Below, in pieces: positions 1 through 64,000 of a stretch of DNA of 64,000 nucleotides. How positions within the stretch are numbered: position 1 is the stretch's first letter; each line of letters begins with the position of its first letter. Source of the stretch: Pseudomonas silesiensis (GTDB taxonomy: Bacteria; Pseudomonadota; Gammaproteobacteria; Pseudomonadales; Pseudomonadaceae); the NCBI RefSeq assembly GCF_001661075.1, contig NZ_CP014870.1, positions 310,001 to 374,000 of the forward strand, given 5' to 3'. Both the position numbers and the translations under genes were made by a program. The notes under the pieces were generated by a model. It ran no database searches, was not told the DNA's origin, and was given only the letters and a program-made list of their open reading frames with translations.

Positions 1-869
1 ACGTCTTTGCTGCCCGTGATCGCGGTGACCACGTCGACCGCTTCCTTGAGCGCCTCGATGTAGGTCGACAGCCCCCACTCGCGCTGCTCCTTGGTCGGGT
101 TGCGCCAGCTGACGATAAAGGTCTGCACGTTACCGCGCAGGCAGAAGCGCGCCAGGCTCTTGTCCGGACTGAGGTCGAACACGTAGAACTTGTTGATCTG
201 CGGCGGTACCACCAGCAAGGGACGCTCGTACACCTGCTCGGTGGTCGGCCGGTACTGGATCAGCTCCAGCACGTCGTTGCGGAAAACGACTGCGCCTTCG
301 GTCACGCCCAGGCTTTTGCCGACTTCAAAGGCGCCCATGTTGACCTGGCTCGGCATGCCGCCGTTGTGCACCAGATCCTTGGCCAGATGCGAGAGGCCGT
401 CGAGCAGGCTTTTGCCGCCGGTTTCGAAGAAGCGTTTGACCGCCGCCGGGTTGGCCGCGCTGTTGGTCGGCGCCATGGCTTCGGTCATGAGGTTGATCAC
501 GAAATGCCCGCGACTGGCATCATTGGGCGACAGATTGCTGTGTTCGATCCAGTCGTGGAGCTCCTTGCGCCACGCCAGATAGGTTTGCAAATAACGTTTG
601 TAGAGCGGGTTCTGGCTCCAGGCCGGATCTGCGAAGCGACGGTCATCGCTTGCCGGTTGCAACCCGGACTTGCCAAGCAGCACGTGCGTGAGTTCACGAC
701 CGAAATGGGCAACATGCCTGGCACTGTGAATCGGTTGTTTGATGGCTTGCCTGAGCACCATACGTGCAGACGCCAGTAGATCCTTGCCACGCAACCCAAC
801 GACAGGATTCAGCCCCAAGGTGTTTTCCGAGGCCTGATACTTCAAGTCATCGTTATTCTTGTTACTCAT
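1..869 (-). CDS. phaC1: Class II poly(3-hydroxyalkanoate) synthase, 5' part
   Basis: Polymerises (R)-3-hydroxyacyl-CoA into medium-chain-length polyhydroxyalkanoate at the granule surface. Only the N-terminal ~289 codons are in the window; the gene runs off the left edge before the lipase-like box with the catalytic Cys. The start MSNKNNDDLKYQ and the segment around residues 200-260 (VVPPQINKFYVFDLSPDKS) are typical of Pseudomonas PhaC. The C1 assignment rests on position: phaC1 is the first gene of the pha cluster and lies beside DUF971 and hslUV in Pseudomonas. A sigma54-type site lies about 120 nt upstream. The active site cannot be checked here. Confidence 0.9.
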   Translation of the reverse strand, partial: MSNKNNDDLKYQASENTLGLNPVVGLRGKDLLASARMVLRQAIKQPIHSARHVAHFGRELTHVLLGKSGLQPASDDRRFADPAWSQNPLYKRYLQTYLAWRKELHDWIEHSNLSPNDASRGHFVINLMTEAMAPTNSAANPAAVKRFFETGGKSLLDGLSHLAKDLVHNGGMPSQVNMGAFEVGKSLGVTEGAVVFRNDVLELIQYRPTTEQVYERPLLVVPPQINKFYVFDLSPDKSLARFCLRGNVQTFIVSWRNPTKEQREWGLSTYIEALKEAVDVVTAITGSKD

Positions 870-990
870 CTACGACGCTCCATTGTCCCGACGAATACCC
901 GGGCCGGCTGCGCAGTCTCACAGCCAATGCCAGGTACTACTGCTCGGGTGACCGTGAATTCTGATCGCTGGTTTTCAGTTCAGCGAGCAC

Positions 991-1006
991 TGCAGGGACC
1001 TTGCCA
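991..1006 (-). promoter_or_regulatory. sigma54 (RpoN)-type promoter of phaC1
   Basis: On the minus strand this reads TGGCAAGGTCCCTGCA. It has the invariant GG and GC with the correct 12-nt register and 10 or more matches to TGGCACGN4TTGCW. It lies 122 nt before the phaC1 start codon. sigma54 dependence of phaC1 has been reported in pseudomonads; the site here is assigned by motif only. The rest of 870-1123 holds no gene: a 6-bp hairpin (CAGGCC/GGCCTG) near 1044-1062 and a weak hairpin after the DUF971 gene near 1100-1117. Confidence 0.6.
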
Positions 1007-1123
1007 GTTCCATTGGTTACCCGAGTTTAATTTTTTTCGCAAGCAGGCCAATCGTCGGCCTGTAAGCCGAGCATTCAAACAGATGAAATTAGAAAATGCC
1101 CTCTAAAGAGCAAGAGGCCCGAT

Positions 1124-1501
1124 TTAGAGCATCAACTTGACGACGGATTCGTTCGGGTCGCGGGTTTTTCCAGCCGCCTTGAGTTCGGCAAGATAATCGT
1201 TCCAGAGATCTTCCTGGCGCACGCCTAACTGGTACAGATATTCCCAGGTGAACAGGCCGCTGTCGTGGCCGTCGTCGAAGGTCAATTTCAGTGCGTACTG
1301 GCCGGCCGGTTCGACCTTGGTCAGGCCTACGCCGATCTTGCCAAATTGCAGGATGGGTTTGCCGTGGCCCTGGACCTCGGCGGAGGGGGAGTGCACGCGG
1401 AGGAATTCGGCGGGCAGGTGATGTTCCTCGCCGGACGCGTATTTCAGCGACAGGGTTTTCGAGGCTTTGTGCAGTTTGATGTCGGTGGGGAGTTGGGTCA
1501 T
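1124..1501 (-). CDS. DUF971 family protein (gamma-butyrobetaine hydroxylase-like N-terminal domain)
   Basis: A 125-aa protein beginning MTQLPTDIKLHK. It is a single DUF971 domain, the small fold also found at the N-terminus of gamma-butyrobetaine hydroxylases and in Fe-S-related proteins. Residues such as LPAEFLRVHSPSAEVQGHG and DDGHDSGLFTWEYLYQLG are family signatures. The reading frame stays open upstream to 1597, but that part translates a REP repeat, so the ATG at 1501 is chosen. It sits between hslU and phaC1, its usual place in Pseudomonas. Function is unproven. Confidence 0.85.
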   Translation of the reverse strand: MTQLPTDIKLHKASKTLSLKYASGEEHHLPAEFLRVHSPSAEVQGHGKPILQFGKIGVGLTKVEPAGQYALKLTFDDGHDSGLFTWEYLYQLGVRQEDLWNDYLAELKAAGKTRDPNESVVKLML

Positions 1502-1550
1502 GGCCAGTAATCCATTTGTGTGGGCGACCCATTGAACACCACCGTTCAAA

Positions 1551-1640
1551 TGTGGGAGCGGGCTTGCTCGCGAAGAGGCCAATACATTCAACATCATCGT
1601 TGACTGTTATACCGCTTTCGCGAGCAAGCCCGCTCCCACA
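1551..1640. repeat. REPIN (pair of inverted REP sequences)
   Basis: TGTGGGAGCGGGCTTGCTCG at 1551-1570 is followed about 40 nt later by its reverse complement ending at 1640. Two REPs in inverted orientation form a REPIN, the unit spread by RAYT transposases in Pseudomonas. It lies between the DUF971 gene and the hslU end. Confidence 0.9.
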
Positions 1641-1666
1641 GGGTCCACTACCACAGTAAGTATGGC

Positions 1667-3004
1667 TTACAGGATATAACGGGACAGGTCTTCGTTCTGT
1701 GCCAATTCGCCCAGGTGATTGTTGACGTAGTCGGCGTCGATCAGGATCGCCTTCTCATCGTGGGCGCTGGCCAGGTCGCCGGCGCTGAACGACACCTCTT
1801 CGAGCAGGCGCTCGAGCAGGGTGTGCAGGCGACGGGCGCCAATGTTCTCGGTCTTCTCATTGACCTGCCAGGCGATCTCGGCGATGCGCTTGATGCCGTC
1901 CGGCTGGAACTCGATGACCAGGCCTTCGGTTTTCAGCAGGGCGCAATACTGCTCGGTGAGCGATGCGTGCGGCTCGCTGAGGATGCGTTCGAAGTCTTCC
2001 GGCGTCAGCGCCTTGAGCTCGACGCGAATCGGCAGGCGGCCTTGCAGTTCCGGCACCAGATCGCTCGGCTTGCTCAGGTGGAACGCACCAGAGGCGATGA
2101 ACAGGATGTGGTCAGTCTTGACCATGCCCAGCTTGGTGTTGACGGTGCAGCCCTCGATCAGCGGCAACAAGTCGCGCTGTACGCCTTCCCGGGACACGTC
2201 GACGCCACCGGAATTGCCGCGCTTGGCAACCTTGTCGATTTCGTCGATGAATACGATGCCGTGCTGCTCGACCGCTTCCAGCGCCTTGGCCTTCAACTCT
2301 TCTTCGTTGACCAGGCGGCCGGCTTCTTCGTCGCGCACCAGTTTCAGCGCTTCCTTGACCTTGATCTTGCGGCTCTTGCGTTTGCCCTTGCCCATGTTGG
2401 CGAACAGGCTCTGCAACTGGTTGGTCATTTCTTCCATGCCTGGCGGCGCGGAGATATCGACACCGACCACGTCGGCGACTTCGATTTCGATTTCCTTGTC
2501 GTCCAGCTGACCTTCGCGCAGGCGCTTGCGGAACAACTGGCGAGTGTTGGAATCGGTCGACGGCGCGGCGTCTTCATTGAAACCCATGCGTGCCGGTGGC
2601 AGCAGGGCGTCGAGGATGCGTTCTTCGGCAGCGTCTTCGGCGCGATGGCGAACCTTGGTTATTTCCTGTTCGCGCAGCAGTTTGATGGCCGCGTCGGCCA
2701 GGTCGCGAATGATCGATTCCACGTCGCGACCGACGTAACCGACTTCGGTGAACTTGGTCGCTTCGACTTTGATGAACGGCGCGTTGGCCAGTTTGGCCAG
2801 GCGACGGGCGATCTCGGTTTTACCGACACCGGTCGGGCCGATCATCAGGATGTTCTTGGGGGTTACTTCAACGCGCAGCTCTTCAGGCAGCTGCATCCGG
2901 CGCCAGCGGTTACGCAGCGCGATGGCGACGGCGCGCTTGGCATCGTCCTGGCCGATGATATGGCGATTGAGTTCGTGGACGATTTCACGGGGAGTCATGG
3001 ACAT
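1667..3004 (-). CDS. hslU: ATP-dependent protease ATPase subunit HslU (ClpY)
   Basis: AAA+ unfoldase that feeds substrates into the HslV peptidase in the cytoplasm. The 445-aa protein has Walker A GPTGVGKT at residues 56-63, the insertion (I) domain around 110-240 with many charged residues, Walker B IVFIDEID at about 250-257, and ends DLSRYIL, the C-terminal tail that docks into HslV. Length matches the family. It lies 55 nt downstream of hslV and is probably co-transcribed from the sigma32-type promoter before hslV. Confidence 0.98.
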
Positions 3005-3059
3005 AGTATTTGGCGGACCTCAAGCAAGAATGAACCGTGGCACAAAGGCCTGATCAGGC

Positions 3060-3590
3060 TTATTCGGCGCAGTCCTGCTCCTCAATGGTCTGGGTGTGGT
3101 TGGTGAATACACAGATGTCGCCGGCAATGCCGAGTGCGGTTTCGACGATTTCCCGGGCGGACAGATCGGTTTTCTTCAGCAGCGCGCTGGCGGCGGCCTG
3201 GGCATAACCGCCCCCGGAGCCCATGGCGATCAACCCTTCTTCGGGTTCGACCACGTCGCCGTTGCCGGTAATGATCAGGGATGCGTCTTTGTTGGCGACC
3301 GCGAGCATGGCTTCGAGGCGGCTGAGGGTGCGGTCGGTGCGCCACTCTTTGGCGAGTTCGACGGCGGCGCGAACCAGGTGACCCTGATGTTTCTCGAGCT
3401 GGCCTTCGAAGCGCTCAAACAGGGTGAAGGCGTCAGCGGTGGCGCCGGCAAAACCGGCGATCACCTGGCCGTGGTACAGGCGGCGAACTTTCTTCGCGTT
3501 GCCTTTCATCACGGTATTGCCCAGAGAAACCTGGCCGTCGCCGCCCATGACGACTTTGCCGTGGCGGCGAACTGAAACGATGGTGGTCAA
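3060..3590 (-). CDS. hslV: ATP-dependent protease peptidase subunit HslV (ClpQ)
   Basis: Threonine protease of the HslUV complex. The 176-aa protein starts (M)[18 protein letters not shown]; Thr2 becomes the N-terminal nucleophile after Met removal, and the proteasome-beta-like core follows ([28 protein letters not shown]). The frame is open to 3662, but the TTG at 3590 is the start: GGAGA precedes it by 7 nt, only this start exposes the catalytic Thr, and the longer forms would begin upstream of the promoter. Confidence 0.97.
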
Positions 3591-3635
3591 GGGAGAGTCT
3601 CCACGCAGCGGGGCGAAAATGCCTTCTGCCAACTC

Positions 3636-3663
3636 ATATGGGGGTGGTGATGCGTATTTCAAC
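3636..3663 (-). promoter_or_regulatory. Heat-shock (sigma32)-type promoter of hslVU
   Basis: The minus strand reads GTTGAAA, 13 nt, then CCCCATAT, close to the sigma32 consensus CTTGAAA-N(11-16)-CCCCATNT. Transcription would begin near 3629, about 40 nt before the hslV TTG start. This fits the known heat-shock control of hslVU in enterobacteria and supports the short HslV start. Confidence 0.65.
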
Positions 3664-3725
3664 TGCGGGGCGTGAGAAGGGACGAGTGGTGTCAGGCGGG
3701 AAAAGGTGTGTTGGCTGTTCGGCCG

Positions 3726-3819
3726 CCTTCGCGGGCAAGCCTCGCTCCTACGGGGCAGCGTCGTTCACACATGCGGTGAACGGCACAATTGCTGTAGGAG
3801 CGAGGCTTGCCCGCGAAGA
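3726..3819. repeat. REPIN (inverted REP pair)
   Basis: TTCGCGGGCAAGCCTCGCTC near 3729 and its inverse GAGCGAGGCTTGCCCGCGAA near 3799 are separated by about 40 nt. The subtype has a GAGGC instead of GCGGGC core. It lies between hslV and the SPOR gene. Confidence 0.88.
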
Positions 3820-3845
3820 ACGATAACGCGGCACTACTGGCGAAA

Positions 3846-4553
3846 TCAGCGGCTCTGGCGTTGTTGTAACAACAAATTGCTGAAACCGCTGCCGGCCAGT
3901 TGTTTCTGGGCGGTGGTCAGCTGTTCGCGGTTGCTGAACGGTCCGACCAATACCCGATACCAGGTTTCATCCTTCACGGTGCCGGATTCAACCGCCACAG
4001 CCTGACCGAGCAGGATGATCTGCGCCCGAACCTTGTCCGCATCAGCCTCCTTGCGGAACGAACCGGCCTGCAGGAAGAATTTGGTCACTGGCGCCGCTTT
4101 GGACACCGGTGGCGCTGGCGGTGGGGTAATCCCGGCCAGTGCGGCCTGAGCGCGCGCAGTGTCGATCTTCGCCGCTTGCTCCGGCGTGACCGGCGTGGTC
4201 GGGATGGCCGGCACTTGTGGCGTCGGCAGGGTTTTCTCCGGCACGGCATCCGGCGGCACGATCACTTCCGATTCCGGCAGCAAGGTATAGAAGTCGTATT
4301 TCGGCTTCGCCGGCTGTGTCGGGCTCGGGGGGGTCTTGTTGGCCTCGGCCATCCTGGTGGCTTTCTGCTGCTCGATTTTCTCGCGCTTGACGCTTTCGCT
4401 GCCCTTGCCCGGTTCCAGCTTCATCAGGAACACGATGAACGCGCCGACCGTCAGGCCGATGGCCATCCACAGCCAACCCGGGATCGGTTGCTTTGCAGGG
4501 GCTTGGTAACGGCTGGCGCCACGCTTGGGTGCAGGTTTTTTCTTGGCAGCCAA
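3846..4553 (-). CDS. SPOR-domain cell-division protein, FtsN-like
   Basis: A 235-aa bitopic inner-membrane protein. It has a basic cytoplasmic N-terminus (KKKPAPKRGASRY), one transmembrane helix at about residues 26-42 (GWLWMAIGLTVGAFIVFLM), a Pro-rich periplasmic linker (about 70-150), and a C-terminal SPOR domain (about 158-230: FFLQAGSFRKEADADK, WYRVLVGPF) that binds denuded septal peptidoglycan. Architecture matches FtsN. The start codon is 1 nt after the argS stop, so it is almost certainly in an argS operon. FtsN identity is inferred from architecture and position. Confidence 0.88.
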   Translation of the reverse strand: MAAKKKPAPKRGASRYQAPAKQPIPGWLWMAIGLTVGAFIVFLMKLEPGKGSESVKREKIEQQKATRMAEANKTPPSPTQPAKPKYDFYTLLPESEVIVPPDAVPEKTLPTPQVPAIPTTPVTPEQAAKIDTARAQAALAGITPPPAPPVSKAAPVTKFFLQAGSFRKEADADKVRAQIILLGQAVAVESGTVKDETWYRVLVGPFSNREQLTTAQKQLAGSGFSNLLLQQRQSR

Positions 4554-4554
4554 C

Positions 4555-6291
4555 TTACATACGCTCCAGAGTTTCCAGACCCAAGAGTTCCAGGCCTTGC
4601 TTGAGAGTGCGACCGGTCAGCGCGGCGAGGCGCAGGCGGCTCTGCATTTGCGCCGGGGTGTCGGCACCGAGGATCGGGCAGTTCTCGTAGAAACTGGAGA
4701 ACAGGCCGGCGACATCGTACAGGTAGGTGCACAGAATGTGCGGCGTACCTTTGTCAGACACGTTATTCAACACTTCACCGAACTGTGCCAGTTTCGCTGC
4801 CAGTTCGTGTTCGTGTGGCGCTTCAAGGACGATCTGGCCTTCGACTTCGCTGAAGTCCTTGCCGAGTTTGCGGAACACCCCGGCCACACGGGTATAGGCA
4901 TACAACAGGTACGGCGCGGTGTTGCCTTCGAAGTTCAGCATCAGGTCGAAGTTGAAGCTGTAGTCGCTGGTGCGATGCTTGGACAGATCGGCGTACTTCA
5001 CGGCGCCGATGCCCACGACCTTGGCGATGTTGCGCAACTCGGCTTCGGCCAGCTCCGGGTTTTTGTCCTTCACCAGGGTGTAGGCACGTTCCCGGGCTTC
5101 GGTCAGCAGGTCGATCAGTTTCACGGTGCCGCCGTCACGGGTCTTGAACGGACGGCCATCGGCGCCGTTCATGGTGCCGAAGCCCATGTGTTCCATTTCC
5201 ATCGGATGGGTCACGAAGCCGGCCTTGCGGGCGACTGCGAACACCTGCTGGAAGTGCAGGGCCTGACGCTGGTCGACGAAATACAGCGCGCGATCAGCGT
5301 TCAGCTTGCCACTGCGGTAACGCACGGCGGCCAAGTCGGTGGTGGCATACAGATAGCCGCCGTCGGCCTTGACGATGATCACCGGCAGCGGGTCGCCGTC
5401 GGCGTTCTTGAATTCATCGAGGAACACGCACTGGGCGCCGTTGCTCTCGACCAGCAGGCCGGCGGCCTTGAGGTCGTTGACCACGTTGATCAGGTCGTCG
5501 TTGTAGGCGCTTTCGCCCATCACGTCGGCCATGGTCAGTTTGACGTTCAGCAGTTCGTAGATTTTCTGGCAGTGGGACAGCGAGATGTCCCTGAACCTGG
5601 TCCACAGCGCCAGGCAGTCCGGGTCACCAGCTTGCAGCTTGACCACCAGGCCACGGGCGCGGTCGGCGAATTCTTCGGATTCATCGAAACGCTGCTTGGC
5701 CGCGCGGTAGAAATTTTCCAGGTCCGACAGCTCGTCGCTGGTGATCGGGTTTTCTTGCAGGTAGGCCATCAGCATGCCGAACTGGGTGCCCCAGTCGCCG
5801 ACGTGGTTCTGACGGATCACTTCATCGCCAAGAAACTCCAGGACCCGCGCCACGCCGTCGCCAATGATGGTCGAGCGCAAGTGGCCGACGTGCATCTCTT
5901 TGGCCAGGTTCGGCGCCGACAGGTCGACCACGGTGCGCTGCACCGGACCCGCCTTGCGCACGCCGATCTTGTCATCGGCCAGGGCGGCATCCAGGCGAGT
6001 GGCCAGGGCTTGGGTGTTCTGGAAGAAATTGAGGAAGCCCGGGCCGGCGATTTCGGTTTTGGAGACGTTTTCGTCAGCCGGCAGCGCGGCGATGATTTTC
6101 TCTGCCAGGTCGCGCGGCTTCATGCCGGCCGGTTTGGCCAGCATCATCGCGATGTTGCTGGCGAAATCGCCGTGGGTCTTGTCGCGGGAGTTTTCCACCT
6201 GAATCGCCGGCGACAGGCCTTCAGGCAACACACCTTCGTTGACGAGTTGGGTGATGGCTTGTTGGATCAGCTGGCGAATGGTGTCTTTCAT
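4555..6291 (-). CDS. argS: Arginyl-tRNA synthetase
   Basis: Class I aminoacyl-tRNA synthetase charging tRNA-Arg. The 578-aa protein has the HIGH signature as HVGH (residues 134-137, after [10 protein letters not shown]) and ends in the DALR anticodon-binding domain ([32 protein letters not shown]). ArgRS lacks a canonical KMSK; the equivalent region is [14 protein letters not shown]. The start MKDTIRQL is preceded by AGAGAAG, so the upstream in-frame codons are excluded. The SPOR gene follows after 1 nt. Confidence 0.98.
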
Positions 6292-6423
6292 GGTCTTCTC
6301 TTTCGACCGCAAGCGCGGCGGCGCTTCGATGCGCTGGTGGAAAAACTGGGCATTATCCGTGGCGAAGGCGGGCTTGCCAACTATAGCGGGCAGGATGTGG
6401 ATATGTGGTGACTATTCGGGCCC

Positions 6424-6519
6424 CTTCGCGAGCAAGCCCGCTCCCACACTGGATCTACGGTGTTCATGCGTTATGTGTCAGGCACATACCCCTGTGGGAG
6501 CGGGCTTGCTCGCGAAGGC
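6424..6519. repeat. REPIN (inverted REP pair)
   Basis: TTCGCGAGCAAGCCCGCTCC near 6425 and the inverse near 6494 flank a spacer of about 45 nt, between argS and priA. Confidence 0.9.
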
Positions 6520-6529
6520 GATCTCCAAA

Positions 6530-8749
6530 TCAATACAAATCCACAGGATCGACATCAAGGGACCAACGCACCGCCCGCCCACTCGGCATCTGCTCCAACA
6601 CCAGCAGCCAGCTGCTTAACAGCCGATGCAACGGCGCCCGAGCCGTAGCCTGCAACAACAACTGCGCCCGATAACGCCCGGCCCGCCGTTCCATTGGAGC
6701 AGGCACCGGCCCCAGCAGCTCGATGCCGGTCAGGTTCTGCTCTGCCAGCAAACGCTCGGCCTCACTGCACGCCTCATCGAGAAAACCTTCGGCCTGCCCG
6801 GGCTTGTGCGCTTCGGCCCGCAGCAATGCCAAATGCGCAAAGGGTGGCAATCCCGCCGCGCGACGTTCGCTCAAGGCCTGTTCGGCAAACGCGAAATAAC
6901 CCTGTTCGGTCAATTGCACCAGCAGCGGATGGTCTGCGAGGTGGGTTTGAATGATCACCTTGCCCGGCTCTTCAGCCCGGCCCGCACGGCCTGCCACCTG
7001 GACGATCAGCTGCGCCATGCGTTCGCTGGCGCGGAAGTCGCCGGAGAACAGCCCGCCGTCGGCATCGAGTATCGACACCAGGGTTACCCGGGGAAAGTGG
7101 TGCCCTTTGGCAAGCATCTGCGTGCCCACCAGAATGCAGGGATGGCCTTTCTGGATGGTGGCAAACAGCTGGTTCATCGCGTCCTTGCGTGAAGTGCTGT
7201 CGCGGTCGACCCGCAGCACCGGGACGTCGGGGAACAAAATCCCCAGTCGTTCCTCGGCGCGCTCGGTGCCGGCACCTACCGGGCGCAGGTCGACTTTGCC
7301 GCACTTGGGGCAATGCCGGGGTACGCGTTCGACGTACCCGCAATGGTGGCAGCGCAGCTCGCCCGAGCGCTGGTGCACGGTCATTCGTGCATCACAGCGT
7401 TGGCACTCGGACATCCAGCCACAGTCGTGACACAGCAGCGTCGGTGCAAAACCGCGGCGGTTGAGAAACACCAGCACCTGCTGGCCCGCCGCCAGCGTCT
7501 GGCCGATGGCCTGCTGCATCGGCCCGGAAATGCCGCTGTCCAGTGGACGACTTTTCACGTCAAGACGCAGGAAACGCGGTTGCTTGGCGCCACCGGCGCG
7601 TTCATTCAGGCGCAGGAGTCCGTACCGACCGGTGTAGGCGTTGTGCAGGCTTTCCAGTGACGGCGTGGCGGAGCCGAGGACAATCGGAATGTTTTCCTGT
7701 CGTGCACGCACCAAGGCCAGGTCGCGAGCGTGATAACGCAGGCCTTCCTGCTGTTTATAGGAGCCGTCGTGCTCTTCGTCGATGATGATCAGGCCGGGGT
7801 TCTTCATCGGGGTGAACAGTGCCGAGCGGGTGCCGATGATGATGTCGGCCTCGCCGTCCCGCGCGGCAAGCCAGGCCTCCAGGCGCTCACGATCATTGAC
7901 CGCCGAGTGGATCAGCGCGATGCGTGCATTGAAGCGTTGCTCGAAGCGCGCCAGGGTCTGCGGGCCGAGGTTGATCTCCGGGATCAGCACCAGTGCCTGC
8001 TTGCCCGCTTCGAGGGTTTCGCGAATAAGTTGCAGGTAGACTTCGGTCTTGCCGCTGCCGGTGACCCCGGCCAGCAGAAACGCGTGATAACTGTCGAAAC
8101 CGGCGCGAATCGCTTCATAAGCCGCACGCTGCTCGGGGTTGAGCGGCAACTCCGGTTGCGCCAGCCAGTGTTCGTGGCGCGCGCCGGGAGCGTGCCGGCG
8201 GATCTCCACCTGCACCAGGTCTTTGGCCAGCAACAGGTCGAGGCTGTCCTTGCTCAGCATCAGTTTGCTCAGCAATTGATGGGCGACGCCGTGGGGATGC
8301 TGGGCCAGGGTCGCCAGGGCCTCACGCTGACGCGGGGCGCGGGCGATGCGCGGGTCATCGAGCCTGGCGCCCGGTGCAGCGGACCAGAAGCGCTCCTGGC
8401 GCGCTTCGGCCAGTTCGCCCTGGCGCAACAACACCGGCAGCGCCCAGCTCAAGGTATCGCCGAGGCTGTGTTGGTAATACTGGGAGGTCCACAGGCACAG
8501 CTTGAACAGAGCAGGCGGCAGGGGCGGCGTGGCGTCGAGCAGGGCCAGGGCCGGCTTGAGCTTTGCCGCCGGGACTTCGCTGGTGTCGGTGACCTCCACC
8601 AGGATCCCGATCATCTCCCGTCGGCCGAAGGGGACCCGCAGGCGCATGCCCGGATGCAACTGGGCGCGCAGGATGCCGGCCGGGGCACGGTAATCGAACA
8701 GGCGGCGCAGCGGCGAGGGCAGGGCGAGGCGCAATATGGCGTCGGGCAC
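6530..8749 (-). CDS. priA: Primosomal replication protein N' (PriA helicase)
   Basis: 3'-5' DEAH helicase that restarts stalled replication forks. The 739-aa protein, from GTG at 8749 (MPDAILRLALPSPL), has the N-terminal 3' DNA-binding domain, Walker A GVTGSGKT (about 227-234), a DEEH box, and a zinc-binding block of paired cysteines (CHDC, CQRC, CHHC, CPKC). Length agrees with Pseudomonas PriA. The frame is open further upstream, but that part encodes a REPIN, so the GTG start is chosen. It ends 11 nt from the argS-side REPIN. Confidence 0.96.
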   Translation of the reverse strand: MPDAILRLALPSPLRRLFDYRAPAGILRAQLHPGMRLRVPFGRREMIGILVEVTDTSEVPAAKLKPALALLDATPPLPPALFKLCLWTSQYYQHSLGDTLSWALPVLLRQGELAEARQERFWSAAPGARLDDPRIARAPRQREALATLAQHPHGVAHQLLSKLMLSKDSLDLLLAKDLVQVEIRRHAPGARHEHWLAQPELPLNPEQRAAYEAIRAGFDSYHAFLLAGVTGSGKTEVYLQLIRETLEAGKQALVLIPEINLGPQTLARFEQRFNARIALIHSAVNDRERLEAWLAARDGEADIIIGTRSALFTPMKNPGLIIIDEEHDGSYKQQEGLRYHARDLALVRARQENIPIVLGSATPSLESLHNAYTGRYGLLRLNERAGGAKQPRFLRLDVKSRPLDSGISGPMQQAIGQTLAAGQQVLVFLNRRGFAPTLLCHDCGWMSECQRCDARMTVHQRSGELRCHHCGYVERVPRHCPKCGKVDLRPVGAGTERAEERLGILFPDVPVLRVDRDSTSRKDAMNQLFATIQKGHPCILVGTQMLAKGHHFPRVTLVSILDADGGLFSGDFRASERMAQLIVQVAGRAGRAEEPGKVIIQTHLADHPLLVQLTEQGYFAFAEQALSERRAAGLPPFAHLALLRAEAHKPGQAEGFLDEACSEAERLLAEQNLTGIELLGPVPAPMERRAGRYRAQLLLQATARAPLHRLLSSWLLVLEQMPSGRAVRWSLDVDPVDLY

Positions 8750-8800
8750 GCGGGGGGATCTCTTTGGGCGGGCAATAAATGCAAGGCTGGACGCAATACC

Positions 8801-8886
8801 TGTAGGAGCGAGCTTGCTCGCGAAGGTATTCCAGCCGCCGAGTGGCGTCGGTTGTACCTTTTTCGCGAGCAAGCTCGCTCCTACAG
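8801..8886. repeat. REPIN (inverted REP pair)
   Basis: TGTAGGAGCGAGCTTGCTCG at 8801-8820 and its inverse ending at 8886, in the priA–rpmE divergent intergenic region, just upstream of the priA start. Confidence 0.9.
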
Positions 8887-8938
8887 AGCAATGTGCTTTG
8901 GACCGGGAGCCTAGCAGACGGTCGGTGTAAGGGACAGC

Positions 8939-8966
8939 TTGCGTGATTTCAAACCTCTGGTAGAAT
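8939..8966 (+). promoter_or_regulatory. sigma70-type promoter of rpmE
   Basis: TTGCGT, 16-nt spacer, TAGAAT. Transcription would begin near 8973. The 5' leader of about 60 nt contains a short hairpin (ATTCAAC/GTTGAGT, 8987-9007), and the ribosome binding site TGAGGA is 8 nt before the rpmE ATG. Confidence 0.65.
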
Positions 8967-9036
8967 CCGCGGCCTAATTACGTGCGGTATTCAACAATGG
9001 TGTTGAGTGGCGGCACGCTAGCCTGAGGAATTCACC

Positions 9037-9273
9037 ATGAAAGCCGATATCCATCCAACATACGAAATCACCGCAGTTACCTGCAGCTGTGGCAACAAGT
9101 TCGAAACTCGTTCGAACCTGGCCAAGCCTCTGGCGATCGACGTATGCAACGAGTGCCACCCGTTCTACACCGGTAAGCAGAAGACTCTGGATACTGGCGG
9201 CCGTGTACAGCGCTTCGCAGACCGTTTCGGTCAATTCGGCAAAAAAGCTCCTGCTCCTGCTGCTGCAGAGTAA
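9037..9273 (+). CDS. rpmE: 50S ribosomal protein L31
   Basis: Structural protein of the large ribosomal subunit at the subunit interface. The 78-aa protein starts [11 protein letters not shown] and carries the zinc-type (C+) cysteines TCSCGN and CNECHPFY. The C-terminus is extended by an Ala/Pro tail ([10 protein letters not shown]), common in Pseudomonas L31. It has its own promoter and terminator, so it is a single-gene unit. In E. coli L31 represses its own mRNA; the leader hairpin here could serve that role, but this is speculative. Confidence 0.97.
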
Positions 9274-9278
9274 GGCAG

Positions 9279-9301
9279 AAAAGCCCGATGGGCTTTTCCT
9301 T
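9279..9301 (+). terminator. rpmE intrinsic terminator
   Basis: AAAAGCCC-GAT-GGGCTTTTCC: an 8-bp stem with a 3-nt loop and a short T run, 6 nt after the rpmE stop. An upstream in-frame ATG of the nuclease gene (9288) lies in its loop and would be a poor start. Confidence 0.75.
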
Positions 9302-9305
9302 GCTG

Positions 9306-10088
9306 ATGAAAAAGGCGTCCCTTGCGGGCGCCTTTTTTGTGTCTGCGTTTTGGCTTTCTGCTGTCCACGCTTTCTGCCCTGCGCCGGACGGCCTGGCCTC
9401 GGTCGCGGTGCAGCGGGTGGTGGACGGCGACACGCTGCGCCTGAGCGACGGCCGCAGTGTGCGCATGATCGGTTTGAATACCCCGGAACTGGGCAAGAAA
9501 GGCCGTGCCGACGAGCCGTTCGCCGTGACGGCACGCAAGCGCCTGGAAGCGCTGGTTGCGGCCAGCGACGGACAGCTCGCTTTGCTGCCCGGCAAAGAAA
9601 GCAAAGATAGCTACGGCCGTACCCTGGCTCATCTCTACGGCGCGGATGGCGCCAATCTCGAAGCGCAAATGCTCGCTGAAGGCCTGGGGTTCCAGGTGGC
9701 CGTCGCGCCGAATGTCGATCTGGTCATCTGTCAGCAAACCGCGGAGCGTAGTGCCCGTCAGGCCGGGCTGGGTGTGTGGCGACAATCACCTGTACTGAAA
9801 GCGGAGCAGATAACCACATCCGGCTTTGCCGTGCTCAGTGGTCGCGTGAGCAAGGTTCAGCGCAATCGCGGCGGGGTTTGGATCGAGTTGCAGGATTCAG
9901 TTGTATTGCGCGTTGCGCCCAATTTGCTTGGGCAGTTCGACGTCGCGGCGCTTGAGCGGCTGAAGGGCAAGCAGATCGAGGCGCGTGGTTGGGTGGTGGA
10001 TCGTTCGCGCCGTGGCGGACTGAAAGACGGGCAGGCGCGTTGGTTATTGCCATTGACCCACCCGGCGATGCTGCAAGCGGCTCCCTGA
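9306..10088 (+). CDS. Secreted thermonuclease (SNase) family protein
   Basis: A 260-aa protein with a Sec signal peptide (MKKASLAGAFFVSAFWLSAVHA, in part) followed by a staphylococcal-nuclease-like OB-fold domain: VVDGDTLRL at about 38-46 (metal-binding Asp), VRMIGLNTPE at about 52-61, ESKDSYGRTLAHLY (catalytic Arg region) and AERSARQAGLGVWR. The C-terminal ~90 residues (SGRVSKVQRNRGGVWIELQDSV) form a second OB-like domain seen in Pseudomonas homologues. It probably cleaves nucleic acid in the periplasm or outside. Start chosen at 9306 for the signal peptide; 9288 is in frame but lies in the rpmE terminator. The codons just after the start form a perfect terminator-like hairpin. Confidence 0.85.
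   Translation: MKKASLAGAFFVSAFWLSAVHAFCPAPDGLASVAVQRVVDGDTLRLSDGRSVRMIGLNTPELGKKGRADEPFAVTARKRLEALVAASDGQLALLPGKESKDSYGRTLAHLYGADGANLEAQMLAEGLGFQVAVAPNVDLVICQQTAERSARQAGLGVWRQSPVLKAEQITTSGFAVLSGRVSKVQRNRGGVWIELQDSVVLRVAPNLLGQFDVAALERLKGKQIEARGWVVDRSRRGGLKDGQARWLLPLTHPAMLQAAP
9309..9338 (+). terminator. Terminator-like hairpin within the nuclease signal-peptide codons
   Basis: Twelve paired positions (AAAAAGGCGTCC with GGGCGCCTTTTT, one G-T), a 5-nt loop CTTGC, then a T tract. It begins immediately after the ATG at 9306 and spans codons 2-11 of the nuclease. It matches a strong intrinsic terminator and would cut off rpmE read-through and most nuclease transcription starting upstream. Confidence 0.65.
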
Positions 10089-10271
10089 TAAAAAATTGTA
10101 GACATTTTTTATGTCGATTGTGAACAGTCTATCCCTTGTGTTCTGTGGCTCTTGGCCCAAAGTCGTAGGGCAGGCCGCTTGACAGGGGTGACCGGTCAGT
10201 CTTGTGGGGACTTTGCGACACGCGTATCCTCGGCGGTCCGTCTGTCCAACAGTAAAAAGCGGAATGCCCAC

Positions 10272-11540
10272 ATGTCTGATCTGAAAACTGCCGCTCTCGA
10301 ATATCACGCCCATCCTCGTCCAGGGAAGCTGAGTGTCGAGCTCACCAAGGCCACCGCTACCGCCCGCGACCTGTCGCTGGCCTACAGCCCCGGCGTAGCC
10401 GAACCAGTACGCGAAATCGCCCGCGATCCTGAGCTGGCCTACAAGTACACCGGTAAAGGCAACCTGGTTGCAGTGATTTCCGATGGCACCGCGATTCTCG
10501 GCCTGGGTAACCTCGGTCCATTGGCTTCCAAGCCAGTCATGGAAGGCAAGGGTGTACTGTTCAAGCGCTTCGCCGGTATTGACGTGTTCGACATCGAAGT
10601 CGACTCCGAAAGCCCGCAAGCCTTCATCGACACGGTCAAGCGCATCTCCATCACTTTCGGTGGCATCAACCTGGAAGACATCAAGGCCCCTGAGTGCTTT
10701 GAGATCGAACGTGCCCTGATCGAGCAGTGCGACATTCCGGTGTTCCACGATGACCAGCACGGCACCGCGATCGTTACCGCGGCCGGCATGATCAACGCCC
10801 TGGAAATCGCTGGCAAAACCCTGGCTGACGCCAAGATCGTCTGCCTGGGCGCCGGTGCTGCCGCCATCTCCTGCATGAAATTGCTGGTGAGCATGGGCGC
10901 CAACATCGAAAACATCTATATGGTTGACCGTACCGGTGTGATCCACTCCGGCCGTGACGACCTGAACCAGTACAAGGCTGTGTTCGCTCACGCGACCGAG
11001 AAACGCTCCCTGGCTGACGCGCTGGAAGGCGCGGACGTGTTCGTTGGCCTGTCCGGTCCGAACCTGCTGAGCGCAGAAGGCCTGAAATCCATGGCGGCCA
11101 ACCCGATCGTGTTCGCGTGCTCGAACCCGGATCCGGAAATCTCCCCGGAACTGGCGCATGCCACCCGCGACGACGTGATCATGGCCACCGGCCGTTCGGA
11201 CTACCCGAACCAGGTCAACAACGTACTGGGCTTCCCGTTCATCTTCCGCGGTGCCCTGGACGTTCGTGCCAAGCGCATCAACGAAGAAATGAAAGTGGCT
11301 GCGGCCAACGCCCTGCGTGAACTGGCCAAACTGCCAGTGCCCCAGGAAGTGTGCGACGCCTATGGCGGCATCAAGCTGGAATTCGGTCGTGAGTACATCA
11401 TCCCGAAACCGATGGATGCCCGTCTGATCACCCTGATCTCCGATGCCGTGGCCAAGGCTGCGATCGAGACCGGTGTGGCGACCCTGCCGTATCCGAAGAA
11501 CTACCCGCTGAAAAGCGTGGATGATGTGTTCAACGGCTAA
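10272..11540 (+). CDS. maeB: NADP-type malic enzyme, short form
   Basis: Oxidative decarboxylation of malate to pyruvate with NAD(P)H production. The 422-aa protein has the N-terminal malic domain ([47 protein letters not shown]) and the Rossmann domain ([20 protein letters not shown]). It lacks the C-terminal phosphotransacetylase-like domain of E. coli MaeB, as other pseudomonad forms do. Start [12 protein letters not shown] at 10272. The upstream 180 nt hold a TTGACA at 10179 without a good -10, and an AT-rich stretch at 10089-10125. A strong terminator follows. Confidence 0.93.
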
Positions 11541-11560
11541 GCCGTTGTAGCGCTTCAACC

Positions 11561-11594
11561 AAAGGCCCCGATTCGTATGAGTCGGGGCCTTTTT
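11561..11594 (+). terminator. maeB intrinsic terminator
   Basis: AAAGGCCCCGATTC-GTAT-GAGTCGGGGCCTTTTTT: a ~14-bp stem with one G-T pair, tetraloop, six T. Confidence 0.9.
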
Positions 11595-11654
11595 TGTATC
11601 TGCGGCTTTTGCGTCGTCCGCAAGGGCCCCTTCGCGGGCAAGCCCGCTTGTATG

Positions 11655-11815
11655 CTAGGACTTGAAGGGAGGAGAAGGGACAAAGCCCGATTCTGACTGT
11701 TGACGCAGTACAGATCCGTGGGAGATTTCGCCCCTCCTCCTTTCACTCAAGCGCCGATAAAGAATGCATCAGGCTAAGACCGACGATAGGAACAAGCCTG
11801 CGCCCCTGGGTGAGC
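11655..11815 (+). ncRNA. Predicted IS110 bridge RNA
   Basis: Approximate limits. The target loop is clear: outer stem CTTGAAGGGAGGAG (11661-11674) pairs with CTCCTCCTTT…TCAAG (11734-11751). Inside it, AAGCCCG (11683-11689) equals the left target flank 11640-11646, and GTGGGAG (11718-11724) is complementary to CTCCCAC (12824-12830), the core plus right flank. An 8-bp hairpin with one bulged A (TCTGACTG/CAGTACAGA) separates the two guides. A second hairpin (CAGGCT 11770-11775 / AGCCTG 11795-11800) could be the donor loop: ACAAG (11792-11796) is complementary to the core plus left element end (CTTGT). The other donor guide is not settled (AGAAT 11761-11765 or ATAG 11786-11789, both resembling the right end). 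Confidence 0.65.
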
Positions 11816-11853
11816 CCTTCAAGTGTTCAAAACCATATCTCGGGGGAATTTCA

Positions 11854-12801
11854 ATGGCAATGCCAGTTTCTGTCCTGATGCCAATCGTTGGCGTCGATGT
11901 CGCCAAGAATGAGTTGGTGATCTTTCAAGCTGAGCTGGATCTGCTTGAGACGATTCCCAACAACAAGACGGCGATCAAGCAATGGCTGAAGGGCTTGCCA
12001 GGGGCTGTCGAAGTCGCCATTGAGTCCACCAATATCTATCACTTAGAGTTTGCCGATCTGGCCCATGAGGCCGGCTGCACGATCTACATGGTGGATGGCT
12101 ATGAGCTGAGCCATTACCGCAAAGGCGTGAAAATTCGTGCGAAGACCGATGCGCTGGATGCCAAATTGCTCGCTCGCTACCTGAAGAACGAACACGAAGA
12201 GTTGCATCCATGGATCCCGCCTTCCCCCCTGTATCGCAGGCTTTTGAGTCTTTTTCGCCGTCGTTCTGCATTGGTTCAGGCCCGAGTTGGCTTGGTGCAA
12301 AGCTGGTCGAATGAACCGCTCCTCAAAACAGCCTTTGCCGCGCAAGTAGCATCAATGCAGAAGCTTGAGGTGCTGGTTGAAAAGATGATCAATGATCACT
12401 TGAAAGAGGCTGGCTTACTCGCTCAGTTAAAGCGCTGCATGAAAGTTGAAGGGATCGGATTTCTGACGGGCGCTCGCCTGATCGCGGCATTTCAACGAGG
12501 CGACTTCAGAAACGCGGACGCATTCATCGCTTTTCTAGGAATGGATTTGCGAGTCTCGAAATCAGGACAGAAAGACGGTCGAAGGAGCTTGACCAAACGT
12601 GGAGATCCCGAGGCACGCCGACTTCTGCACAACGCGGCCATGTCGGCCAGCCGTACGTCAACCTGGAACGGGTTTTACCAGGAGCAAAGGGATCGAGGAT
12701 TCAGTACCACGCAAGCGCTGGTGATACTGGCTCGCAAACTCGCTCGAATCGTATTCGCCCTGCTGAAAGGGCAGAGCGAATACCAACCGAAAGCAGGTTG
12801 A
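11854..12801 (+). CDS. IS110-family transposase (DEDD recombinase)
   Basis: A 315-aa recombinase. The N-terminal RuvC-like domain has D15 (VGVDVAKNE), E57 (AIESTNIY), D99 and D102 (KTDALDAKLLARY), i.e. the DEDD set. The C-terminal Transposase_20 domain follows (GIGFLTGARLIAAFQRGDF, then KDGRRSLTKRGDPEARRLLHNAA). The frame is intact. The start MAMPVSVLM at 11854 is preceded by CGGGGGA at 8 nt; an in-frame ATG at 11764 lies in the bridge-RNA region and is rejected. Having the non-coding RNA upstream places it in the IS110 rather than the IS1111 group. Confidence 0.95.
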   Translation: MAMPVSVLMPIVGVDVAKNELVIFQAELDLLETIPNNKTAIKQWLKGLPGAVEVAIESTNIYHLEFADLAHEAGCTIYMVDGYELSHYRKGVKIRAKTDALDAKLLARYLKNEHEELHPWIPPSPLYRRLLSLFRRRSALVQARVGLVQSWSNEPLLKTAFAAQVASMQKLEVLVEKMINDHLKEAGLLAQLKRCMKVEGIGFLTGARLIAAFQRGDFRNADAFIAFLGMDLRVSKSGQKDGRRSLTKRGDPEARRLLHNAAMSASRTSTWNGFYQEQRDRGFSTTQALVILARKLARIVFALLKGQSEYQPKAG

Positions 12802-12933
12802 GGCTTCCCCTCAACCATAGAATCTCCCACAGTGGCCGGCGATGTCTGCACAATTTGTGTACGCCGCTGATCCCTGTGGGAGCGGGCTTGCCCGCGAAGA
12901 GGCCCTCATAGACAACACAACGCCCACAGGCAG

Positions 12934-12970
12934 AAAAAGCCCCGCGCTTCTCTCGAAGGCGGGGCTTTTT
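12934..12970. terminator. Bidirectional terminator after ponA
   Basis: AAAAAGCCCCGC…GCGGGGCTTTTT with an inner CTTC/GAAG stem. It lies 14 nt past the ponA stop (minus strand) and is flanked by A and T runs on both sides, so it can act in both directions. Confidence 0.88.
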
Positions 12971-12983
12971 AATGTTGCGCTGA

Positions 12984-15431
12984 TCAGAACAAATCGATCG
13001 GCGCCCCTTCATCCGCTGGCAGCGGGCTGCCCGGCGCATTGCCGTTGCCCAGCTCGTTACCCGACGGTGGCGTGTCCTCGGCCTTGAACAGTTCGAAGTA
13101 GGCCCCTGGCGTGCCAGGGGAGGCTGCACGGCCACTGATCGGGTCGACTCGCAGGCTGAGGATGCCTTCCGGCTCTCGTTGCGTATGGGGCGGCTTGTCT
13201 TTAAGCGCGGCGCCCATGTAGCTCATCCAGATCGGCAGTGCTACGGTGCCGCCGAACTCCCGGCGACCCAGGCTTTCAGGCTGGTCGAAGCCGGTCCAGA
13301 CGGTAGTCACGTAGTCGGCGTTGTAGCCGGAGAACCAGGCGTCCTTGGATTCGTTGGTGGTGCCGGTCTTGCCCGCAATGTCGCTGCGACCCAATGACAG
13401 GGCGCGGCGGCCGGTGCCGCGCTTGATGACGTCCTCAAGCATGCTGTTGAGGATGAACGTGGTGCGGCCATCGACGATGCGTTCGGCCACGGCCGGTGCG
13501 GGTGGCGCTGGCTGGGCAGTCAGGGTGTCGCCTGGCGTAGCGCTGACGGTGAACGCGTCGGCGGCCGGGACCGGGGCCGCAATGCCATCGCTGACTGCAT
13601 CGCTTTTCGGAACGCTTGGCGGGTTGGCGACGAACAGCGTATCGCCGTTGCGGCTTTCGATCTTTTCGATGATGTACGGGGTGATCTTGTAGCCGCCGTT
13701 GGCGAAGGTGCTCCAGCCGGTGGCGATTTCCATGGGCGTCAGGGTGGCGGTGCCCAGGGCCAGGGACAGGTTGCGCGGCAGGTCCTGTTTGTTGAAGCCG
13801 AACTTGCTGATGTAGTCGATGGTGCGATCTACACCCAGCGCTTGCAGCAGGCGGATCGACACCAGGTTGCGCGACTTGTAGAGCGCCTCCCGCATGCGGA
13901 TCGGCCCAAGAAAGGTATTGGTGTCGTTCTTCGGACGCCAGACCTTGTCCAGGTATTCGTCGACAAACACGATAGGGGCGTCGTTCACCAGGCTGGCGGC
14001 GGTGTAGCCATTGTCCAGCGCGGCGCTGTAGACGAACGGCTTGAAACTCGAGCCCGGTTGGCGCTTGGCCTGCATCGCGCGGTTGTAGTTGCTCTGCTCG
14101 AACGCAAAGCCGCCGACCAGCGAGCGAATGGCGCCGTTCTGCGGGTCGAGGGACACCAGTGCGCCCTGGGCTTGCGGGATCTGGCTGAACTTCAGCGAGT
14201 TGTCTGGCTGGCGCTGGACGCGAACCAGGTCGCCGACATGAGCCACATCCGAAGGTTGCTTGGGATTGGGGCCCATGCTGTTGGTGTTCAGGAACGGGCG
14301 CGCCCATTTCATGGTGTCCCAGCTGACGTGTTCTTCCCCGGTACGGGTCAGCACCTGCAGGCCGGTCTTGTCGACCTGGGTGACGATGGCCGGCTCGAGG
14401 CTGCTGATGGTACGCTGCTTGGTCAGTTCGGTAGCCCAGGCCTCGCGGGTCTTGCCCGGCAGGCGTGATTCGGGGCCACGATAGCCGTGACGCTGATCGT
14501 AGGTCATCAAGCCTTCGTGGACCGCGGTGTTGGCCATTTCCTGCAGGTTGCTCGGCACCGTGGTGGTGACGCGGAAGCCTTCGGTATACGCGTCGCTGCC
14601 ATAGCGCCCGACCATTTCGGCGCGGGCCATTTCAGCGATGTACGGCGCGTTCACTTCCGGGGTCGGTACGTGATAACTGGCGTTGAGCGGCTCGTTGATC
14701 GCAGCGGTGTAGTCGGCCTCGGTGATCTTGCCCAGCTTGTACATGCGCCCCAGGATCCAGTCGCGACGCTCCTTGCTTCGGGCAGGGTTGGCCAACGGGT
14801 TGAAGCGCGACGGCGCTTTGGGCAGGCCGGCGATCATCGCCATTTGCGCCAGGCTGACGTCTCGAATCGACTTGCCGTAATAGACTTGCGCCGCGGCCTC
14901 GATGCCGTAGGCGCGGTTGCCCAGATAGATTTTGTTCACGTACAACTCAAGGATTTCATCCTTGGTCAGTTGTCGTTCGATCTGCAGGGCCAGGAGGATT
15001 TCGGTGGTCTTGCGCGAGAAACTGCGTTCGCTGGTAAGGAAAAAATTCTTCGCAACCTGCATAGTGATGGTGCTGCCGCCGGACTGGATGTGTCCGCTCT
15101 TGATCAGCTGAGTGGCGGCGCGCATCAGGCTGCCGGGATCGACGCCATAGTGGTTGGCGAAATTATCGTCTTCGGCGCTGAGCAGGGCATTGATGAAATT
15201 GGGGGGGATGTCGGCGAAACGGATCGGAGTGCGGCGCATTTCGCCAAACTCCGCGATCAATTTGTCGTCGCTGCTATACACCCGCAAGGGGATCTGCAAC
15301 TGAATGCTTCTCAGTGCCTCCACGGATGGCAATCCGGGGCTAAGGTAAAGAAACGCGCCGCTCAGACCAAGGAGCAGTCCGCAGAAGACCGCGACGATGG
15401 ACCACCCGAAAAATTTCAGCAGACGAATCAA
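12984..15431 (-). CDS. ponA: Penicillin-binding protein 1A, bifunctional transglycosylase/transpeptidase
   Basis: Class A PBP that polymerises and cross-links peptidoglycan. The ~815-aa protein has an N-terminal membrane anchor (FFGWSIVAVFCGLLLGLSGAF), the GT51 glycosyltransferase domain (LLSAEDDNFANHYGVD; GGSTITMQVAKNFFL; EILELYVNKIYLGNRAYG), an OB-like insert typical of PBP1A, and the transpeptidase with SxxK (PGSSFKPF), SxN (SRN) and KTGT (AGKTGTTNES). The start is uncertain: Pseudomonas homologues begin at MRLLKF, and here TTG at 15431 (LIRLLKFFGW) is closest; TTG at 15452 is also open. It is divergent from pilM, the usual Pseudomonas arrangement. Confidence 0.95.
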   Translation of the reverse strand: MIRLLKFFGWSIVAVFCGLLLGLSGAFLYLSPGLPSVEALRSIQLQIPLRVYSSDDKLIAEFGEMRRTPIRFADIPPNFINALLSAEDDNFANHYGVDPGSLMRAATQLIKSGHIQSGGSTITMQVAKNFFLTSERSFSRKTTEILLALQIERQLTKDEILELYVNKIYLGNRAYGIEAAAQVYYGKSIRDVSLAQMAMIAGLPKAPSRFNPLANPARSKERRDWILGRMYKLGKITEADYTAAINEPLNASYHVPTPEVNAPYIAEMARAEMVGRYGSDAYTEGFRVTTTVPSNLQEMANTAVHEGLMTYDQRHGYRGPESRLPGKTREAWATELTKQRTISSLEPAIVTQVDKTGLQVLTRTGEEHVSWDTMKWARPFLNTNSMGPNPKQPSDVAHVGDLVRVQRQPDNSLKFSQIPQAQGALVSLDPQNGAIRSLVGGFAFEQSNYNRAMQAKRQPGSSFKPFVYSAALDNGYTAASLVNDAPIVFVDEYLDKVWRPKNDTNTFLGPIRMREALYKSRNLVSIRLLQALGVDRTIDYISKFGFNKQDLPRNLSLALGTATLTPMEIATGWSTFANGGYKITPYIIEKIESRNGDTLFVANPPSVPKSDAVSDGIAAPVPAADAFTVSATPGDTLTAQPAPPAPAVAERIVDGRTTFILNSMLEDVIKRGTGRRALSLGRSDIAGKTGTTNESKDAWFSGYNADYVTTVWTGFDQPESLGRREFGGTVALPIWMSYMGAALKDKPPHTQREPEGILSLRVDPISGRAASPGTPGAYFELFKAEDTPPSGNELGNGNAPGSPLPADEGAPIDLF

Positions 15432-15528
15432 GGCTTTTGGATATCCAGGCAAAGAATGAATTAGGCTCAGGGTTCAGGTAAACAGGGAAACCCGCGCTTG
15501 AAGTAAATGCGGAAAAAAATCGCTGGGC

Positions 15529-15534
15529 ATTATA
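15529..15534 (-). promoter_or_regulatory. Possible -10 element of ponA
   Basis: The minus strand reads TATAAT, about 100 nt before the ponA start. The -35 region is poor (TGACGC at 18 nt). Weak call on the -10 alone. Confidence 0.35.
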
Positions 15535-15600
15535 AGCATTTTTCCGTCGCGGGCGTCATTTGCCCTGCTGTCAAGACGGGTGGTTTGAACGCAAAGTGTA

Positions 15601-15615
15601 TTACGGAGTCCGTAA
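15601..15615. promoter_or_regulatory. Palindrome upstream of pilM, possible operator
   Basis: TTACGGA-G-TCCGTAA: a perfect 7-bp inverted repeat with a one-base centre, ending 27 nt before the pilM GTG. It is suitable as a dimeric regulator site. No named regulator is assigned. Confidence 0.35.
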
Positions 15616-16706
<1,091 letters not shown>

Positions 16707-16707
<1 letters not shown>

Positions 16708-17270
16708 TGGCGCGGATCAATCTCTTACCCTGGCGCGAGGAGCTGCGTGAAACGCGCCGCAAGCGCTTTTTGCTGGCGCTGGTCGGTGTGCTGGCGGGGT
16801 CGGTCGGAGCGGTGCTGATTGCAGACCAGGTCATCAAGAGCGCCATCGATCGACAAATCGCCCGTAACGACTACATCGGCAAGCAGATTGCCGTGGTCGA
16901 TGAGCGGATCAAGCAGATCAGCGATCTCAAGGCCCGGCGCCAGCAACTGGTCGAACGGATGCGCATCATCCAGGATCTGCAAGGCAATCGTCCCATCAGC
17001 GGGCGCATCTTCGATCAGTTGGCGCGTACCTTGCCGGATGGCGTGTACTTCACCGAAGTGAAAATGGACGGCAAAACCTTGTCCATTGCGGGCGCGGCAG
17101 ATTCCAACAATCGGGTTTCAGACCTGATGCGCAATCTGGATGCGTCCGACTGGTTCGATGCGCCTAACCTCACGGAAGTCAAAGCGACCAGCGCCGGCCA
17201 GCTGGATCAGGCCAACGTTTTCCAGTTGACTGTTCGTCAGACCCAGCCGGCTTTGGAGAGCGCAAAATGA
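16707..17270 (+). CDS. pilN: Type IV pilus assembly protein PilN
   Basis: A 187-aa bitopic inner-membrane protein. The N-terminal MARINLLPWREELRE motif binds PilM. One TM helix (about 22-42) precedes a coiled coil (about 45-90) and a ferredoxin-like periplasmic domain that pairs with PilO. Overlaps the pilM stop by 1 nt and the pilO start by 4 nt, so translation is coupled. Confidence 0.96.
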
Positions 17271-17890
17271 GGCTATCCGAATGGTTCGAAGGCCTGCGCA
17301 AGATCGATATCAACGATCTGGATACCAACAACATGGGCTCCTGGCCGCCGGCGATCAAGGCATCGGCGGGTGTCCTGCTGATGGTATTGGTGCTGGCGCT
17401 GGGGTACAGCTTCTACGTCAGCGACCTGGAGGATCACCTCGATCTCAAGCGCGAGGAAGAATCGACACTCAAGGAGCAATTCGCCTCCAAAGCCCACATG
17501 GCGGCGAACCTGGAGCTCTATACCCAGCAGATGAAGGAAATGGAGAATTCGTTTGGCGTACTGCTGCGGCAATTGCCCAGTGACACCGAAGTGCCCGGCC
17601 TGCTGGAGGACATCACACGTACCGGCCTGGGCAGTGGCCTGGAGTTCGAAGAGATCAAGTTGTTGCCGGAGGAATCCCGGCAGTTCTACATCGAACTGCC
17701 GATCCAGATTACCGTCACCGGTGCCTACCATGACCTGGCCACCTTCGTCAGTGGCGTGGCGGGACTGCCACGGATCGTTACCCTGCATGACTTCGATATC
17801 GCGCCGGCCAATCCCGACGGTGGACCGAAGTTGCGCATGAGCATCCTTGCCAAGACTTACCGCTACAACGACAAGGGGCTGCAAAAATGA
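17267..17890 (+). CDS. pilO: Type IV pilus assembly protein PilO
   Basis: A 207-aa bitopic partner of PilN. TM helix at about residues 29-48 (ASAGVLLMVLVLALGYSFYV), coiled coil (about 50-90), then a ferredoxin-like periplasmic domain with TDTEVPGLLEDITRTGLGSGLEF and the typical FVSGVAGLPRIVTLHDF end. PilN/PilO heterodimers join PilM to PilP and PilQ. ATGA overlaps on both sides. Confidence 0.96.
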   Translation: MRLSEWFEGLRKIDINDLDTNNMGSWPPAIKASAGVLLMVLVLALGYSFYVSDLEDHLDLKREEESTLKEQFASKAHMAANLELYTQQMKEMENSFGVLLRQLPSDTEVPGLLEDITRTGLGSGLEFEEIKLLPEESRQFYIELPIQITVTGAYHDLATFVSGVAGLPRIVTLHDFDIAPANPDGGPKLRMSILAKTYRYNDKGLQK

Positions 17891-18414
17891 GCCTGATTCG
17901 TCGTGTTTCGATGATGGTATTCATCGCCGGCCTGGCCGGTTGTGGCAGCGACAATGATGTCAGCGACCTCGATGCCTACATGAACGAGGTGCGCCTGCGA
18001 CCGCCGGGCAAGATTGAACCAACCCCGATATTCCGGTCTTACCCGACATTCACCTACAGCGCCGCCAATCTGCGAAGCCCGTTTTCCAGGCAGGTCAGAG
18101 TGGATCTGGCGGGTCAGAAACACGGCTCGCGCAAGGTCAAGCCCGACCTCGGTCGGGTCAAGCAATACCTCGAAGGTTTCAACATCGAGCAGTTTGAAAT
18201 GGTAGGTACCCTGTCCAATGCGACGGGTTCCTTTGCGCTGCTGCGCGGAGCGGGCGGTGTGCATCGGCTGAAAGTCGGCGATTACCTGGGACGTAACGAT
18301 GGGCGAATCGTCGCCATCAGCGGCTCGCAGGTCGATGTGATCGAAATCGTTCCGGACGGCCAGGGCGCCTGGCTGGAGCGGCCACGGACCATCCCTTTGA
18401 AAGAGCACTCATAG
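17887..18414 (+). CDS. pilP: Type IV pilus lipoprotein PilP
   Basis: A 175-aa inner-membrane lipoprotein with signal peptide and lipobox LAGC (Cys19: MVFIAGLAGCGSDN), an unstructured stretch and a C-terminal HR-like beta domain (FEMVGTLSNATGSFALLRGAGGVHRLKVGDYLG). It connects PilNO with the secretin PilQ. Overlaps pilO by 4 nt; pilQ follows after 13 nt. Confidence 0.96.
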   Translation: MSLIRRVSMMVFIAGLAGCGSDNDVSDLDAYMNEVRLRPPGKIEPTPIFRSYPTFTYSAANLRSPFSRQVRVDLAGQKHGSRKVKPDLGRVKQYLEGFNIEQFEMVGTLSNATGSFALLRGAGGVHRLKVGDYLGRNDGRIVAISGSQVDVIEIVPDGQGAWLERPRTIPLKEHS

Positions 18415-18427
18415 TGGAATTCGAATA

Positions 18428-20509
18428 ATGAACAGGATTTTCTCCACCCTCGGTATTTCGCTATGGATAGCGCTGCTGTCGCCGATGGTACTAGCGGCCA
18501 ACCTCAAGACGCTGGATGTCGCGGCGTTACCAGGAGATCGCATCGAGTTGAAGTTGTCTTTCGATGGACCGCCCCCGACACCCCGTGGTTACACGACGGA
18601 GTCGCCGGCACGGATTGCACTGGACCTGCCCGGGGTGGTCAGTCAATTGAAGAGCAAGAATCGTGAACTGGGGGGCGGCAATGCCCGCAGCGCCACGGTA
18701 GTGGAGGCGAAGGATCGCACGCGGCTGATCATCAACCTTACCCAGTTGACCCCGTATGACGCGCGGGTCGAAGGCAACACGCTGTTCGTGGTGGTCGGGC
18801 AAGGCGCCACGAAGGCCGCGAAGGCCGCGCCCCGGCCCGCCAGTGCGCCTCGCGCTGCCACTGCAACGCCAGCCCCGGCCAGGACTTATGCGCCGGTTGG
18901 CAAAGCCATCCGGGGCGTGGATTTCCAGCGCGGCACCCAGGGCGAAGGCAATGTGGTCATCGATCTGTCGGACCCCTCCATCGCCCCGGACATTCAGGAG
19001 CGTGACGGCAAGATCATCCTCGGTTTCGCCAGGACACAACTGCCCGAGCCACTGCGGGTGCGCCTGGACGTCAAGGACTTCGCCACGCCCGTGCAGTTCG
19101 TCAATGCCAGCGCCACGGGCGATCGGGCCACCATCAGCATCGAGCCCACCGGTGCTTTTGACTATTCGACCTATCAGACCGACAACAAGCTGACGGTCAG
19201 CATCCGGCCGATGACCGTCGACGACCTGCAAAAACGCAACGCCGAGCGTTTCGCCTACACCGGTGAAAAGCTCTCGCTGAATTTCCAGGACATCGATGTG
19301 CGCTCGGTGCTGCAACTGATCGCCGATTTCACCAACCTCAACCTGGTGGCCAGCGACACGGTGCAGGGCGGCATCACCCTGCGATTGCAGAACGTGCCGT
19401 GGGATCAGGCGCTGGACCTGGTGCTGAAAACCAAAGGCCTGGATAAACGCAAGATCGGCAACGTGTTGCTGGTGGCGCCCGCCGATGAAATCGCCGCGCG
19501 CGAACGCCAGGAGCTCGAGTCGCAAAAGCAGATCGCCGAACTGGCGCCTTTGCGTCGCGAGCTGCTGCAGGTCAACTATGCCAAGGCCGCGGATATCGCC
19601 AAGCTGTTCCAGTCGGTGACCAGTGCAGAGGCAAAAATCGACGAACGGGGCTCGATCACCGTCGATGAGCGGACCAACAACATCATTGCCTACCAGACCC
19701 AGGACCGCCTTGATGAACTTCGTCGTATCGTTGCGCAGCTGGATATTCCGGTGCGACAGGTGATGATCGAGGCGCGCATCGTCGAGGCCAATGTCGATTA
19801 CGACAAAAGCCTCGGTGTGCGCTGGGGCGGTTCGGTGCAGAAAGGTAACTGGAACGGCTCCGGGGTCAACGGCTCCTCGACCACCATTGGTACGCCGGGC
19901 AGTACCAGCACCAACTCGCCGTTCGTCGACTTGGGCACCGCCGGCAACACCTCGGGACTGGGTATCGCGTTCATCACCGACAATGTGTTGCTGGACCTGG
20001 AGCTGACCGCGATGGAGAAGACCGGCAACGGCGAAATCGTCTCGCAGCCCAAGGTGGTCACGTCCGACAAGGAGACCGCGAAAATCCTCAAGGGCACTGA
20101 AATTCCCTATCAGGAAGCCAGTTCCAGCGGCGCCACGTCGGTATCGTTCAAGGAGGCCTCGCTGTCGCTGGAAGTGACGCCGCAAATCACCCCGGACAAC
20201 CGGATCATCATGGAGGTCAAGGTCACCAAGGATGAGCCGGATTACTTGAACAAGGTCCAGGATGTGCCGCCGATCAAGAAAAACGAGGTCAATGCCAAGG
20301 TGCTGGTCAATGACGGCGAGACCATCGTGATCGGCGGGGTTTTCTCAAATACTCAGAGTAAGGTTGTAGATAAGGTGCCATTTCTCGGCGATGTGCCGTA
20401 TCTTGGCCGCCTTTTCCGGCGTGACGTGGTTTCGGAGAAAAAATCCGAGCTGCTGGTATTTCTCACTCCGCGTATCATGAACAACCAGGCGATTGCTGTG
20501 AGTCATTGA
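18428..20509 (+). CDS. pilQ: Type IV pilus secretin PilQ
   Basis: Outer-membrane secretin through which the pilus leaves the cell. The 693-aa protein has a signal peptide (cleavage after MVLAA), two AMIN domains (about 25-130 and 155-260) joined by an Ala/Pro linker, an STN/N0 domain ([24 protein letters not shown]), N1 domains and the secretin core ([41 protein letters not shown]). Length fits the pseudomonad family. The aroK start is only 4 nt downstream, so aroK and aroB probably share the pil transcript. Confidence 0.97.
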
Positions 20510-20513
20510 TTCT

Positions 20514-21032
20514 GTGCGAAATTTGATTCTTGTTGGACCGATGGGGGCTGGAAAAAGCACCATCGGCCGTTTGCTGGCCAAAGAGCTGCGCCTGCCGTTC
20601 AAGGATTCCGATAAGGAAATTGAATTGCGCACGGGCGCCAATATCCCGTGGATTTTCGATAAGGAAGGCGAGCCGGGCTTTCGTGATCGCGAGCAGGCGA
20701 TGATTGCCGAGCTGTGCGGCTGCGATGGTGTGGTGCTGGCGACCGGTGGCGGCGCGGTGATGCGCGAAGCCAATCGTCGGGCGCTGCATGCCGGTGGTCG
20801 GGTGGTTTACCTGCATGCCTCCGTCGAACAGCAGGTCGGTCGCACCTCGCGTGACCGCAATCGACCCCTGCTGCGCACTGCCGATCCGGCCAAGACTCTT
20901 CGGGACCTGCTGGCGATTCGCGATCCGCTTTATCGGGAAATCGCTGATCTGGTAGTGGAAACCGATGAGCGCCCGCCGCGAATGGTGGTGCTTGATATTC
21001 TCGAGCGTTTGCAACAGCTGCCTCCCCGTTAA
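20514..21032 (+). CDS. aroK: Shikimate kinase
   Basis: ATP-dependent phosphorylation of shikimate, fifth step of aromatic amino-acid synthesis. The 172-aa protein starts with GTG; Walker [10 protein letters not shown] (8-16), shikimate-binding DSDKEIE and GEPGFRDRE, Walker-B-like [10 protein letters not shown] and lid [11 protein letters not shown] are visible. The pilQ–aroK–aroB order is conserved in gammaproteobacteria. Confidence 0.97.
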
Positions 21033-21182
21033 AGCGAGGCGCGAAATGCGCTATTCTCGGGCGCTGTCATGACCGCTCAAGGTTGTGGCGCATGGCTACC
21101 GAACGGCGTCGCACCAGCAGGCGCCGTAGACATTGGCTAACTCTAGGCAGGATGCCTGATTCCATCTTTACTGTGGGGACAC

Positions 21183-22283
21183 ATGCAGACACTCAAGGTC
21201 GATCTAGGCGAGCGCAGCTACCCGATTCATATTGGCGAAGGTTTGTTGGATCAGCCTGAGCTGCTGGCCCCGCATATCCGCGGACGGCAAGTGGCGATTA
21301 TCTCCAACGAAACCGTTGCGCCGCTCTATCTCGAGCGTCTGACCCGCAGCCTCGCACCGTTCTCGGTCATTTCCGTGGTACTGCCCGACGGCGAAGCCTT
21401 CAAGACCTGGGAAACCCTGCAGCTTATATTCGACGGCCTGCTGACCGCGCGCCACGACCGTCGCACCACGGTGATTGCCCTCGGTGGCGGCGTCATTGGC
21501 GACATGGCCGGTTTTGCCGCCGCCTGTTACCAGCGCGGCGTCGATTTCATCCAGGTCCCGACCACCTTGCTGTCGCAAGTCGACTCGTCGGTGGGCGGCA
21601 AGACCGGCATCAATCATCCGTTGGGCAAGAACATGGTCGGTGCCTTCTATCAGCCGAACGTGGTGCTGATCGATACCGCCACCCTCAATACCCTGCCGGC
21701 CCGCGAGCTGTCCGCCGGGCTTGCTGAAGTCATCAAGTACGGGCTGATCTGCGACGAGCCGTTCCTGACCTGGCTCGAAGAAAACGTCGATCGCCTGCGC
21801 GCCCTTGATCAGGTCGCCCTGACCTACGCCATCGAGCGTTCCTGCGCGGCCAAGGCGGCGGTAGTCGGTGCCGACGAGAAGGAAACCGGCGTTCGTGCCA
21901 CGTTGAACCTGGGCCACACCTTCGGTCACGCCATCGAAACCCATATGGGCTATGGTGTCTGGCTGCATGGTGAAGCGGTCGCTGCTGGCACCGTAATGGC
22001 TCTGCAGATGTCCGCACTGCTGGGCTGGATCAGCGAGCAGGAGCGCGATCGCGGCATCCGCCTGTTCCAGCGCGCCGGCCTGCCGGTCATTCCGCCTGAA
22101 GAGATGACTGAAGCCGATTTTCTCGAACACATGGCAATAGACAAGAAAGTGATCGACGGCCGTTTACGCCTGGTGCTGCTGCGCCACATGGGCGAAGCGG
22201 TGGTGACCGACGATTATCCGAAAGAGGTTTTACAGGCCACGCTGGGAGCGGACTACCGCGCCCTGGCTCAGCTTAAAGGTTAA
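21183..22283 (+). CDS. aroB: 3-dehydroquinate synthase
   Basis: Converts DAHP to 3-dehydroquinate with bound NAD+ and Zn2+. The 366-aa protein has the NAD site ([15 protein letters not shown]), the substrate loop ([26 protein letters not shown]) and zinc ligands ([38 protein letters not shown]). The 150 nt between aroK and aroB hold no recognisable gene. A DamX-like gene follows 9 nt after the stop. Confidence 0.98.
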
Positions 22284-22292
22284 TAGATCCCG

Positions 22293-23882
22293 ATGACTAG
22301 TTTGCATGCCGACGAGGCTTTCCTCGGCCATTACCAGTTGAGCCATGACCCTTTTGCTCCGCGGGTGCCTGGCTTCAAATTTTTCCCGGCCCAGCGCAAA
22401 CCGGTGTTGGGACAACTGCATCACCTGGCACGCTATAGCCAGTTGCTGCTGGTGGTCACCGGTCCGCAAGGCAGTGGCAAGACCCTGTTGCGTCAAGCCC
22501 TGGTGGCCAGTACCAACAAGCAGACGGTGCAGAGCGTGGTGGTATCCGCCCGTGGTGCCGGTGATGCAACCGGCGTGCTAAAGCAGGTGGCCCAGGCGCT
22601 GAACGTTGCACAGCCGGAGATCGGTGCGATTCTGGCTCAAGTGGTGCAACTGGCGCTCACGGGGCAGGAGGTCTACCTGCTGGTGGATGATGCCGAGCAA
22701 CTGGACGAGTCCGCGCTGGAGGCCTTGATGGCCCTGGCGACGGGCGCGCCGGAAGGGCGTCCCCATGTGTTCCTGTTCGGCGAGTCCTCGCTGATTGCGC
22801 AGCTTGATGCGTTGACCCTTGAGGAAGAGCGTTTCCACGTCATCGAGTTGCAGCCGTACACCGAAGAAGAAACCCGGGAATATATGGACCAGCGGCTCGA
22901 GGGCGCCGGTCGCGGTATCGAACTTTTCACCGCAAAACAGATCTCTGATATTCACGAAAGCTCCGACGGTTGGCCTGGCACCATCAACCAGGTTGCCCGC
23001 GATGCAATGATCGAAGCCATGATTGCCAGCCGCTCAGCGGTCAAGCGTCCAACTATGGGGTTCAATATGCCGAAGAAACACGTATTGGCGATATCCGCCG
23101 TCGTCGTGGTCGCGGTAGCCGCCGCCTGGCTGATGCCGGGTCGCAGCAAAGCACCGACCACTGGCGCGCCTGCCAACGAGCAGGCGCAACAGCAGCCTGG
23201 TCAGGGCGCGCCGCAAACTGATGGCAGCGCTCCGGCCATGGAGTTCAACGGTAATTCGCAACCGATGCCGTTACCGCTGGTCGGTAACTCGCAACCGGTC
23301 ATGCGCGGTCCCCTGGCCGAAGCGGCCGGCGGCATCACCGAAGGCGACGACGGCGTGCCGGTAGAGGGTTCCAGCGCTACGCCGCCGACCGTGACCACGA
23401 CTGCGCCGCCTGCCGGCGTCCAGCCAGGTCCGGCGCCGACACCGGCCGCCAAACCAGCGCCTGCGCCGACTCAGGTCGCAACGGCCAAGCCTGCCCCGGC
23501 GCCTGCGGCGAAACCGGCCCCGGTGCCCGCCAAGCCAGTTGCTGCTGCACCCGCCAAGCCTGCCGACAAGCCAGTCACCGTGGCCAAAGCCGCCGGCGGC
23601 ACCTGGTACGCCGGGCAAGCGCCGACCAACTACGTGGTGCAGATCCTCGGCACCAGCTCCGAAGCGTCTGCGCAAAACTTCGTGAAAGAGCAGGGCGGCG
23701 AGTACCGTTATTTCAAGAAAGTGCTCAACGGCAAGCCGCTTTACGTCATCACCTATGGTAGCTTCGCCAATCGCGATGCAGCCCTTAGCGCCATCAAGGC
23801 CTTGCCAGCGAAGGTTCAGGCTGGTAAACCTTGGCCTCGCACTGTCGCCAGCGTCCAACAGGAGCTGGCAGCAACTCGCTGA
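22293..23882 (+). CDS. AAA ATPase–SPOR domain protein, DamX-like
   Basis: A 529-aa protein with a cytoplasmic ExeA-like AAA ATPase (Walker A TGPQGSGKTLLRQ, about 58-66; Walker B VYLLVDDAEQL, about 127-133), one TM helix (about 267-283: HVLAISAVVVVAVAAAWLM), a long Pro/Ala linker (about 290-430) and a C-terminal SPOR domain (NYVVQILGTSSEASAQNF; YVITYGSFANRDAALSAI). The aroK–aroB–damX order matches E. coli, where DamX is a septal SPOR protein. Here the ATPase domain is intact, unlike short DamX forms. Role in division is inferred. Confidence 0.88.
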   Translation: MTSLHADEAFLGHYQLSHDPFAPRVPGFKFFPAQRKPVLGQLHHLARYSQLLLVVTGPQGSGKTLLRQALVASTNKQTVQSVVVSARGAGDATGVLKQVAQALNVAQPEIGAILAQVVQLALTGQEVYLLVDDAEQLDESALEALMALATGAPEGRPHVFLFGESSLIAQLDALTLEEERFHVIELQPYTEEETREYMDQRLEGAGRGIELFTAKQISDIHESSDGWPGTINQVARDAMIEAMIASRSAVKRPTMGFNMPKKHVLAISAVVVVAVAAAWLMPGRSKAPTTGAPANEQAQQQPGQGAPQTDGSAPAMEFNGNSQPMPLPLVGNSQPVMRGPLAEAAGGITEGDDGVPVEGSSATPPTVTTTAPPAGVQPGPAPTPAAKPAPAPTQVATAKPAPAPAAKPAPVPAKPVAAAPAKPADKPVTVAKAAGGTWYAGQAPTNYVVQILGTSSEASAQNFVKEQGGEYRYFKKVLNGKPLYVITYGSFANRDAALSAIKALPAKVQAGKPWPRTVASVQQELAATR

Positions 23883-23889
23883 AGATTCG

Positions 23890-23912
23890 GCGGCCTTACC
23901 CAGGCCGCCTCT
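23890..23912 (+). terminator. Hairpin after the DamX-like gene
   Basis: GGCGGCCT-TACCC-AGGCCGCC: a perfect 8-bp GC stem, 8 nt after the stop, but with only a weak T tract (TCTCC). Possible terminator. Confidence 0.5.
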
Positions 23913-23953
23913 CCAGGCACCTCAAAATTTCCGCAAGTGCGCGCTGCCTGAAG

Positions 23954-24107
23954 GGTCTGCTGGCGCTTGCTGACGACCGCGTTGCGCGCCAACATGCGCG
24001 AGGCTGCGTTGCGGGATTTGCCAAGGGAAGAGCCATTGGCAGCATCCCGCGCTTGCCTCGCACATGTTGGCATCGCAACGCGGTTCGTCAGCAAGCACCA
24101 GCAGACC
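23954..24107. repeat. Very long near-perfect inverted repeat between the DamX-like gene and gltB
   Basis: The left arm 23954-24004 (GGTCTGCTGGCGCTTGCTGA…) matches the reverse complement of 24055-24107 with only a few mismatches and 1-nt gaps. The middle continues as a stem: GCGGGAT/ATCCCGC and TGCCAA/TTGGCA around an 11-nt loop at 24025-24035. Weaker pairing extends outwards to about 23933 and 24122. The region has no gene. It could be a MITE-like element, a structured RNA or a cruciform. The family is not recognised. Confidence 0.8.
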
Positions 24108-24250
24108 TTGGGCCGCGTGCCTTGTGGTGTCTGCGTCACAGTAGTCTTTGAGTCGTAGCGGTCAAAATTAAAAAAGTTTTGACTAGCACAGTAGATAGCT
24201 TTAAACCTTTCACAAATGCGACATAGATTTGCGACATTTCGTCGCCAAAT

Positions 24251-24279
24251 TTGTGAGGCTAAGTGTCGGTGTGTACAAT
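24251..24279 (+). promoter_or_regulatory. sigma70-type promoter of gltBD
   Basis: TTGTGA, 17 nt, TACAAT. The leader of about 100 nt has a hairpin (TGCCCT-GATA-AGGGGCA, near 24353-24370) just before the ribosome binding site. Directly upstream, ATTTGCGAC…GTCGCCAAAT (24229-24252) is an inverted repeat overlapping the -35 and may be an operator. Confidence 0.65.
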
Positions 24280-24388
24280 GACCTCCCTTTTGCCCCCGCA
24301 AAGCTGGCGTACGTCCGGCGCGGATGGTAAGTGGTTGAATTGAAAAGAAATTTGCCCTGATAAGGGGCAGCCTGGTGAGAAAGTGTCT

Positions 24389-27300
24389 ATGAAAGCAGGT
24401 CTGTACCAACCAGATGAATTCAAGGATAACTGCGGTTTCGGCCTGATAGCCCATATGCAGGGCGAGCCCAGTCATACCCTTTTGCAAACGGCCGTCGAGG
24501 CCCTGACCTGCATGACCCACCGCGGTGGGATCAACGCCGACGGCAAGACCGGTGACGGTTGCGGTCTGCTGATTCAAAAGCCGGACGTGTTCCTGCGAGC
24601 CATCGCCCAGGAAACGTTCGGCGTCGCATTACCCAAGCAATATGCCGTGGGCATGGTGTTCTTCAATCAGGACCCGGTCAAAGCCGAAGCCGCTCGCGAG
24701 AATATGAACCGCGAGATCCTGGCCGAAGGCCTGACCCTGGTCGGCTGGCGCAAAGTGCCGATCGACACAAGCGTCCTCGGCCGCCTGGCCCTTGAGCGCC
24801 TGCCGCAGATCGAGCAGGTGTACATCGGCGGCGAAGGCCTGAGCGACCAGGACATGGCGATCAAGCTGTTCAGCGCCCGTCGTCGCTCGTCGGTGGCCAA
24901 CGCCGCCGACGTCGATCACTACATCTGCAGCTTTTCCCACAAGACCATCATTTACAAAGGCCTGATGATGCCGGCGGATTTGACCGCCTTCTATCCAGAC
25001 CTCAGCGACGAGCGCCTGCAAACTTCGATTTGCGTGTTCCACCAGCGCTTCTCCACCAACACCCTGCCGAAATGGCCGCTGGCTCAGCCGTTCCGCTTCC
25101 TCGCCCACAACGGCGAGATCAACACCATCACCGGCAACCGCAACTGGGCCCAGGCCCGTCGCACCAAGTTCACCAACGATCTGATGGATCTGGAAGAACT
25201 CGGCCCGCTGGTGAACCGCGTAGGTTCCGACTCCTCCAGCATGGACAACATGCTCGAGTTGATGGTCACCGGTGGCATCGACCTGTTCCGCGGTGTGCGG
25301 ATGATCATTCCGCCTGCGTGGCAGAACGTCGAAACCATGGACCCGGACCTGCGGGCGTTCTACGAATACAACTCGATGCACATGGAACCGTGGGACGGCC
25401 CGGCCGGCGTGGTAATGACCGACGGTCGCTACGCGGTGTGCCTGCTCGACCGTAACGGTCTGCGTCCGGCGCGCTGGGTTACCACCAAGAACGGCTTCAT
25501 CACCCTGGCCTCGGAAATCGGTGTCTGGAACTACCAGCCTGAAGACGTGATCGCCAAGGGTCGTGTCGGCCCGGGCCAGATCTTTGCCGTGGACACCGAA
25601 ACCGGTCAGATCCTCGACACCGATGCCATCGACAACCGCCTGAAGTCGCGTCATCCGTACAAGCAATGGCTGCGCAAGAATGCCCTGCGCATCCAGGCGA
25701 CCATGGAAGACAACGACCACGGTTCGGCGTTCTACGACGTCGATCAGCTCAAGCAATACATGAAGATGTACCAGGTCACGTTCGAAGAGCGCGACCAGGT
25801 GCTGCGTCCACTGGGCGAACAGGGCTACGAAGCCGTCGGCTCGATGGGCGACGATACGCCGATGGCCGTGCTGTCCCAGCGCGTGCGCACGCCGTACGAC
25901 TATTTCCGCCAGCAGTTCGCGCAGGTGACCAACCCGCCGATCGACCCGCTGCGTGAAGCCATCGTCATGTCGCTGGAGATCTGCCTCGGTGCCGAGCGCA
26001 ACATCTTCCAGGAGTCGCCGGAACACGCTTCGCGCGTGATCCTCAGCTCGCCGGTCATTTCTCCGGCCAAGTGGCGCTCGCTGATGAACCTCGATCGTCC
26101 GGGCTTCGAGCGCCAGATCATCGATCTCAACTACGACGAGAGCGTCGGCCTCGAAACTGCGGTGCGCAACGTCGCCGATCAGGCTGAAGAAGCCGTTCGC
26201 GCCGGCCGCACCCTGATCGTGCTGAGTGACCGTCACATCGCCCCTGGCAAGTTGCCGATCCACGCTTCCCTGGCCACCGGCGCGGTGCACCATCGCCTGA
26301 CCGAAAAAGGCCTGCGTTGCGACTCCAACATCCTGGTGGAAACCGCAACCGCTCGTGATCCGCATCACTTCGCGGTGTTGATCGGTTTCGGCGCCTCGGC
26401 GGTCTATCCGTTCCTGGCCTACGAAGTGCTGGGCGACCTGATCCGCACCGGTGAAGTGCTGGGCGACCTTTATGAGGTGTTCAAGAACTACCGCAAAGGC
26501 ATCACCAAAGGCCTGTTGAAGATCCTGTCGAAGATGGGGATCTCCACCATCGCCTCGTACCGTGGTGCTCAGCTGTTCGAAGCGATCGGCCTGTCCGAGG
26601 AAGTCTGCGACCTGAGCTTCCGTGGTGTACCGAGCCGCATCAAGGGCGCGCGTTTCGTCGACATCGAAGCCGAGCAGAAAGCGCTGGCGGCCGAAGCCTG
26701 GAGTCCGCGCAAGCCGATCCAGCAAGGCGGGCTGCTGAAGTTCGTCCACGGTGGCGAATATCACGCCTACAACCCGGACGTGGTCAACACCCTGCAAGCC
26801 GCGGTGCAGCAGGGCGACTACGGCAAGTTCAAGGAATACACGGCGCTGGTGGATAACCGCCCGGTGTCGATGATCCGCGACCTGCTCAAGGTCAAGACCC
26901 TCGACACGCCGCTGGACATCAGCGAGATCGAACCGCTGGAATCGGTGCTCAAGCGCTTCGACTCCGCGGGCATCTCCCTTGGCGCCCTGTCGCCGGAAGC
27001 CCACGAAGCCCTGGCCGAAGCCATGAACCGCCTCGGTGCGCGTTCCAACTCCGGCGAAGGCGGCGAAGACCCGGCGCGCTACGGCACCATCAAGAGCTCG
27101 AAAATCAAGCAAGTCGCGACCGGCCGTTTCGGGGTGACCCCGGAATACCTGGTCAACGCTGAAGTGCTGCAGATCAAGGTTGCCCAAGGCGCCAAGCCTG
27201 GCGAAGGTGGTCAGCTGCCGGGTGGCAAGGTCAACGGCCTGATCGCCAAGCTGCGTTATGCGGTGCCGGGCGTGACCTTGATTTCGCCACCGCCGCACCA

Positions 27301-28834
27301 CGACATCTACTCGATCGAAGACTTGTCGCAGCTGATTTTCGACCTGAAACAAGTCAACCCGAAGGCGCTGGTTTCGGTGAAACTGGTAGCAGAAGCGGGC
27401 GTCGGCACCATCGCCGCCGGTGTGGCCAAGGCTTATGCGGACTTGATCACCATCTCCGGCTACGACGGCGGCACCGGTGCATCGCCGCTGACCTCGATCA
27501 AATACGCCGGCGCTCCATGGGAACTCGGCCTGGCCGAAACTCACCAGACCCTGCGTGGCAACGATCTGCGCGGCAAAGTCCGGGTGCAGACCGACGGCGG
27601 CCTGAAAACCGGCCTCGACGTGATCAAGGCAGCGATCCTGGGCGCTGAAAGCTTCGGCTTCGGCACCGCGCCGATGATCGCCCTGGGCTGCAAATACCTG
27701 CGTATCTGCCACCTGAACAACTGCGCCACCGGCGTCGCGACTCAGAACGAGAAGCTGCGCAAGGATCACTACATCGGTACCGTCGACATGGTGGTGAATT
27801 TCTTCACCTACGTCGCCGAAGAAACCCGTGAGTGGCTGGCGAAGCTGGGCGTGCGCTCCCTCGAAGAGCTGATCGGTCGTACCGACCTGCTGGACATCCT
27901 CGAAGGCCAGACCGCCAAGCAGAACCACCTGGACCTGACCCCGTTGCTCGGCAGCGATCACATCCCGGCAGACAAGCCCCAGTTCTGCCAGGTCGAGCGC
28001 AACCCACCGTTCGACAAAGGCTTGCTGGCAGAGAAAATGGTCGACCTGGCCACCTCGGCCATCAACGACATGAGCGGCGCCGATTTCGCCCTGGATATCT
28101 GCAACTGCGACCGTTCCATCGGCGCGCGGATCTCCGGTGAAATCGCACGCAAGTACGGCAACCAGGGCATGGCCAGCGCGCCGATCACCTTCCGCTTCAA
28201 CGGGACGGCCGGTCAGAGCTTCGGTGTGTGGAACGCCGGCGGCTTGAACATGTACCTGGAAGGCGATGCCAACGACTACGTCGGCAAGGGCATGACCGGC
28301 GGCAAACTGGTCATCGTTCCGCCCAAGGGTAGCGTGTACAAGACTCAGGACAGTGCCATCATCGGCAACACCTGCCTGTACGGCGCCACCGGCGGCAAAC
28401 TGTTCGCCGCCGGGACCGCGGGCGAGCGCTTCGCAGTGCGTAACTCCGGTGCTCACACCGTGGTTGAAGGCACTGGCGATCACTGCTGCGAATACATGAC
28501 CGGTGGTTTCGTCTGCGTGCTGGGCAAGACCGGTTACAACTTCGGCTCAGGCATGACTGGCGGTTTCGCCTATGTGCTCGACCAGGACAACAGCTTCGTT
28601 GACCGGGTCAACCACGAACTGGTGGAAATCCAGCGGATCAGCGGTGAGGCGATGGAAGCCTATCGCAGCCACCTGCAACGCGTGCTGAACGAATACGTCG
28701 AGGAAACCGACAGCGAGTGGGGTCGTAACCTCGCCGAAAACCTCGATGACTATTTGCGTCGTTTCTGGCTGGTCAAGCCCAAGGCTGCCAACCTGAAATC
28801 GTTGCTTTCCAGCACCCGTGCCAACCCGCAGTGA
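24389..28834 (+). CDS. gltB: Glutamate synthase (NADPH) large subunit
   Basis: Transfers the amide of glutamine to 2-oxoglutarate. The 1481-aa protein starts [18 protein letters not shown]; Cys15 becomes the N-terminal glutaminase nucleophile after propeptide cleavage. Domains follow in order: class II amidotransferase (about 15-420), central domain, FMN-binding synthase domain (about 800-1200; [27 protein letters not shown]), 3Fe-4S cysteines ([19 protein letters not shown]) and the C-terminal GXGXG beta-helix ([24 protein letters not shown], in part). GTG at 24383 is also open, but GGTGAG is spaced correctly for 24389. gltD follows after 33 nt. Confidence 0.98.
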
Positions 28835-30286
<1,452 letters not shown>

Positions 30287-30309
30287 ACCCGCTTGATCGG
30301 CGTCGCTCC

Positions 30310-30377
30310 ATTCGCGGGCAAGCCTCGCTCCTACAGGTTAATCACACTCCCGTAGGAGCGAGGCTTACCCGCGAAGG
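30310..30377. repeat. REPIN (short spacer)
   Basis: TTCGCGGGCAAGCCTCGCTC at 30311-30330 and its inverse, with one substitution (GGCTTACCC), at 30352-30376. The spacer is only about 15 nt. It lies between gltD and hemE. Confidence 0.88.
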
Positions 30378-30509
30378 GGCCGGTCGCGTCAACGTAGATC
30401 TAGCATTAAACCGCGACAAATTGACCAGAGAGACAAAAGGCTGACCTGCAACCGTGCCTTTTGCGTCGCGCTCTGAGAAAATGCCCGCACTTTTTTTCCG
30501 GATGCCGAC

Positions 30510-31577
30510 ATGACTGCCCTGAAGAACGACCGTTTCCTTCGTGCCCTGCTCAAGCAACCCGTAGACGTCACCCCTGTGTGGATGATGCGTCAGGCCGGTC
30601 GCTATCTGCCGGAATACCGCGCCAGCCGTGCCAAGGCCGGTGATTTCATGAGCCTGTGCATGAATCCGGAGTTCGCTTGCGAAGTCACGATGCAGCCGCT
30701 CGACCGCTATCCGCAACTGGACGCGGCAATCCTGTTCTCCGACATCCTCACCATCCCGGACGCCATGGGCCAGGGCCTGTACTTCGAAACCGGTGAAGGT
30801 CCACGCTTCAAGAAAGTCGTCAGCACAATGGCGGACATCGAAGCCCTGCCGATCCCGGATCCGCACAAAGACCTCGGCTACGTCATGGACGCGGTCAGCA
30901 CCATTCGCCGCGAACTGAACGGTCGCGTGCCGCTGATCGGCTTCGCCGGCAGCCCGTGGACACTGGCCACCTACATGGTCGAAGGCGGCTCGTCGAAAGA
31001 CTACCGCAAGACCAAAACCATGCTCTACGACAACCCGCAAGCCTTGCACCTGCTGCTGGACAAACTCGCGCAGACGGTCACCAGCTACCTCAACGGCCAG
31101 ATCATGGCCGGCGCGCAAGCGGTACAGATCTTCGACAGCTGGGGCGGCAGCCTCTCGGCAGCGGCGTACCAGGAATTCTCCCTGGCCTACATGCGCAAAA
31201 TCGTCAGTGGCCTGATCCGCGAACACGAAGGCCGCAAAGTACCGGTCATCCTGTTTACCAAGGGTGGCGGCCTGTGGCTGGAAAGCATCGCCGACGCTGG
31301 CGCCGATGCACTGGGCCTGGACTGGACCTGCGACATCGGCAGCGCCCGTGCTCGCGTCGGCGACAAAGTCGCATTGCAAGGCAACATGGACCCGACCGTG
31401 CTCTACGCCAAGCCTGAAGCCATTCGCACCGAAGTCGGGCGGATTCTCGCGAGCTACGGCAAGGGTACCGGCCACGTGTTCAACCTCGGCCATGGCATCA
31501 CCCCGGAAGTCGATCCGGAACACGCCGGTGCGTTCTTGCGTGCGGTGCATGAGTTGTCGGCGCAATATCACGAGTGA
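30510..31577 (+). CDS. hemE: Uroporphyrinogen decarboxylase
   Basis: Removes four acetate carboxyls from uroporphyrinogen III to give coproporphyrinogen III in haem synthesis. The 355-aa TIM-barrel protein carries both family signatures: [16 protein letters not shown] (about 21-36) and [17 protein letters not shown], plus the catalytic Asp region [13 protein letters not shown]. Its place after gltBD is conserved in Pseudomonas. A strong terminator follows 14 nt after the stop. Confidence 0.98.
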
Positions 31578-31591
31578 TCGTGACCCGATAG

Positions 31592-31621
31592 AAAACGCCC
31601 GGCTTATGCCGGGCGTTTTTG
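31592..31621 (+). terminator. hemE intrinsic terminator
   Basis: AAAACGCCCGGC-TTAT-GCCGGGCGTTTTT: 12-bp stem, tetraloop, T5. The A run on the other side may also serve the convergent MFS gene. Confidence 0.92.
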
Positions 31622-31650
31622 TTTGGCGATTTCGAGCGGTACTCGGTCAA

Positions 31651-31740
31651 TGTGGGAGCGAGCCTGCTCGCGAATGCGGTTGAATATTCACTTTGATGTC
31701 GACTGACCCACCGCTTTCGCGAGCAAGCCCGCTCACACAA
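31651..31740. repeat. REPIN (inverted REP pair)
   Basis: TGTGGGAGCGAGCCTGCTCG at 31651-31670 and a partner TTTCGCGAGCAAGCCCGCTC ending near 31740 (final CTCACACA is one base off the consensus CTCCCACA). It lies between hemE and the MFS gene. Confidence 0.87.
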
Positions 31741-31751
31741 GGGGAACAGCT

Positions 31752-33026
31752 TCAGGCTTTTACATCGCCTAATGGCGGCAACTTCGCCAGCTTTAATGCG
31801 ATCAGCAGCGCCACCACCAGCAATCCGCCGATAAACAGCCCAATCCCGTCCCACCCGCCCAAATGCCAGAACACCCCGCCCGCCGTGCCGGCAATGCTCG
31901 AGCCGGCGTAGTAGCTGAACAGGTACAGCGACGAAGCCTGCCCCTTGGCCTTGAGCGCACGGCGGCCGATCCAGCTGCTGGCCACCGAATGGGCGCCGAA
32001 GAAGCCGAAGGTGAAAATCAGCATGCCGATGATCACCACCGGCAAGGGCGTGAACAGGGTCAAGGCCAAGCCGGCGATCATCAGCACGATGGTGGCCCAG
32101 AGCATTTTGCGCCGGCCAAGTCTATCGGCCAGGGCGCCGACTTTCGCCGAGCTGTAAATGCCCGACAGATACACCACCGAGAGTAGCCCGACGAACGCCT
32201 GATCCATGTGATACGGCTCGGCCAGCAAGCGGTAACCGATGTAGTTGAACAGGGTGACGAACGCGCCCATCAGCACAAAGGCTTCGAGGAACAACAACGG
32301 CAGGCCGGCATCGCGAAAGTGCATGGTGAAGCCGTCCAGCAGGCTGCGCGGGTGCAATGAGCGAGGGCGGAAGTTGCGCGACTCGGGGAGAATCTTCCAG
32401 AACACCGCCGCCGCGATCAGCGCCAGGCCGCCGATCACCAGCATCGCCGCGTGCCAGCTGATGAAGTCGATCAACACGCCGGTAATCAAGCGTCCGCTCA
32501 TCCCGCCGATCGCGTTGCCGGCGATGTACAAGCCCATGGCCAGGCCAATGTGCTGCAGGTGGATCTCTTCGCTCAGGTAGGTCATGGCCACCGCGGCCAG
32601 CCCGCTCAATGACAACCCGATCAGTGCACGCATGAGCAACACGCCGTGCCAGCTCGGCATCATGGAGCTGGCGATGGTGCACAGCGCCGCTGCGAACAAC
32701 GCCGCCACCATGACCGGTTTACGCCCTACACGGTCAGAGAGGGGGCCGGTGATCAACAAGCCGATGGCGAGCATGCCAGTGGCCACCGACAGAATCAGGC
32801 TGCTCTGGGCCGCGTTGATGGCGTACTCGTGGGACAGCAGAGGCATCATCGGTTGCACGCAGTAAAGCAGGGCGAAGGTCGCGAAGCCGCCAGAGAACAG
32901 TGCCAGCACCGTGCGCATGAACAGCGGCGTGCCTTTTTCGATGTAAATGTCCTTCACCTGCGCGACGACGTCGACCTGCACGGCGGGCGGAATTTCATGG
33001 GCGAGTGGAGCGACAGCAGTTTTCAC
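31752..33026 (-). CDS. MFS transporter, drug/arabinose efflux type
   Basis: A ~424-aa major facilitator with 12 predicted TM helices and the motif-A-like GPLSDRVGRKPVM (between TM2 and TM3) and GALADRLGRRKML (second half). A hydrophilic N-terminus of about 45 residues precedes TM1. GTG at 33026 is chosen because GAGG lies 6 nt upstream; the longer frame to 33146 would overlap the divergent LysR gene's promoter. It is divergent from a LysR regulator, which probably controls it. The substrate is unknown. Confidence 0.88.
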   Translation of the reverse strand: MKTAVAPLAHEIPPAVQVDVVAQVKDIYIEKGTPLFMRTVLALFSGGFATFALLYCVQPMMPLLSHEYAINAAQSSLILSVATGMLAIGLLITGPLSDRVGRKPVMVAALFAAALCTIASSMMPSWHGVLLMRALIGLSLSGLAAVAMTYLSEEIHLQHIGLAMGLYIAGNAIGGMSGRLITGVLIDFISWHAAMLVIGGLALIAAAVFWKILPESRNFRPRSLHPRSLLDGFTMHFRDAGLPLLFLEAFVLMGAFVTLFNYIGYRLLAEPYHMDQAFVGLLSVVYLSGIYSSAKVGALADRLGRRKMLWATIVLMIAGLALTLFTPLPVVIIGMLIFTFGFFGAHSVASSWIGRRALKAKGQASSLYLFSYYAGSSIAGTAGGVFWHLGGWDGIGLFIGGLLVVALLIALKLAKLPPLGDVKA

Positions 33027-33090
33027 TTCAGACCTCGGAGAGCGCAGCCGGTCAGGCAATGGAAAAAGCATATAGCTGCCTAATGATTCA

Positions 33091-33110
33091 ATCCAATATA
33101 TTGTTCGACC
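33091..33110. promoter_or_regulatory. Likely LysR operator between the divergent genes
   Basis: The 118-nt gap between the MFS and LysR starts is AT-rich and holds the palindrome CAATATATTG (33094-33103) within a T-N11-A-like context (ATTCAATCCAATATATTGTT). This is where a LysR regulator would bind to control both promoters. Motif-level call. Confidence 0.45.
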
Positions 33111-33144
33111 TGTTTGAGAGGTTTTGCGACCTAATGGAGTTTTC

Positions 33145-34044
33145 ATGGAACTGCGTCATCTGCGCTACTTCATCGCCGTTGCCGAAGAACTGCATTTCGG
33201 CCGCGCCGCCCAGGTGTTGGGCATCTCCCAACCGCCGTTGAGTCAGCAGATCCAGGCGCTGGAACAGGAAGTGGGCGCACGGCTTTTCGAGCGTACCAAT
33301 CGTCGGGTCGAGTTGAGTGAGGCCGGTCGCTTGTTTCTGGAACAGGCGCGGTTGGTGCTGGCGCAGGTCGATAAAGCGGCGGATGTGGCGCGGCGGGCAC
33401 AGCTGGGTGAATTGGGTGAACTGAAGATTGGCTTCACCTCGTCCGCCCCGTTCAACTCGACGATCCCTCAGGCGATTTTTTCGTTTCGCCAGCGCTTCCC
33501 TGCCGTGCATTTGAACCTGCGGGAAATGAGCAGCACCCAAGTGGCCGACGCACTGCTGGACGATTCGATCGAAGTCGGCATCATGCGCCCGCTCGGGCTG
33601 CCGGACTCACTCAGCGTGGTGGAACTGATGCGCGAACCTCTGGTGGCGGTCCTCAGTTCAAAGCATCCATTGGTGGCAGGTAGCGAAGAAGGATTATTCC
33701 TCTCGGCCCTGGCTCACGAACCCTTCGTATTTTTCCCACGCAGTTACGGCAGCGGACTTTACGCACAATTGCTCAGCCTGGCCCGGGATGCCGGCTTCAA
33801 CCCGCACTTTGCGCAAGAGGCGGGGGAGGCGATGACCATCATCGGTTTGGTCGCGGCGGGGTTGGGGGTGTCGGTGCTGCCGGCGTCTTATCAGCGGATG
33901 CGCATTGATGGTGTGGTGTATCGACCGTTGCTGGATCCAGCGGCGGTGTCGGCGGTGTGGCTGGTGCAGCGCAAGGATCAGAAGTCGCCGATGGCGAAGG
34001 CGTTTGTTGAATTGTTGACCTACAAAGCCGAGTCTATTGGATGA
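33145..34044 (+). CDS. LysR-family transcriptional regulator
   Basis: A 299-aa regulator. N-terminal winged HTH (residues 1-60: MELRHLRYFIAVAEELHFGRAAQVLGISQP, in part) and periplasmic-binding-like effector domain (about 90-290), most like the BenM/CatM group. ATG at 33145 has GGAG 8 nt upstream. The last codons (YKAESIG) differ from a second copy of the same 3' end found at 35238-35330, so the tail may have been replaced when the rhs cassette entered. Probable target: the divergent MFS gene. Confidence 0.93.
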   Translation: MELRHLRYFIAVAEELHFGRAAQVLGISQPPLSQQIQALEQEVGARLFERTNRRVELSEAGRLFLEQARLVLAQVDKAADVARRAQLGELGELKIGFTSSAPFNSTIPQAIFSFRQRFPAVHLNLREMSSTQVADALLDDSIEVGIMRPLGLPDSLSVVELMREPLVAVLSSKHPLVAGSEEGLFLSALAHEPFVFFPRSYGSGLYAQLLSLARDAGFNPHFAQEAGEAMTIIGLVAAGLGVSVLPASYQRMRIDGVVYRPLLDPAAVSAVWLVQRKDQKSPMAKAFVELLTYKAESIG

Positions 34045-34158
34045 GTCTGGAGTGATAACTTCACCAAGCGCCTGCAAATCCTAGCAGTTCTGCCAGTACC
34101 CTAAACCAAAAAAATCTATCAAGCTGTTCGTTGATCAGTGATGACGGGATTTAAGATC

Positions 34159-35217
34159 ATGACCAGCAGCCGCGAAACGACGCGCTATCGGTACGATGCG
34201 CTGGATCGTCTGGTCGCTTATGTATCATCGGAGCAAGCGAGCATTCGGTGCTTTTATTTGAAAAGCCGTTTAGTCACCGAAATTCAAGGTTCGGTGCGAC
34301 TCTCGCTCTTTCAGCATGAGGATCAACTGTTGGCGCAACACCAGAGCGGCCTCGTTGAAAGCACGTTGCTTGCTGTCGATCATAAACGTTCGGTATTAAA
34401 TACCGTCGACGTTTCGCAGTCCCATCCCTTCGTATACACACCTTTTGGTCATCGCTTGCTGCTCGGAAGACATCTGAGCCCGCTTGGTTTCAACGGCGAA
34501 AAAGCAGACCCGATCACCGGGCATTACTTGTTGGGGAATGGTTATCGTGCTTTTAATCCGGTATTGATGCGGTTCAATAGCCCGGACAGTCGGAGCCCAT
34601 TTAGAGAAGGCGGATTGAACGCATATGCCTATTGCTTGGGAGATCCGGTTAATCGAGAAGATTCGACAGGGCATTCGTCTGTGCTGGCGAGATTTTTTGT
34701 CCGACTTGGGAGGCGTGCGAATCAAGTTTTTAGTGGGAAGCCAAACATCGGACCAAAAATAAGAGCAGAAAACACCAAGCGTATTGCTCCGCAACTCGTT
34801 GTATTTGATAGTTACAATGGAAGTAAAAAACAATTGAATATTGTTACCCATGGGTATAGTGGAACTGATCCTAAGTACGGCGGGATGCATTTAAATTCGC
34901 CAAGTGAAGATATGGCGTGGACGCCTGAAGAGTTTGTAAATAATATAAGTAGTGCTGGGGTTTTTGATGCTGGCTATAAGCGTATTGATTTGATTATGTG
35001 TTACGGGGCCGATGGAGGTGCCAAGTCATTTGCGCAGCAAGTTGCAAATTTAACTAATGTGCCTACTAAATCTTATTTTGGAAATGTGATTTCGAGAAAA
35101 ACCTACGTCGATCAAGCTTTGAAATGGGTTCGTGTGCATAGAGATTCTCAAGGTGCCGGCATACCTGATTACAAGTACAAGTCTGCTATTTTCAAGCCTG
35201 TGCAACACAAACGTTAA
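34159..35217 (+). CDS. Short Rhs protein with C-terminal caspase-like (H/C) toxin domain
   Basis: A ~352-aa protein without the long Rhs shell. It has a short YD-repeat part (RYRYDALDRLVAYV; FLPF-like VYTPFGHRLLL) and the RHS core (YLLGNGYRAFNPVLMRFNSPD; GGLNAYAYCLGDPVNREDSTG), ending near residue 172. The remaining ~180 residues are variable, AT-richer DNA. They contain LNIVTHGYSG (His231) and IDLIMCYGADGG (Cys281), the hydrophobic-strand-HG / hydrophobic-strand-C pattern of clan CD peptidases. No immunity gene is recognised downstream. Alternative start ATG 34138. Toxin activity is inferred from architecture. Confidence 0.8.
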   Translation: MTSSRETTRYRYDALDRLVAYVSSEQASIRCFYLKSRLVTEIQGSVRLSLFQHEDQLLAQHQSGLVESTLLAVDHKRSVLNTVDVSQSHPFVYTPFGHRLLLGRHLSPLGFNGEKADPITGHYLLGNGYRAFNPVLMRFNSPDSRSPFREGGLNAYAYCLGDPVNREDSTGHSSVLARFFVRLGRRANQVFSGKPNIGPKIRAENTKRIAPQLVVFDSYNGSKKQLNIVTHGYSGTDPKYGGMHLNSPSEDMAWTPEEFVNNISSAGVFDAGYKRIDLIMCYGADGGAKSFAQQVANLTNVPTKSYFGNVISRKTYVDQALKWVRVHRDSQGAGIPDYKYKSAIFKPVQHKR

Positions 35218-35237
35218 GCGGGTGTCTTCGTGAAGGG

Positions 35238-35330
35238 GTGTGGCTGGTACAGTGCAAGAATCAGAAGTCGCCGATGGCCGAGGCGTTTATCGAGCTGCTG
35301 ACGCGCAAGGTTGAGCCGCTGAAGCCGTGA
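35238..35330 (+). pseudogene. Duplicate 3' end of the LysR regulator gene
   Basis: Translates as VWLVQCKNQKSPMAEAFIEL then LTRKVEPLKP and a stop. This aligns residue for residue with the end of the LysR gene at 33955-34044 (VWLVQRKDQKSPMAKAFVEL…), with about 75% DNA identity. Nothing of the rest of LysR is present. It marks the right boundary of the rhs insertion. Confidence 0.85.
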
Positions 35331-35361
35331 CTGCTGCGTCCGACCCCGGCCTGAGTCAATC

Positions 35362-35688
35362 GTGGGCAAGCCCAATGCCAGTCAGTTAAACGCAATTCAT
35401 GTGGGAGCGGCGATGCGGCGATCCGACTTGCTCGCGAAAGCGGTGTGTCAGGCGACATCAATATTGGCTGGGTCGCCGTCGCCCGCAAGAACATTAAAAA
35501 GGGCAGTTGTCCATGACGATGAAGTATTGATTCTGTCGGAAGATATATCGCGTGCTGTAGGACGTTTCCGAAGTAATTTGGAGAGCCTACAGCACCTTGC
35601 GGCATTACCTACAACTACGCCAGAATCCGCCGGCTTGTGCGCCTTGGACACCATCGGTAACTTGATTCGCGTCACTGATTCCCAGTGA
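35362..35688 (+). CDS. Small open frame of uncertain status
   Basis: Up to 108 codons. The first ~30 translate a REP repeat (35400-35440) and are unlikely to be protein; the rest (about VVHDDEVLILSEDISRAVGR to IRVTDSQ) looks helical and protein-like. It may be a small gene whose 5' end was replaced by the REP, or a remnant of an immunity or cargo gene of the rhs locus. Not recognised; no clear ribosome binding site. Confidence 0.3.
   Translation: MGKPNASQLNAIHVGAAMRRSDLLAKAVCQATSILAGSPSPARTLKRAVVHDDEVLILSEDISRAVGRFRSNLESLQHLAALPTTTPESAGLCALDTIGNLIRVTDSQ
35400..35440 (+). repeat. Solitary extended REP variant
   Basis: TGTGGGAGCGGCGATGCGGC followed by GATCCGACTTGCTCGCGAAA: a REP with a ~15-nt internal insert (CGATGCGGCGATCCGA). 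The same longer form recurs at 50232-50272 and 59386-59416. No inverted partner nearby. Confidence 0.75.
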
Positions 35689-35761
35689 TCGGGTTTAGTA
35701 GCCCGGTGTTTTCCAGGGCGTATAGCGCATCAGACAGTCAGGTACCCCATCCCTGCACTTT

Positions 35762-35867
35762 ATGGTGGCTGTGCGTAGGGCGCTCTCGGGCGCGCCGGCT
35801 TCCTGGATTCCCGGTCTACTAACCTGCGTACAGCTACCACCTCTTGATTAGTAGCTCGATGGTGGTC
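35762..35867 (+). ncRNA. Structured leader RNA before the DUF6124 gene
   Basis: The arm GGTGGCTGTGCGTAGG (35764-35779) pairs with CCTGCGTACAGCTACCACC (35823-35841) over ~16 bp (two G-U pairs, one 3-nt bulge), enclosing two hairpins (GCGC/GCGC near 35780-35793 and CCGG/CCGG near 35796-35813). The closing segment ACCACC (35836-35841) can alternatively pair with GGTGGT (35861-35866), so two exclusive folds are possible, as in riboswitch or attenuator leaders. It ends 22 nt before the DUF6124 start. No known class is assigned. Confidence 0.6.
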
Positions 35868-35889
35868 GCCCTGACATTGGTATCCAGGA

Positions 35890-36224
35890 ATGCTCAAATC
35901 GACTACAAGTTCACCGGACACTGATCCGTCCACCTTATCCGAATCAACCGATACAGAAGCGCGCCCCAAAGGCGTCGACAGCGTGGCGCCCATCAACCCT
36001 ATGCAACGCGTACCCAGCGAAATTTTCGTCATCGCGCCAGGCATCGACAATCAAACCCTGCTGGAATACGCCTGCGAATCCCTGGCATCAGCGAATGTCA
36101 TGGCGAGTGATTTCGCGAGATACCTGAAAGGATCGCAGTGCAACACACTGCTGGGGATTCAGCAGTCGATCATGCTGGGGAGCTGGCGGTGAATCGGGTA
36201 CTGGATAACCTTGATCCACGCTAA
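35890..36224 (+). pseudogene. DUF6124-family gene, frameshifted near its 3' end
   Basis: The N-terminal ~96 residues are a normal DUF6124 protein (VPSEIFVIAPGIDNQTLLEY; ACESLASANVMASDFARYL; LLGIQQSIMLG). The frame then ends early (SWR, stop at 36190-36192). One missing G in the GGGG run near 36176-36180 explains this: adding it continues ELAVNRVLDNLDPR and a stop at 36222-36224, matching the intact paralogue at 36896-37252 (MGELLVNRALDNLDP). It could be a degraded gene or a shifted tail that still works. Confidence 0.75.
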
Positions 36225-36230
36225 TAGGCC

Positions 36231-36518
36231 ATGACCGAACAATTCACTCGCTGGGACTCTGCCGAGTACCTCAAGACCGAAGAGGACATGGCTAATTATC
36301 TGGACGCTTGCATGGAAGAGGCGGGAGATGATCCCGCGTTCATCGCCAAGGCGCTCGGGACCATAGCACGGGCTGGCAGCATGACTCAGGTCGCTAGGGA
36401 TGCAGGGCTTTCTCGGGAAAGTCTCTACCGCGCCTTGTCAGGTGAGGGGAATCCCGATTTCGGCACCATCCTGAAAGTCGTCAAGGCGTTAGGATTGAAA
36501 TTACACGCCAGTACCTGA
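36231..36518 (+). CDS. HigA/addiction-module antidote-like HTH protein, orphan
   Basis: A 95-aa protein of the putative addiction module antidote family: MTEQFTRWDSAEYLKTEEDM, an acidic N-terminal half, then an XRE-type HTH (SMTQVARDAGLSRESLYRAL; NPDFGTILKVVKALGLKL). The partner in this family is a RelE-like toxin encoded just upstream; here that place holds the DUF6124 pseudogene and no toxin is visible. It starts 7 nt after the restored DUF6124 stop. A good terminator follows. Confidence 0.88.
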   Translation: MTEQFTRWDSAEYLKTEEDMANYLDACMEEAGDDPAFIAKALGTIARAGSMTQVARDAGLSRESLYRALSGEGNPDFGTILKVVKALGLKLHAST

Positions 36519-36553
36519 CTTGCCGAAATAAAAATGGCAAACGGAAGTTGTGG

Positions 36554-36578
36554 AGGGGCGCCGAAAGGCGCCCCTTTT
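36554..36578. terminator. Terminator between convergent genes
   Basis: AGGGGCGCC-GAAA-GGCGCCCCTTTT: 9-bp stem with a GAAA tetraloop and T4ATTTTT on the plus strand. Serves the antitoxin gene and possibly the convergent 84-aa gene. Almost the same hairpin recurs at 40671-40694. Confidence 0.85.
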
Positions 36579-36582
36579 ATTT

Positions 36583-36837
36583 TTACGCCAAAACCTGCTT
36601 CTGCAGACGTCGACCGACGACGTCCATCAAATCACAGCCATCGCGCAATGAAGTCACCAGTACCCGCGCCAGGTCGCTGTGAACACCTTCTTCGAACGCG
36701 AAGCTTTCCAATAGCTGGGTCGCCGTGCGAATGCGGTACGCCGCGGTTTCGTGCAACACATCCAGTGGTGCTTCGGTGTCGATCACCAACGATGCGATAG
36801 TGCAGTCGATGCCGGTGATAGGCATATATCGATCCAT
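36583..36837 (-). CDS. Small hypothetical protein (84 aa)
   Basis: Starts MDRYMPITGIDCTIASLVID with a GGAGG ribosome binding site 10 nt upstream (minus strand), so it is probably expressed. Mostly helical (AAYRIRTATQLLESFAFEEG; VTSLRDGCDLMDVVGRRL). It lies 58 nt downstream of the intact DUF6124 gene on the same strand, so the two are likely an operon. Size and helical pattern resemble DUF3077/DUF6124-type small Pseudomonas proteins, but no family is assigned. Confidence 0.7.
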   Translation of the reverse strand: MDRYMPITGIDCTIASLVIDTEAPLDVLHETAAYRIRTATQLLESFAFEEGVHSDLARVLVTSLRDGCDLMDVVGRRLQKQVLA

Positions 36838-36895
36838 GATAAAAAATCCTCCATTTGGTACAGAACGCGACGACTTCAAGGGTAATGGGTAGGGG

Positions 36896-37252
36896 CTAAG
36901 GCACTACGGGCGGGTCCAGATTGTCCAGCGCTCGATTGACCAACAACTCGCCCATTGCGGCCAGTTGCTGAATGGCCAACGCCACATTGCGGCGAGAGCC
37001 CTCCAGTTCGCAGGCGAGATCAGTGCTCATGACATTCAGGGAGGCCAGGGTTTCACAGGCATGACAGAGCAGGGATTCCGTGTCGACATTCGGGATGATG
37101 GTAAAGACATGGCTGACAGGGTCGGGGCGGTTTGGATTGCGCAGGCGTGCACTGACGAGGGGCTCAGTGATCTCGGAGAGCTTGGATATATCGATAGTGT
37201 CGAAGGCCGATGTGTCGGGCGAGTTCGAAGACTTAGGTTTGGATTTTGTCAT
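36896..37252 (-). CDS. DUF6124-family protein
   Basis: A 118-aa protein starting MTKSKPKSSNSPDTSAFD, with AAGGAG 9 nt upstream. The C-terminal helical half is the family signature: VFTIIPNVDTESLLCHACETL, then STDLACELEGSRRNVALAIQ and GELLVNRALDNLDP. Function unknown; the family is abundant in Pseudomonas genomes as small stand-alone genes. Paralogue of the frameshifted gene at 35890-36224. Confidence 0.85.
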   Translation of the reverse strand: MTKSKPKSSNSPDTSAFDTIDISKLSEITEPLVSARLRNPNRPDPVSHVFTIIPNVDTESLLCHACETLASLNVMSTDLACELEGSRRNVALAIQQLAAMGELLVNRALDNLDPPVVP

Positions 37253-37656
37253 GCCGGAGCTCCTTGCAAGGTTAATAAGTGTCAATCCCATTCCGTTAGT
37301 CAGGATTGGTTGGCGGTGATGGGTCAGCAGAATTATTACCAGAAAAGTCTGTTTTATTAATCAAATAAATGAACGTGTGTGTAATTAAATGATTCGTATA
37401 AGGCTGAGATTTTTTTGTAAGAAGAGGCTGTAAGAGAATTCTGTAGGAGGTTTCGTTAAATAGAGTAGTCCGTATCCGTTGAGCGATCGGCCGAACTATA
37501 GTGTTGAAATATTATCTAGCATTTGTTTGGTGTGATTGTAATATTGCTTTTGTGTCGGGCCTAGGTATGTAGGATGCTGGCTAACAGCGAGGCGCCTGTG
37601 TAGTGCTCAAACGGGTGCGCAGTGTGTGAGAAATATGAGCAAATGGTAGATATTTA
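37253..37656. other. AT-rich intergenic region between DUF6124 and the HTH regulator
   Basis: 404 nt with a sudden drop in GC content from about 37330 onward. No gene, tRNA or convincing promoter was seen. It contains the divergent control regions of the minus-strand DUF6124 gene and the plus-strand HTH gene, and marks the left edge of the low-GC segment (to about 39150). Confidence 0.5.
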
Positions 37657-38253
37657 ATGCATAAGAAAGAGAAAACCGAAAAGTTAAAGAACAACATTAA
37701 GTACCTAATAAAAAGTCGCGGAGAAACACGATTGTCTTTGTGCAATTCTAGTGGTTTGACCAGGACGACCATCTACAACATCTTGGAGGGTAGGGTTGTC
37801 AATGTACAGCAATCCACTATTCGTAAAATATCAGATTTTTTTGGCGTGTCTTATAAAGAAATCGAGACTATCGACTTTGAGGAAAAAGAAACAATAGAGA
37901 GTAGTATCTCCCTGCAGGGGAATAAGAATCCGGCGGCCGTACCCATAATTAAAGAAAGTTTGTTGATTCAGAATCTTGATAAAAGGATTGGTGAACTGGC
38001 CGTCACTCATCCTCTGACATATTACTTCGGCACAGCCTGCAACCTAATAGGTGTGCTTCTGGAGAACGAAATTTCCGGGATCAATGAGTCAGGAGATCTC
38101 TTGATAGTGAAGAAAGGTGCGTCGAGTAGCAACAGAGAAAAATTGGTATACGACAAAATATCTAAAAAACTATCAGTCACCAAAGAGTCGTTTTTTGATT
38201 CTGACGTAATTTGTATTGTGGGGGAAGTGTTGGAAGAGAGGTTTAAATGGTGA
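37657..38253 (+). CDS. XRE-type HTH regulator with S24/LexA-like C-terminal region
   Basis: A 198-aa regulator. N-terminal HTH (residues about 7-65: LKNNIKYLIKSRGETRLSLC, GLTRTTIYNILEG). The C-terminal half has an S24-like pattern (NEISGINESGDLLIVKKGAS; KLVYDKISKKLSV; DVICIVGEVLEERF), but the GDSM serine motif is replaced by EIS-G, so self-cleavage is not expected. Its last 7 nt overlap the transporter gene, so the pair is one operon. Low-GC, A-rich codon use suggests recent transfer. Ribosome binding site weak. Confidence 0.78.
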   Translation: MHKKEKTEKLKNNIKYLIKSRGETRLSLCNSSGLTRTTIYNILEGRVVNVQQSTIRKISDFFGVSYKEIETIDFEEKETIESSISLQGNKNPAAVPIIKESLLIQNLDKRIGELAVTHPLTYYFGTACNLIGVLLENEISGINESGDLLIVKKGASSSNREKLVYDKISKKLSVTKESFFDSDVICIVGEVLEERFKW

Positions 38254-39125
38254 ATAATAACGAGGTCGAAAATAGCAAATATAAATTATTAGGTTTTGAA
38301 AAAAATAAAAATCTTGTTATCGTGATGGTTATGTCTACCGGAAAAATTATTAAAATAAAATTAGGCGAGGTGTTGAGAAGCGAAATAATAGATAACTTAA
38401 ATAAATCAGAGGTGAAAGATATATACAGGAAATATTACTCTAGTGGGGTTGCGGTAACTACCTACGACATTAATGACCGTAATGAGCGGTCTTGGATGAT
38501 TTACGTTGCACTAAATTTGCTTTTGCTTGCGCTTTATATTTTCACAAATATTGCCGCGACAAGACTTGTTTATTTTGAAGTGCTTGATCTTGTTGTTCCT
38601 CCTGCTGTTTTTCTCTATCCATTGACGTTTTTAGTAGTTGATTTGTTGAACGAGACATACGGGCTTAGACTTGCAAGAAGAGCGCTGTTGTTTGCTTTTG
38701 GAAGTAATGCCTTAATTGTTATATTGCTGAATGCGGTCACTTATCTCCCTGGGATGCCTGGCTGGAAATTGGATGCGCCATACGCCGAAGTTATGACTCA
38801 TGTGTCATCTGTGTTAGTAGCATCATCGGTCTCTTTTCTTTTTTCTGAATATGTAAATTCATATCTGCTATGCAAGATAAAAGAGCTTACAAATTCCAGA
38901 TTTCTATTTTTGAGGGTTTTTTTTAGTACTTTTTTTGCGGTGATAATAGATAGCTTTCTTTTTTGCTATATTGCATTTTACAGCGTTATGCCAAATAGTG
39001 AAATATTAAACTTGATCTATGCTCAGATTGCTATAAAAATGTGTTTCGCTGTCTTCAATGTTTTTCCAGCCTACGGAGCGCGATCGTTCTTTAAAAGATA
39101 TATAGCAGGTCCCAAAACGGTATAG
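38247..39125 (+). CDS. Queuosine-precursor transporter (YhhQ/VUT family) with N-terminal extension
   Basis: A 292-aa inner-membrane protein. Residues ~85-285 form the Vut_1 domain (about six TM helices; motifs PPAVFLYPLTFLVVDLLNET, YG, and VFFSTFFAVIIDSFLFCYIA), which imports preQ0/preQ1 in E. coli YhhQ. The first ~80 residues are an extra soluble domain (YKLLGFEKNKNLVIVMVMST; SEVKDIYRKYY) absent from plain YhhQ (~220 aa). Start ATG 38247, with GAGAGG 5 nt upstream, overlapping the regulator. It is convergent with queC, which supports a 7-deazaguanine role. Confidence 0.85.
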   Translation: MVNNNEVENSKYKLLGFEKNKNLVIVMVMSTGKIIKIKLGEVLRSEIIDNLNKSEVKDIYRKYYSSGVAVTTYDINDRNERSWMIYVALNLLLLALYIFTNIAATRLVYFEVLDLVVPPAVFLYPLTFLVVDLLNETYGLRLARRALLFAFGSNALIVILLNAVTYLPGMPGWKLDAPYAEVMTHVSSVLVASSVSFLFSEYVNSYLLCKIKELTNSRFLFLRVFFSTFFAVIIDSFLFCYIAFYSVMPNSEILNLIYAQIAIKMCFAVFNVFPAYGARSFFKRYIAGPKTV

Positions 39126-39126
39126 T

Positions 39127-39148
39127 GCTAGGGGCGTGCTAGCTTTTT
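39127..39148 (+). terminator. Terminator of the transporter gene
   Basis: GCTAG-GGGCGTG-CTAGC-TTTTT, directly after the stop. A larger alternative fold pairs GGGGCG (39131-39136) with CGCCCC near 39157-39163, followed by ATTTTT. Confidence 0.6.
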
Positions 39149-39182
39149 ATCGCATGTTCGCCCCATTTTTAATATGCTATTC

Positions 39183-39878
39183 TTATAATTCTAGTTTGAT
39201 TTTTAGACCTTTCATGATTTCCGTTCTGTTTTTGAGGAATTCATTCAGCCCTTTTGCGCGGAGCTTACAGGCGTCACAATTAGAACACCCACTTCCCTTT
39301 ATGCCGTTATAACATGAAAGGGTGTGGTAGCGGATAAGGTCAAGTTGTTGGTGGTAATCGGCTAGCGCCCAGGTTTCCGCCTTGTTCAGCCACATGAGTG
39401 GTGTGTCGATGCGCAATGTATAGTCCATGCCCAATTTGATAGCTTTATTCAGTGTATTAACAAACTCATCGCGACAATCAGGGTAGCCCGAACATTCTGT
39501 TTCACAAACGCCGGTGATTACAGTTTCAGCACCAACTTGATAGGCATAAATAGAGGCCAAGGTTAAAAACAAAATATTTCGACCAGGTACGAAAGTGCTC
39601 GGCAGCGTATCGCCAGCGCTATTCGCACTGGGCACGGGGATGCTATCCCGCGTCAGACTGCTGATGGCCAACTCATTTAGCAGTGAGGTGTCGAGTACTT
39701 TATGAACCACCACGCCAAGCTTTTTGCAAAGCTGCTGCGCGACTTCAATTTCCGCCCGATGTCGCTGACCATAATCAAAGGTAATGCAATGAATTTCATC
39801 GTACATCGGCAATGCATGGATCAGGCAAGTGGTTGAGTCTTGTCCGCCGCTGAAAACGATAACTGCTTTTTTAGTCAT
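39183..39878 (-). CDS. queC: 7-cyano-7-deazaguanine (preQ0) synthase QueC
   Basis: Converts 7-carboxy-7-deazaguanine plus ammonia and ATP to preQ0. The 231-aa protein has the PP-loop SGGQDST (10-16), the zinc cysteines C189, C198, C201 and C204 ([17 protein letters not shown]) and STFVPGRN at 94-101. It is complete and of normal length. In Pseudomonas queC usually follows queE near tol-pal; here it stands alone beside a transporter and regulator, so it is probably a second copy. AAGGA lies 9 nt before the ATG. The leader up to about 39980 can fold (TAGCT/AGCTA around CCC-GGTA-GGG), but it matches no known preQ1 riboswitch. Confidence 0.95.
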
Positions 39879-40073
39879 GTTTTTTCATCCTTGGGGTGGC
39901 GCGCCATGTAGCTGGGGCATTGACCCTACCGGGAAGCTAAAAGTCTCGCTGTGGGAAATTTCCGAAATGACATGCTCCGTTTTCCTTTTGTGTCAATTCC
40001 TTGCTGGGATTCTACAGAGAACTTCCTTCATGAGGAGACATTCCAGGTAACGCATTCGACTTAGTGCTTTGAC

Positions 40074-40101
40074 CGATTCTTGCGCAGAATCGATTTTTTT
40101 T
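40074..40101 (+). terminator. Terminator just upstream of the PemK-like gene
   Basis: CGATTCT-TGCGC-AGAATCG followed by ATTTTTTTT. Strong on the plus strand, only 15 nt before the toxin ATG. The gap 39879-40115 contains no gene; the T-rich end leaves little room for a ribosome binding site. Confidence 0.65.
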
Positions 40102-40115
40102 GACGGGTGCCATGG

Positions 40116-40499
40116 ATGCCACTTCTATATCAACCCAAGGAAGGTAGCGTGCTGATCTGCGACTTCAGGGGCTATGAAGTTCCTGAAATGGTCAAGATCA
40201 GGCCCGTTGTCGTTATACGAAAACACAGGGCCAATAGCTTAGTGGTAACCGTGGTGCCGCTGAGCACCACCGCCCCGGATCATATGCTTGAGCACCATCT
40301 GGAACTTCAAAGTCATCTTCAAGGCGCCAGTCCGGTCTGTTGGGCAAAATGCGACATGGTTGCGACCGTGAGCCTTTCCCGACTCGACCGGATCAAACGT
40401 CGAGATCGCCAGGGAAAGCGTGTTTACGTCATTTCACAACTTGATACAGATGAGTTTTACGCAATCAAAGTCGCGGTACGTAAGGCTCTCGGTCTGTGA
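40116..40499 (+). CDS. PemK/MazF-family toxin-like protein, orphan
   Basis: A 127-aa endoribonuclease-fold protein: MPLLYQPKEGSVLICDFRGY (in part), MVKIRPVVVIRKHRANSLVV, PLSTTAP and VSLSRLDRIK match the MazF/PemK core (KxGxI…DFxG…KxRPvVvi…T). No antitoxin gene precedes it and none follows. GTG 40107 is also in frame. Related stand-alone genes exist in many Pseudomonas. The activity is inferred. Confidence 0.82.
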   Translation: MPLLYQPKEGSVLICDFRGYEVPEMVKIRPVVVIRKHRANSLVVTVVPLSTTAPDHMLEHHLELQSHLQGASPVCWAKCDMVATVSLSRLDRIKRRDRQGKRVYVISQLDTDEFYAIKVAVRKALGL

Positions 40500-40670
40500 T
40501 GGGGCCGATTGCAACACAGACAGGCGAGTTGCCACCTGTTGTCCATCACGCCATTCCGGGCAATACTATCCATGTTCCCGAAAGGGGCTTGTGAGACTCT
40601 GAGGATCCTGGGCAACCAGCCATCGCAGAGCCAGGCAGGTTAAGGGCGATGACAAGCCGACCTGTTTGTG

Positions 40671-40694
40671 AAGGGGCGCCGAAAGGCGCCCTTT
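40671..40694. terminator. Terminator between the PemK-like gene and the APE operon end
   Basis: AAGGGGCGCC-GAAA-GGCGCCCTTT: a 7-10 bp stem. It is convergent with the aryl polyene operon and can act on both strands. Nearly the same sequence as 36554-36578. Confidence 0.7.
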
Positions 40695-40731
40695 GTCGTT
40701 CTGGTGTTACTGGAAACGTTGAACGACCAGA

Positions 40732-41958
40732 TTACGCCCACCGCCGAAAAATCAGCGACGTATTAACCCCGCCAAACGCAAAATTATTATTCATCACATA
40801 CTGATTGCTCATCTGCCGAAACTCGCCGCGCAGGTAATCGAGCTTGCCGCAGTTCGGGTCGACCTCGTCGAGGTTGAAGGTGTGCACGTACAGGTCGCGG
40901 TTCATCATTTCGATGCTGAACCAGGACTCCAGCGCACCGCAGGCGCCCAGGGTGTGGCCGAGGAAGCTTTTTTGCGAGCTGATGGGCATGTGTTCGCCGA
41001 ACAGGCTGCTGGTGGCCAGGGTTTCAGCGATGTCGCCCTGTTCGGTTGCCGTGCCATGACCATTCACGTAGCCGATGTCCGAAGGCTGCAGCCCGGCGTC
41101 TTCCAGGGCCAGTTCCATGGCCCGGCGCATGGTGGACTGCTCTGGGCGGGTGGCGTGCTGGCCATCGGCGTTGCTGCCGAAACCGACGAGTTCGGCATGG
41201 ATGTGCGCGCCGCGGGCCAGGGCGTGTTCCAGTTCTTCGAGGACCAGCATGCCAGCGCCTTCACCGATCACCAGGCCATCGCGTCCGGTGTCATACGGGC
41301 GCGGGCTGGTTTGCGGGGCATCGTTTTTCAGGCTAGTGGCGTAGAGCGCATCGAACACCATGGCTTCGGTGGGGCACAGCTCTTCGGCGCCGCCGGCGAG
41401 CATCAGCGGCAGGCGCCCGAATTTGACCGACTCGTACGCATAGCCGATGCCCTGGCTGCCGCTGGTGCAGGCGCTGGAGGTCGGAATCAGGCGACCGGTC
41501 AGGCCGAAGAAGATGCTGATGTTCGCCGCGGTAGTGTGCGGCATCATGCGCACGTAGGAGTTGGCGTTCAGGCCTTCGGCCACCGAGTTGAGCAGCATGT
41601 TGCCGAAGGCCTTGATCTCGTCGGTGCTGCCGGTGGACGAGCCACAGGCCACGCCCATGCGCCCGTCCTTGATCAACGGGTTGCCCAGCAATCCGGCGTC
41701 GGCCAACGCTTGCTCGGCAGCACCCACTGCAAGCCGCGAGACGCGGCCCATGCTGCGCAGTTGCTTGCGGGTCCAGTGGCTCGGCACTTTGAAGTCATCG
41801 ATGGGCCCGGCCAGGCGCGTGTTGAGTTCAGTGAAGCGATCCCACTCGTCCATCCGGCGGATACCGCTGCGGTTGGCCGCGAAGTTGCCGGCGATGGTCT
41901 TCCAATCGCTACCCAGTGACGTGATGCCGGCCATGCCGGTGACGACGACGCGCTTCAT
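40732..41958 (-). CDS. Aryl polyene ketosynthase (ApeR/FabF-like)
   Basis: Beta-ketoacyl-ACP synthase, last gene of the operon. The 408-aa protein keeps the full Cys-His-His triad: C164 (SSACTSGSQG), H301 (NGHGTATEQGD) and H335 (FLGHTLGACGA). Position after ketoreductase and dehydratase matches apeR of the E. coli APE cluster, a FabF-like priming or modifying KS. Start ATG 41958 overlaps the upstream stop (ATGA) and has GGAGG 9 nt upstream. Confidence 0.92.
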   Translation of the reverse strand: MKRVVVTGMAGITSLGSDWKTIAGNFAANRSGIRRMDEWDRFTELNTRLAGPIDDFKVPSHWTRKQLRSMGRVSRLAVGAAEQALADAGLLGNPLIKDGRMGVACGSSTGSTDEIKAFGNMLLNSVAEGLNANSYVRMMPHTTAANISIFFGLTGRLIPTSSACTSGSQGIGYAYESVKFGRLPLMLAGGAEELCPTEAMVFDALYATSLKNDAPQTSPRPYDTGRDGLVIGEGAGMLVLEELEHALARGAHIHAELVGFGSNADGQHATRPEQSTMRRAMELALEDAGLQPSDIGYVNGHGTATEQGDIAETLATSSLFGEHMPISSQKSFLGHTLGACGALESWFSIEMMNRDLYVHTFNLDEVDPNCGKLDYLRGEFRQMSNQYVMNNNFAFGGVNTSLIFRRWA

Positions 41959-42686
41959 CAGCACAGGCCTCCATTGACGGCCAGGACTTGCCGGGTGATG
42001 TACGAGGCTTCCGCCGACATCAGGAAATTCACCGCGCCGGCCACCTCTTCAGGGGTGCCCATGCGTTGTGCGGGGATCATTTTCATCAGTTCTTCCACCG
42101 GCACGTTTTCGTCGAGCATTGCGGTGTCGATCAGGCCGGGTGCGACACAGTTGACGGTGATTTTGCGCTTGCCGAGCTCGATCGCCAAGGCCTTCGCCGC
42201 GCCGATCAGACCGGCCTTGGAGGCGCTGTAGTTGACCTGGCCACGGTTACCGATCAATCCGGACACCGAGGTGATACAGACAATGCGCCCGGCGGCGCGA
42301 CGACGAATCATCGGCATCATCACCGGGTGCAGCACGTTGTAGAAACCGTCGAGATTGGTGCGCATCACCACATCCCAATCATCCTCGCTCAGGGCCGGAA
42401 AAGCACCGTCGCGGGTCAGGCCGGCGTTCAGCACCACGCCGTAATAGGCGCCGTGGGTTTCCACGTCGGCCTCGAGAACGGCTTTGCAACCGGCGCGATC
42501 GGACACGTCGAATTGCAGGATACGCGCCGTGCGTCCCAGAGCCTCGACCTCGGCTTTCACCGCGATGGCGTCGGTCAGGCCGCTGCGGCAATGCAGCACG
42601 ATGTCATGCCCGGCCTGAGCCAGGCGCAACGCGATGGCACGGCCGATGCCACGGCTGGAACCGGTGACCAGTACGGATTCAGTCAT
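41958..42686 (-). CDS. 3-ketoacyl-ACP reductase of the aryl polyene cluster (FabG-like)
   Basis: NADPH-dependent short-chain dehydrogenase, 242 aa: TGSSRGIGRAIALRL (cofactor motif), NAG, catalytic Ser in ITSVSGLIGN and YSASKAG (Tyr/Lys). It reduces the ketoacyl chain in each elongation cycle (ApeQ role). ATGA overlaps on both sides. Confidence 0.93.
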   Translation of the reverse strand: MTESVLVTGSSRGIGRAIALRLAQAGHDIVLHCRSGLTDAIAVKAEVEALGRTARILQFDVSDRAGCKAVLEADVETHGAYYGVVLNAGLTRDGAFPALSEDDWDVVMRTNLDGFYNVLHPVMMPMIRRRAAGRIVCITSVSGLIGNRGQVNYSASKAGLIGAAKALAIELGKRKITVNCVAPGLIDTAMLDENVPVEELMKMIPAQRMGTPEEVAGAVNFLMSAEASYITRQVLAVNGGLC

Positions 42687-43144
42687 GACTGGACTCCTTG
42701 GGATTCATGAAGATAGTGGGCAGCCTGAGGCGGACGGAACACGTTCAAACGGGCGGTGGCGTGAATGCCCGGAGCATTGATATGGCATTCGAACACGCCC
42801 ATGCCGTTGTCGTCCTCCAGGGAGCGCAGCCCATGGATGGTCAGCTCGGTGCCAGCGGGAAAATGTTCGACGTTGCACTCGAATTTACGCGTGCCGAGCA
42901 GGAAACCCAGGGCCACCGCATCGCCGCGCTGGCGCGCATGGCAGCCGGCATAGGCGGCAACGCTCTGGGCCATCAGTTCGATACCGACCCAGGCCGGCAG
43001 GCTGCCGTCGGGACAGCTGAACAGGCCGTTTGGCCGGACGGTGAGGCGAGTGTGAATCTGCTCGTCATCGAACGACAGGATCTGTTCGATCAGGATCATG
43101 TCGCCAGCATGAGGCAACAGTTCGGCGAGCGGCCAGTCAATCAT
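42683..43144 (-). CDS. Hotdog dehydratase of the aryl polyene cluster (ApeP-like)
   Basis: A 153-aa hotdog-fold 3-hydroxyacyl-ACP dehydratase: LLPHAGDMILIEQILSFDD holds the catalytic His (HAGDM), and GIELMAQSVAAYAGCHARQR is the typical helix. It should form the conjugated double bonds with the second dehydratase domain in the ligase gene. Overlaps its neighbours by 4 nt. Confidence 0.9.
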   Translation of the reverse strand: MIDWPLAELLPHAGDMILIEQILSFDDEQIHTRLTVRPNGLFSCPDGSLPAWVGIELMAQSVAAYAGCHARQRGDAVALGFLLGTRKFECNVEHFPAGTELTIHGLRSLEDDNGMGVFECHINAPGIHATARLNVFRPPQAAHYLHESQGVQS

Positions 43145-44337
43145 GGGGCGTCTCCGATAATCAGGCTGACGTTATTGCCACCGAAGGCAAAGGAGTTGCT
43201 CATCAGGTAGCGAGGTGCAATGGACGTCAGGCGATCGGCCGGGGTCACCCACTTCAGGGCTGGCAGTTCGGGGTCGGGCTGGCCATCCCAGATATGCGGC
43301 GGCAGGGCGTGCTCGCGGTTCTGCGTGCTCAGGCTCAGCCAGCAGAACGCCGCTTCCAGGGCACCGGCCGCGCCCAGGGTGTGACCGGTCATCGGTTTGG
43401 TCGAGGAGCAGGGCACGCCATGGGGGAACAGCGCTGTCACCGCCAGGCTTTCCATGGCGTCGTTGTGTTGGGTGGCGGTGCCGTGCAGGTTCAGGTAATC
43501 GATCTGCCCGGGTTGCAGGTTGGCGCGGCTCAAGGCCTTGCGCATGGCTTGCAAGGCACCGCGACCGGTCGGCTCCGGCGCGGAGATATGATGCGCGTCG
43601 GAGCTGGCGCCGCTGCCCAGCAGGGCAATCGGCTGGTTGTCGCCTGCACTTTTTGTCATCAGAAACAGCACTGCCGCTTCGCCGATGTTGATGCCGTTTC
43701 GGTTGACCGAGAACGGATTGCAGCGTTGCCCGGATACCGCTTCCAGTGCCGAAAACCCGTTGAGGGTCAGTTTGCACAATGTGTCGACACCGCCGCACAA
43801 CACGGCATCGCAAAGGCCCAGGTCCAGCAGCCGCTGGGCACTCATCAGCGCCCGGGCGCTGGAGGTGCAGGCCGTGGAAATCACATAGGCCGGGCCGCTC
43901 AATTGCAGCCAGTCGGCGAGGAAGTTCGCCGGCGCGCCGAGTTCCTGCTGCTGATAGTCGTAACCGGCAGGGAACTCATGCTCGCGAATGTAATGCGCCA
44001 GGCCCTGGCTGGCTTCATCGATGCCCGAGGTGCTGGTGCCCAGAACGACACCGATACGGTCGCGGCCACAGGTCTGGATCGCCTGGTCGATGTCGTCGCG
44101 AATCTGCAGCGCGGCTTGCATCAGCAATTGATTGTTGCGACTGCTTTGCTCGGCCAGCTCAGGTGGGATCGGCGGCAACTCAGCGTGTACAGCTGCCACC
44201 GGCAACGAGCGCTCCGCCACCCAGCCCGACTCGCTGCGCATGCCGGAGCAGTCGCCGGCAAACAGGTTGCGGCTGACTTCGCGTTTGTCGCGGCCCAGGG
44301 CACAGATCACCCCAAGGGCGTTCAGATAAGCCGTCAT
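43141..44337 (-). CDS. Aryl polyene ketosynthase (ApeO-like)
   Basis: Elongating beta-ketoacyl-ACP synthase, 398 aa, with C157 (ISTACTSSAR), H285 (NLHGTATQHND) and H319 (TGHTLGAAGALEAAF). In APE systems ApeO works as a heterodimer with the catalytically silent chain-length factor (here 57410-58135). Overlaps by 4 nt on both sides. Confidence 0.92.
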   Translation of the reverse strand: MTAYLNALGVICALGRDKREVSRNLFAGDCSGMRSESGWVAERSLPVAAVHAELPPIPPELAEQSSRNNQLLMQAALQIRDDIDQAIQTCGRDRIGVVLGTSTSGIDEASQGLAHYIREHEFPAGYDYQQQELGAPANFLADWLQLSGPAYVISTACTSSARALMSAQRLLDLGLCDAVLCGGVDTLCKLTLNGFSALEAVSGQRCNPFSVNRNGINIGEAAVLFLMTKSAGDNQPIALLGSGASSDAHHISAPEPTGRGALQAMRKALSRANLQPGQIDYLNLHGTATQHNDAMESLAVTALFPHGVPCSSTKPMTGHTLGAAGALEAAFCWLSLSTQNREHALPPHIWDGQPDPELPALKWVTPADRLTSIAPRYLMSNSFAFGGNNVSLIIGDAP

Positions 44338-44867
44338 GGCGCCTCCCCGTTGAGGGGTGTGACTTGATAACTCGGGCCTTTGGGCAGGTTCAATTCAAAG
44401 CTCATCGGTTGTGAATAACGGACGTCCCAGCGCGAAGGCAGGGAGCGTTGCGAACCATGTTGCCAGGCCGCAGGGTAGTTGCCCGAGAGTTCTTCCTTGG
44501 GCGTCAGCGCAAACAGCAGCGCGGCGAACAGTTCCCGCGCTTGCGGATTGGGCGGCAGCAGACCGTCGGACTGCCATTCGCCATCGACCAGTTTCTGGCG
44601 TGCCTGTGGAATGCCTAGCAGGTCCATCATTGACCAGCGGATGCCAGGGTCTTCACGCTGGATCACCAGGACCCAGTCCTGACGTTGCCCGGCCTCGAGC
44701 CGCTGGATGTGCAATTGCAGCGGCAGCGCCAGGTTCGGGGTTTGCTCGGGCAATGGTGCCCGGCTGGCGCAGGCGCTCAGCAGCAGGACTGCGCCGAGTA
44801 GCAGCAATCGCATCAACACTGCACACCCCGTGGGAGTAAACATCAAACAGCACCTTCCAAGACTCAC
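44334..44867 (-). CDS. DUF3261 lipoprotein of the aryl polyene cluster
   Basis: An outer-membrane or periplasmic lipoprotein (signal MRLLLLGAVLLLSAC with lipobox LSAC), then a DUF3261 domain (LALPLQLHIQRLEAGQRQDW; ELFAALLFALTPKEEL). Three starts are possible: GTG 44867 (AAGGGA 6 nt upstream and GTGA overlap with the previous stop; used here), ATG 44843 (GGAAGG 9 nt upstream) and ATG 44813 (shortest signal). Expected to help localise the polyene lipid (ApeN role). Confidence 0.85.
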   Translation of the reverse strand: MSLGRCCLMFTPTGCAVLMRLLLLGAVLLLSACASRAPLPEQTPNLALPLQLHIQRLEAGQRQDWVLVIQREDPGIRWSMMDLLGIPQARQKLVDGEWQSDGLLPPNPQARELFAALLFALTPKEELSGNYPAAWQHGSQRSLPSRWDVRYSQPMSFELNLPKGPSYQVTPLNGEAP

Positions 44868-46111
44868 GTGACATCCCTTGCACAGAGTTCCGACAGCATT
44901 CGCAGCCGACGCCTGGGTTCGGCGACGAACGGATTGCGCTCGTCCCAGGCATACCCGGCAAGGATCGAGCTGATCATGCGGCGGATGTCGGGCGAGCCAC
45001 CCTCATGATAAATCACATCCTGGAAAGTTCCGGCGTACCAGCCTTCGACATAGCAACGAAAGGTGTCGACGCCACGCTTGAGCGGTGCGGCGAACTCGGT
45101 TTGCCAATCGACGCTTTCGCCTTGCAACTGACGGTGCAGGACAGCGGCGGCCATGCTTGCCGAACGCATGGCGATGGTCACGCCGGAGGAGAACACCGGG
45201 TCGAGGAACTCGGCGGCGTTGCCCAGCAACGCAAAGCCCGGCCCATGGAGGGTTTTGACGTTGGCCGAATAGCCGCCGATGGTCCGCGCCGGGGTATCCC
45301 ACACGGCGTTGTTCAGCACGCCGGACAGGCTTGGGGTTTCAGCGATGAACCCGCGCAGGCAGTCGTCGAGATTCTCGGTACGGCCTGCGAAATGTTCGGC
45401 GGCCGCCACCACGCCTACCGAGCAACGGCCGTTGCTGAAAGGAATGGTCCAGAACCAGATGTCGCGATGGATCGGATGGGTGGTGATGAGGATTTTTTCC
45501 CGCTCGAAAGCCGGGTGGTCGATATGGTCTTCGACGTGGGTGAACACCGCCTGGCGCACCGGGAAGTTCGACGGCGCCTCCAAGTCGAGCAAGCGCGGCA
45601 GCACGCGACCGTAGCCGCTGGCATCGAGCACGTAATCGGCCTCGACGCGGTACTGGCTGCCGTCTTCGCGAAGTACGTCGAGTTGCGGTCTGGCCAGGGT
45701 GAAGTCGGCACTGACGATCGCTTCGCCGTAGCGCACTTCCACGCCCTGGAGTGCTGCCTGATCGGCCAGCAGCTTATCGAAATCGGCGCGCTGGACCTGA
45801 AAGGTGGTCGGCTTGCCGTTGCCGAAGGTGTCACCGAAATCGAAGGCGCTGTAGTGCTCGCCCCAAGCGAATGCGGCACCGTTTTTCAGCTGGAACCCGG
45901 CGGCGTTCACCGCCTCGAGCATGCCGGCTTCCTCGACGAAATCCAGGCAGTGGGACAGCAGGCTTTCACCGATGGAAAACCGCGGGAAATGCTGGCGTTC
46001 GATCATCAGCACATCGTGGCCTTTGCGCTTGAGCAGCGCGGCGGCGATCGCGCCCGAGGGCCCCGCGCCGATCACCACAACCTGACGACGTTCCATTTCA
46101 ACTGTTGGCAC
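44864..46111 (-). CDS. FAD-dependent oxidoreductase, halogenase-like, of the aryl polyene cluster
   Basis: A 415-aa flavoprotein of the tryptophan-halogenase/geranylgeranyl-reductase class: VVVIGAGPSGAIAAALLKRK (FAD), GESLLSHCLDF, and GFALLGNAAEFLDPVFSSGV (second FAD motif). The halogenase-type WxWxIP motif is only partly matched (IWFWTIPFS), which often means a monooxygenase or reductase. Expected to hydroxylate or otherwise modify the aryl head or polyene chain. Start GTG 46111 has GGAG 5 nt upstream and lies inside the antiporter gene's 3' end. Confidence 0.85.
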   Translation of the reverse strand: MPTVEMERRQVVVIGAGPSGAIAAALLKRKGHDVLMIERQHFPRFSIGESLLSHCLDFVEEAGMLEAVNAAGFQLKNGAAFAWGEHYSAFDFGDTFGNGKPTTFQVQRADFDKLLADQAALQGVEVRYGEAIVSADFTLARPQLDVLREDGSQYRVEADYVLDASGYGRVLPRLLDLEAPSNFPVRQAVFTHVEDHIDHPAFEREKILITTHPIHRDIWFWTIPFSNGRCSVGVVAAAEHFAGRTENLDDCLRGFIAETPSLSGVLNNAVWDTPARTIGGYSANVKTLHGPGFALLGNAAEFLDPVFSSGVTIAMRSASMAAAVLHRQLQGESVDWQTEFAAPLKRGVDTFRCYVEGWYAGTFQDVIYHEGGSPDIRRMISSILAGYAWDERNPFVAEPRRRLRMLSELCARDVT

Positions 46112-47258
46112 TGGAGCTCCTTGCCGGGACGGCGATGTTCAAGCGGGTTCGATGCATGCCGGCGAGCGCCGGCAGCAGTGTGGCGATCAGGCCCATTACC
46201 ATCAGCGCAAAATACAGCGCCGGGCTGATGAGCTGTTGTTGCAGCAGCAGGTTGAGAAAGACGATCTCGCTCAAGCCACGAATATTGAGCAGGATACTTT
46301 CCCGCCAGCGGCTGGCGCCTTCAAACGAGGCGCCGGCCCAGCCGAGGCCCAGCCAGTTGCCCAGCAGTTTGCTGATGATCGGCAACAGCAGCAGCGCCGT
46401 CAGTTGCACCCAGCCGAGGCTGGTCAGGGCCGCGTGGACGTTGATTTGCACAATGCCGAACGTGAGGATCAGCGGGATGGCGATATACGTCTGCACGTGA
46501 CTCAGCCAGATCACCGGCAACGGCAGCACCAGCGGCACCTTGAGCGCGGCCATGCACAACAGGTAGCCAATGCCGACAATCAGTGCATTGAGCTTGAAAT
46601 GTTCCGCCACCACCAATAACGCGAAGAAGCAGACGCTATGCAACAGCGGTTGGCGCAGGCGCAGCAGGCGCAACAGTAACGGCAGGCAGGCCGCGGCCAG
46701 CGGCAGCAGCAGGCTGCTCAGGTGCAGGCTGCCCTGGGCGATGGCGAACAGGGTCCAGCAGGTGAGATCGATGAGGATGGCGGTCTGCACCAGGCGCCGG
46801 GTGGCGGCAGGCGGGTACTGGATGTGCCGCAGGTACAGGTACAGCACCGGAATGGCGGTGATGGCGAACAGCAGGCCGACCGCCAGGGAACTGATCCAGG
46901 GTTGCGGCGGTAGCAGCCAGACCGCTGTCGCGAGCCCGCAGGTGAACGGAATGCAGAAGCTCGGCAGGGCGATTTTCAGGCTCTGGCGGTCGAGTCGCAG
47001 GTCGATCACGTCGCTGAGAATATGCCCCAGGAGCAAGGCAAAGCTCAGGCTGTAGAGATTTTTCAGCCAGGCCGGCGCCACCAGGGCGGCACCGCTCAGT
47101 TGCCATTGGGGCTCGATCCAAAAGAACATCAGCAACGGCAGGCCGAAGGTCGCCAGCAGCAACTGGCTGACGATCGGGATCACACCGAAGTGACGACCGA
47201 CACGGGTGGCCAAGGCGAACAGTACCAGGGCCATGATCCAGAACAGGACGATCATCAT
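46098..47258 (-). CDS. CPA2-like monovalent cation/proton antiporter within the aryl polyene cluster
   Basis: A 386-aa polytopic membrane protein (about 11-12 hydrophobic helices). NIRGLSEIVFLNLLLQQQLI matches the N(T)RGL-E-VLN helix of CPA2 (KefB-like) antiporters. The cytoplasmic TrkA-N domain of KefB is absent. It overlaps MMPL upstream (ATGA) and the FAD gene downstream (14 nt), so it is an integral operon member, though not part of the core APE set. Possible role: proton-motive adjustment or export of the polyene. The substrate is unknown. Confidence 0.75.
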   Translation of the reverse strand: MMIVLFWIMALVLFALATRVGRHFGVIPIVSQLLLATFGLPLLMFFWIEPQWQLSGAALVAPAWLKNLYSLSFALLLGHILSDVIDLRLDRQSLKIALPSFCIPFTCGLATAVWLLPPQPWISSLAVGLLFAITAIPVLYLYLRHIQYPPAATRRLVQTAILIDLTCWTLFAIAQGSLHLSSLLLPLAAACLPLLLRLLRLRQPLLHSVCFFALLVVAEHFKLNALIVGIGYLLCMAALKVPLVLPLPVIWLSHVQTYIAIPLILTFGIVQINVHAALTSLGWVQLTALLLLPIISKLLGNWLGLGWAGASFEGASRWRESILLNIRGLSEIVFLNLLLQQQLISPALYFALMVMGLIATLLPALAGMHRTRLNIAVPARSSSANS

Positions 47259-49594
47259 GCTGCCGGCTCCGTGACCGCGGCCGCATGGACCTGGCGTCCA
47301 GCCCAGGGTGCGAGGAGGAAACTGAAGGCCAGGCCGAGGCTCACCGACAGCCCGAAGTTACTCACCGCCGGGGTACTGGACACTGCCAGCAGCCCGAACG
47401 ACAGCCAGGTGGTCACCGCCGCCAGCAGGGTGCCCAGCAGGCTCACGGCGACACCGCCGACCTGTTCGCGCATCAGGATCGCGTAGTCGACGCTGATGGC
47501 CGTGACCAGCAGCAGGCCGAACAGGCTGAACAGCGTCAACGGCTGTCCGAGCCAGCCGAGACTGGCCAGGCTGCACAGCGCCGCCAGCAGTGGCAGGGCG
47601 ACGATGCGCAGCGCGCCACCCAGGCCGAACGGCAGGATCAGTACCAGCACGATCAGCACACAGGAGGCGAGTTTCAGTTCAGCGGCACTGACCTGGGTAT
47701 CGGCGAAGACCTCGTTCAGTTCGCCGAGGCGATCCACCAGTTCCACGCCCGGCAAATCCATCGCCTGAATCCGCAACAAGGACGGGTTGTTCAGGCCTTG
47801 CAGGCTGACCAGCGCCGCTACGCCGTCTTCGATGGGGCCTAGCCACAGGACGCGATAAGGTTCGGCCAAAGGACCGACCAGCGCCGCGTCGATGTCTTCG
47901 ATCGGCAGCGCCTGCAGCCTTGCCAGTTCCGCTTGCAGCGCTGCAGCCGGCACGCCGAGGTCGAGCAAGGGGTGCCAGAATTGCGGAAGTTTGTTCAAGG
48001 CCTCACGCACCCGCACCTGTTCGCTGGGCGGGCTGACCAGTTGATTGAGTGACAGATAACCCTTGAGTTTGTCCAGGTTGACCAGTTGATCCAGCCGCTC
48101 GCCCAGCGCTGCCTGGCGCTCCAGCAGTTGCTGTTGATTGGCCGCGCGCACCAGGAAGAACTGGCTGGTGGGTTGATAACCGGTGATGCGCGCAATGGCC
48201 TGGGCTTCGTCGGTCAATTGCTGCGGTGCGCCGACCCACTGGCGAATATCGTTGCGGGCTTCGAGCTGCAACAGTCCGCCCACACAAAAGGCAATCAGCA
48301 GCGCCAGCAACACCGGGGTGCGCGCAATGTTCAGCAGCGCTTCACGGCGTTCCAGCAAAAATTCGGCGACTCGCAGCGGCCACTGCGCCGGGCGCAGCTC
48401 GACGCCTTTGAGCAGCGCCGGCAACAGGCACACCGCGCACAGGTAGGCACCCACCAGACCGGCGGCGGAGAACACGGCAATCTGGGTCAGTGCCGGGAAC
48501 GGCGTCCAGGCCAGGGCCAGGTAGCCGATACAGCTGGTGATCAGGCTCAGCGTCAGTCCCGGCAGGGTCAGGCGCAACGCCGGCCAGCTGTGCCAGGGTT
48601 TGAGGCTCCAGCTCTTGGACAGGTAATGCAGCGGGTAATCGACAGCGACGCCGATCAGGCTGGAGCCGAGCACCAGGGTCATCACGTGCATGTGTCCGAA
48701 CATCGCCACGCAGGCCACCGCACCGAACAGCATGCCCACCAGGACCGGCACAAACGCCAGCAACACCCGCCAGCGGCGGAACGCCAGCAACAGCAGCAAC
48801 AGAATGCCCGCCGTGGCGCCGCCGCCGACCCAGGTCATTTCCCGGGTGGCTTGCCGTTGACCGCTGGCGGCGTAGAGCAAGCCACTGGCAGCCAGCAATT
48901 GCACGTCGGCCTGGGCGGCTTGTTCCCGGCCCTGCTGGAGCAGATCGGCCACTTGCAGCGGCAGGTTCATGTCGAAGGCGTTGCCGGTGGTCCGCGCCCG
49001 CAGCAGCACCCAACTCTGACCGTCGGCATCGGCCACCAGCGCACCGCTGCCGATGTCCAGTTGCACGGAGCCGTGTTGCGGCTGGCTGTTCTGGATGCGT
49101 CCGGTCAGGCCCAGCCAGTCATCCTCACTGGGTACCAGGCTGAAGCCGGTGAAGGGGTCAAACAGTGCCTGGACCCGTTGCTGGATAAACGCATCGGGGT
49201 GTTCGATCAATTGTTGCCGATCCGTCGCCGAGAGCATCGCCAGGCGACCTTGCAGCAATTGCGTGCGCAACGCCGGCAAATCCGCTTGCAGGTTCCACTG
49301 GACCTTCTCGAACAAGCCGCTGGCCTGCCACTGCTCACCCAGCGTCTGCGCCATGGCGATGGCTTGCGGGCGATCCTTGTGGCCGACCAACACCAGCATT
49401 TCGCGGTTCAGCGGTTCTTGCATGCGTTGTTCGGCGCGCAGTTCCAGCGCATCCGGCGCCGTGCCCGGCACCAGCTCCATCAGGTTGGCCGACAGCGGCG
49501 CGCCGTCACGCCATTGCCAGCCGGCGAGCGCGAGCACCGCCAGCAGCAGGATCAGGAACAGCCACGGCAGCCTCCGTTCACTCGGCAAAGTCAA
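47255..49594 (-). CDS. MMPL/RND-type exporter of the aryl polyene cluster
   Basis: A 779-aa inner-membrane transporter: TM1, a large periplasmic domain (about 35-245), six TM helices including the GGGATAGILLLLLLAFRRWR segment, a second periplasmic domain, then five or more TM helices with SVDYAILMREQ. The duplicated MMPL layout matches ApeM-type exporters, which move the polyene lipid across or out of the inner membrane. Start is TTG at 49594 with GGAG 5 nt upstream, overlapping the LolA-like gene by 17 nt. Confidence 0.88.
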   Translation of the reverse strand: MTLPSERRLPWLFLILLLAVLALAGWQWRDGAPLSANLMELVPGTAPDALELRAEQRMQEPLNREMLVLVGHKDRPQAIAMAQTLGEQWQASGLFEKVQWNLQADLPALRTQLLQGRLAMLSATDRQQLIEHPDAFIQQRVQALFDPFTGFSLVPSEDDWLGLTGRIQNSQPQHGSVQLDIGSGALVADADGQSWVLLRARTTGNAFDMNLPLQVADLLQQGREQAAQADVQLLAASGLLYAASGQRQATREMTWVGGGATAGILLLLLLAFRRWRVLLAFVPVLVGMLFGAVACVAMFGHMHVMTLVLGSSLIGVAVDYPLHYLSKSWSLKPWHSWPALRLTLPGLTLSLITSCIGYLALAWTPFPALTQIAVFSAAGLVGAYLCAVCLLPALLKGVELRPAQWPLRVAEFLLERREALLNIARTPVLLALLIAFCVGGLLQLEARNDIRQWVGAPQQLTDEAQAIARITGYQPTSQFFLVRAANQQQLLERQAALGERLDQLVNLDKLKGYLSLNQLVSPPSEQVRVREALNKLPQFWHPLLDLGVPAAALQAELARLQALPIEDIDAALVGPLAEPYRVLWLGPIEDGVAALVSLQGLNNPSLLRIQAMDLPGVELVDRLGELNEVFADTQVSAAELKLASCVLIVLVLILPFGLGGALRIVALPLLAALCSLASLGWLGQPLTLFSLFGLLLVTAISVDYAILMREQVGGVAVSLLGTLLAAVTTWLSFGLLAVSSTPAVSNFGLSVSLGLAFSFLLAPWAGRQVHAAAVTEPAA

Positions 49595-50297
49595 GTTGCT
49601 CCGCTTCGCTCAACGGTTGGGTGCTCGTGCTGTCCTGCATGCGCAACAGCGTGCTGTCGCCCTGGGTTTCGAGCAGCTGGATGCTGTGCACCAGTTCACC
49701 ACCGGCGATGTTGATCTGATTGAACACCTGCTTGAGCAGCATCGAGCGCGGCACCAGGGTCAGTGTCCAGTTCTGCGCGTTGCCGCTCAGGGACAGCTCG
49801 AAGTCCCGTTGCAGTCCGCTGCTGTCACCTTGCAGCACGGCGAGAAACAAACGGTTCTGTTCGGCGCCGGCACTCTTGCCGGGCAGCATTTGCCAGCCGC
49901 TGGCGTCACGCCGGGCAATGCCCTTGGCGTTGATGCGGTAATCCTGTTGCAGCGGTGTTTTCAGTAGCCACAGCATGCCCTGATTCTTCGCCAGGACAAA
50001 GGTGCCCTTGCTGGTCAGCGGCTGGGGCAGGGCGCGCAGGTGTTTTTCCTGGATGAAGTTGCCGTGGATCACCTCAGGCCTGGCCAGTTGATCGCTGAGC
50101 TGTTGCAGATCAAACGCGCTGGCCAACCCCGGAATACCCAGCAACACGCAAAACACTGTAGGAGCGAGCTTGCTCGCGAAAAACCTGAGAACGCTGCGCA
50201 GTGTCAGGTGCCCAGTGTCATCGTTGACGACCTTCGCGGCGGTGCGGCGATCCGACAAGCCCGCTCCCACAGGAGGGCGGGGGTGGCAGTAAATCAT
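49578..50297 (-). CDS. LolA-like outer-membrane lipid carrier, with a REPIN inside its 5' end
   Basis: Periplasmic carrier of the aryl polyene cluster (ApeL role): FDLQQLSDQLARPEVIHGNF, IQEKHLRALPQPLTSKGTF and WLLKTPLQQDYRI are LolA-like. The 239-aa frame starts at ATG 50297, whose ATGA overlaps the thioesterase stop. Codons ~9-47 of the frame translate a REPIN (50157-50272; PVGAGLSDRRTAA and FFASKLAPT are REP reads), so the signal peptide (FCVLLGIPGLASA) is now preceded by ~45 extra residues. Either a later start is used or export is impaired. Confidence 0.85.
   Translation of the reverse strand: MIYCHPRPPVGAGLSDRRTAAKVVNDDTGHLTLRSVLRFFASKLAPTVFCVLLGIPGLASAFDLQQLSDQLARPEVIHGNFIQEKHLRALPQPLTSKGTFVLAKNQGMLWLLKTPLQQDYRINAKGIARRDASGWQMLPGKSAGAEQNRLFLAVLQGDSSGLQRDFELSLSGNAQNWTLTLVPRSMLLKQVFNQINIAGGELVHSIQLLETQGDSTLLRMQDSTSTQPLSEAEQLDFAE
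50157..50272. repeat. REPIN inserted in the LolA-like coding sequence
   Basis: TGTAGGAGCGAGCTTGCTCG at 50157-50176 and, inverted, an extended REP (TTCGCGGCGGTGCGGCGATC… CCCGCTCCCAC) at 50232-50272. The insertion keeps the reading frame open. Confidence 0.85.
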
Positions 50298-50719
50298 GGC
50301 AAGGCCCTCTCTACGGCATCGGTGAACACCTTGGGCGAGGCCAATTGCATCTCGCGACTGCCCATGTCGACGGCCACCTGCACGGAACAGGCACGGGTCA
50401 GGCGTTCGCCGGAGTGCAGATCGCTGATCAGGTAGCTGATCTTCAGACGGTTCTCCCACTCCACCAGGTTGGCCCGCACATTCAGCTTCTGGCCGAACAC
50501 GGCGCCGCGCACATAGCGCAACTGCAAGTCGATCACCGGCCAGGCGTAACCCGAGGCAACCATGGCGTCGTAGTTGTGGCCGATCTTGTCCAGCAGCGCA
50601 CAGCGGGCGACTTCCAGGTATTTGACGTAATGGCCGTGCCAGACGACGTTCATGGTGTCGACATCAAAGAACGGCACGAGGATTTCCGTATCGGCATGAA
50701 GCACGCCCTTGCTACGCAT
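50294..50719 (-). CDS. 4HBT-family acyl-CoA thioesterase of the aryl polyene cluster
   Basis: A 141-aa hotdog thioesterase: LVPFFDVDTMNVVWHGHYVK carries the catalytic Asp (DVD) of the 4-hydroxybenzoyl-CoA thioesterase family, then EVARCALLDKIG. In APE systems (ApeK role) it releases or proofreads thioesters. Overlaps the ammonia-lyase stop by 8 nt. Confidence 0.9.
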   Translation of the reverse strand: MRSKGVLHADTEILVPFFDVDTMNVVWHGHYVKYLEVARCALLDKIGHNYDAMVASGYAWPVIDLQLRYVRGAVFGQKLNVRANLVEWENRLKISYLISDLHSGERLTRACSVQVAVDMGSREMQLASPKVFTDAVERALP

Positions 50720-52256
50720 GCAGCCTCCAGTGTTGTTCGGCGATACGTTTCAGGCACAGGCGCAATTCACCCTCCAGGGCACGGTCTTCGATGACCGGCG
50801 CAAAGTCCTTGGCCAATTCCTCGTGCATGGCGGCCAGGGCGGGTGGCAAGGGGCGCGCATCTTCAGCCATGCCGCGCAGCCAGACGCCCTGGTTGGCCGC
50901 CAGCAGCGTGGCGGCGGCGACCTGTTCGGTCAGCTCCAGTACGCGGATCGCGTCCCGGGCGGCAATGGTGCCCATGCTGACCTTGTCCTGGTTGTGGCAT
51001 TCGGTGGAACGCGAGAAGACGCTGGCCGGCATGGTGTTTTTCAGTGCCTCGGCCGTCCAGGCGCTGGTGCCGATCTGCACCGCCTTGAAACCGTGGTTGA
51101 GCATCGCCCGGTCGGCGGTGGCGCCGGACAGGTTGCTCGGCAAGCCGTGGTTGTATCGTTCGTCCACCAGCAGGGCGAGTTGACGGTCGAGCAAGTCGGC
51201 GACGTTGGCCACCAGGTTTTTCAGGCTGTCCATGGCGAACGCGATGTGGCCGCCATAGAAGTGCCCCCCGTGCAGCACGCGTTCGGCTTCGGCGTCGATG
51301 ATCGGGTTGTCGTTGGCGCTATTGAGCTCGATCTCGATGAACGAGCGCAGCCAGTTCAGGCTGTCGGCCAATACGCCGAGGACGTGGGGCGCGCAACGCA
51401 GGGAATATCGGTCTTGCAGGCGATGCAACGGCGCGGTCGGCGCGTCGATCGCCAGATCCTTGCGCAGCCAGGCGGCGACTTGCATCTGCCCCGGGTGCGG
51501 TTTGGCGGCGAACAGGCGCTCGTCGAAATGCTCCGGGTTGCCTTGCAACGCGACCACGTTCAATGCGGTGATGCGGGTGGCCAGTTGCAGCAAGTAATCG
51601 GCGCGGGCAAAGGCCAGGCACGCCAGACCGGTCATGACCGCGGTGCCGTTCATCAGTGCCAGGGCTTCTTTCGGGCGCAGTACCAGCGGTTGCCAACCAA
51701 GTTCGCGGTGCACGTCGGCGGCTTGTCGGCGTTCCCCACGGAACATCACTTCGCGCTCGCCGGACAAGGTCGCGGCCACATAGGACAGCGGCGTCAGGTC
51801 ACCGCTGGCACCCACCGAGCCTTCTTCCGGGATCAGCGGCAGGATGTCGTGTTCAAGGAAGGCGTGCAGGCGTTCCAGCAGTTCCACGCGAACCCCGGAG
51901 ACCCCGTGGCACAGCGACTGCAAACGCGCCGCCAGTACCGCGCGAGTGGCCTGGGCATCGAGCAGTTTACCCAGGCCGCAGCCATGGAAGGTGTACAGGT
52001 GACGGGGCAACGCCTCGACGTGATGCAGCGGTACCGCGACCACGCAAGAATCGCCATAACCGGTGGTCACGCCGTAGATCACCCCTTCCTTGTCCAGCAG
52101 GGAGTCGAGGAATCGCGCGCCCTTGGCGATACACTCGCGGTACGCGGGGTCGCCTTGCAACTGCGTCGGCACCTGACGGTTGGCCAGGGCCAGCACGTCT
52201 TCGATGCGCAGAGGGAGTTCGCCGAAGGTTACCGGCTCAAGCGTTGACGTCGTCAT
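50712..52256 (-). CDS. Aromatic amino-acid (histidine/tyrosine) ammonia-lyase family protein
   Basis: A 514-aa lyase with the MIO-forming ASG at 150-152 (EEGSVGASGDLTPLSY) and the family ends (NSANDNPIID; GTIAARDAIRVLELTEQ). It probably deaminates an aromatic amino acid to give the starter acid (coumarate or cinnamate) of the polyene. The substrate-selecting pair at 90-91 is Phe-His (LYTFHGCG), unlike Ser-His of HAL, His-Leu of TAL or Phe-Leu of PAL. Overlaps the acyltransferase by 20 nt. Confidence 0.9.
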   Translation of the reverse strand: MTTSTLEPVTFGELPLRIEDVLALANRQVPTQLQGDPAYRECIAKGARFLDSLLDKEGVIYGVTTGYGDSCVVAVPLHHVEALPRHLYTFHGCGLGKLLDAQATRAVLAARLQSLCHGVSGVRVELLERLHAFLEHDILPLIPEEGSVGASGDLTPLSYVAATLSGEREVMFRGERRQAADVHRELGWQPLVLRPKEALALMNGTAVMTGLACLAFARADYLLQLATRITALNVVALQGNPEHFDERLFAAKPHPGQMQVAAWLRKDLAIDAPTAPLHRLQDRYSLRCAPHVLGVLADSLNWLRSFIEIELNSANDNPIIDAEAERVLHGGHFYGGHIAFAMDSLKNLVANVADLLDRQLALLVDERYNHGLPSNLSGATADRAMLNHGFKAVQIGTSAWTAEALKNTMPASVFSRSTECHNQDKVSMGTIAARDAIRVLELTEQVAAATLLAANQGVWLRGMAEDARPLPPALAAMHEELAKDFAPVIEDRALEGELRLCLKRIAEQHWRLHA

Positions 52257-53178
52257 CGGTCTTCCAGAAAGGGTAAAAGTTGAACCATTGTTGGGGCGCT
52301 TGCAGGCAATAGTGACTCAGGCGTTCGGCGTAGCGGGTTGCCCACTGATGAATGACCTGCTCGCGGTCGCTGCGCTTCCATACCACGGCCTCGGTAAACG
52401 GTTCGAGGGTCACCCGGTATTGGCCCGTCGGCTTCTTCAGGCACATCAACAGATTGATCGGGCATTTGAGCAAGCCGGCCAGCAACCATGGGCCCTGGGG
52501 GAACGCGGCTTGATGGCCGAGAAAATCCACGGTCACGCTCCGCCCACCGTGCAGCGGCACGCGGTCGCCGGCGATCGCCAGCCACTCGCCGCGCTCCAGG
52601 CGCTCATGCAGTTGCAGCATGATGACCGGGTCGAGCTCACTGACCTGGATCAGCCGCAGGTTGGTCGCGCCGGCTTCACCCAGCAGACGATTGAATTGCT
52701 CGGCGTGCTTGGTGTGCACCAGTACGTTCATGGTGACCTTCTCGCCGATCTCCGCCAGGGCGCGGCAAACCTCGAGGTTGCCCAGATGTGCGCCCACCAG
52801 CATCTGCCCGCGTGTACCGCGCAATTGATTGCGCAGCAGCGCCGGGTCGATGATTTCGATCTGCTCGATGCTCAGCTTGCCATTCCACACGTCGAGCTTG
52901 TCGAGCATGGAATCGGCGAACGCCATGAACTGGCCGAACACTCGCCAATGGGTCGGGCGCAATTCGGTGCGACCGCTCCAGTCGGCGAGCCGTTGCTGGT
53001 ATTGCCAGGCACTGTGGCGGGCGCTGCGTCCGAACACAAAAAAGTACAGGACGATGCCGTACAACAGCGGGCTCAACAGTCGACGGCCAAGCACCCTGGC
53101 GCCGAACGCCGTGAGTTTCATCAGCCAGAAACTGCCGCGCTCCTGGCGGTCGGCCCAGTGTTGCCGGTCTGCGCTCAT
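52237..53178 (-). CDS. Lysophospholipid/lipid A-type acyltransferase (LpxL-like) of the aryl polyene cluster
   Basis: A 313-aa HtrB/LpxL-type acyltransferase. The H-x4-D/E motif appears as VGAHLGNLEVCRAL, followed by LAIAGDRVPLHGGRSVTVDFLG and FPQGPWLLAGLLKCP. It likely attaches an acyl chain or the polyene to the glycolipid anchor. Start MSADRQHWADRQER at 53178 overlaps the glycosyltransferase stop (ATGA). Confidence 0.88.
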   Translation of the reverse strand: MSADRQHWADRQERGSFWLMKLTAFGARVLGRRLLSPLLYGIVLYFFVFGRSARHSAWQYQQRLADWSGRTELRPTHWRVFGQFMAFADSMLDKLDVWNGKLSIEQIEIIDPALLRNQLRGTRGQMLVGAHLGNLEVCRALAEIGEKVTMNVLVHTKHAEQFNRLLGEAGATNLRLIQVSELDPVIMLQLHERLERGEWLAIAGDRVPLHGGRSVTVDFLGHQAAFPQGPWLLAGLLKCPINLLMCLKKPTGQYRVTLEPFTEAVVWKRSDREQVIHQWATRYAERLSHYCLQAPQQWFNFYPFWKTDDDVNA

Positions 53179-53909
53179 GCTCGCCACCGCCGCCAGAGGA
53201 TCATCGGGGCCCGCACTAACATGCCGAAGAACAGGCGGGTGTGCATGCTCGTTATCAGCACGTTGTCGCGGAACAGGCGGAAATGCGAGACGCCGTCCAG
53301 CGGGTAGTGAACCCTGGTTTGCAGCCACTGCATCGGCTGGTTGCGCCAGGCCAGGCGTACCAGGATGTCCGAGTCGAAGTCCATGCGCTTGCCGATCTTG
53401 GCGGTGTCGATCAGTGCCAGGGTCGGCGGCAACGGATAGAGGCGAAAGCCGCACATGGAATCGCGGATCTGCAAGGACAAGGTGTTGATCCAGACCATGA
53501 CGTGCGTCAGGTAGCGGGCGTACAAACGCCCTTTGGGTACGCTGGCGTCGTACTTCGGATAACCACAGATCACCGCCTCGGGGTGCAGGCGCGATTGTTC
53601 GACGAAGGTCGCGACGTCCTGCAGGTCGTGCTGGCCGTCGGCATCCACCTGCAAGGCATGGCTGAAACCCAGGCGTGAAGCTTCGCGCAGCCCGGTCATG
53701 ACGGCGGCGCCCTTGCCCTGGTTGGAGGCCAGGCGGATCAGGAACACGTTGTCGCGCCGGGCCAGTCGATCCAGTACCGCGGCGCAGGCCTTATCGCTGG
53801 CGTCGTCTACCAGCAGGCACGGCAAGCCGCTGGCGAGCACGGCATCGACCACCGTGGTGATGGCGGTTTCGTGGTTGTAGACCGGGATGACGGCGCAGGG
53901 GTTATGCAT
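53175..53909 (-). CDS. Family 2 glycosyltransferase of the aryl polyene cluster
   Basis: A 244-aa GT-A fold enzyme: [20 protein letters not shown] (nucleotide-binding start), LLVDDASDK, NQGKGAAVMTGLREA and DXD-type VDADGQHD. It has a short C-terminal membrane-associated part. It builds the sugar part of the APE lipid anchor (ApeJ role). Start 53909 overlaps the ligase gene by 8 nt. Confidence 0.9.
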   Translation of the reverse strand: MHNPCAVIPVYNHETAITTVVDAVLASGLPCLLVDDASDKACAAVLDRLARRDNVFLIRLASNQGKGAAVMTGLREASRLGFSHALQVDADGQHDLQDVATFVEQSRLHPEAVICGYPKYDASVPKGRLYARYLTHVMVWINTLSLQIRDSMCGFRLYPLPPTLALIDTAKIGKRMDFDSDILVRLAWRNQPMQWLQTRVHYPLDGVSHFRLFRDNVLITSMHTRLFFGMLVRAPMILWRRWRA

Positions 53910-55581
53910 CTGCAGCCTCCAGCAAAATCCGCCCACTGGAGCAGGTAGCGGTCTCATTGCGATAGGCGAAATACAGCTTGCCCCGTGCCGGGTCATAGCG
54001 CAGGTGCAGTTGGACTTCATCCCCCGGGCGCACCAGTTGCTGGAATTTCAGCACTTCCATGCCGGCGAATTTTGCTGGCAGGTCCATCAATCGCTGGCCC
54101 AGCATAAGCGCCCACTCCACCTGCACCACGCCGGGCAATACCGGCGCCTGGGGGAAATGGCCACTGAAGTAGGCGAGGTCCGGTGGCACCGCCAGTTGCA
54201 GGCTCCACTCGCCATTCACCTCAAGCTGCTCCAGCACCTCTGGCGCCTTTGGCCGCGGTGCCAGCAGCAGGGCTTGAACGTCGGCCTGAGGCAGTTTGCC
54301 TTGGGCGTTCAGCGGCAGTTGTCGCAGCAGGCGCCAGCGGCGTGGCAGGGCGAGGGCTTCGCAATGCTGGCTCAGATGCTGACGCAAGGTTTGCGTAAGG
54401 GTGCGCCGGCCTTGACTGCGCAAGGCATGCAAACCCTGTTCACTCAACACCAGCAGCACACCTAATGAGGCGCGATTTTCCTGAACCACGCCAAGGCGCG
54501 CTTCGGCAACCCACTCGTGGTTCATCAGCGCCTTTTCCAGCATCGGCAGCGAGATGCGTTTTTCTTCCAGTTTGACGATCCGGTCCAGGCGCCCGAGCAA
54601 TTCGAAGCGGCCATCTTCCGCGATTCGCGCGGCATCCGCAGTGTGCTCGATATGCCCGGCCGGCAAGTAGGGCGAGGCAATGAGCAGCGCACCATCGCTG
54701 TCCTGGCTCAACTCGATGCCGGCAAAGGGCTGCCAGAGATCCTGTCCTTGGCGCCACGCAATGCCACCGGTTTCCGAGCTGCCGAGGATTTCCGTCGGCC
54801 ACTGGCTCAAGCGGTCGTGCAAGCGTTGAGCGGCCTCGGCCGGTAATGCACCGCCGGAGGAGAATACCCGTCGAACCGCACTCAGGGCAGGCCAGTCGAG
54901 ATTGTCGCCCATGCGCTTGAGCAGCGCCGGGCTGGCGACCCAGGCGAACGCCGAGTGTTCACGGCTGGCGCGCTGCAAATCCTCCGGGAACGCCAGTTGC
55001 TTGCGCACGAACGGGCGCCCGGCGCACAACGGCCACAACACCCGGAACAGCAGGCCGTAGATGTGCTGGGTAGCAACGCTGCCGATGATGCAGGCCTCAT
55101 CCAGATCGGCACCCCACAGCCGCTCCAGCGCTTCGACTTCATTGGCCAGCTGACGCAGGCTTTTGTCGATGCGCTTGGGTTCACCGCTGGAACCGGACGT
55201 GCACAAGCTCAGCTGGCAGCGATCCAGGTCCAGCGTGCCGGCGCTCAGTGGCGAATGTCGATAATCGCTCAGGTGCGCGTCGTCGGCCTGATCGGTCAGC
55301 CACAGATCGACTTCCGTCGACCAGCGCTGGCGAGTCCGGGCTTGCAAGTCGGCAGGCAGCAGCACGCTGACCCCGGCACGCCAGGCGCCGAGCAGGGCAA
55401 TCGCCAGGTCGGCGGCGTCTTCGAGGTGCACGGCAATGCGCTGCACGCCCTGGGCCTGCAGGCCGGCGGCCAGGCTCAATGCCTGCTCGCACAGTTGCGC
55501 GTGATTCAGCGCCGGCCCTGCCGTCACGGCACGTTCCGGCTGAGCCTTGAGCAACAGGTGCTCAAGTTTTGTCCAATTCAT
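53902..55581 (-). CDS. Acyl-AMP ligase fused to a hotdog dehydratase (ApeH–ApeI-like)
   Basis: A 559-aa fusion. Residues ~1-440 are an AMP-forming ligase (P-loop [53 protein letters not shown] Lys) that activates the aryl acid and loads ACP. Residues ~450-559 are a FabZ-like hotdog dehydratase ([20 protein letters not shown], catalytic His in GHFP). E. coli encodes these as separate genes (apeH, apeI). Start [10 protein letters not shown] with GAGG upstream. Confidence 0.9.
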
Positions 55582-56123
55582 GGGTGGCCTCGTACCCGTT
55601 GTCGCATGAGCCATTCAATGGCAAACAGCAAGCCCATCAACCCGTAGGAAATCAGGCCGGTGTACAGCATCCACCACTTCAGCGGCGCCCAGAGTGTCAG
55701 GGCGGCGGCGAGCAAACCGTTACAGAGGAAGAACACACACCAGGCGATTGTCACCTGACGGGTATAAACAATCGCCTTCGCCGGCAGTTGCGGTTCACGC
55801 AGTCGCGCCAGCCGTTCGACCATCGGCGGGCCGTATTTCAGGCTCAGCCCGAACAGCCCGAGCATGAACGCGCTGATCAATACCGGGTACCAGCGCAGCA
55901 ACAGCGGGCTGTCCAGTAGGGCCAGCAACAGGCAGAAAGCGATCGCGCCGATCGCCATCCACAGGCTGCCTGGCTTGCGCGCACCGAGCAGGGCCCGGGC
56001 CAGCCACAGGCTGCCCAGCAGCAGGCCGAACTGCCACGGGGCAAAATGCTCCATGCCGAAATACACCGCAAAGGGGTACAGCAGGCCCGCCAGCAGCAGG
56101 CCAAGGCCGATCAATCGACTCAT
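55578..56123 (-). CDS. COG4648-type membrane protein of the aryl polyene cluster
   Basis: A 181-aa inner-membrane protein with about 6 TM helices (LIGLGLLLAGLLYPFAVYFG; WLARALLG; ALLDSPLLLRWYPVLISAFM; VTIAWCVFFLCNGLLAAALT). Found in every APE cluster between ACP and ligase (ApeG role). Molecular function unknown. ATGA overlap with the ligase; ACP gene overlaps at its start. Confidence 0.85.
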   Translation of the reverse strand: MSRLIGLGLLLAGLLYPFAVYFGMEHFAPWQFGLLLGSLWLARALLGARKPGSLWMAIGAIAFCLLLALLDSPLLLRWYPVLISAFMLGLFGLSLKYGPPMVERLARLREPQLPAKAIVYTRQVTIAWCVFFLCNGLLAAALTLWAPLKWWMLYTGLISYGLMGLLFAIEWLMRQRVRGHP

Positions 56124-56374
56124 GCGGCCGGCTGAACCAGACGATAGACCGCCTCGACCACATCGCTGACAGTACGCACCGATTTGAATTCTTCGGCGGC
56201 GATTTTCTTGCCGGTCTGGCGTTTGATGTGATCGATCAGGTCGACTGCGTCGATGCTGTCGATTTCCAGATCCTGGTACAGGTTTGATTCGAGGCTCACA
56301 CGCTCAGGGTCCAACTCGAAGAGTTCGACCATGGCATCGCGCAGGGTGATGAAAATTGCTTCACGAGTTTGCAT
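56120..56374 (-). CDS. Acyl carrier protein of the aryl polyene cluster (second ACP)
   Basis: An 84-aa ACP with the phosphopantetheine Ser at position 40 (DLEIDSIDAVDLIDHIK). Probably ApeF-type. ATGA overlap with the following gene. The two ACPs of this operon have different surroundings of the Ser (EIDSIDA here, GLDSVDA in the other). Confidence 0.92.
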   Translation of the reverse strand: MQTREAIFITLRDAMVELFELDPERVSLESNLYQDLEIDSIDAVDLIDHIKRQTGKKIAAEEFKSVRTVSDVVEAVYRLVQPAA

Positions 56375-56383
56375 GGTCCGGTC

Positions 56384-56644
56384 TCAAGCTGCCTGTTTTG
56401 CGGTGACGAATGCCGCAAGGCTCGCCACATTGCTGAAGTGATTGCGCGTGTCCTTGGCGTCGGCGTCGATCTTGATGCCGTACTTTTTCTGAATGGCCAG
56501 GCCGAGTTCCAGGGCGTCGACCGAATCCAGGCCCAGGCCTTCGCCAAAGAGCGTCTGGTCATCGCCAATGTCGTCGACGCTGATATCTTCAAGGCCCAGG
56601 GCGTCGATGATCAGTTCTTTGATTTCACGGTGTAGATCGCTCAT
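56384..56644 (-). CDS. Acyl carrier protein of the aryl polyene cluster (first ACP)
   Basis: An 86-aa ACP with phosphopantetheine Ser41 (GEGLGLDSVDALELGLAI). Probably ApeE-type. Overlaps the end of the upstream acyltransferase gene by 20 nt. Confidence 0.92.
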   Translation of the reverse strand: MSDLHREIKELIIDALGLEDISVDDIGDDQTLFGEGLGLDSVDALELGLAIQKKYGIKIDADAKDTRNHFSNVASLAAFVTAKQAA

Positions 56645-57434
56645 CTTCGGCGAGCTCCTTGATAAAGTAATGGTGCAGATAATCGTTGAGCTTGCGCGAC
56701 GCCTGCGGAGCAGGGCCCAGCGCAGCGAAGGCTTGTGGGTCTATATCGGCCCCGACACGGAAACTGAAGTGCACGCGACGTTTGGGGATCCGATACCAGG
56801 GCTCGGCCTTGGTCAATGTGGTGGGGTTGACCTTGATGATCACCGGGGTGAGGATTTTCGCACCGCGCAACGCGATGGCCGCGGCACCCCGATGAAAGGC
56901 CGGTGCGTGGCCTGGCCGGGTGCGCGTGCCTTCGGGAAAGATGATCAGGGTCTGGCCGCTTTTCAGGGCATCCGCCGCCGCATCGAGCATGTCCATACTG
57001 CCATCGTTGCTGATGTATTCAGTGCGGCGCAGCGGATCGCGGGTAAAGGGGTTCTCCCACAGGCTTTGCTTGACCACGCAATTGGCATGGCGCACCAGGC
57101 CGATCAGGAACACGACGTCGATCAGCGACGGGTGGTTGGCGATGATCATCTGTCCCGGTCGACCGAGCTTTTCAGCACCCTGGATGTCGTAGGTCAGCAC
57201 ACCGGTGCGGGCCATGAAACGGACGAAAAACCAGAAACATCTACTGACAGTTTGCCGGGCCCGCAACCGATGCTTCTGGGCATCGCCGGGCAGGCAGCTC
57301 AGCAGCGGGAAAACCACCAGGCGCAGGCACACCCCGCCCAACCCGAACAGGGTGAAGCTTGCAGCGGTAGCCAGCAGGCGCCAGTAATAGGCGTCGCGGT
57401 TTTTATCTGTTACAGGTTGCGTTGCCAGGTCCAT
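56625..57434 (-). CDS. 1-acyl-glycerol-phosphate acyltransferase (PlsC-like) of the aryl polyene cluster
   Basis: A 269-aa membrane-bound acyltransferase: N-terminal TM (ASFTLFGLGGVCLRLVVFPL), catalytic NHPSLIDVV (H-x4-D) and FPEGTRTRPG. It acylates a glycerol-phosphate or glycan acceptor for the lipid anchor (ApeD role). Overlaps the chain-length factor by 25 nt. Confidence 0.9.
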   Translation of the reverse strand: MDLATQPVTDKNRDAYYWRLLATAASFTLFGLGGVCLRLVVFPLLSCLPGDAQKHRLRARQTVSRCFWFFVRFMARTGVLTYDIQGAEKLGRPGQMIIANHPSLIDVVFLIGLVRHANCVVKQSLWENPFTRDPLRRTEYISNDGSMDMLDAAADALKSGQTLIIFPEGTRTRPGHAPAFHRGAAAIALRGAKILTPVIIKVNPTTLTKAEPWYRIPKRRVHFSFRVGADIDPQAFAALGPAPQASRKLNDYLHHYFIKELAEDERSTP

Positions 57435-58135
57435 ACACGATTTTTCCAGGCATGTTGGCAGGTAGTCTGCTGGCCGAGCAGGGTACGCAAGAGATCCAGG
57501 GCATGGGGCCAGTGGGCTTTGGACAACGCATCCGGGTTGCTGTTCAGGGACAACTGCCAGTCATTGCCCGGAGTAATCAGCAGGCCGACCGCGTAAGGGA
57601 ACGGCACATCGTCGATCCAGGTGGAATAGGCTCGGGGTGGCTGCTCTTCGGTAACCACCAGCAGGACTGCCGTCGCACCTTCGGCAAGCAATGCCGCGGC
57701 CTCTAGCATGCCGTGTTCAAGGCCGTCGCCGGCTGCCGCAAGGGCCGTCATCTCACTGGTTTCGCCACGCATGATCGACCACAGGCCGATCACCGCGTTG
57801 TGCACCGACAGGCTGAACTGGGTAGGGGACAGCGGTTGATCGGCCGCCAGTTCGCTGAGGATTTCAAAGGTGCGCGGGGTTTCGCCGTGGCGGGAAATAA
57901 AGACCAACGGTAAGTCCTGACGCCCCTCGGCCAATGGCCAGCCCACACTGAATGCCATCCGCGCCAGGCGGCTGAGTCGCCGGCGCTGCATGGCCGGTAG
58001 AAAAGAGACGTCGGGGGCGGCATCGCTGCCCGGGAGCACGACCGGTTGTCGGCACCAGGCCTGCCAATCGTCCACGCTTTCGAGCCCAGGGGCCCACGCG
58101 CGCCATTGGGCGATGTTGAAGTTAATCACAGACAT
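57410..58135 (-). CDS. Beta-ketoacyl synthase chain-length factor (ApeC-like), first gene of the APE operon
   Basis: A 241-aa truncated ketosynthase of the chain-length-factor family. KS-like folds (FSVGWPLAEGRQDLPLVFIS; PTQFSLSVHNAVIGLWSI) but no active-site Cys and no C-terminal KS half. It pairs with the ApeO-like KS to set polyene length. Probable promoter at 58224-58252. Confidence 0.88.
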   Translation of the reverse strand: MSVINFNIAQWRAWAPGLESVDDWQAWCRQPVVLPGSDAAPDVSFLPAMQRRRLSRLARMAFSVGWPLAEGRQDLPLVFISRHGETPRTFEILSELAADQPLSPTQFSLSVHNAVIGLWSIMRGETSEMTALAAAGDGLEHGMLEAAALLAEGATAVLLVVTEEQPPRAYSTWIDDVPFPYAVGLLITPGNDWQLSLNSNPDALSKAHWPHALDLLRTLLGQQTTCQHAWKNRVWTWQRNL

Positions 58136-58223
58136 TCATCCCGCCCCTGCGGGCTTCCTTGACGCGGTGAATCGCAAAAACAGCGACAGACGCTACCGTG
58201 GCGCATTACGCCGAGTGGCGCGC

Positions 58224-58252
58224 ATTATCGCGGTGCGGCGAGCCTGTAGCAA
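58224..58252 (-). promoter_or_regulatory. sigma70-type promoter of the aryl polyene operon
   Basis: The minus strand reads TTGCTA, 17 nt, GATAAT. It lies about 90 nt before the first gene. The 353-nt gap 58136-58488 is otherwise free of genes and also holds the parA control region. Confidence 0.5.
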
Positions 58253-58488
58253 ATGCTGGTTACATTTTGCTCAACAAACGGACCGGTTGGTGCGCATCGA
58301 GCTTCGTATGGCCATTATCCATACTGCGCCTGCCATGTCTGTCGGCCCATTTTGCGATCAGTGGATGACTTTGCCGCTTTTTCATCAAGAGATCGCGCCT
58401 GACTGTGTAGTCCCTTTGCCGGCGAGGTAGCTAAGCAGCGCTGTGGACTACTACACTCGGTCATTCTTTGATACACGGAGGTTTTGAC

Positions 58489-59259
58489 ATGCGGCGCGTG
58501 GTGTTCAATCAGAAAGGTGGCGTAGGCAAATCGAGCATTGCCTGCAATCTGGCGGCGGTCAGTGCCAGCGAGGGTTATCGCACCTTATTGGTGGATCTCG
58601 ATGCCCAGGCCAACTCCACTCAGTACCTGACAGGGCTCACCGGCAATGACATTCCCATGGGCATTGCCGATTTCTTCAAGCAGACGCTGTCTTCCGGGCC
58701 GTTCTCGAAAAAAAGCCAGGTCGATATCTACGAAACCCCGTTCGACAACCTCCACGTCATCACCGCCACGGCCGAGTTGGCTGACTTGCAGCCCAAGCTT
58801 GAGGCCAAACACAAGATCAACAAGCTGCGTAAATTGCTCGAGGAGCTGGACGGCGACTACGACCGCATCTATCTGGATACGCCGCCAGCGTTGAATTTTT
58901 ATGCCGTTTCGGCATTGATCGCCGCTGATCGCGTGCTGATCCCCTTCGATTGCGACAGTTTCTCGCGTCAGGCGCTGTACGGCCTGCTGGCGGAGATCGA
59001 AGAATTGAAGGACGACCACAATGAAGGGCTGGAAGTCGAAGGCATAGTCGTCAACCAGTTCCAGGCCCGTGCCAGCCTGCCCCAGCAAATGCTCGACGAG
59101 CTGATTGCCGAGGGGTTGCCGGTGCTGCCGGTGTATCTGGGCAGTTCGGTGCGCATGCGTGAGTCGCATCAGGCCAACACGCCGCTGATCCATCTCGATC
59201 CGCGGCACAAGCTGACGCAGCAATTCGTCGAACTGCACAGCCTGCTCGAAAACACCTGA
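58489..59259 (+). CDS. ParA-like ATPase
   Basis: A 256-aa deviant-Walker ATPase: [20 protein letters not shown] (signature Lys), [21 protein letters not shown]. It is a stand-alone ParA without ParB, as used to position cellular cargo rather than plasmids; the cargo here is unknown. Start [11 protein letters not shown] with CGGAGG 8 nt upstream. Divergent from the APE operon, with no operon partner. Confidence 0.9.
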
Positions 59260-59283
59260 GTCCGGCAATCAACACCGAACCAC

Positions 59284-59416
59284 TGTGGGAGCGAGCTTGC
59301 TCGCGATGGTCGTTAACGATAACGCGTATTTACTGGTTAAAAGCGGCGCTTTTGAGTCCATCGCGAGCGAGCTCGCTCCTACAAGTCGGATCGCCGCATC
59401 GCCGCTCCCACAGTGG
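59284..59416. repeat. Cluster of three REP sequences
   Basis: TGTGGGAGCGAGCTTGCTCG at 59284-59303, its inverse with a GAGCGAGCTCGCTCCTA core at 59361-59385, then immediately an extended REP (TCGGATCGCCGCATCGCCGC… TCCCACAG) at 59386-59416. It lies between parA-like and trxC. Confidence 0.82.
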
Positions 59417-59428
59417 TTTATGGTGGCT

Positions 59429-59863
59429 TTAGATCCCTTGGCTACGCAACCAGCTCATCAACTGCGGCAACGGGAAGGCCCCGCTCTGGCGCGCCACTTC
59501 CCGGCCGTTCTTGAACAGAATCAGGCTCGGGATCGAGCGGATCCCCAACTGCGCCGACAACTGCTGATTCGCCTCGCTATCCAGTTTCGCCAACCGGCAC
59601 TTGCCTGCCAACTGACTGGCGGCCTGCTCGAACACCGGGGCAAACGACTTGCACGGCCCGCACCAGTCCGCCCACACATCCACCAGTAGCGGCAGGTCTC
59701 CCTTGATCTGACTGGCGTAATCGCTTTGCTTCAATTCGAACGATTTGGCCAACAGGACCTCGTCCTTGCAACGGCCGCATTTTGGATGGTCGTTGAGGCG
59801 TTCCGCGGGGATACGGTTAAGTCCGTTGCAATGGGGGCATGGGATAAGGAGTGGGTCAGACAT
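59429..59863 (-). CDS. trxC: Thioredoxin TrxC (thioredoxin 2)
   Basis: Cytoplasmic disulfide reductase. The 144-aa protein has an N-terminal zinc finger (C9, C12, C29, C32 in PCPHCNG and KCGRC) and the thioredoxin domain with WCGPC at 67-71, cis-Pro region IRSIPSLILF and FKNGREVARQSG. The zinc finger separates it from TrxA. Confidence 0.95.
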   Translation of the reverse strand: MSDPLLIPCPHCNGLNRIPAERLNDHPKCGRCKDEVLLAKSFELKQSDYASQIKGDLPLLVDVWADWCGPCKSFAPVFEQAASQLAGKCRLAKLDSEANQQLSAQLGIRSIPSLILFKNGREVARQSGAFPLPQLMSWLRSQGI

Positions 59864-59961
59864 GGTGAGCTCTTCGAAAGTTGGCAGTCAATGCGATGGA
59901 TCTGGTGGCAAAGGCCTCGTTTATCAAGGCAGATAGGTGTTCGCAGAGGGCTTTGTTGCCC

Positions 59962-61458
<1,497 letters not shown>

Positions 61459-61473
61459 CTAGGGATAGGCCGG

Positions 61474-64000
61474 TTAGTCGAGCTTGGCGGCCGGCGGCTC
61501 TTGAGGCACTGGACCCTCAGTCTTGGGCACAATGGTTTTCGTTTCCGGATCGACCGGCACCATCCTGTATTCCTGACCCTGGATGTTCTTGAGGTAAACC
61601 TCCATCTGCCGGAACGAAATGTTGATGTGTTGCTTCTTGAATTCGCGGTTGATGAAGCGGTTGACCTCGTCGAGCACCGGGTTACGGTCACCCAGGTCGC
61701 GCACGTGCATGCGCAACTCGTGGTCGAGGGTGCTTTCGCCGAAGTTCAGGAAATACACATGGGGTTCAGGCTCTTTGAGTACCCGCGGGTTTTCCCGTGC
61801 AGCCTTCAGAAGAAGCTCTTTCACCAGATCCAGGTCCGAGCCGTAGTCGACCCCGAGCTTGAGGGTCACCCGGGTGATGGTGTCCGTCAGGGACCAGTTG
61901 ATCAATTGCCCGGTAATGAACGTCTTGTTCGGGACGATGATGTCTTTGCGGTCGAAGTCGGTGATCGTCGTGGCGCGGATCCGGATCTTGCTCACCGTGC
62001 CTGACAGGTTGCCGATGGTAATCGTATCGCCGATCCGCACCGGGCGTTCGAACAGGATCATGATCCCGGAGATGAAGTTGGCGAAGATCTCCTGCATGCC
62101 GAAACCCAGGCCCACCGAGAGCGCTGCCACCAGCCATTGCAATTTGTCCCAGCTCACGCCGAGCGTGGACAGGGTGGAGACGAAACCGATACCGGCGATC
62201 ACGTAGGAAAGCAAGGTGGTGGTGGCGTAGGCACTGCCTTGGGCCAGGTTGAGCTTCGACAACACAAACACTTCCAGCAGACCCGGCAGGTTGCGTGCGA
62301 GGGCAAAGGTGATGCCGATGATGATCAGTGCGCCGAGCATGTCGCCAATGCTGATCGGCACCATGCTCATGTTGGCACCGGTGCCGCTGGTGTATTCGTA
62401 GAGGGTGATGTTGTCCAGGTACGAGAACACCGAGATCAGGTCCGACCAGACCCAGTACAGCGCCGCCATGAACCCGCCGAGCAGCGCCAGGCGGATCAGG
62501 CGCAGAGACTGTTCGTTGACCTTCTCGATGTCCAGGGTCGGCTCTTCGATCACCGCTTCGCCGTCGCCCGCTTCCTTGGCGGCCTGGCGTTTGGCCAGGG
62601 CGCGCTGGTAAGCCAGGCGCCGCGCCGCAACACTGAGGCCGCGCACGAAAGTGGCTTCGATCACCAGCCAGAACATCAGCAGGTAAAGGGTATTGATCAA
62701 CCGGTCGCTGAGTTTCAGTGCGGTGTAGTAGTAGCCGAAGCACACCGCCACGAACAAGGCGATCGGCAGGGCGGTGAACACGACGGCCAAAGCCTTGCGG
62801 AACAGCGAGGCGTTTTCGTGGGTCGGGCTGCTGATCAACAGGCGGCTGAGCAACCAGGCCATCAGGGCGTAGCAAGTCAGTACCACCGGCATGCCGAGCA
62901 CGTCGTCAGCCAGCGCGGCCGGTTGCAGTTCGGCGACGGCCACCACTGCGACCAAGGCCATTACCACCAGCCCGAGTCGGCGAATCCAGCCCTGGAGGAA
63001 TTCGACCTGGGGTTTTTCCCAACGGAAATGCAACTCGGCCACGCCGCCAGGTGCGAGGATCCGGTAGGTGGTGTAGAACACCAGCCAGGCCTGGGCCATC
63101 TGCAGCAGCGCCGCGCCCATGTTGGCGTTCTGCCCGCGAGCGTCGATCTGCAAGGCCAGGCCGCACAAGGCCAGGCCCAGGGCGACCGGCATCGCCAGCA
63201 AAATATTGATCAGGATCGCTTGAGGCGTGTGCCACTGGCTGTCGCGCTTGAAGTGGCCGATGTCCTGGTGAACCTTGTTCAACTTGGCGTACAAGCTCGT
63301 GCGCCGCCACAGCAGGGCGCCGATCAGCAGCGCCAGCGGCAGGAACAGCAAGGGGCGCTGGGTCAGGCCGTCGACCAGTTCACTCAGGCTCGAGGCCCAC
63401 GGCAGCGTAGTCACCTGTCGTTGCAGGCGCTCCGGCACGGCGCGCATCCATTCAAGATCGAGCGGCTTGTTGCTGGGAATCCAGAACATCTGCTCTTCCA
63501 GCGTGGCCCTGAGGCTTTGCGCAGTGCTGAGCAGTTGTTTTTGGTTGAGTTGCAGCGTGATGGATTCGTTGAGCACCGCGCTCAGTTCGCGGTTCAGTCG
63601 CTCCAGCAGGTCGGCGCGGGTGAGGGCCAGTTCCATCAGGCTCTTGCGCAGCTGTGGGGTGACTTGCTCGGGCGGCTGGGCCGCCAGCAGGTTATCGACG
63701 TACGTTGCCGGGTTGCTCAGCAGTTCCCGCTGCTGGCTGACTTCGAACTGATACAGGCGGATGTCGGCGATCTGGTCGGCCAGGTCGCGGTCGACCTTGA
63801 GGTGCGGCAGGCCCTGCTTCTGTTTGTAGAGAATCTTGGAAAGCAGCAGGCTGCCCTTGAGTACGCTGATTTGCTCGTCCAGGGCTGAATCGCTCTGGGT
63901 CACGTTGTCCAGCTGCTGTTTGGTCTGCAGGTTCTGCTGGGTGACTTCGTTGAGACGGTCGGTGCTTTTGAGCAGGTAGTCCGAGAGTTTCAGGTTGGCC
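61474..64000 (-). CDS. Large mechanosensitive channel (MscK/MscM-like), 3' part
   Basis: MscS-superfamily inner-membrane channel. About 842 residues are visible; the gene continues past the right window edge and the start is missing. There are N-terminal periplasmic coiled coils (LKLSDYLLKSTDRLN; AQSLRATLEEQMFW), many TM helices, the pore helix region (GLGFGMQEIFANFISGIMIL) and MscS beta domain (FERPVRIGDTITIGNLSG; KIRIRATTITDFDRKDIIVP), then a C-terminal tail (PETKTIVPKTEGPVPQEPP). Long forms carry an N-terminal signal and periplasmic domain, as here. Confidence 0.92.
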   Translation of the reverse strand, partial: ANLKLSDYLLKSTDRLNEVTQQNLQTKQQLDNVTQSDSALDEQISVLKGSLLLSKILYKQKQGLPHLKVDRDLADQIADIRLYQFEVSQQRELLSNPATYVDNLLAAQPPEQVTPQLRKSLMELALTRADLLERLNRELSAVLNESITLQLNQKQLLSTAQSLRATLEEQMFWIPSNKPLDLEWMRAVPERLQRQVTTLPWASSLSELVDGLTQRPLLFLPLALLIGALLWRRTSLYAKLNKVHQDIGHFKRDSQWHTPQAILINILLAMPVALGLALCGLALQIDARGQNANMGAALLQMAQAWLVFYTTYRILAPGGVAELHFRWEKPQVEFLQGWIRRLGLVVMALVAVVAVAELQPAALADDVLGMPVVLTCYALMAWLLSRLLISSPTHENASLFRKALAVVFTALPIALFVAVCFGYYYTALKLSDRLINTLYLLMFWLVIEATFVRGLSVAARRLAYQRALAKRQAAKEAGDGEAVIEEPTLDIEKVNEQSLRLIRLALLGGFMAALYWVWSDLISVFSYLDNITLYEYTSGTGANMSMVPISIGDMLGALIIIGITFALARNLPGLLEVFVLSKLNLAQGSAYATTTLLSYVIAGIGFVSTLSTLGVSWDKLQWLVAALSVGLGFGMQEIFANFISGIMILFERPVRIGDTITIGNLSGTVSKIRIRATTITDFDRKDIIVPNKTFITGQLINWSLTDTITRVTLKLGVDYGSDLDLVKELLLKAARENPRVLKEPEPHVYFLNFGESTLDHELRMHVRDLGDRNPVLDEVNRFINREFKKQHINISFRQMEVYLKNIQGQEYRMVPVDPETKTIVPKTEGPVPQEPPAAKLD

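Follow-up and report, generated by a model that had tools for sequence, protein, structure and literature searches.

We analysed a 64,000-nucleotide stretch of the Pseudomonas silesiensis genome (contig NZ_CP014870.1, positions 310,001 to 374,000; hereafter the window), in which an insertion sequence of the IS110 group splits a REP. We consider it very probable that the left end of this element specifies a bridge RNA whose guides spell out the REP target. The guides match the two target halves, the fold that would present them is conserved among related left ends, and across separate insertions of related elements the left guide and the left target change together.

The element and its insertion site

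The insertion sequence occupies positions 11649-12823 of the forward strand and measures 1,175 bp, or 1,177 bp when one CT core is included. Its ends were read from the flanks of the copies in the same genome and from an uninterrupted REP pair in a second genome. On the left, the target half AAGCCCG (11640-11646), which is part of a REP, is followed by the CT core (11647-11648), while on the right the second CT (12824-12825) and the target half CCCAC together fill 12824-12830. The first-pass annotation had placed the element exactly at a CT inside a REP, and this was borne out to the base, the left REP of an inverted pair being the one that is split; the span given at that time, 11631-12832, does contain the element but takes in target flanks as well. 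The site is intergenic, the inverted REP pair lying between a malic-enzyme-like gene that ends at 11540 and a ponA-like gene on the reverse strand (12984-15452), both putative names being our own reading of the open reading frames. At the same intergenic place in another genome (G005, locus L242), the inverted REP pair is uninterrupted and slightly different in sequence, which supports both the boundaries and the position inside a REP. This place was readable in eight genomes besides the window's own, and a clear inverted REP pair was found there only in L242, L248 and L249.

The host genome, a single contig of 6.82 Mb (G000), carries the element five times in full and once in part (425 bp, 98%). 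All six copies share the left junction AAGCCCG-CT, and all five that have a right end share the right junction CT-CCCACA. Outside the 16 bases CAAGCCCG-CT-CCCACA, 25 of 26 flank positions examined differ among the five full copies; the bases preceding AAGCCCG are GGGC, GAGC or CGAC, and beyond CTCCCACA one right flank continues with TT and the other copies with GT or GG. The partial copy (G000:C1:520353-520777) keeps the left end as well as the first part of the gene, and thus it is conceivable that it could still supply a bridge RNA.

Two further RNA matches were noted in the window. An Rfam asponA match (15159-15452, 123.8 bits) lies antisense to the ponA-like gene beside the element. C4 antisense RNAs belong to a family from the immunity regions of phages P1 and P4. 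A match to this family (RF01695, 81 bits) at 35758-35844 may point to a prophage or satellite nearby.

The recombinase and family membership

The recombinase gene is assigned to 11854-12801 on the forward strand. Its reading frame is open as far upstream as 11764, within the donor loop described below; we prefer 11854 as the start because ATGGCAATG (45 of 71 distinct left ends) or GTGGCAATG (7 of 71) occurs at about the place where 11854 lies. The protein scores above the cut-offs of PF01548 and PF02371, namely a DEDD RuvC-like N-terminal domain and a C-terminal Tnp (Transposase_20) domain, and reaches 174.8 bits against a cut-off of 140 for NF033542. A phmmer search of PDB sequences returned only the transposases of IS621 (E 2.6e-18) and ISCro4 (E 5.5e-18); the similarity to IS621 is remote. 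The E of IEST, KTDALDA and the SG of VSKSGQ align with catalytic motifs of IS621; for the first catalytic D (GVDVAK), which falls beyond that alignment, we rely on the sequence itself and the extent of the Pfam match. The left non-coding end (205 nt before the preferred start) is much longer than the right one, which comprises the 22 nt after the stop codon (12802-12823) and terminates in ACCATAGAAT. As judged from its domains, catalytic residues and end lengths, the element is a member of the IS110 family and, within it, of the IS110 group; the IS1111 group, whose RNA lies in the right end, was ruled out by a right end of just 22 nt.

The predicted bridge RNA

In the strand fold, the left end forms two stem-loops, and together with the consensus fold obtained from 62 distinct left ends (L138 and left ends containing N were set aside) this places the predicted bridge RNA at about 11655-11823 of the forward strand, its ends being approximate. 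The target-binding loop (11664-11745) consists of an outer stem, the left target guide (LTG) AAGCCCG at 11683-11689, an inner hairpin at 11692-11714 with eight pairs in the consensus, and the right target guide (RTG) GTGGGAG at 11718-11724. As the first-pass annotation had it, LTG has the same sequence as the left target half, whereas RTG is complementary to the core plus right target half, CTCCCAC; both pairs of coordinates were exact. The two bases after LTG, AT, lie across from the core CT; the A is a mismatch and the T a match. The hairpin that was said to separate the two guides is well conserved, with seven of its eight pairs kept in 60 to 62 of the 62 left ends and two-sided changes at two pairs; the innermost pair, 11699-11706, is kept in 44. 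Most of the outer stem is kept too, with two-sided changes at two pairs and two pairs found in just 36 of 62.

Beyond the earlier reading, the left end also appears to contain a donor-binding loop as its second loop (11751-11803), which we recognised by the consensus fold and by its match to the element's own ends. Its left donor guide (LDG) AAAGAAT (11759-11765) agrees at six of seven positions with ATAGAAT of the right end (12817-12823), and its right donor guide (RDG) ACAAG (11792-11796) is complementary to CTTGT (11647-11651) at five of five contiguous positions. The donor ends hardly vary among the relatives. The stem 11751-11754/11800-11803 is paired in 62 of 62 left ends with zero variation, and hence receives no support from covariation. 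C11797, the base after RDG, is the predicted handshake guide for target position 7 (G11646). In one relative, L138 (1,093 bp), a target-binding loop is present, apparently without a donor-binding loop.

The whole-strand minimum free energy is just mildly better than that of shuffled sequences (z-score -1.9), and the consensus fold also joins a few guide bases to each other. Searching the left end against Rfam 15 gave no match at gathering level and, at a low threshold, two weak matches to miRNA families (E 0.3 and 2.2), so no curated family fits the predicted RNA. By our own arithmetic, a given 7-mer would occur anywhere in a 205-nt left end with a chance of about 0.012, and both guides with about 1.5e-4; the permutation result among the relatives is the stronger test.

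Left guides and left targets change together

Relatives were gathered from contigs of named genomes (82 loci confirmed, of which 80 were used), from 398 genomes of the genus (at least 153 with a match and at least 30 loci kept, at most five candidates being scored per genome) and from 100 further stretches. Parsing covered 216 loci, leaving out the single REP hits L007-L030; in 25 of the 216 the search pattern recovered no left end, these being fragments, distant relatives or contig ends. Among the matches listed, 194 hits less 15 duplicates gave 179 distinct insertions, and the guide/target comparison used 177 after both L066 rows were dropped. The distant loci L089, L092-L095 and L102-L104 were read separately and enter none of the counts. 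A search of plasmids returned 502 records, every one below 60% identity.

Most of the parsed copies reside in REP-like sites, and the left target mostly follows the guide. Against its own guide, the left target matches at 7/7 in 93 of the 177 insertions, at 6 in 52, at 5 in 12, at 4 in 7 and at fewer in 13; thus 145 (82%) reach six or seven, compared with 14% when guides of other groups are used, and the mean match is 6.09 compared with 4.18. When the 20 guides were permuted among the target sets, none of 20,000 permutations was as good as the observed assignment, and the covariation that the first-pass annotation had proposed to look for is therefore established for the left guide. Exact identity of guide and target holds for AGGCTCG in 40 of 51 insertions, AAGCCCG in 22 of 30, AAGCTCG in 13 of 18, AAGCCAG in 12 of 16 and AGCCGCC in 4 of 4. 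TAGTTCG faces AAGTTCG in 5 of 5, CAGTTCG (n=5) and AAAGCCG (n=5) have no exact match, and AGCTCGT (n=8) and AGCCTAG (n=4) are out of register.

Copies that sit at other targets with an unchanged loop do occur, 32 of the 177 falling below six of seven, yet the majority follow their own guide. Some guides among these 32 seem shifted by one base or to carry an extra base, and others are true mismatches. L044 (4/7) and L063 (5/7) fit poorly, and in genome G289 three of four copies with guide AGGCTCG sit at AAGCTCG. We do not claim a preference for wobble pairs, because guide G/target A or U/C accounts for 44 of 161 mismatched positions compared with 38 for the reverse (A/G, C/T). Another of the 32, L056 (guide AAGCCCG; junctions at about 1369-1384 on the left and 2562 on the right), has a left flank that ends in CTCCCACATTTGGTAG and a right flank that opens with the same 16 bases, without the left half of a REP. 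Among the distant Methyloversatilis loci, L102 has guide GAGCTCG at AAGCTCG and L092/L093 have CAGTCCG at AAGCCCG; L094, L095, L103 and L104 have other left flanks with a less good guide fit, that of L095, L103 and L104 being AGAGGCCG, a poor fit to their own guides.

In a quickly built protein tree, which had 108 rows once short proteins and repeats were removed, the guide changed at least 25 times, out-of-register guides included. Within the clade that holds the window's element (support 98), each of three guides, AAGCCCG, AGGCTCG and AAGCCAG, goes with its own matching target, L044 being the exception. Tests on independent pairs, as averages for:against, gave 4.0:0.1 at position 2, 1.5:0.0 at position 4, 4.0:1.1 at position 5 and 2.0:0.0 at position 6, all in the right direction and with too few pairs for significance at any single position.

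The right guide and the predicted handshake base

The right guide varies far less. In the 177 insertions, GTGGGAG faces CTCCCAC in 158 and CTCCTAC in 4, GTAGGAG faces CTCCTAC in 5 and GTGAGAG faces CTCCCAC in 4; of the remaining right halves, one is TTCCCAC, one is CTCTCAC and four are without a right flank. The five GTAGGAG/CTCCTAC insertions are all five of genome G094, and the same combination recurs in the distant L089 (a Nevskiaceae MAG, 47% identity). Because L089 is not on the tree, we only infer that these two changes arose independently of each other. For the right guide, the proposed covariation is thus seen in two distant lineages, and it fails in G080, where the guide is GTGAGAG but the target has stayed CTCCCAC in all 4 insertions. 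The guides of the G094 elements are TAGTTCG/GTAGGAG, and in the same genome REPs of the AGTTCG type form tandem arrays that repeat about every 108 bp (e.g. C2:1636729-1637605).

For IS621, the base after RDG is reported to have the potential to pair with target position 7 (PMC11208158). In the 179 distinct insertions this base is C in 168, G in 4 and U in 5, with 2 unparsed. Position 7 of the target is G in 167 of the 168 with C (A in one, a truncated copy), C in all four with G, which come from G080, and C in four and G in one of the five with U (the L077/G139 group). The compensation at this base, seen in two lineages only, is suggestive. The G080 elements (L207-L210) are about 1,371 bp long and have a guide region, AAGCCGCC, equal to the target, AAGCCGCC, with a handshake base G rather than C and, in RTG GTGAGAG, one target mismatch.

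What explains the match between guide and target

The agreement could mirror merely the commonest REP variant of each host. We consider this very improbable, though it is the least improbable of the alternatives weighed here. The guide is indeed the commonest of the few counted variants in 9 of 12 genomes with an in-register counted guide, G139 among them even though its copies are mostly at AAGCCCC; it is not the commonest in G289, G295 and G398. In the window's genome, 742 RGCYNGCTCCCAC sites include 373 of AAGCCCG-CTCCCAC, 267 of AAGCTCG-CTCCCAC and 37 of AGGCTCG-CTCCCAC. We therefore compared the copies with the REP composition in 8 of the 19 genomes with REPs counted, where 32 of 38 copies match exactly compared with 20.6 expected (P 2.7e-6), or 28 of 33 compared with 20.4 when G398 is omitted (P 0.0017). 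Left out were G273 (loci recurring across collections), G295 and G366 (unlike denominators) and eight more genomes whose guide is out of register or had its own variant uncounted; G139, with a counted guide, likewise stayed outside this control. In G398 (Pseudomonas sp. DTU12.3), four of five copies sit at AAGCCAG compared with 0.22 expected, this variant making up 42 of 964 REP-like sites; two of these copies share one 4-kb locus in which some AAGCCAG sites cluster, and so they are perhaps not fully independent. In two genomes, exact matches are slightly fewer than expected: 4 compared with 4.28 in G111 and 1 compared with 1.32 in G289. Host REP abundance hence does not account for all of the agreement, and the layout of a target-binding loop that had been read from the window is supported.

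That most copies reside in REP-like sites would also be expected if the transposase protein itself recognised the REP hairpin, the loop matches being incidental or regulatory, as has been suggested for the RNA upstream of ISPpu9, where a structured 5'-UTR and an antisense RNA have been described (PMC8450116). Such recognition is hard to reconcile with a single clade (L001, L031/L032, L040/L053) in which recombinases 87-89% identical to the query (L031/L032, L040/L053) occupy different REP variants in accordance with their guides, nor would it account for the preference of the G398 elements for a REP variant that makes up a 4% minority, and we regard it as very unlikely. We give even less credence to the idea that the left end has simply captured REP DNA, so that guide and target resemble each other by common descent. 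LTG and target are both REP-like, as that idea would have it, but the two matching stretches lie on opposite strands, with a conserved hairpin between them and each ending at the core; moreover, the left stretch changes in step with the flanks from one separate insertion to another, and the right stretch does so in two distant lineages, of which L089 lies outside the tree.

Guidance by a bridge RNA thus remains our preferred reading. The left end of the element would encode this RNA, which would be transcribed and bound by the recombinase; its first loop would pair with the target in the course of the reaction and its second loop with the element's own joined ends, whereupon the DEDD/serine recombinase would exchange strands at CT. 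Since the guide appears to spell a REP variant, AAGCCCG-CT-CCCAC, that is present hundreds of times in the host, copies could spread among REPs, and the element may be active at present. In relatives, the left guide has been rewritten repeatedly, and the copies are mostly found in the REP variant spelled by the new guide.

Relation to known systems and implications

The closest described mechanism is that of IS621, an IS110-group element of Escherichia coli, which likewise has a left-end bridge RNA with the target loop before the donor loop, a CT core, a REP target, the donor CT-TGTAT and a DEDD plus serine recombinase (PMC11208160, PMC11208158). The REP target of IS621 differs from that of the window's element, RTG pairing covers 7 nt here compared with 4 in the IS621 structure, and, unlike in IS621 (PMC11208158), the core C is left unmatched by LTG (A opposite) and faced by a G in LDG. 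A11725 after RTG occupies the place of the IS621 handshake guide A81 (PMC11208158). ISPpu9 and ISPpu10 of P. putida KT2440 share with the window's element the IS110 family and insertion into a Pseudomonas REP, 7 of 7 copies of each lying inside one with 2-bp repeats (PMC1525189), and according to an extended-data legend ISPpu10 has been depicted with a bridge RNA (PMC11208160). The seekRNA study (PMC11187229) describes two RNA-guided elements: ISEc21 (IS110 type), similar in that an RNA from upstream of tnp guides the target, and different in its target and the name of its RNA; and ISPa11 of P. aeruginosa (IS1111 type), similar in its REP target, and different in having the RNA downstream of tnp and the guides in reversed order. 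Natural re-programming among relatives is stated there too.

The REP-targeting lineage in Pseudomonas that the first-pass annotation suggested is not new, as REP insertion by ISPpu9 and ISPpu10 dates from 2006 (PMC1525189) and bridge RNAs from 2024 (PMC11208160). With REP-targeting IS110 elements, bridge RNAs and natural re-programming in print already, the mechanism is not new either. In the titles and abstract openings found among open-licence PubMed Central papers, to which our search was confined, the guide series itself is not described.

From raw sequence one can thus read where an IS110 element inserts, and relatives of the same element allow the reading to be checked. These relatives make up a compact natural data set of 20 left-guide variants with their mismatches, which bears on the question of what rewritten guides survive; a few lineages add changes of the right guide, and there is one possible compensation at the handshake base. 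The data set is useful in choosing bridge recombinases, the mechanism itself having already been published. It is possible, although we hold this tentatively and at somewhat less than even chances, that these elements form a Pseudomonas-wide lineage whose guides track the evolution of REPs, the guide halves and the handshake base being rewritten together when the elements move to new REP variants. If so, they would constitute a natural record of multi-part reprogramming, with a compensatory handshake change from C-G to G-C in G080 and a loss of this pairing in the L077/G139 group.
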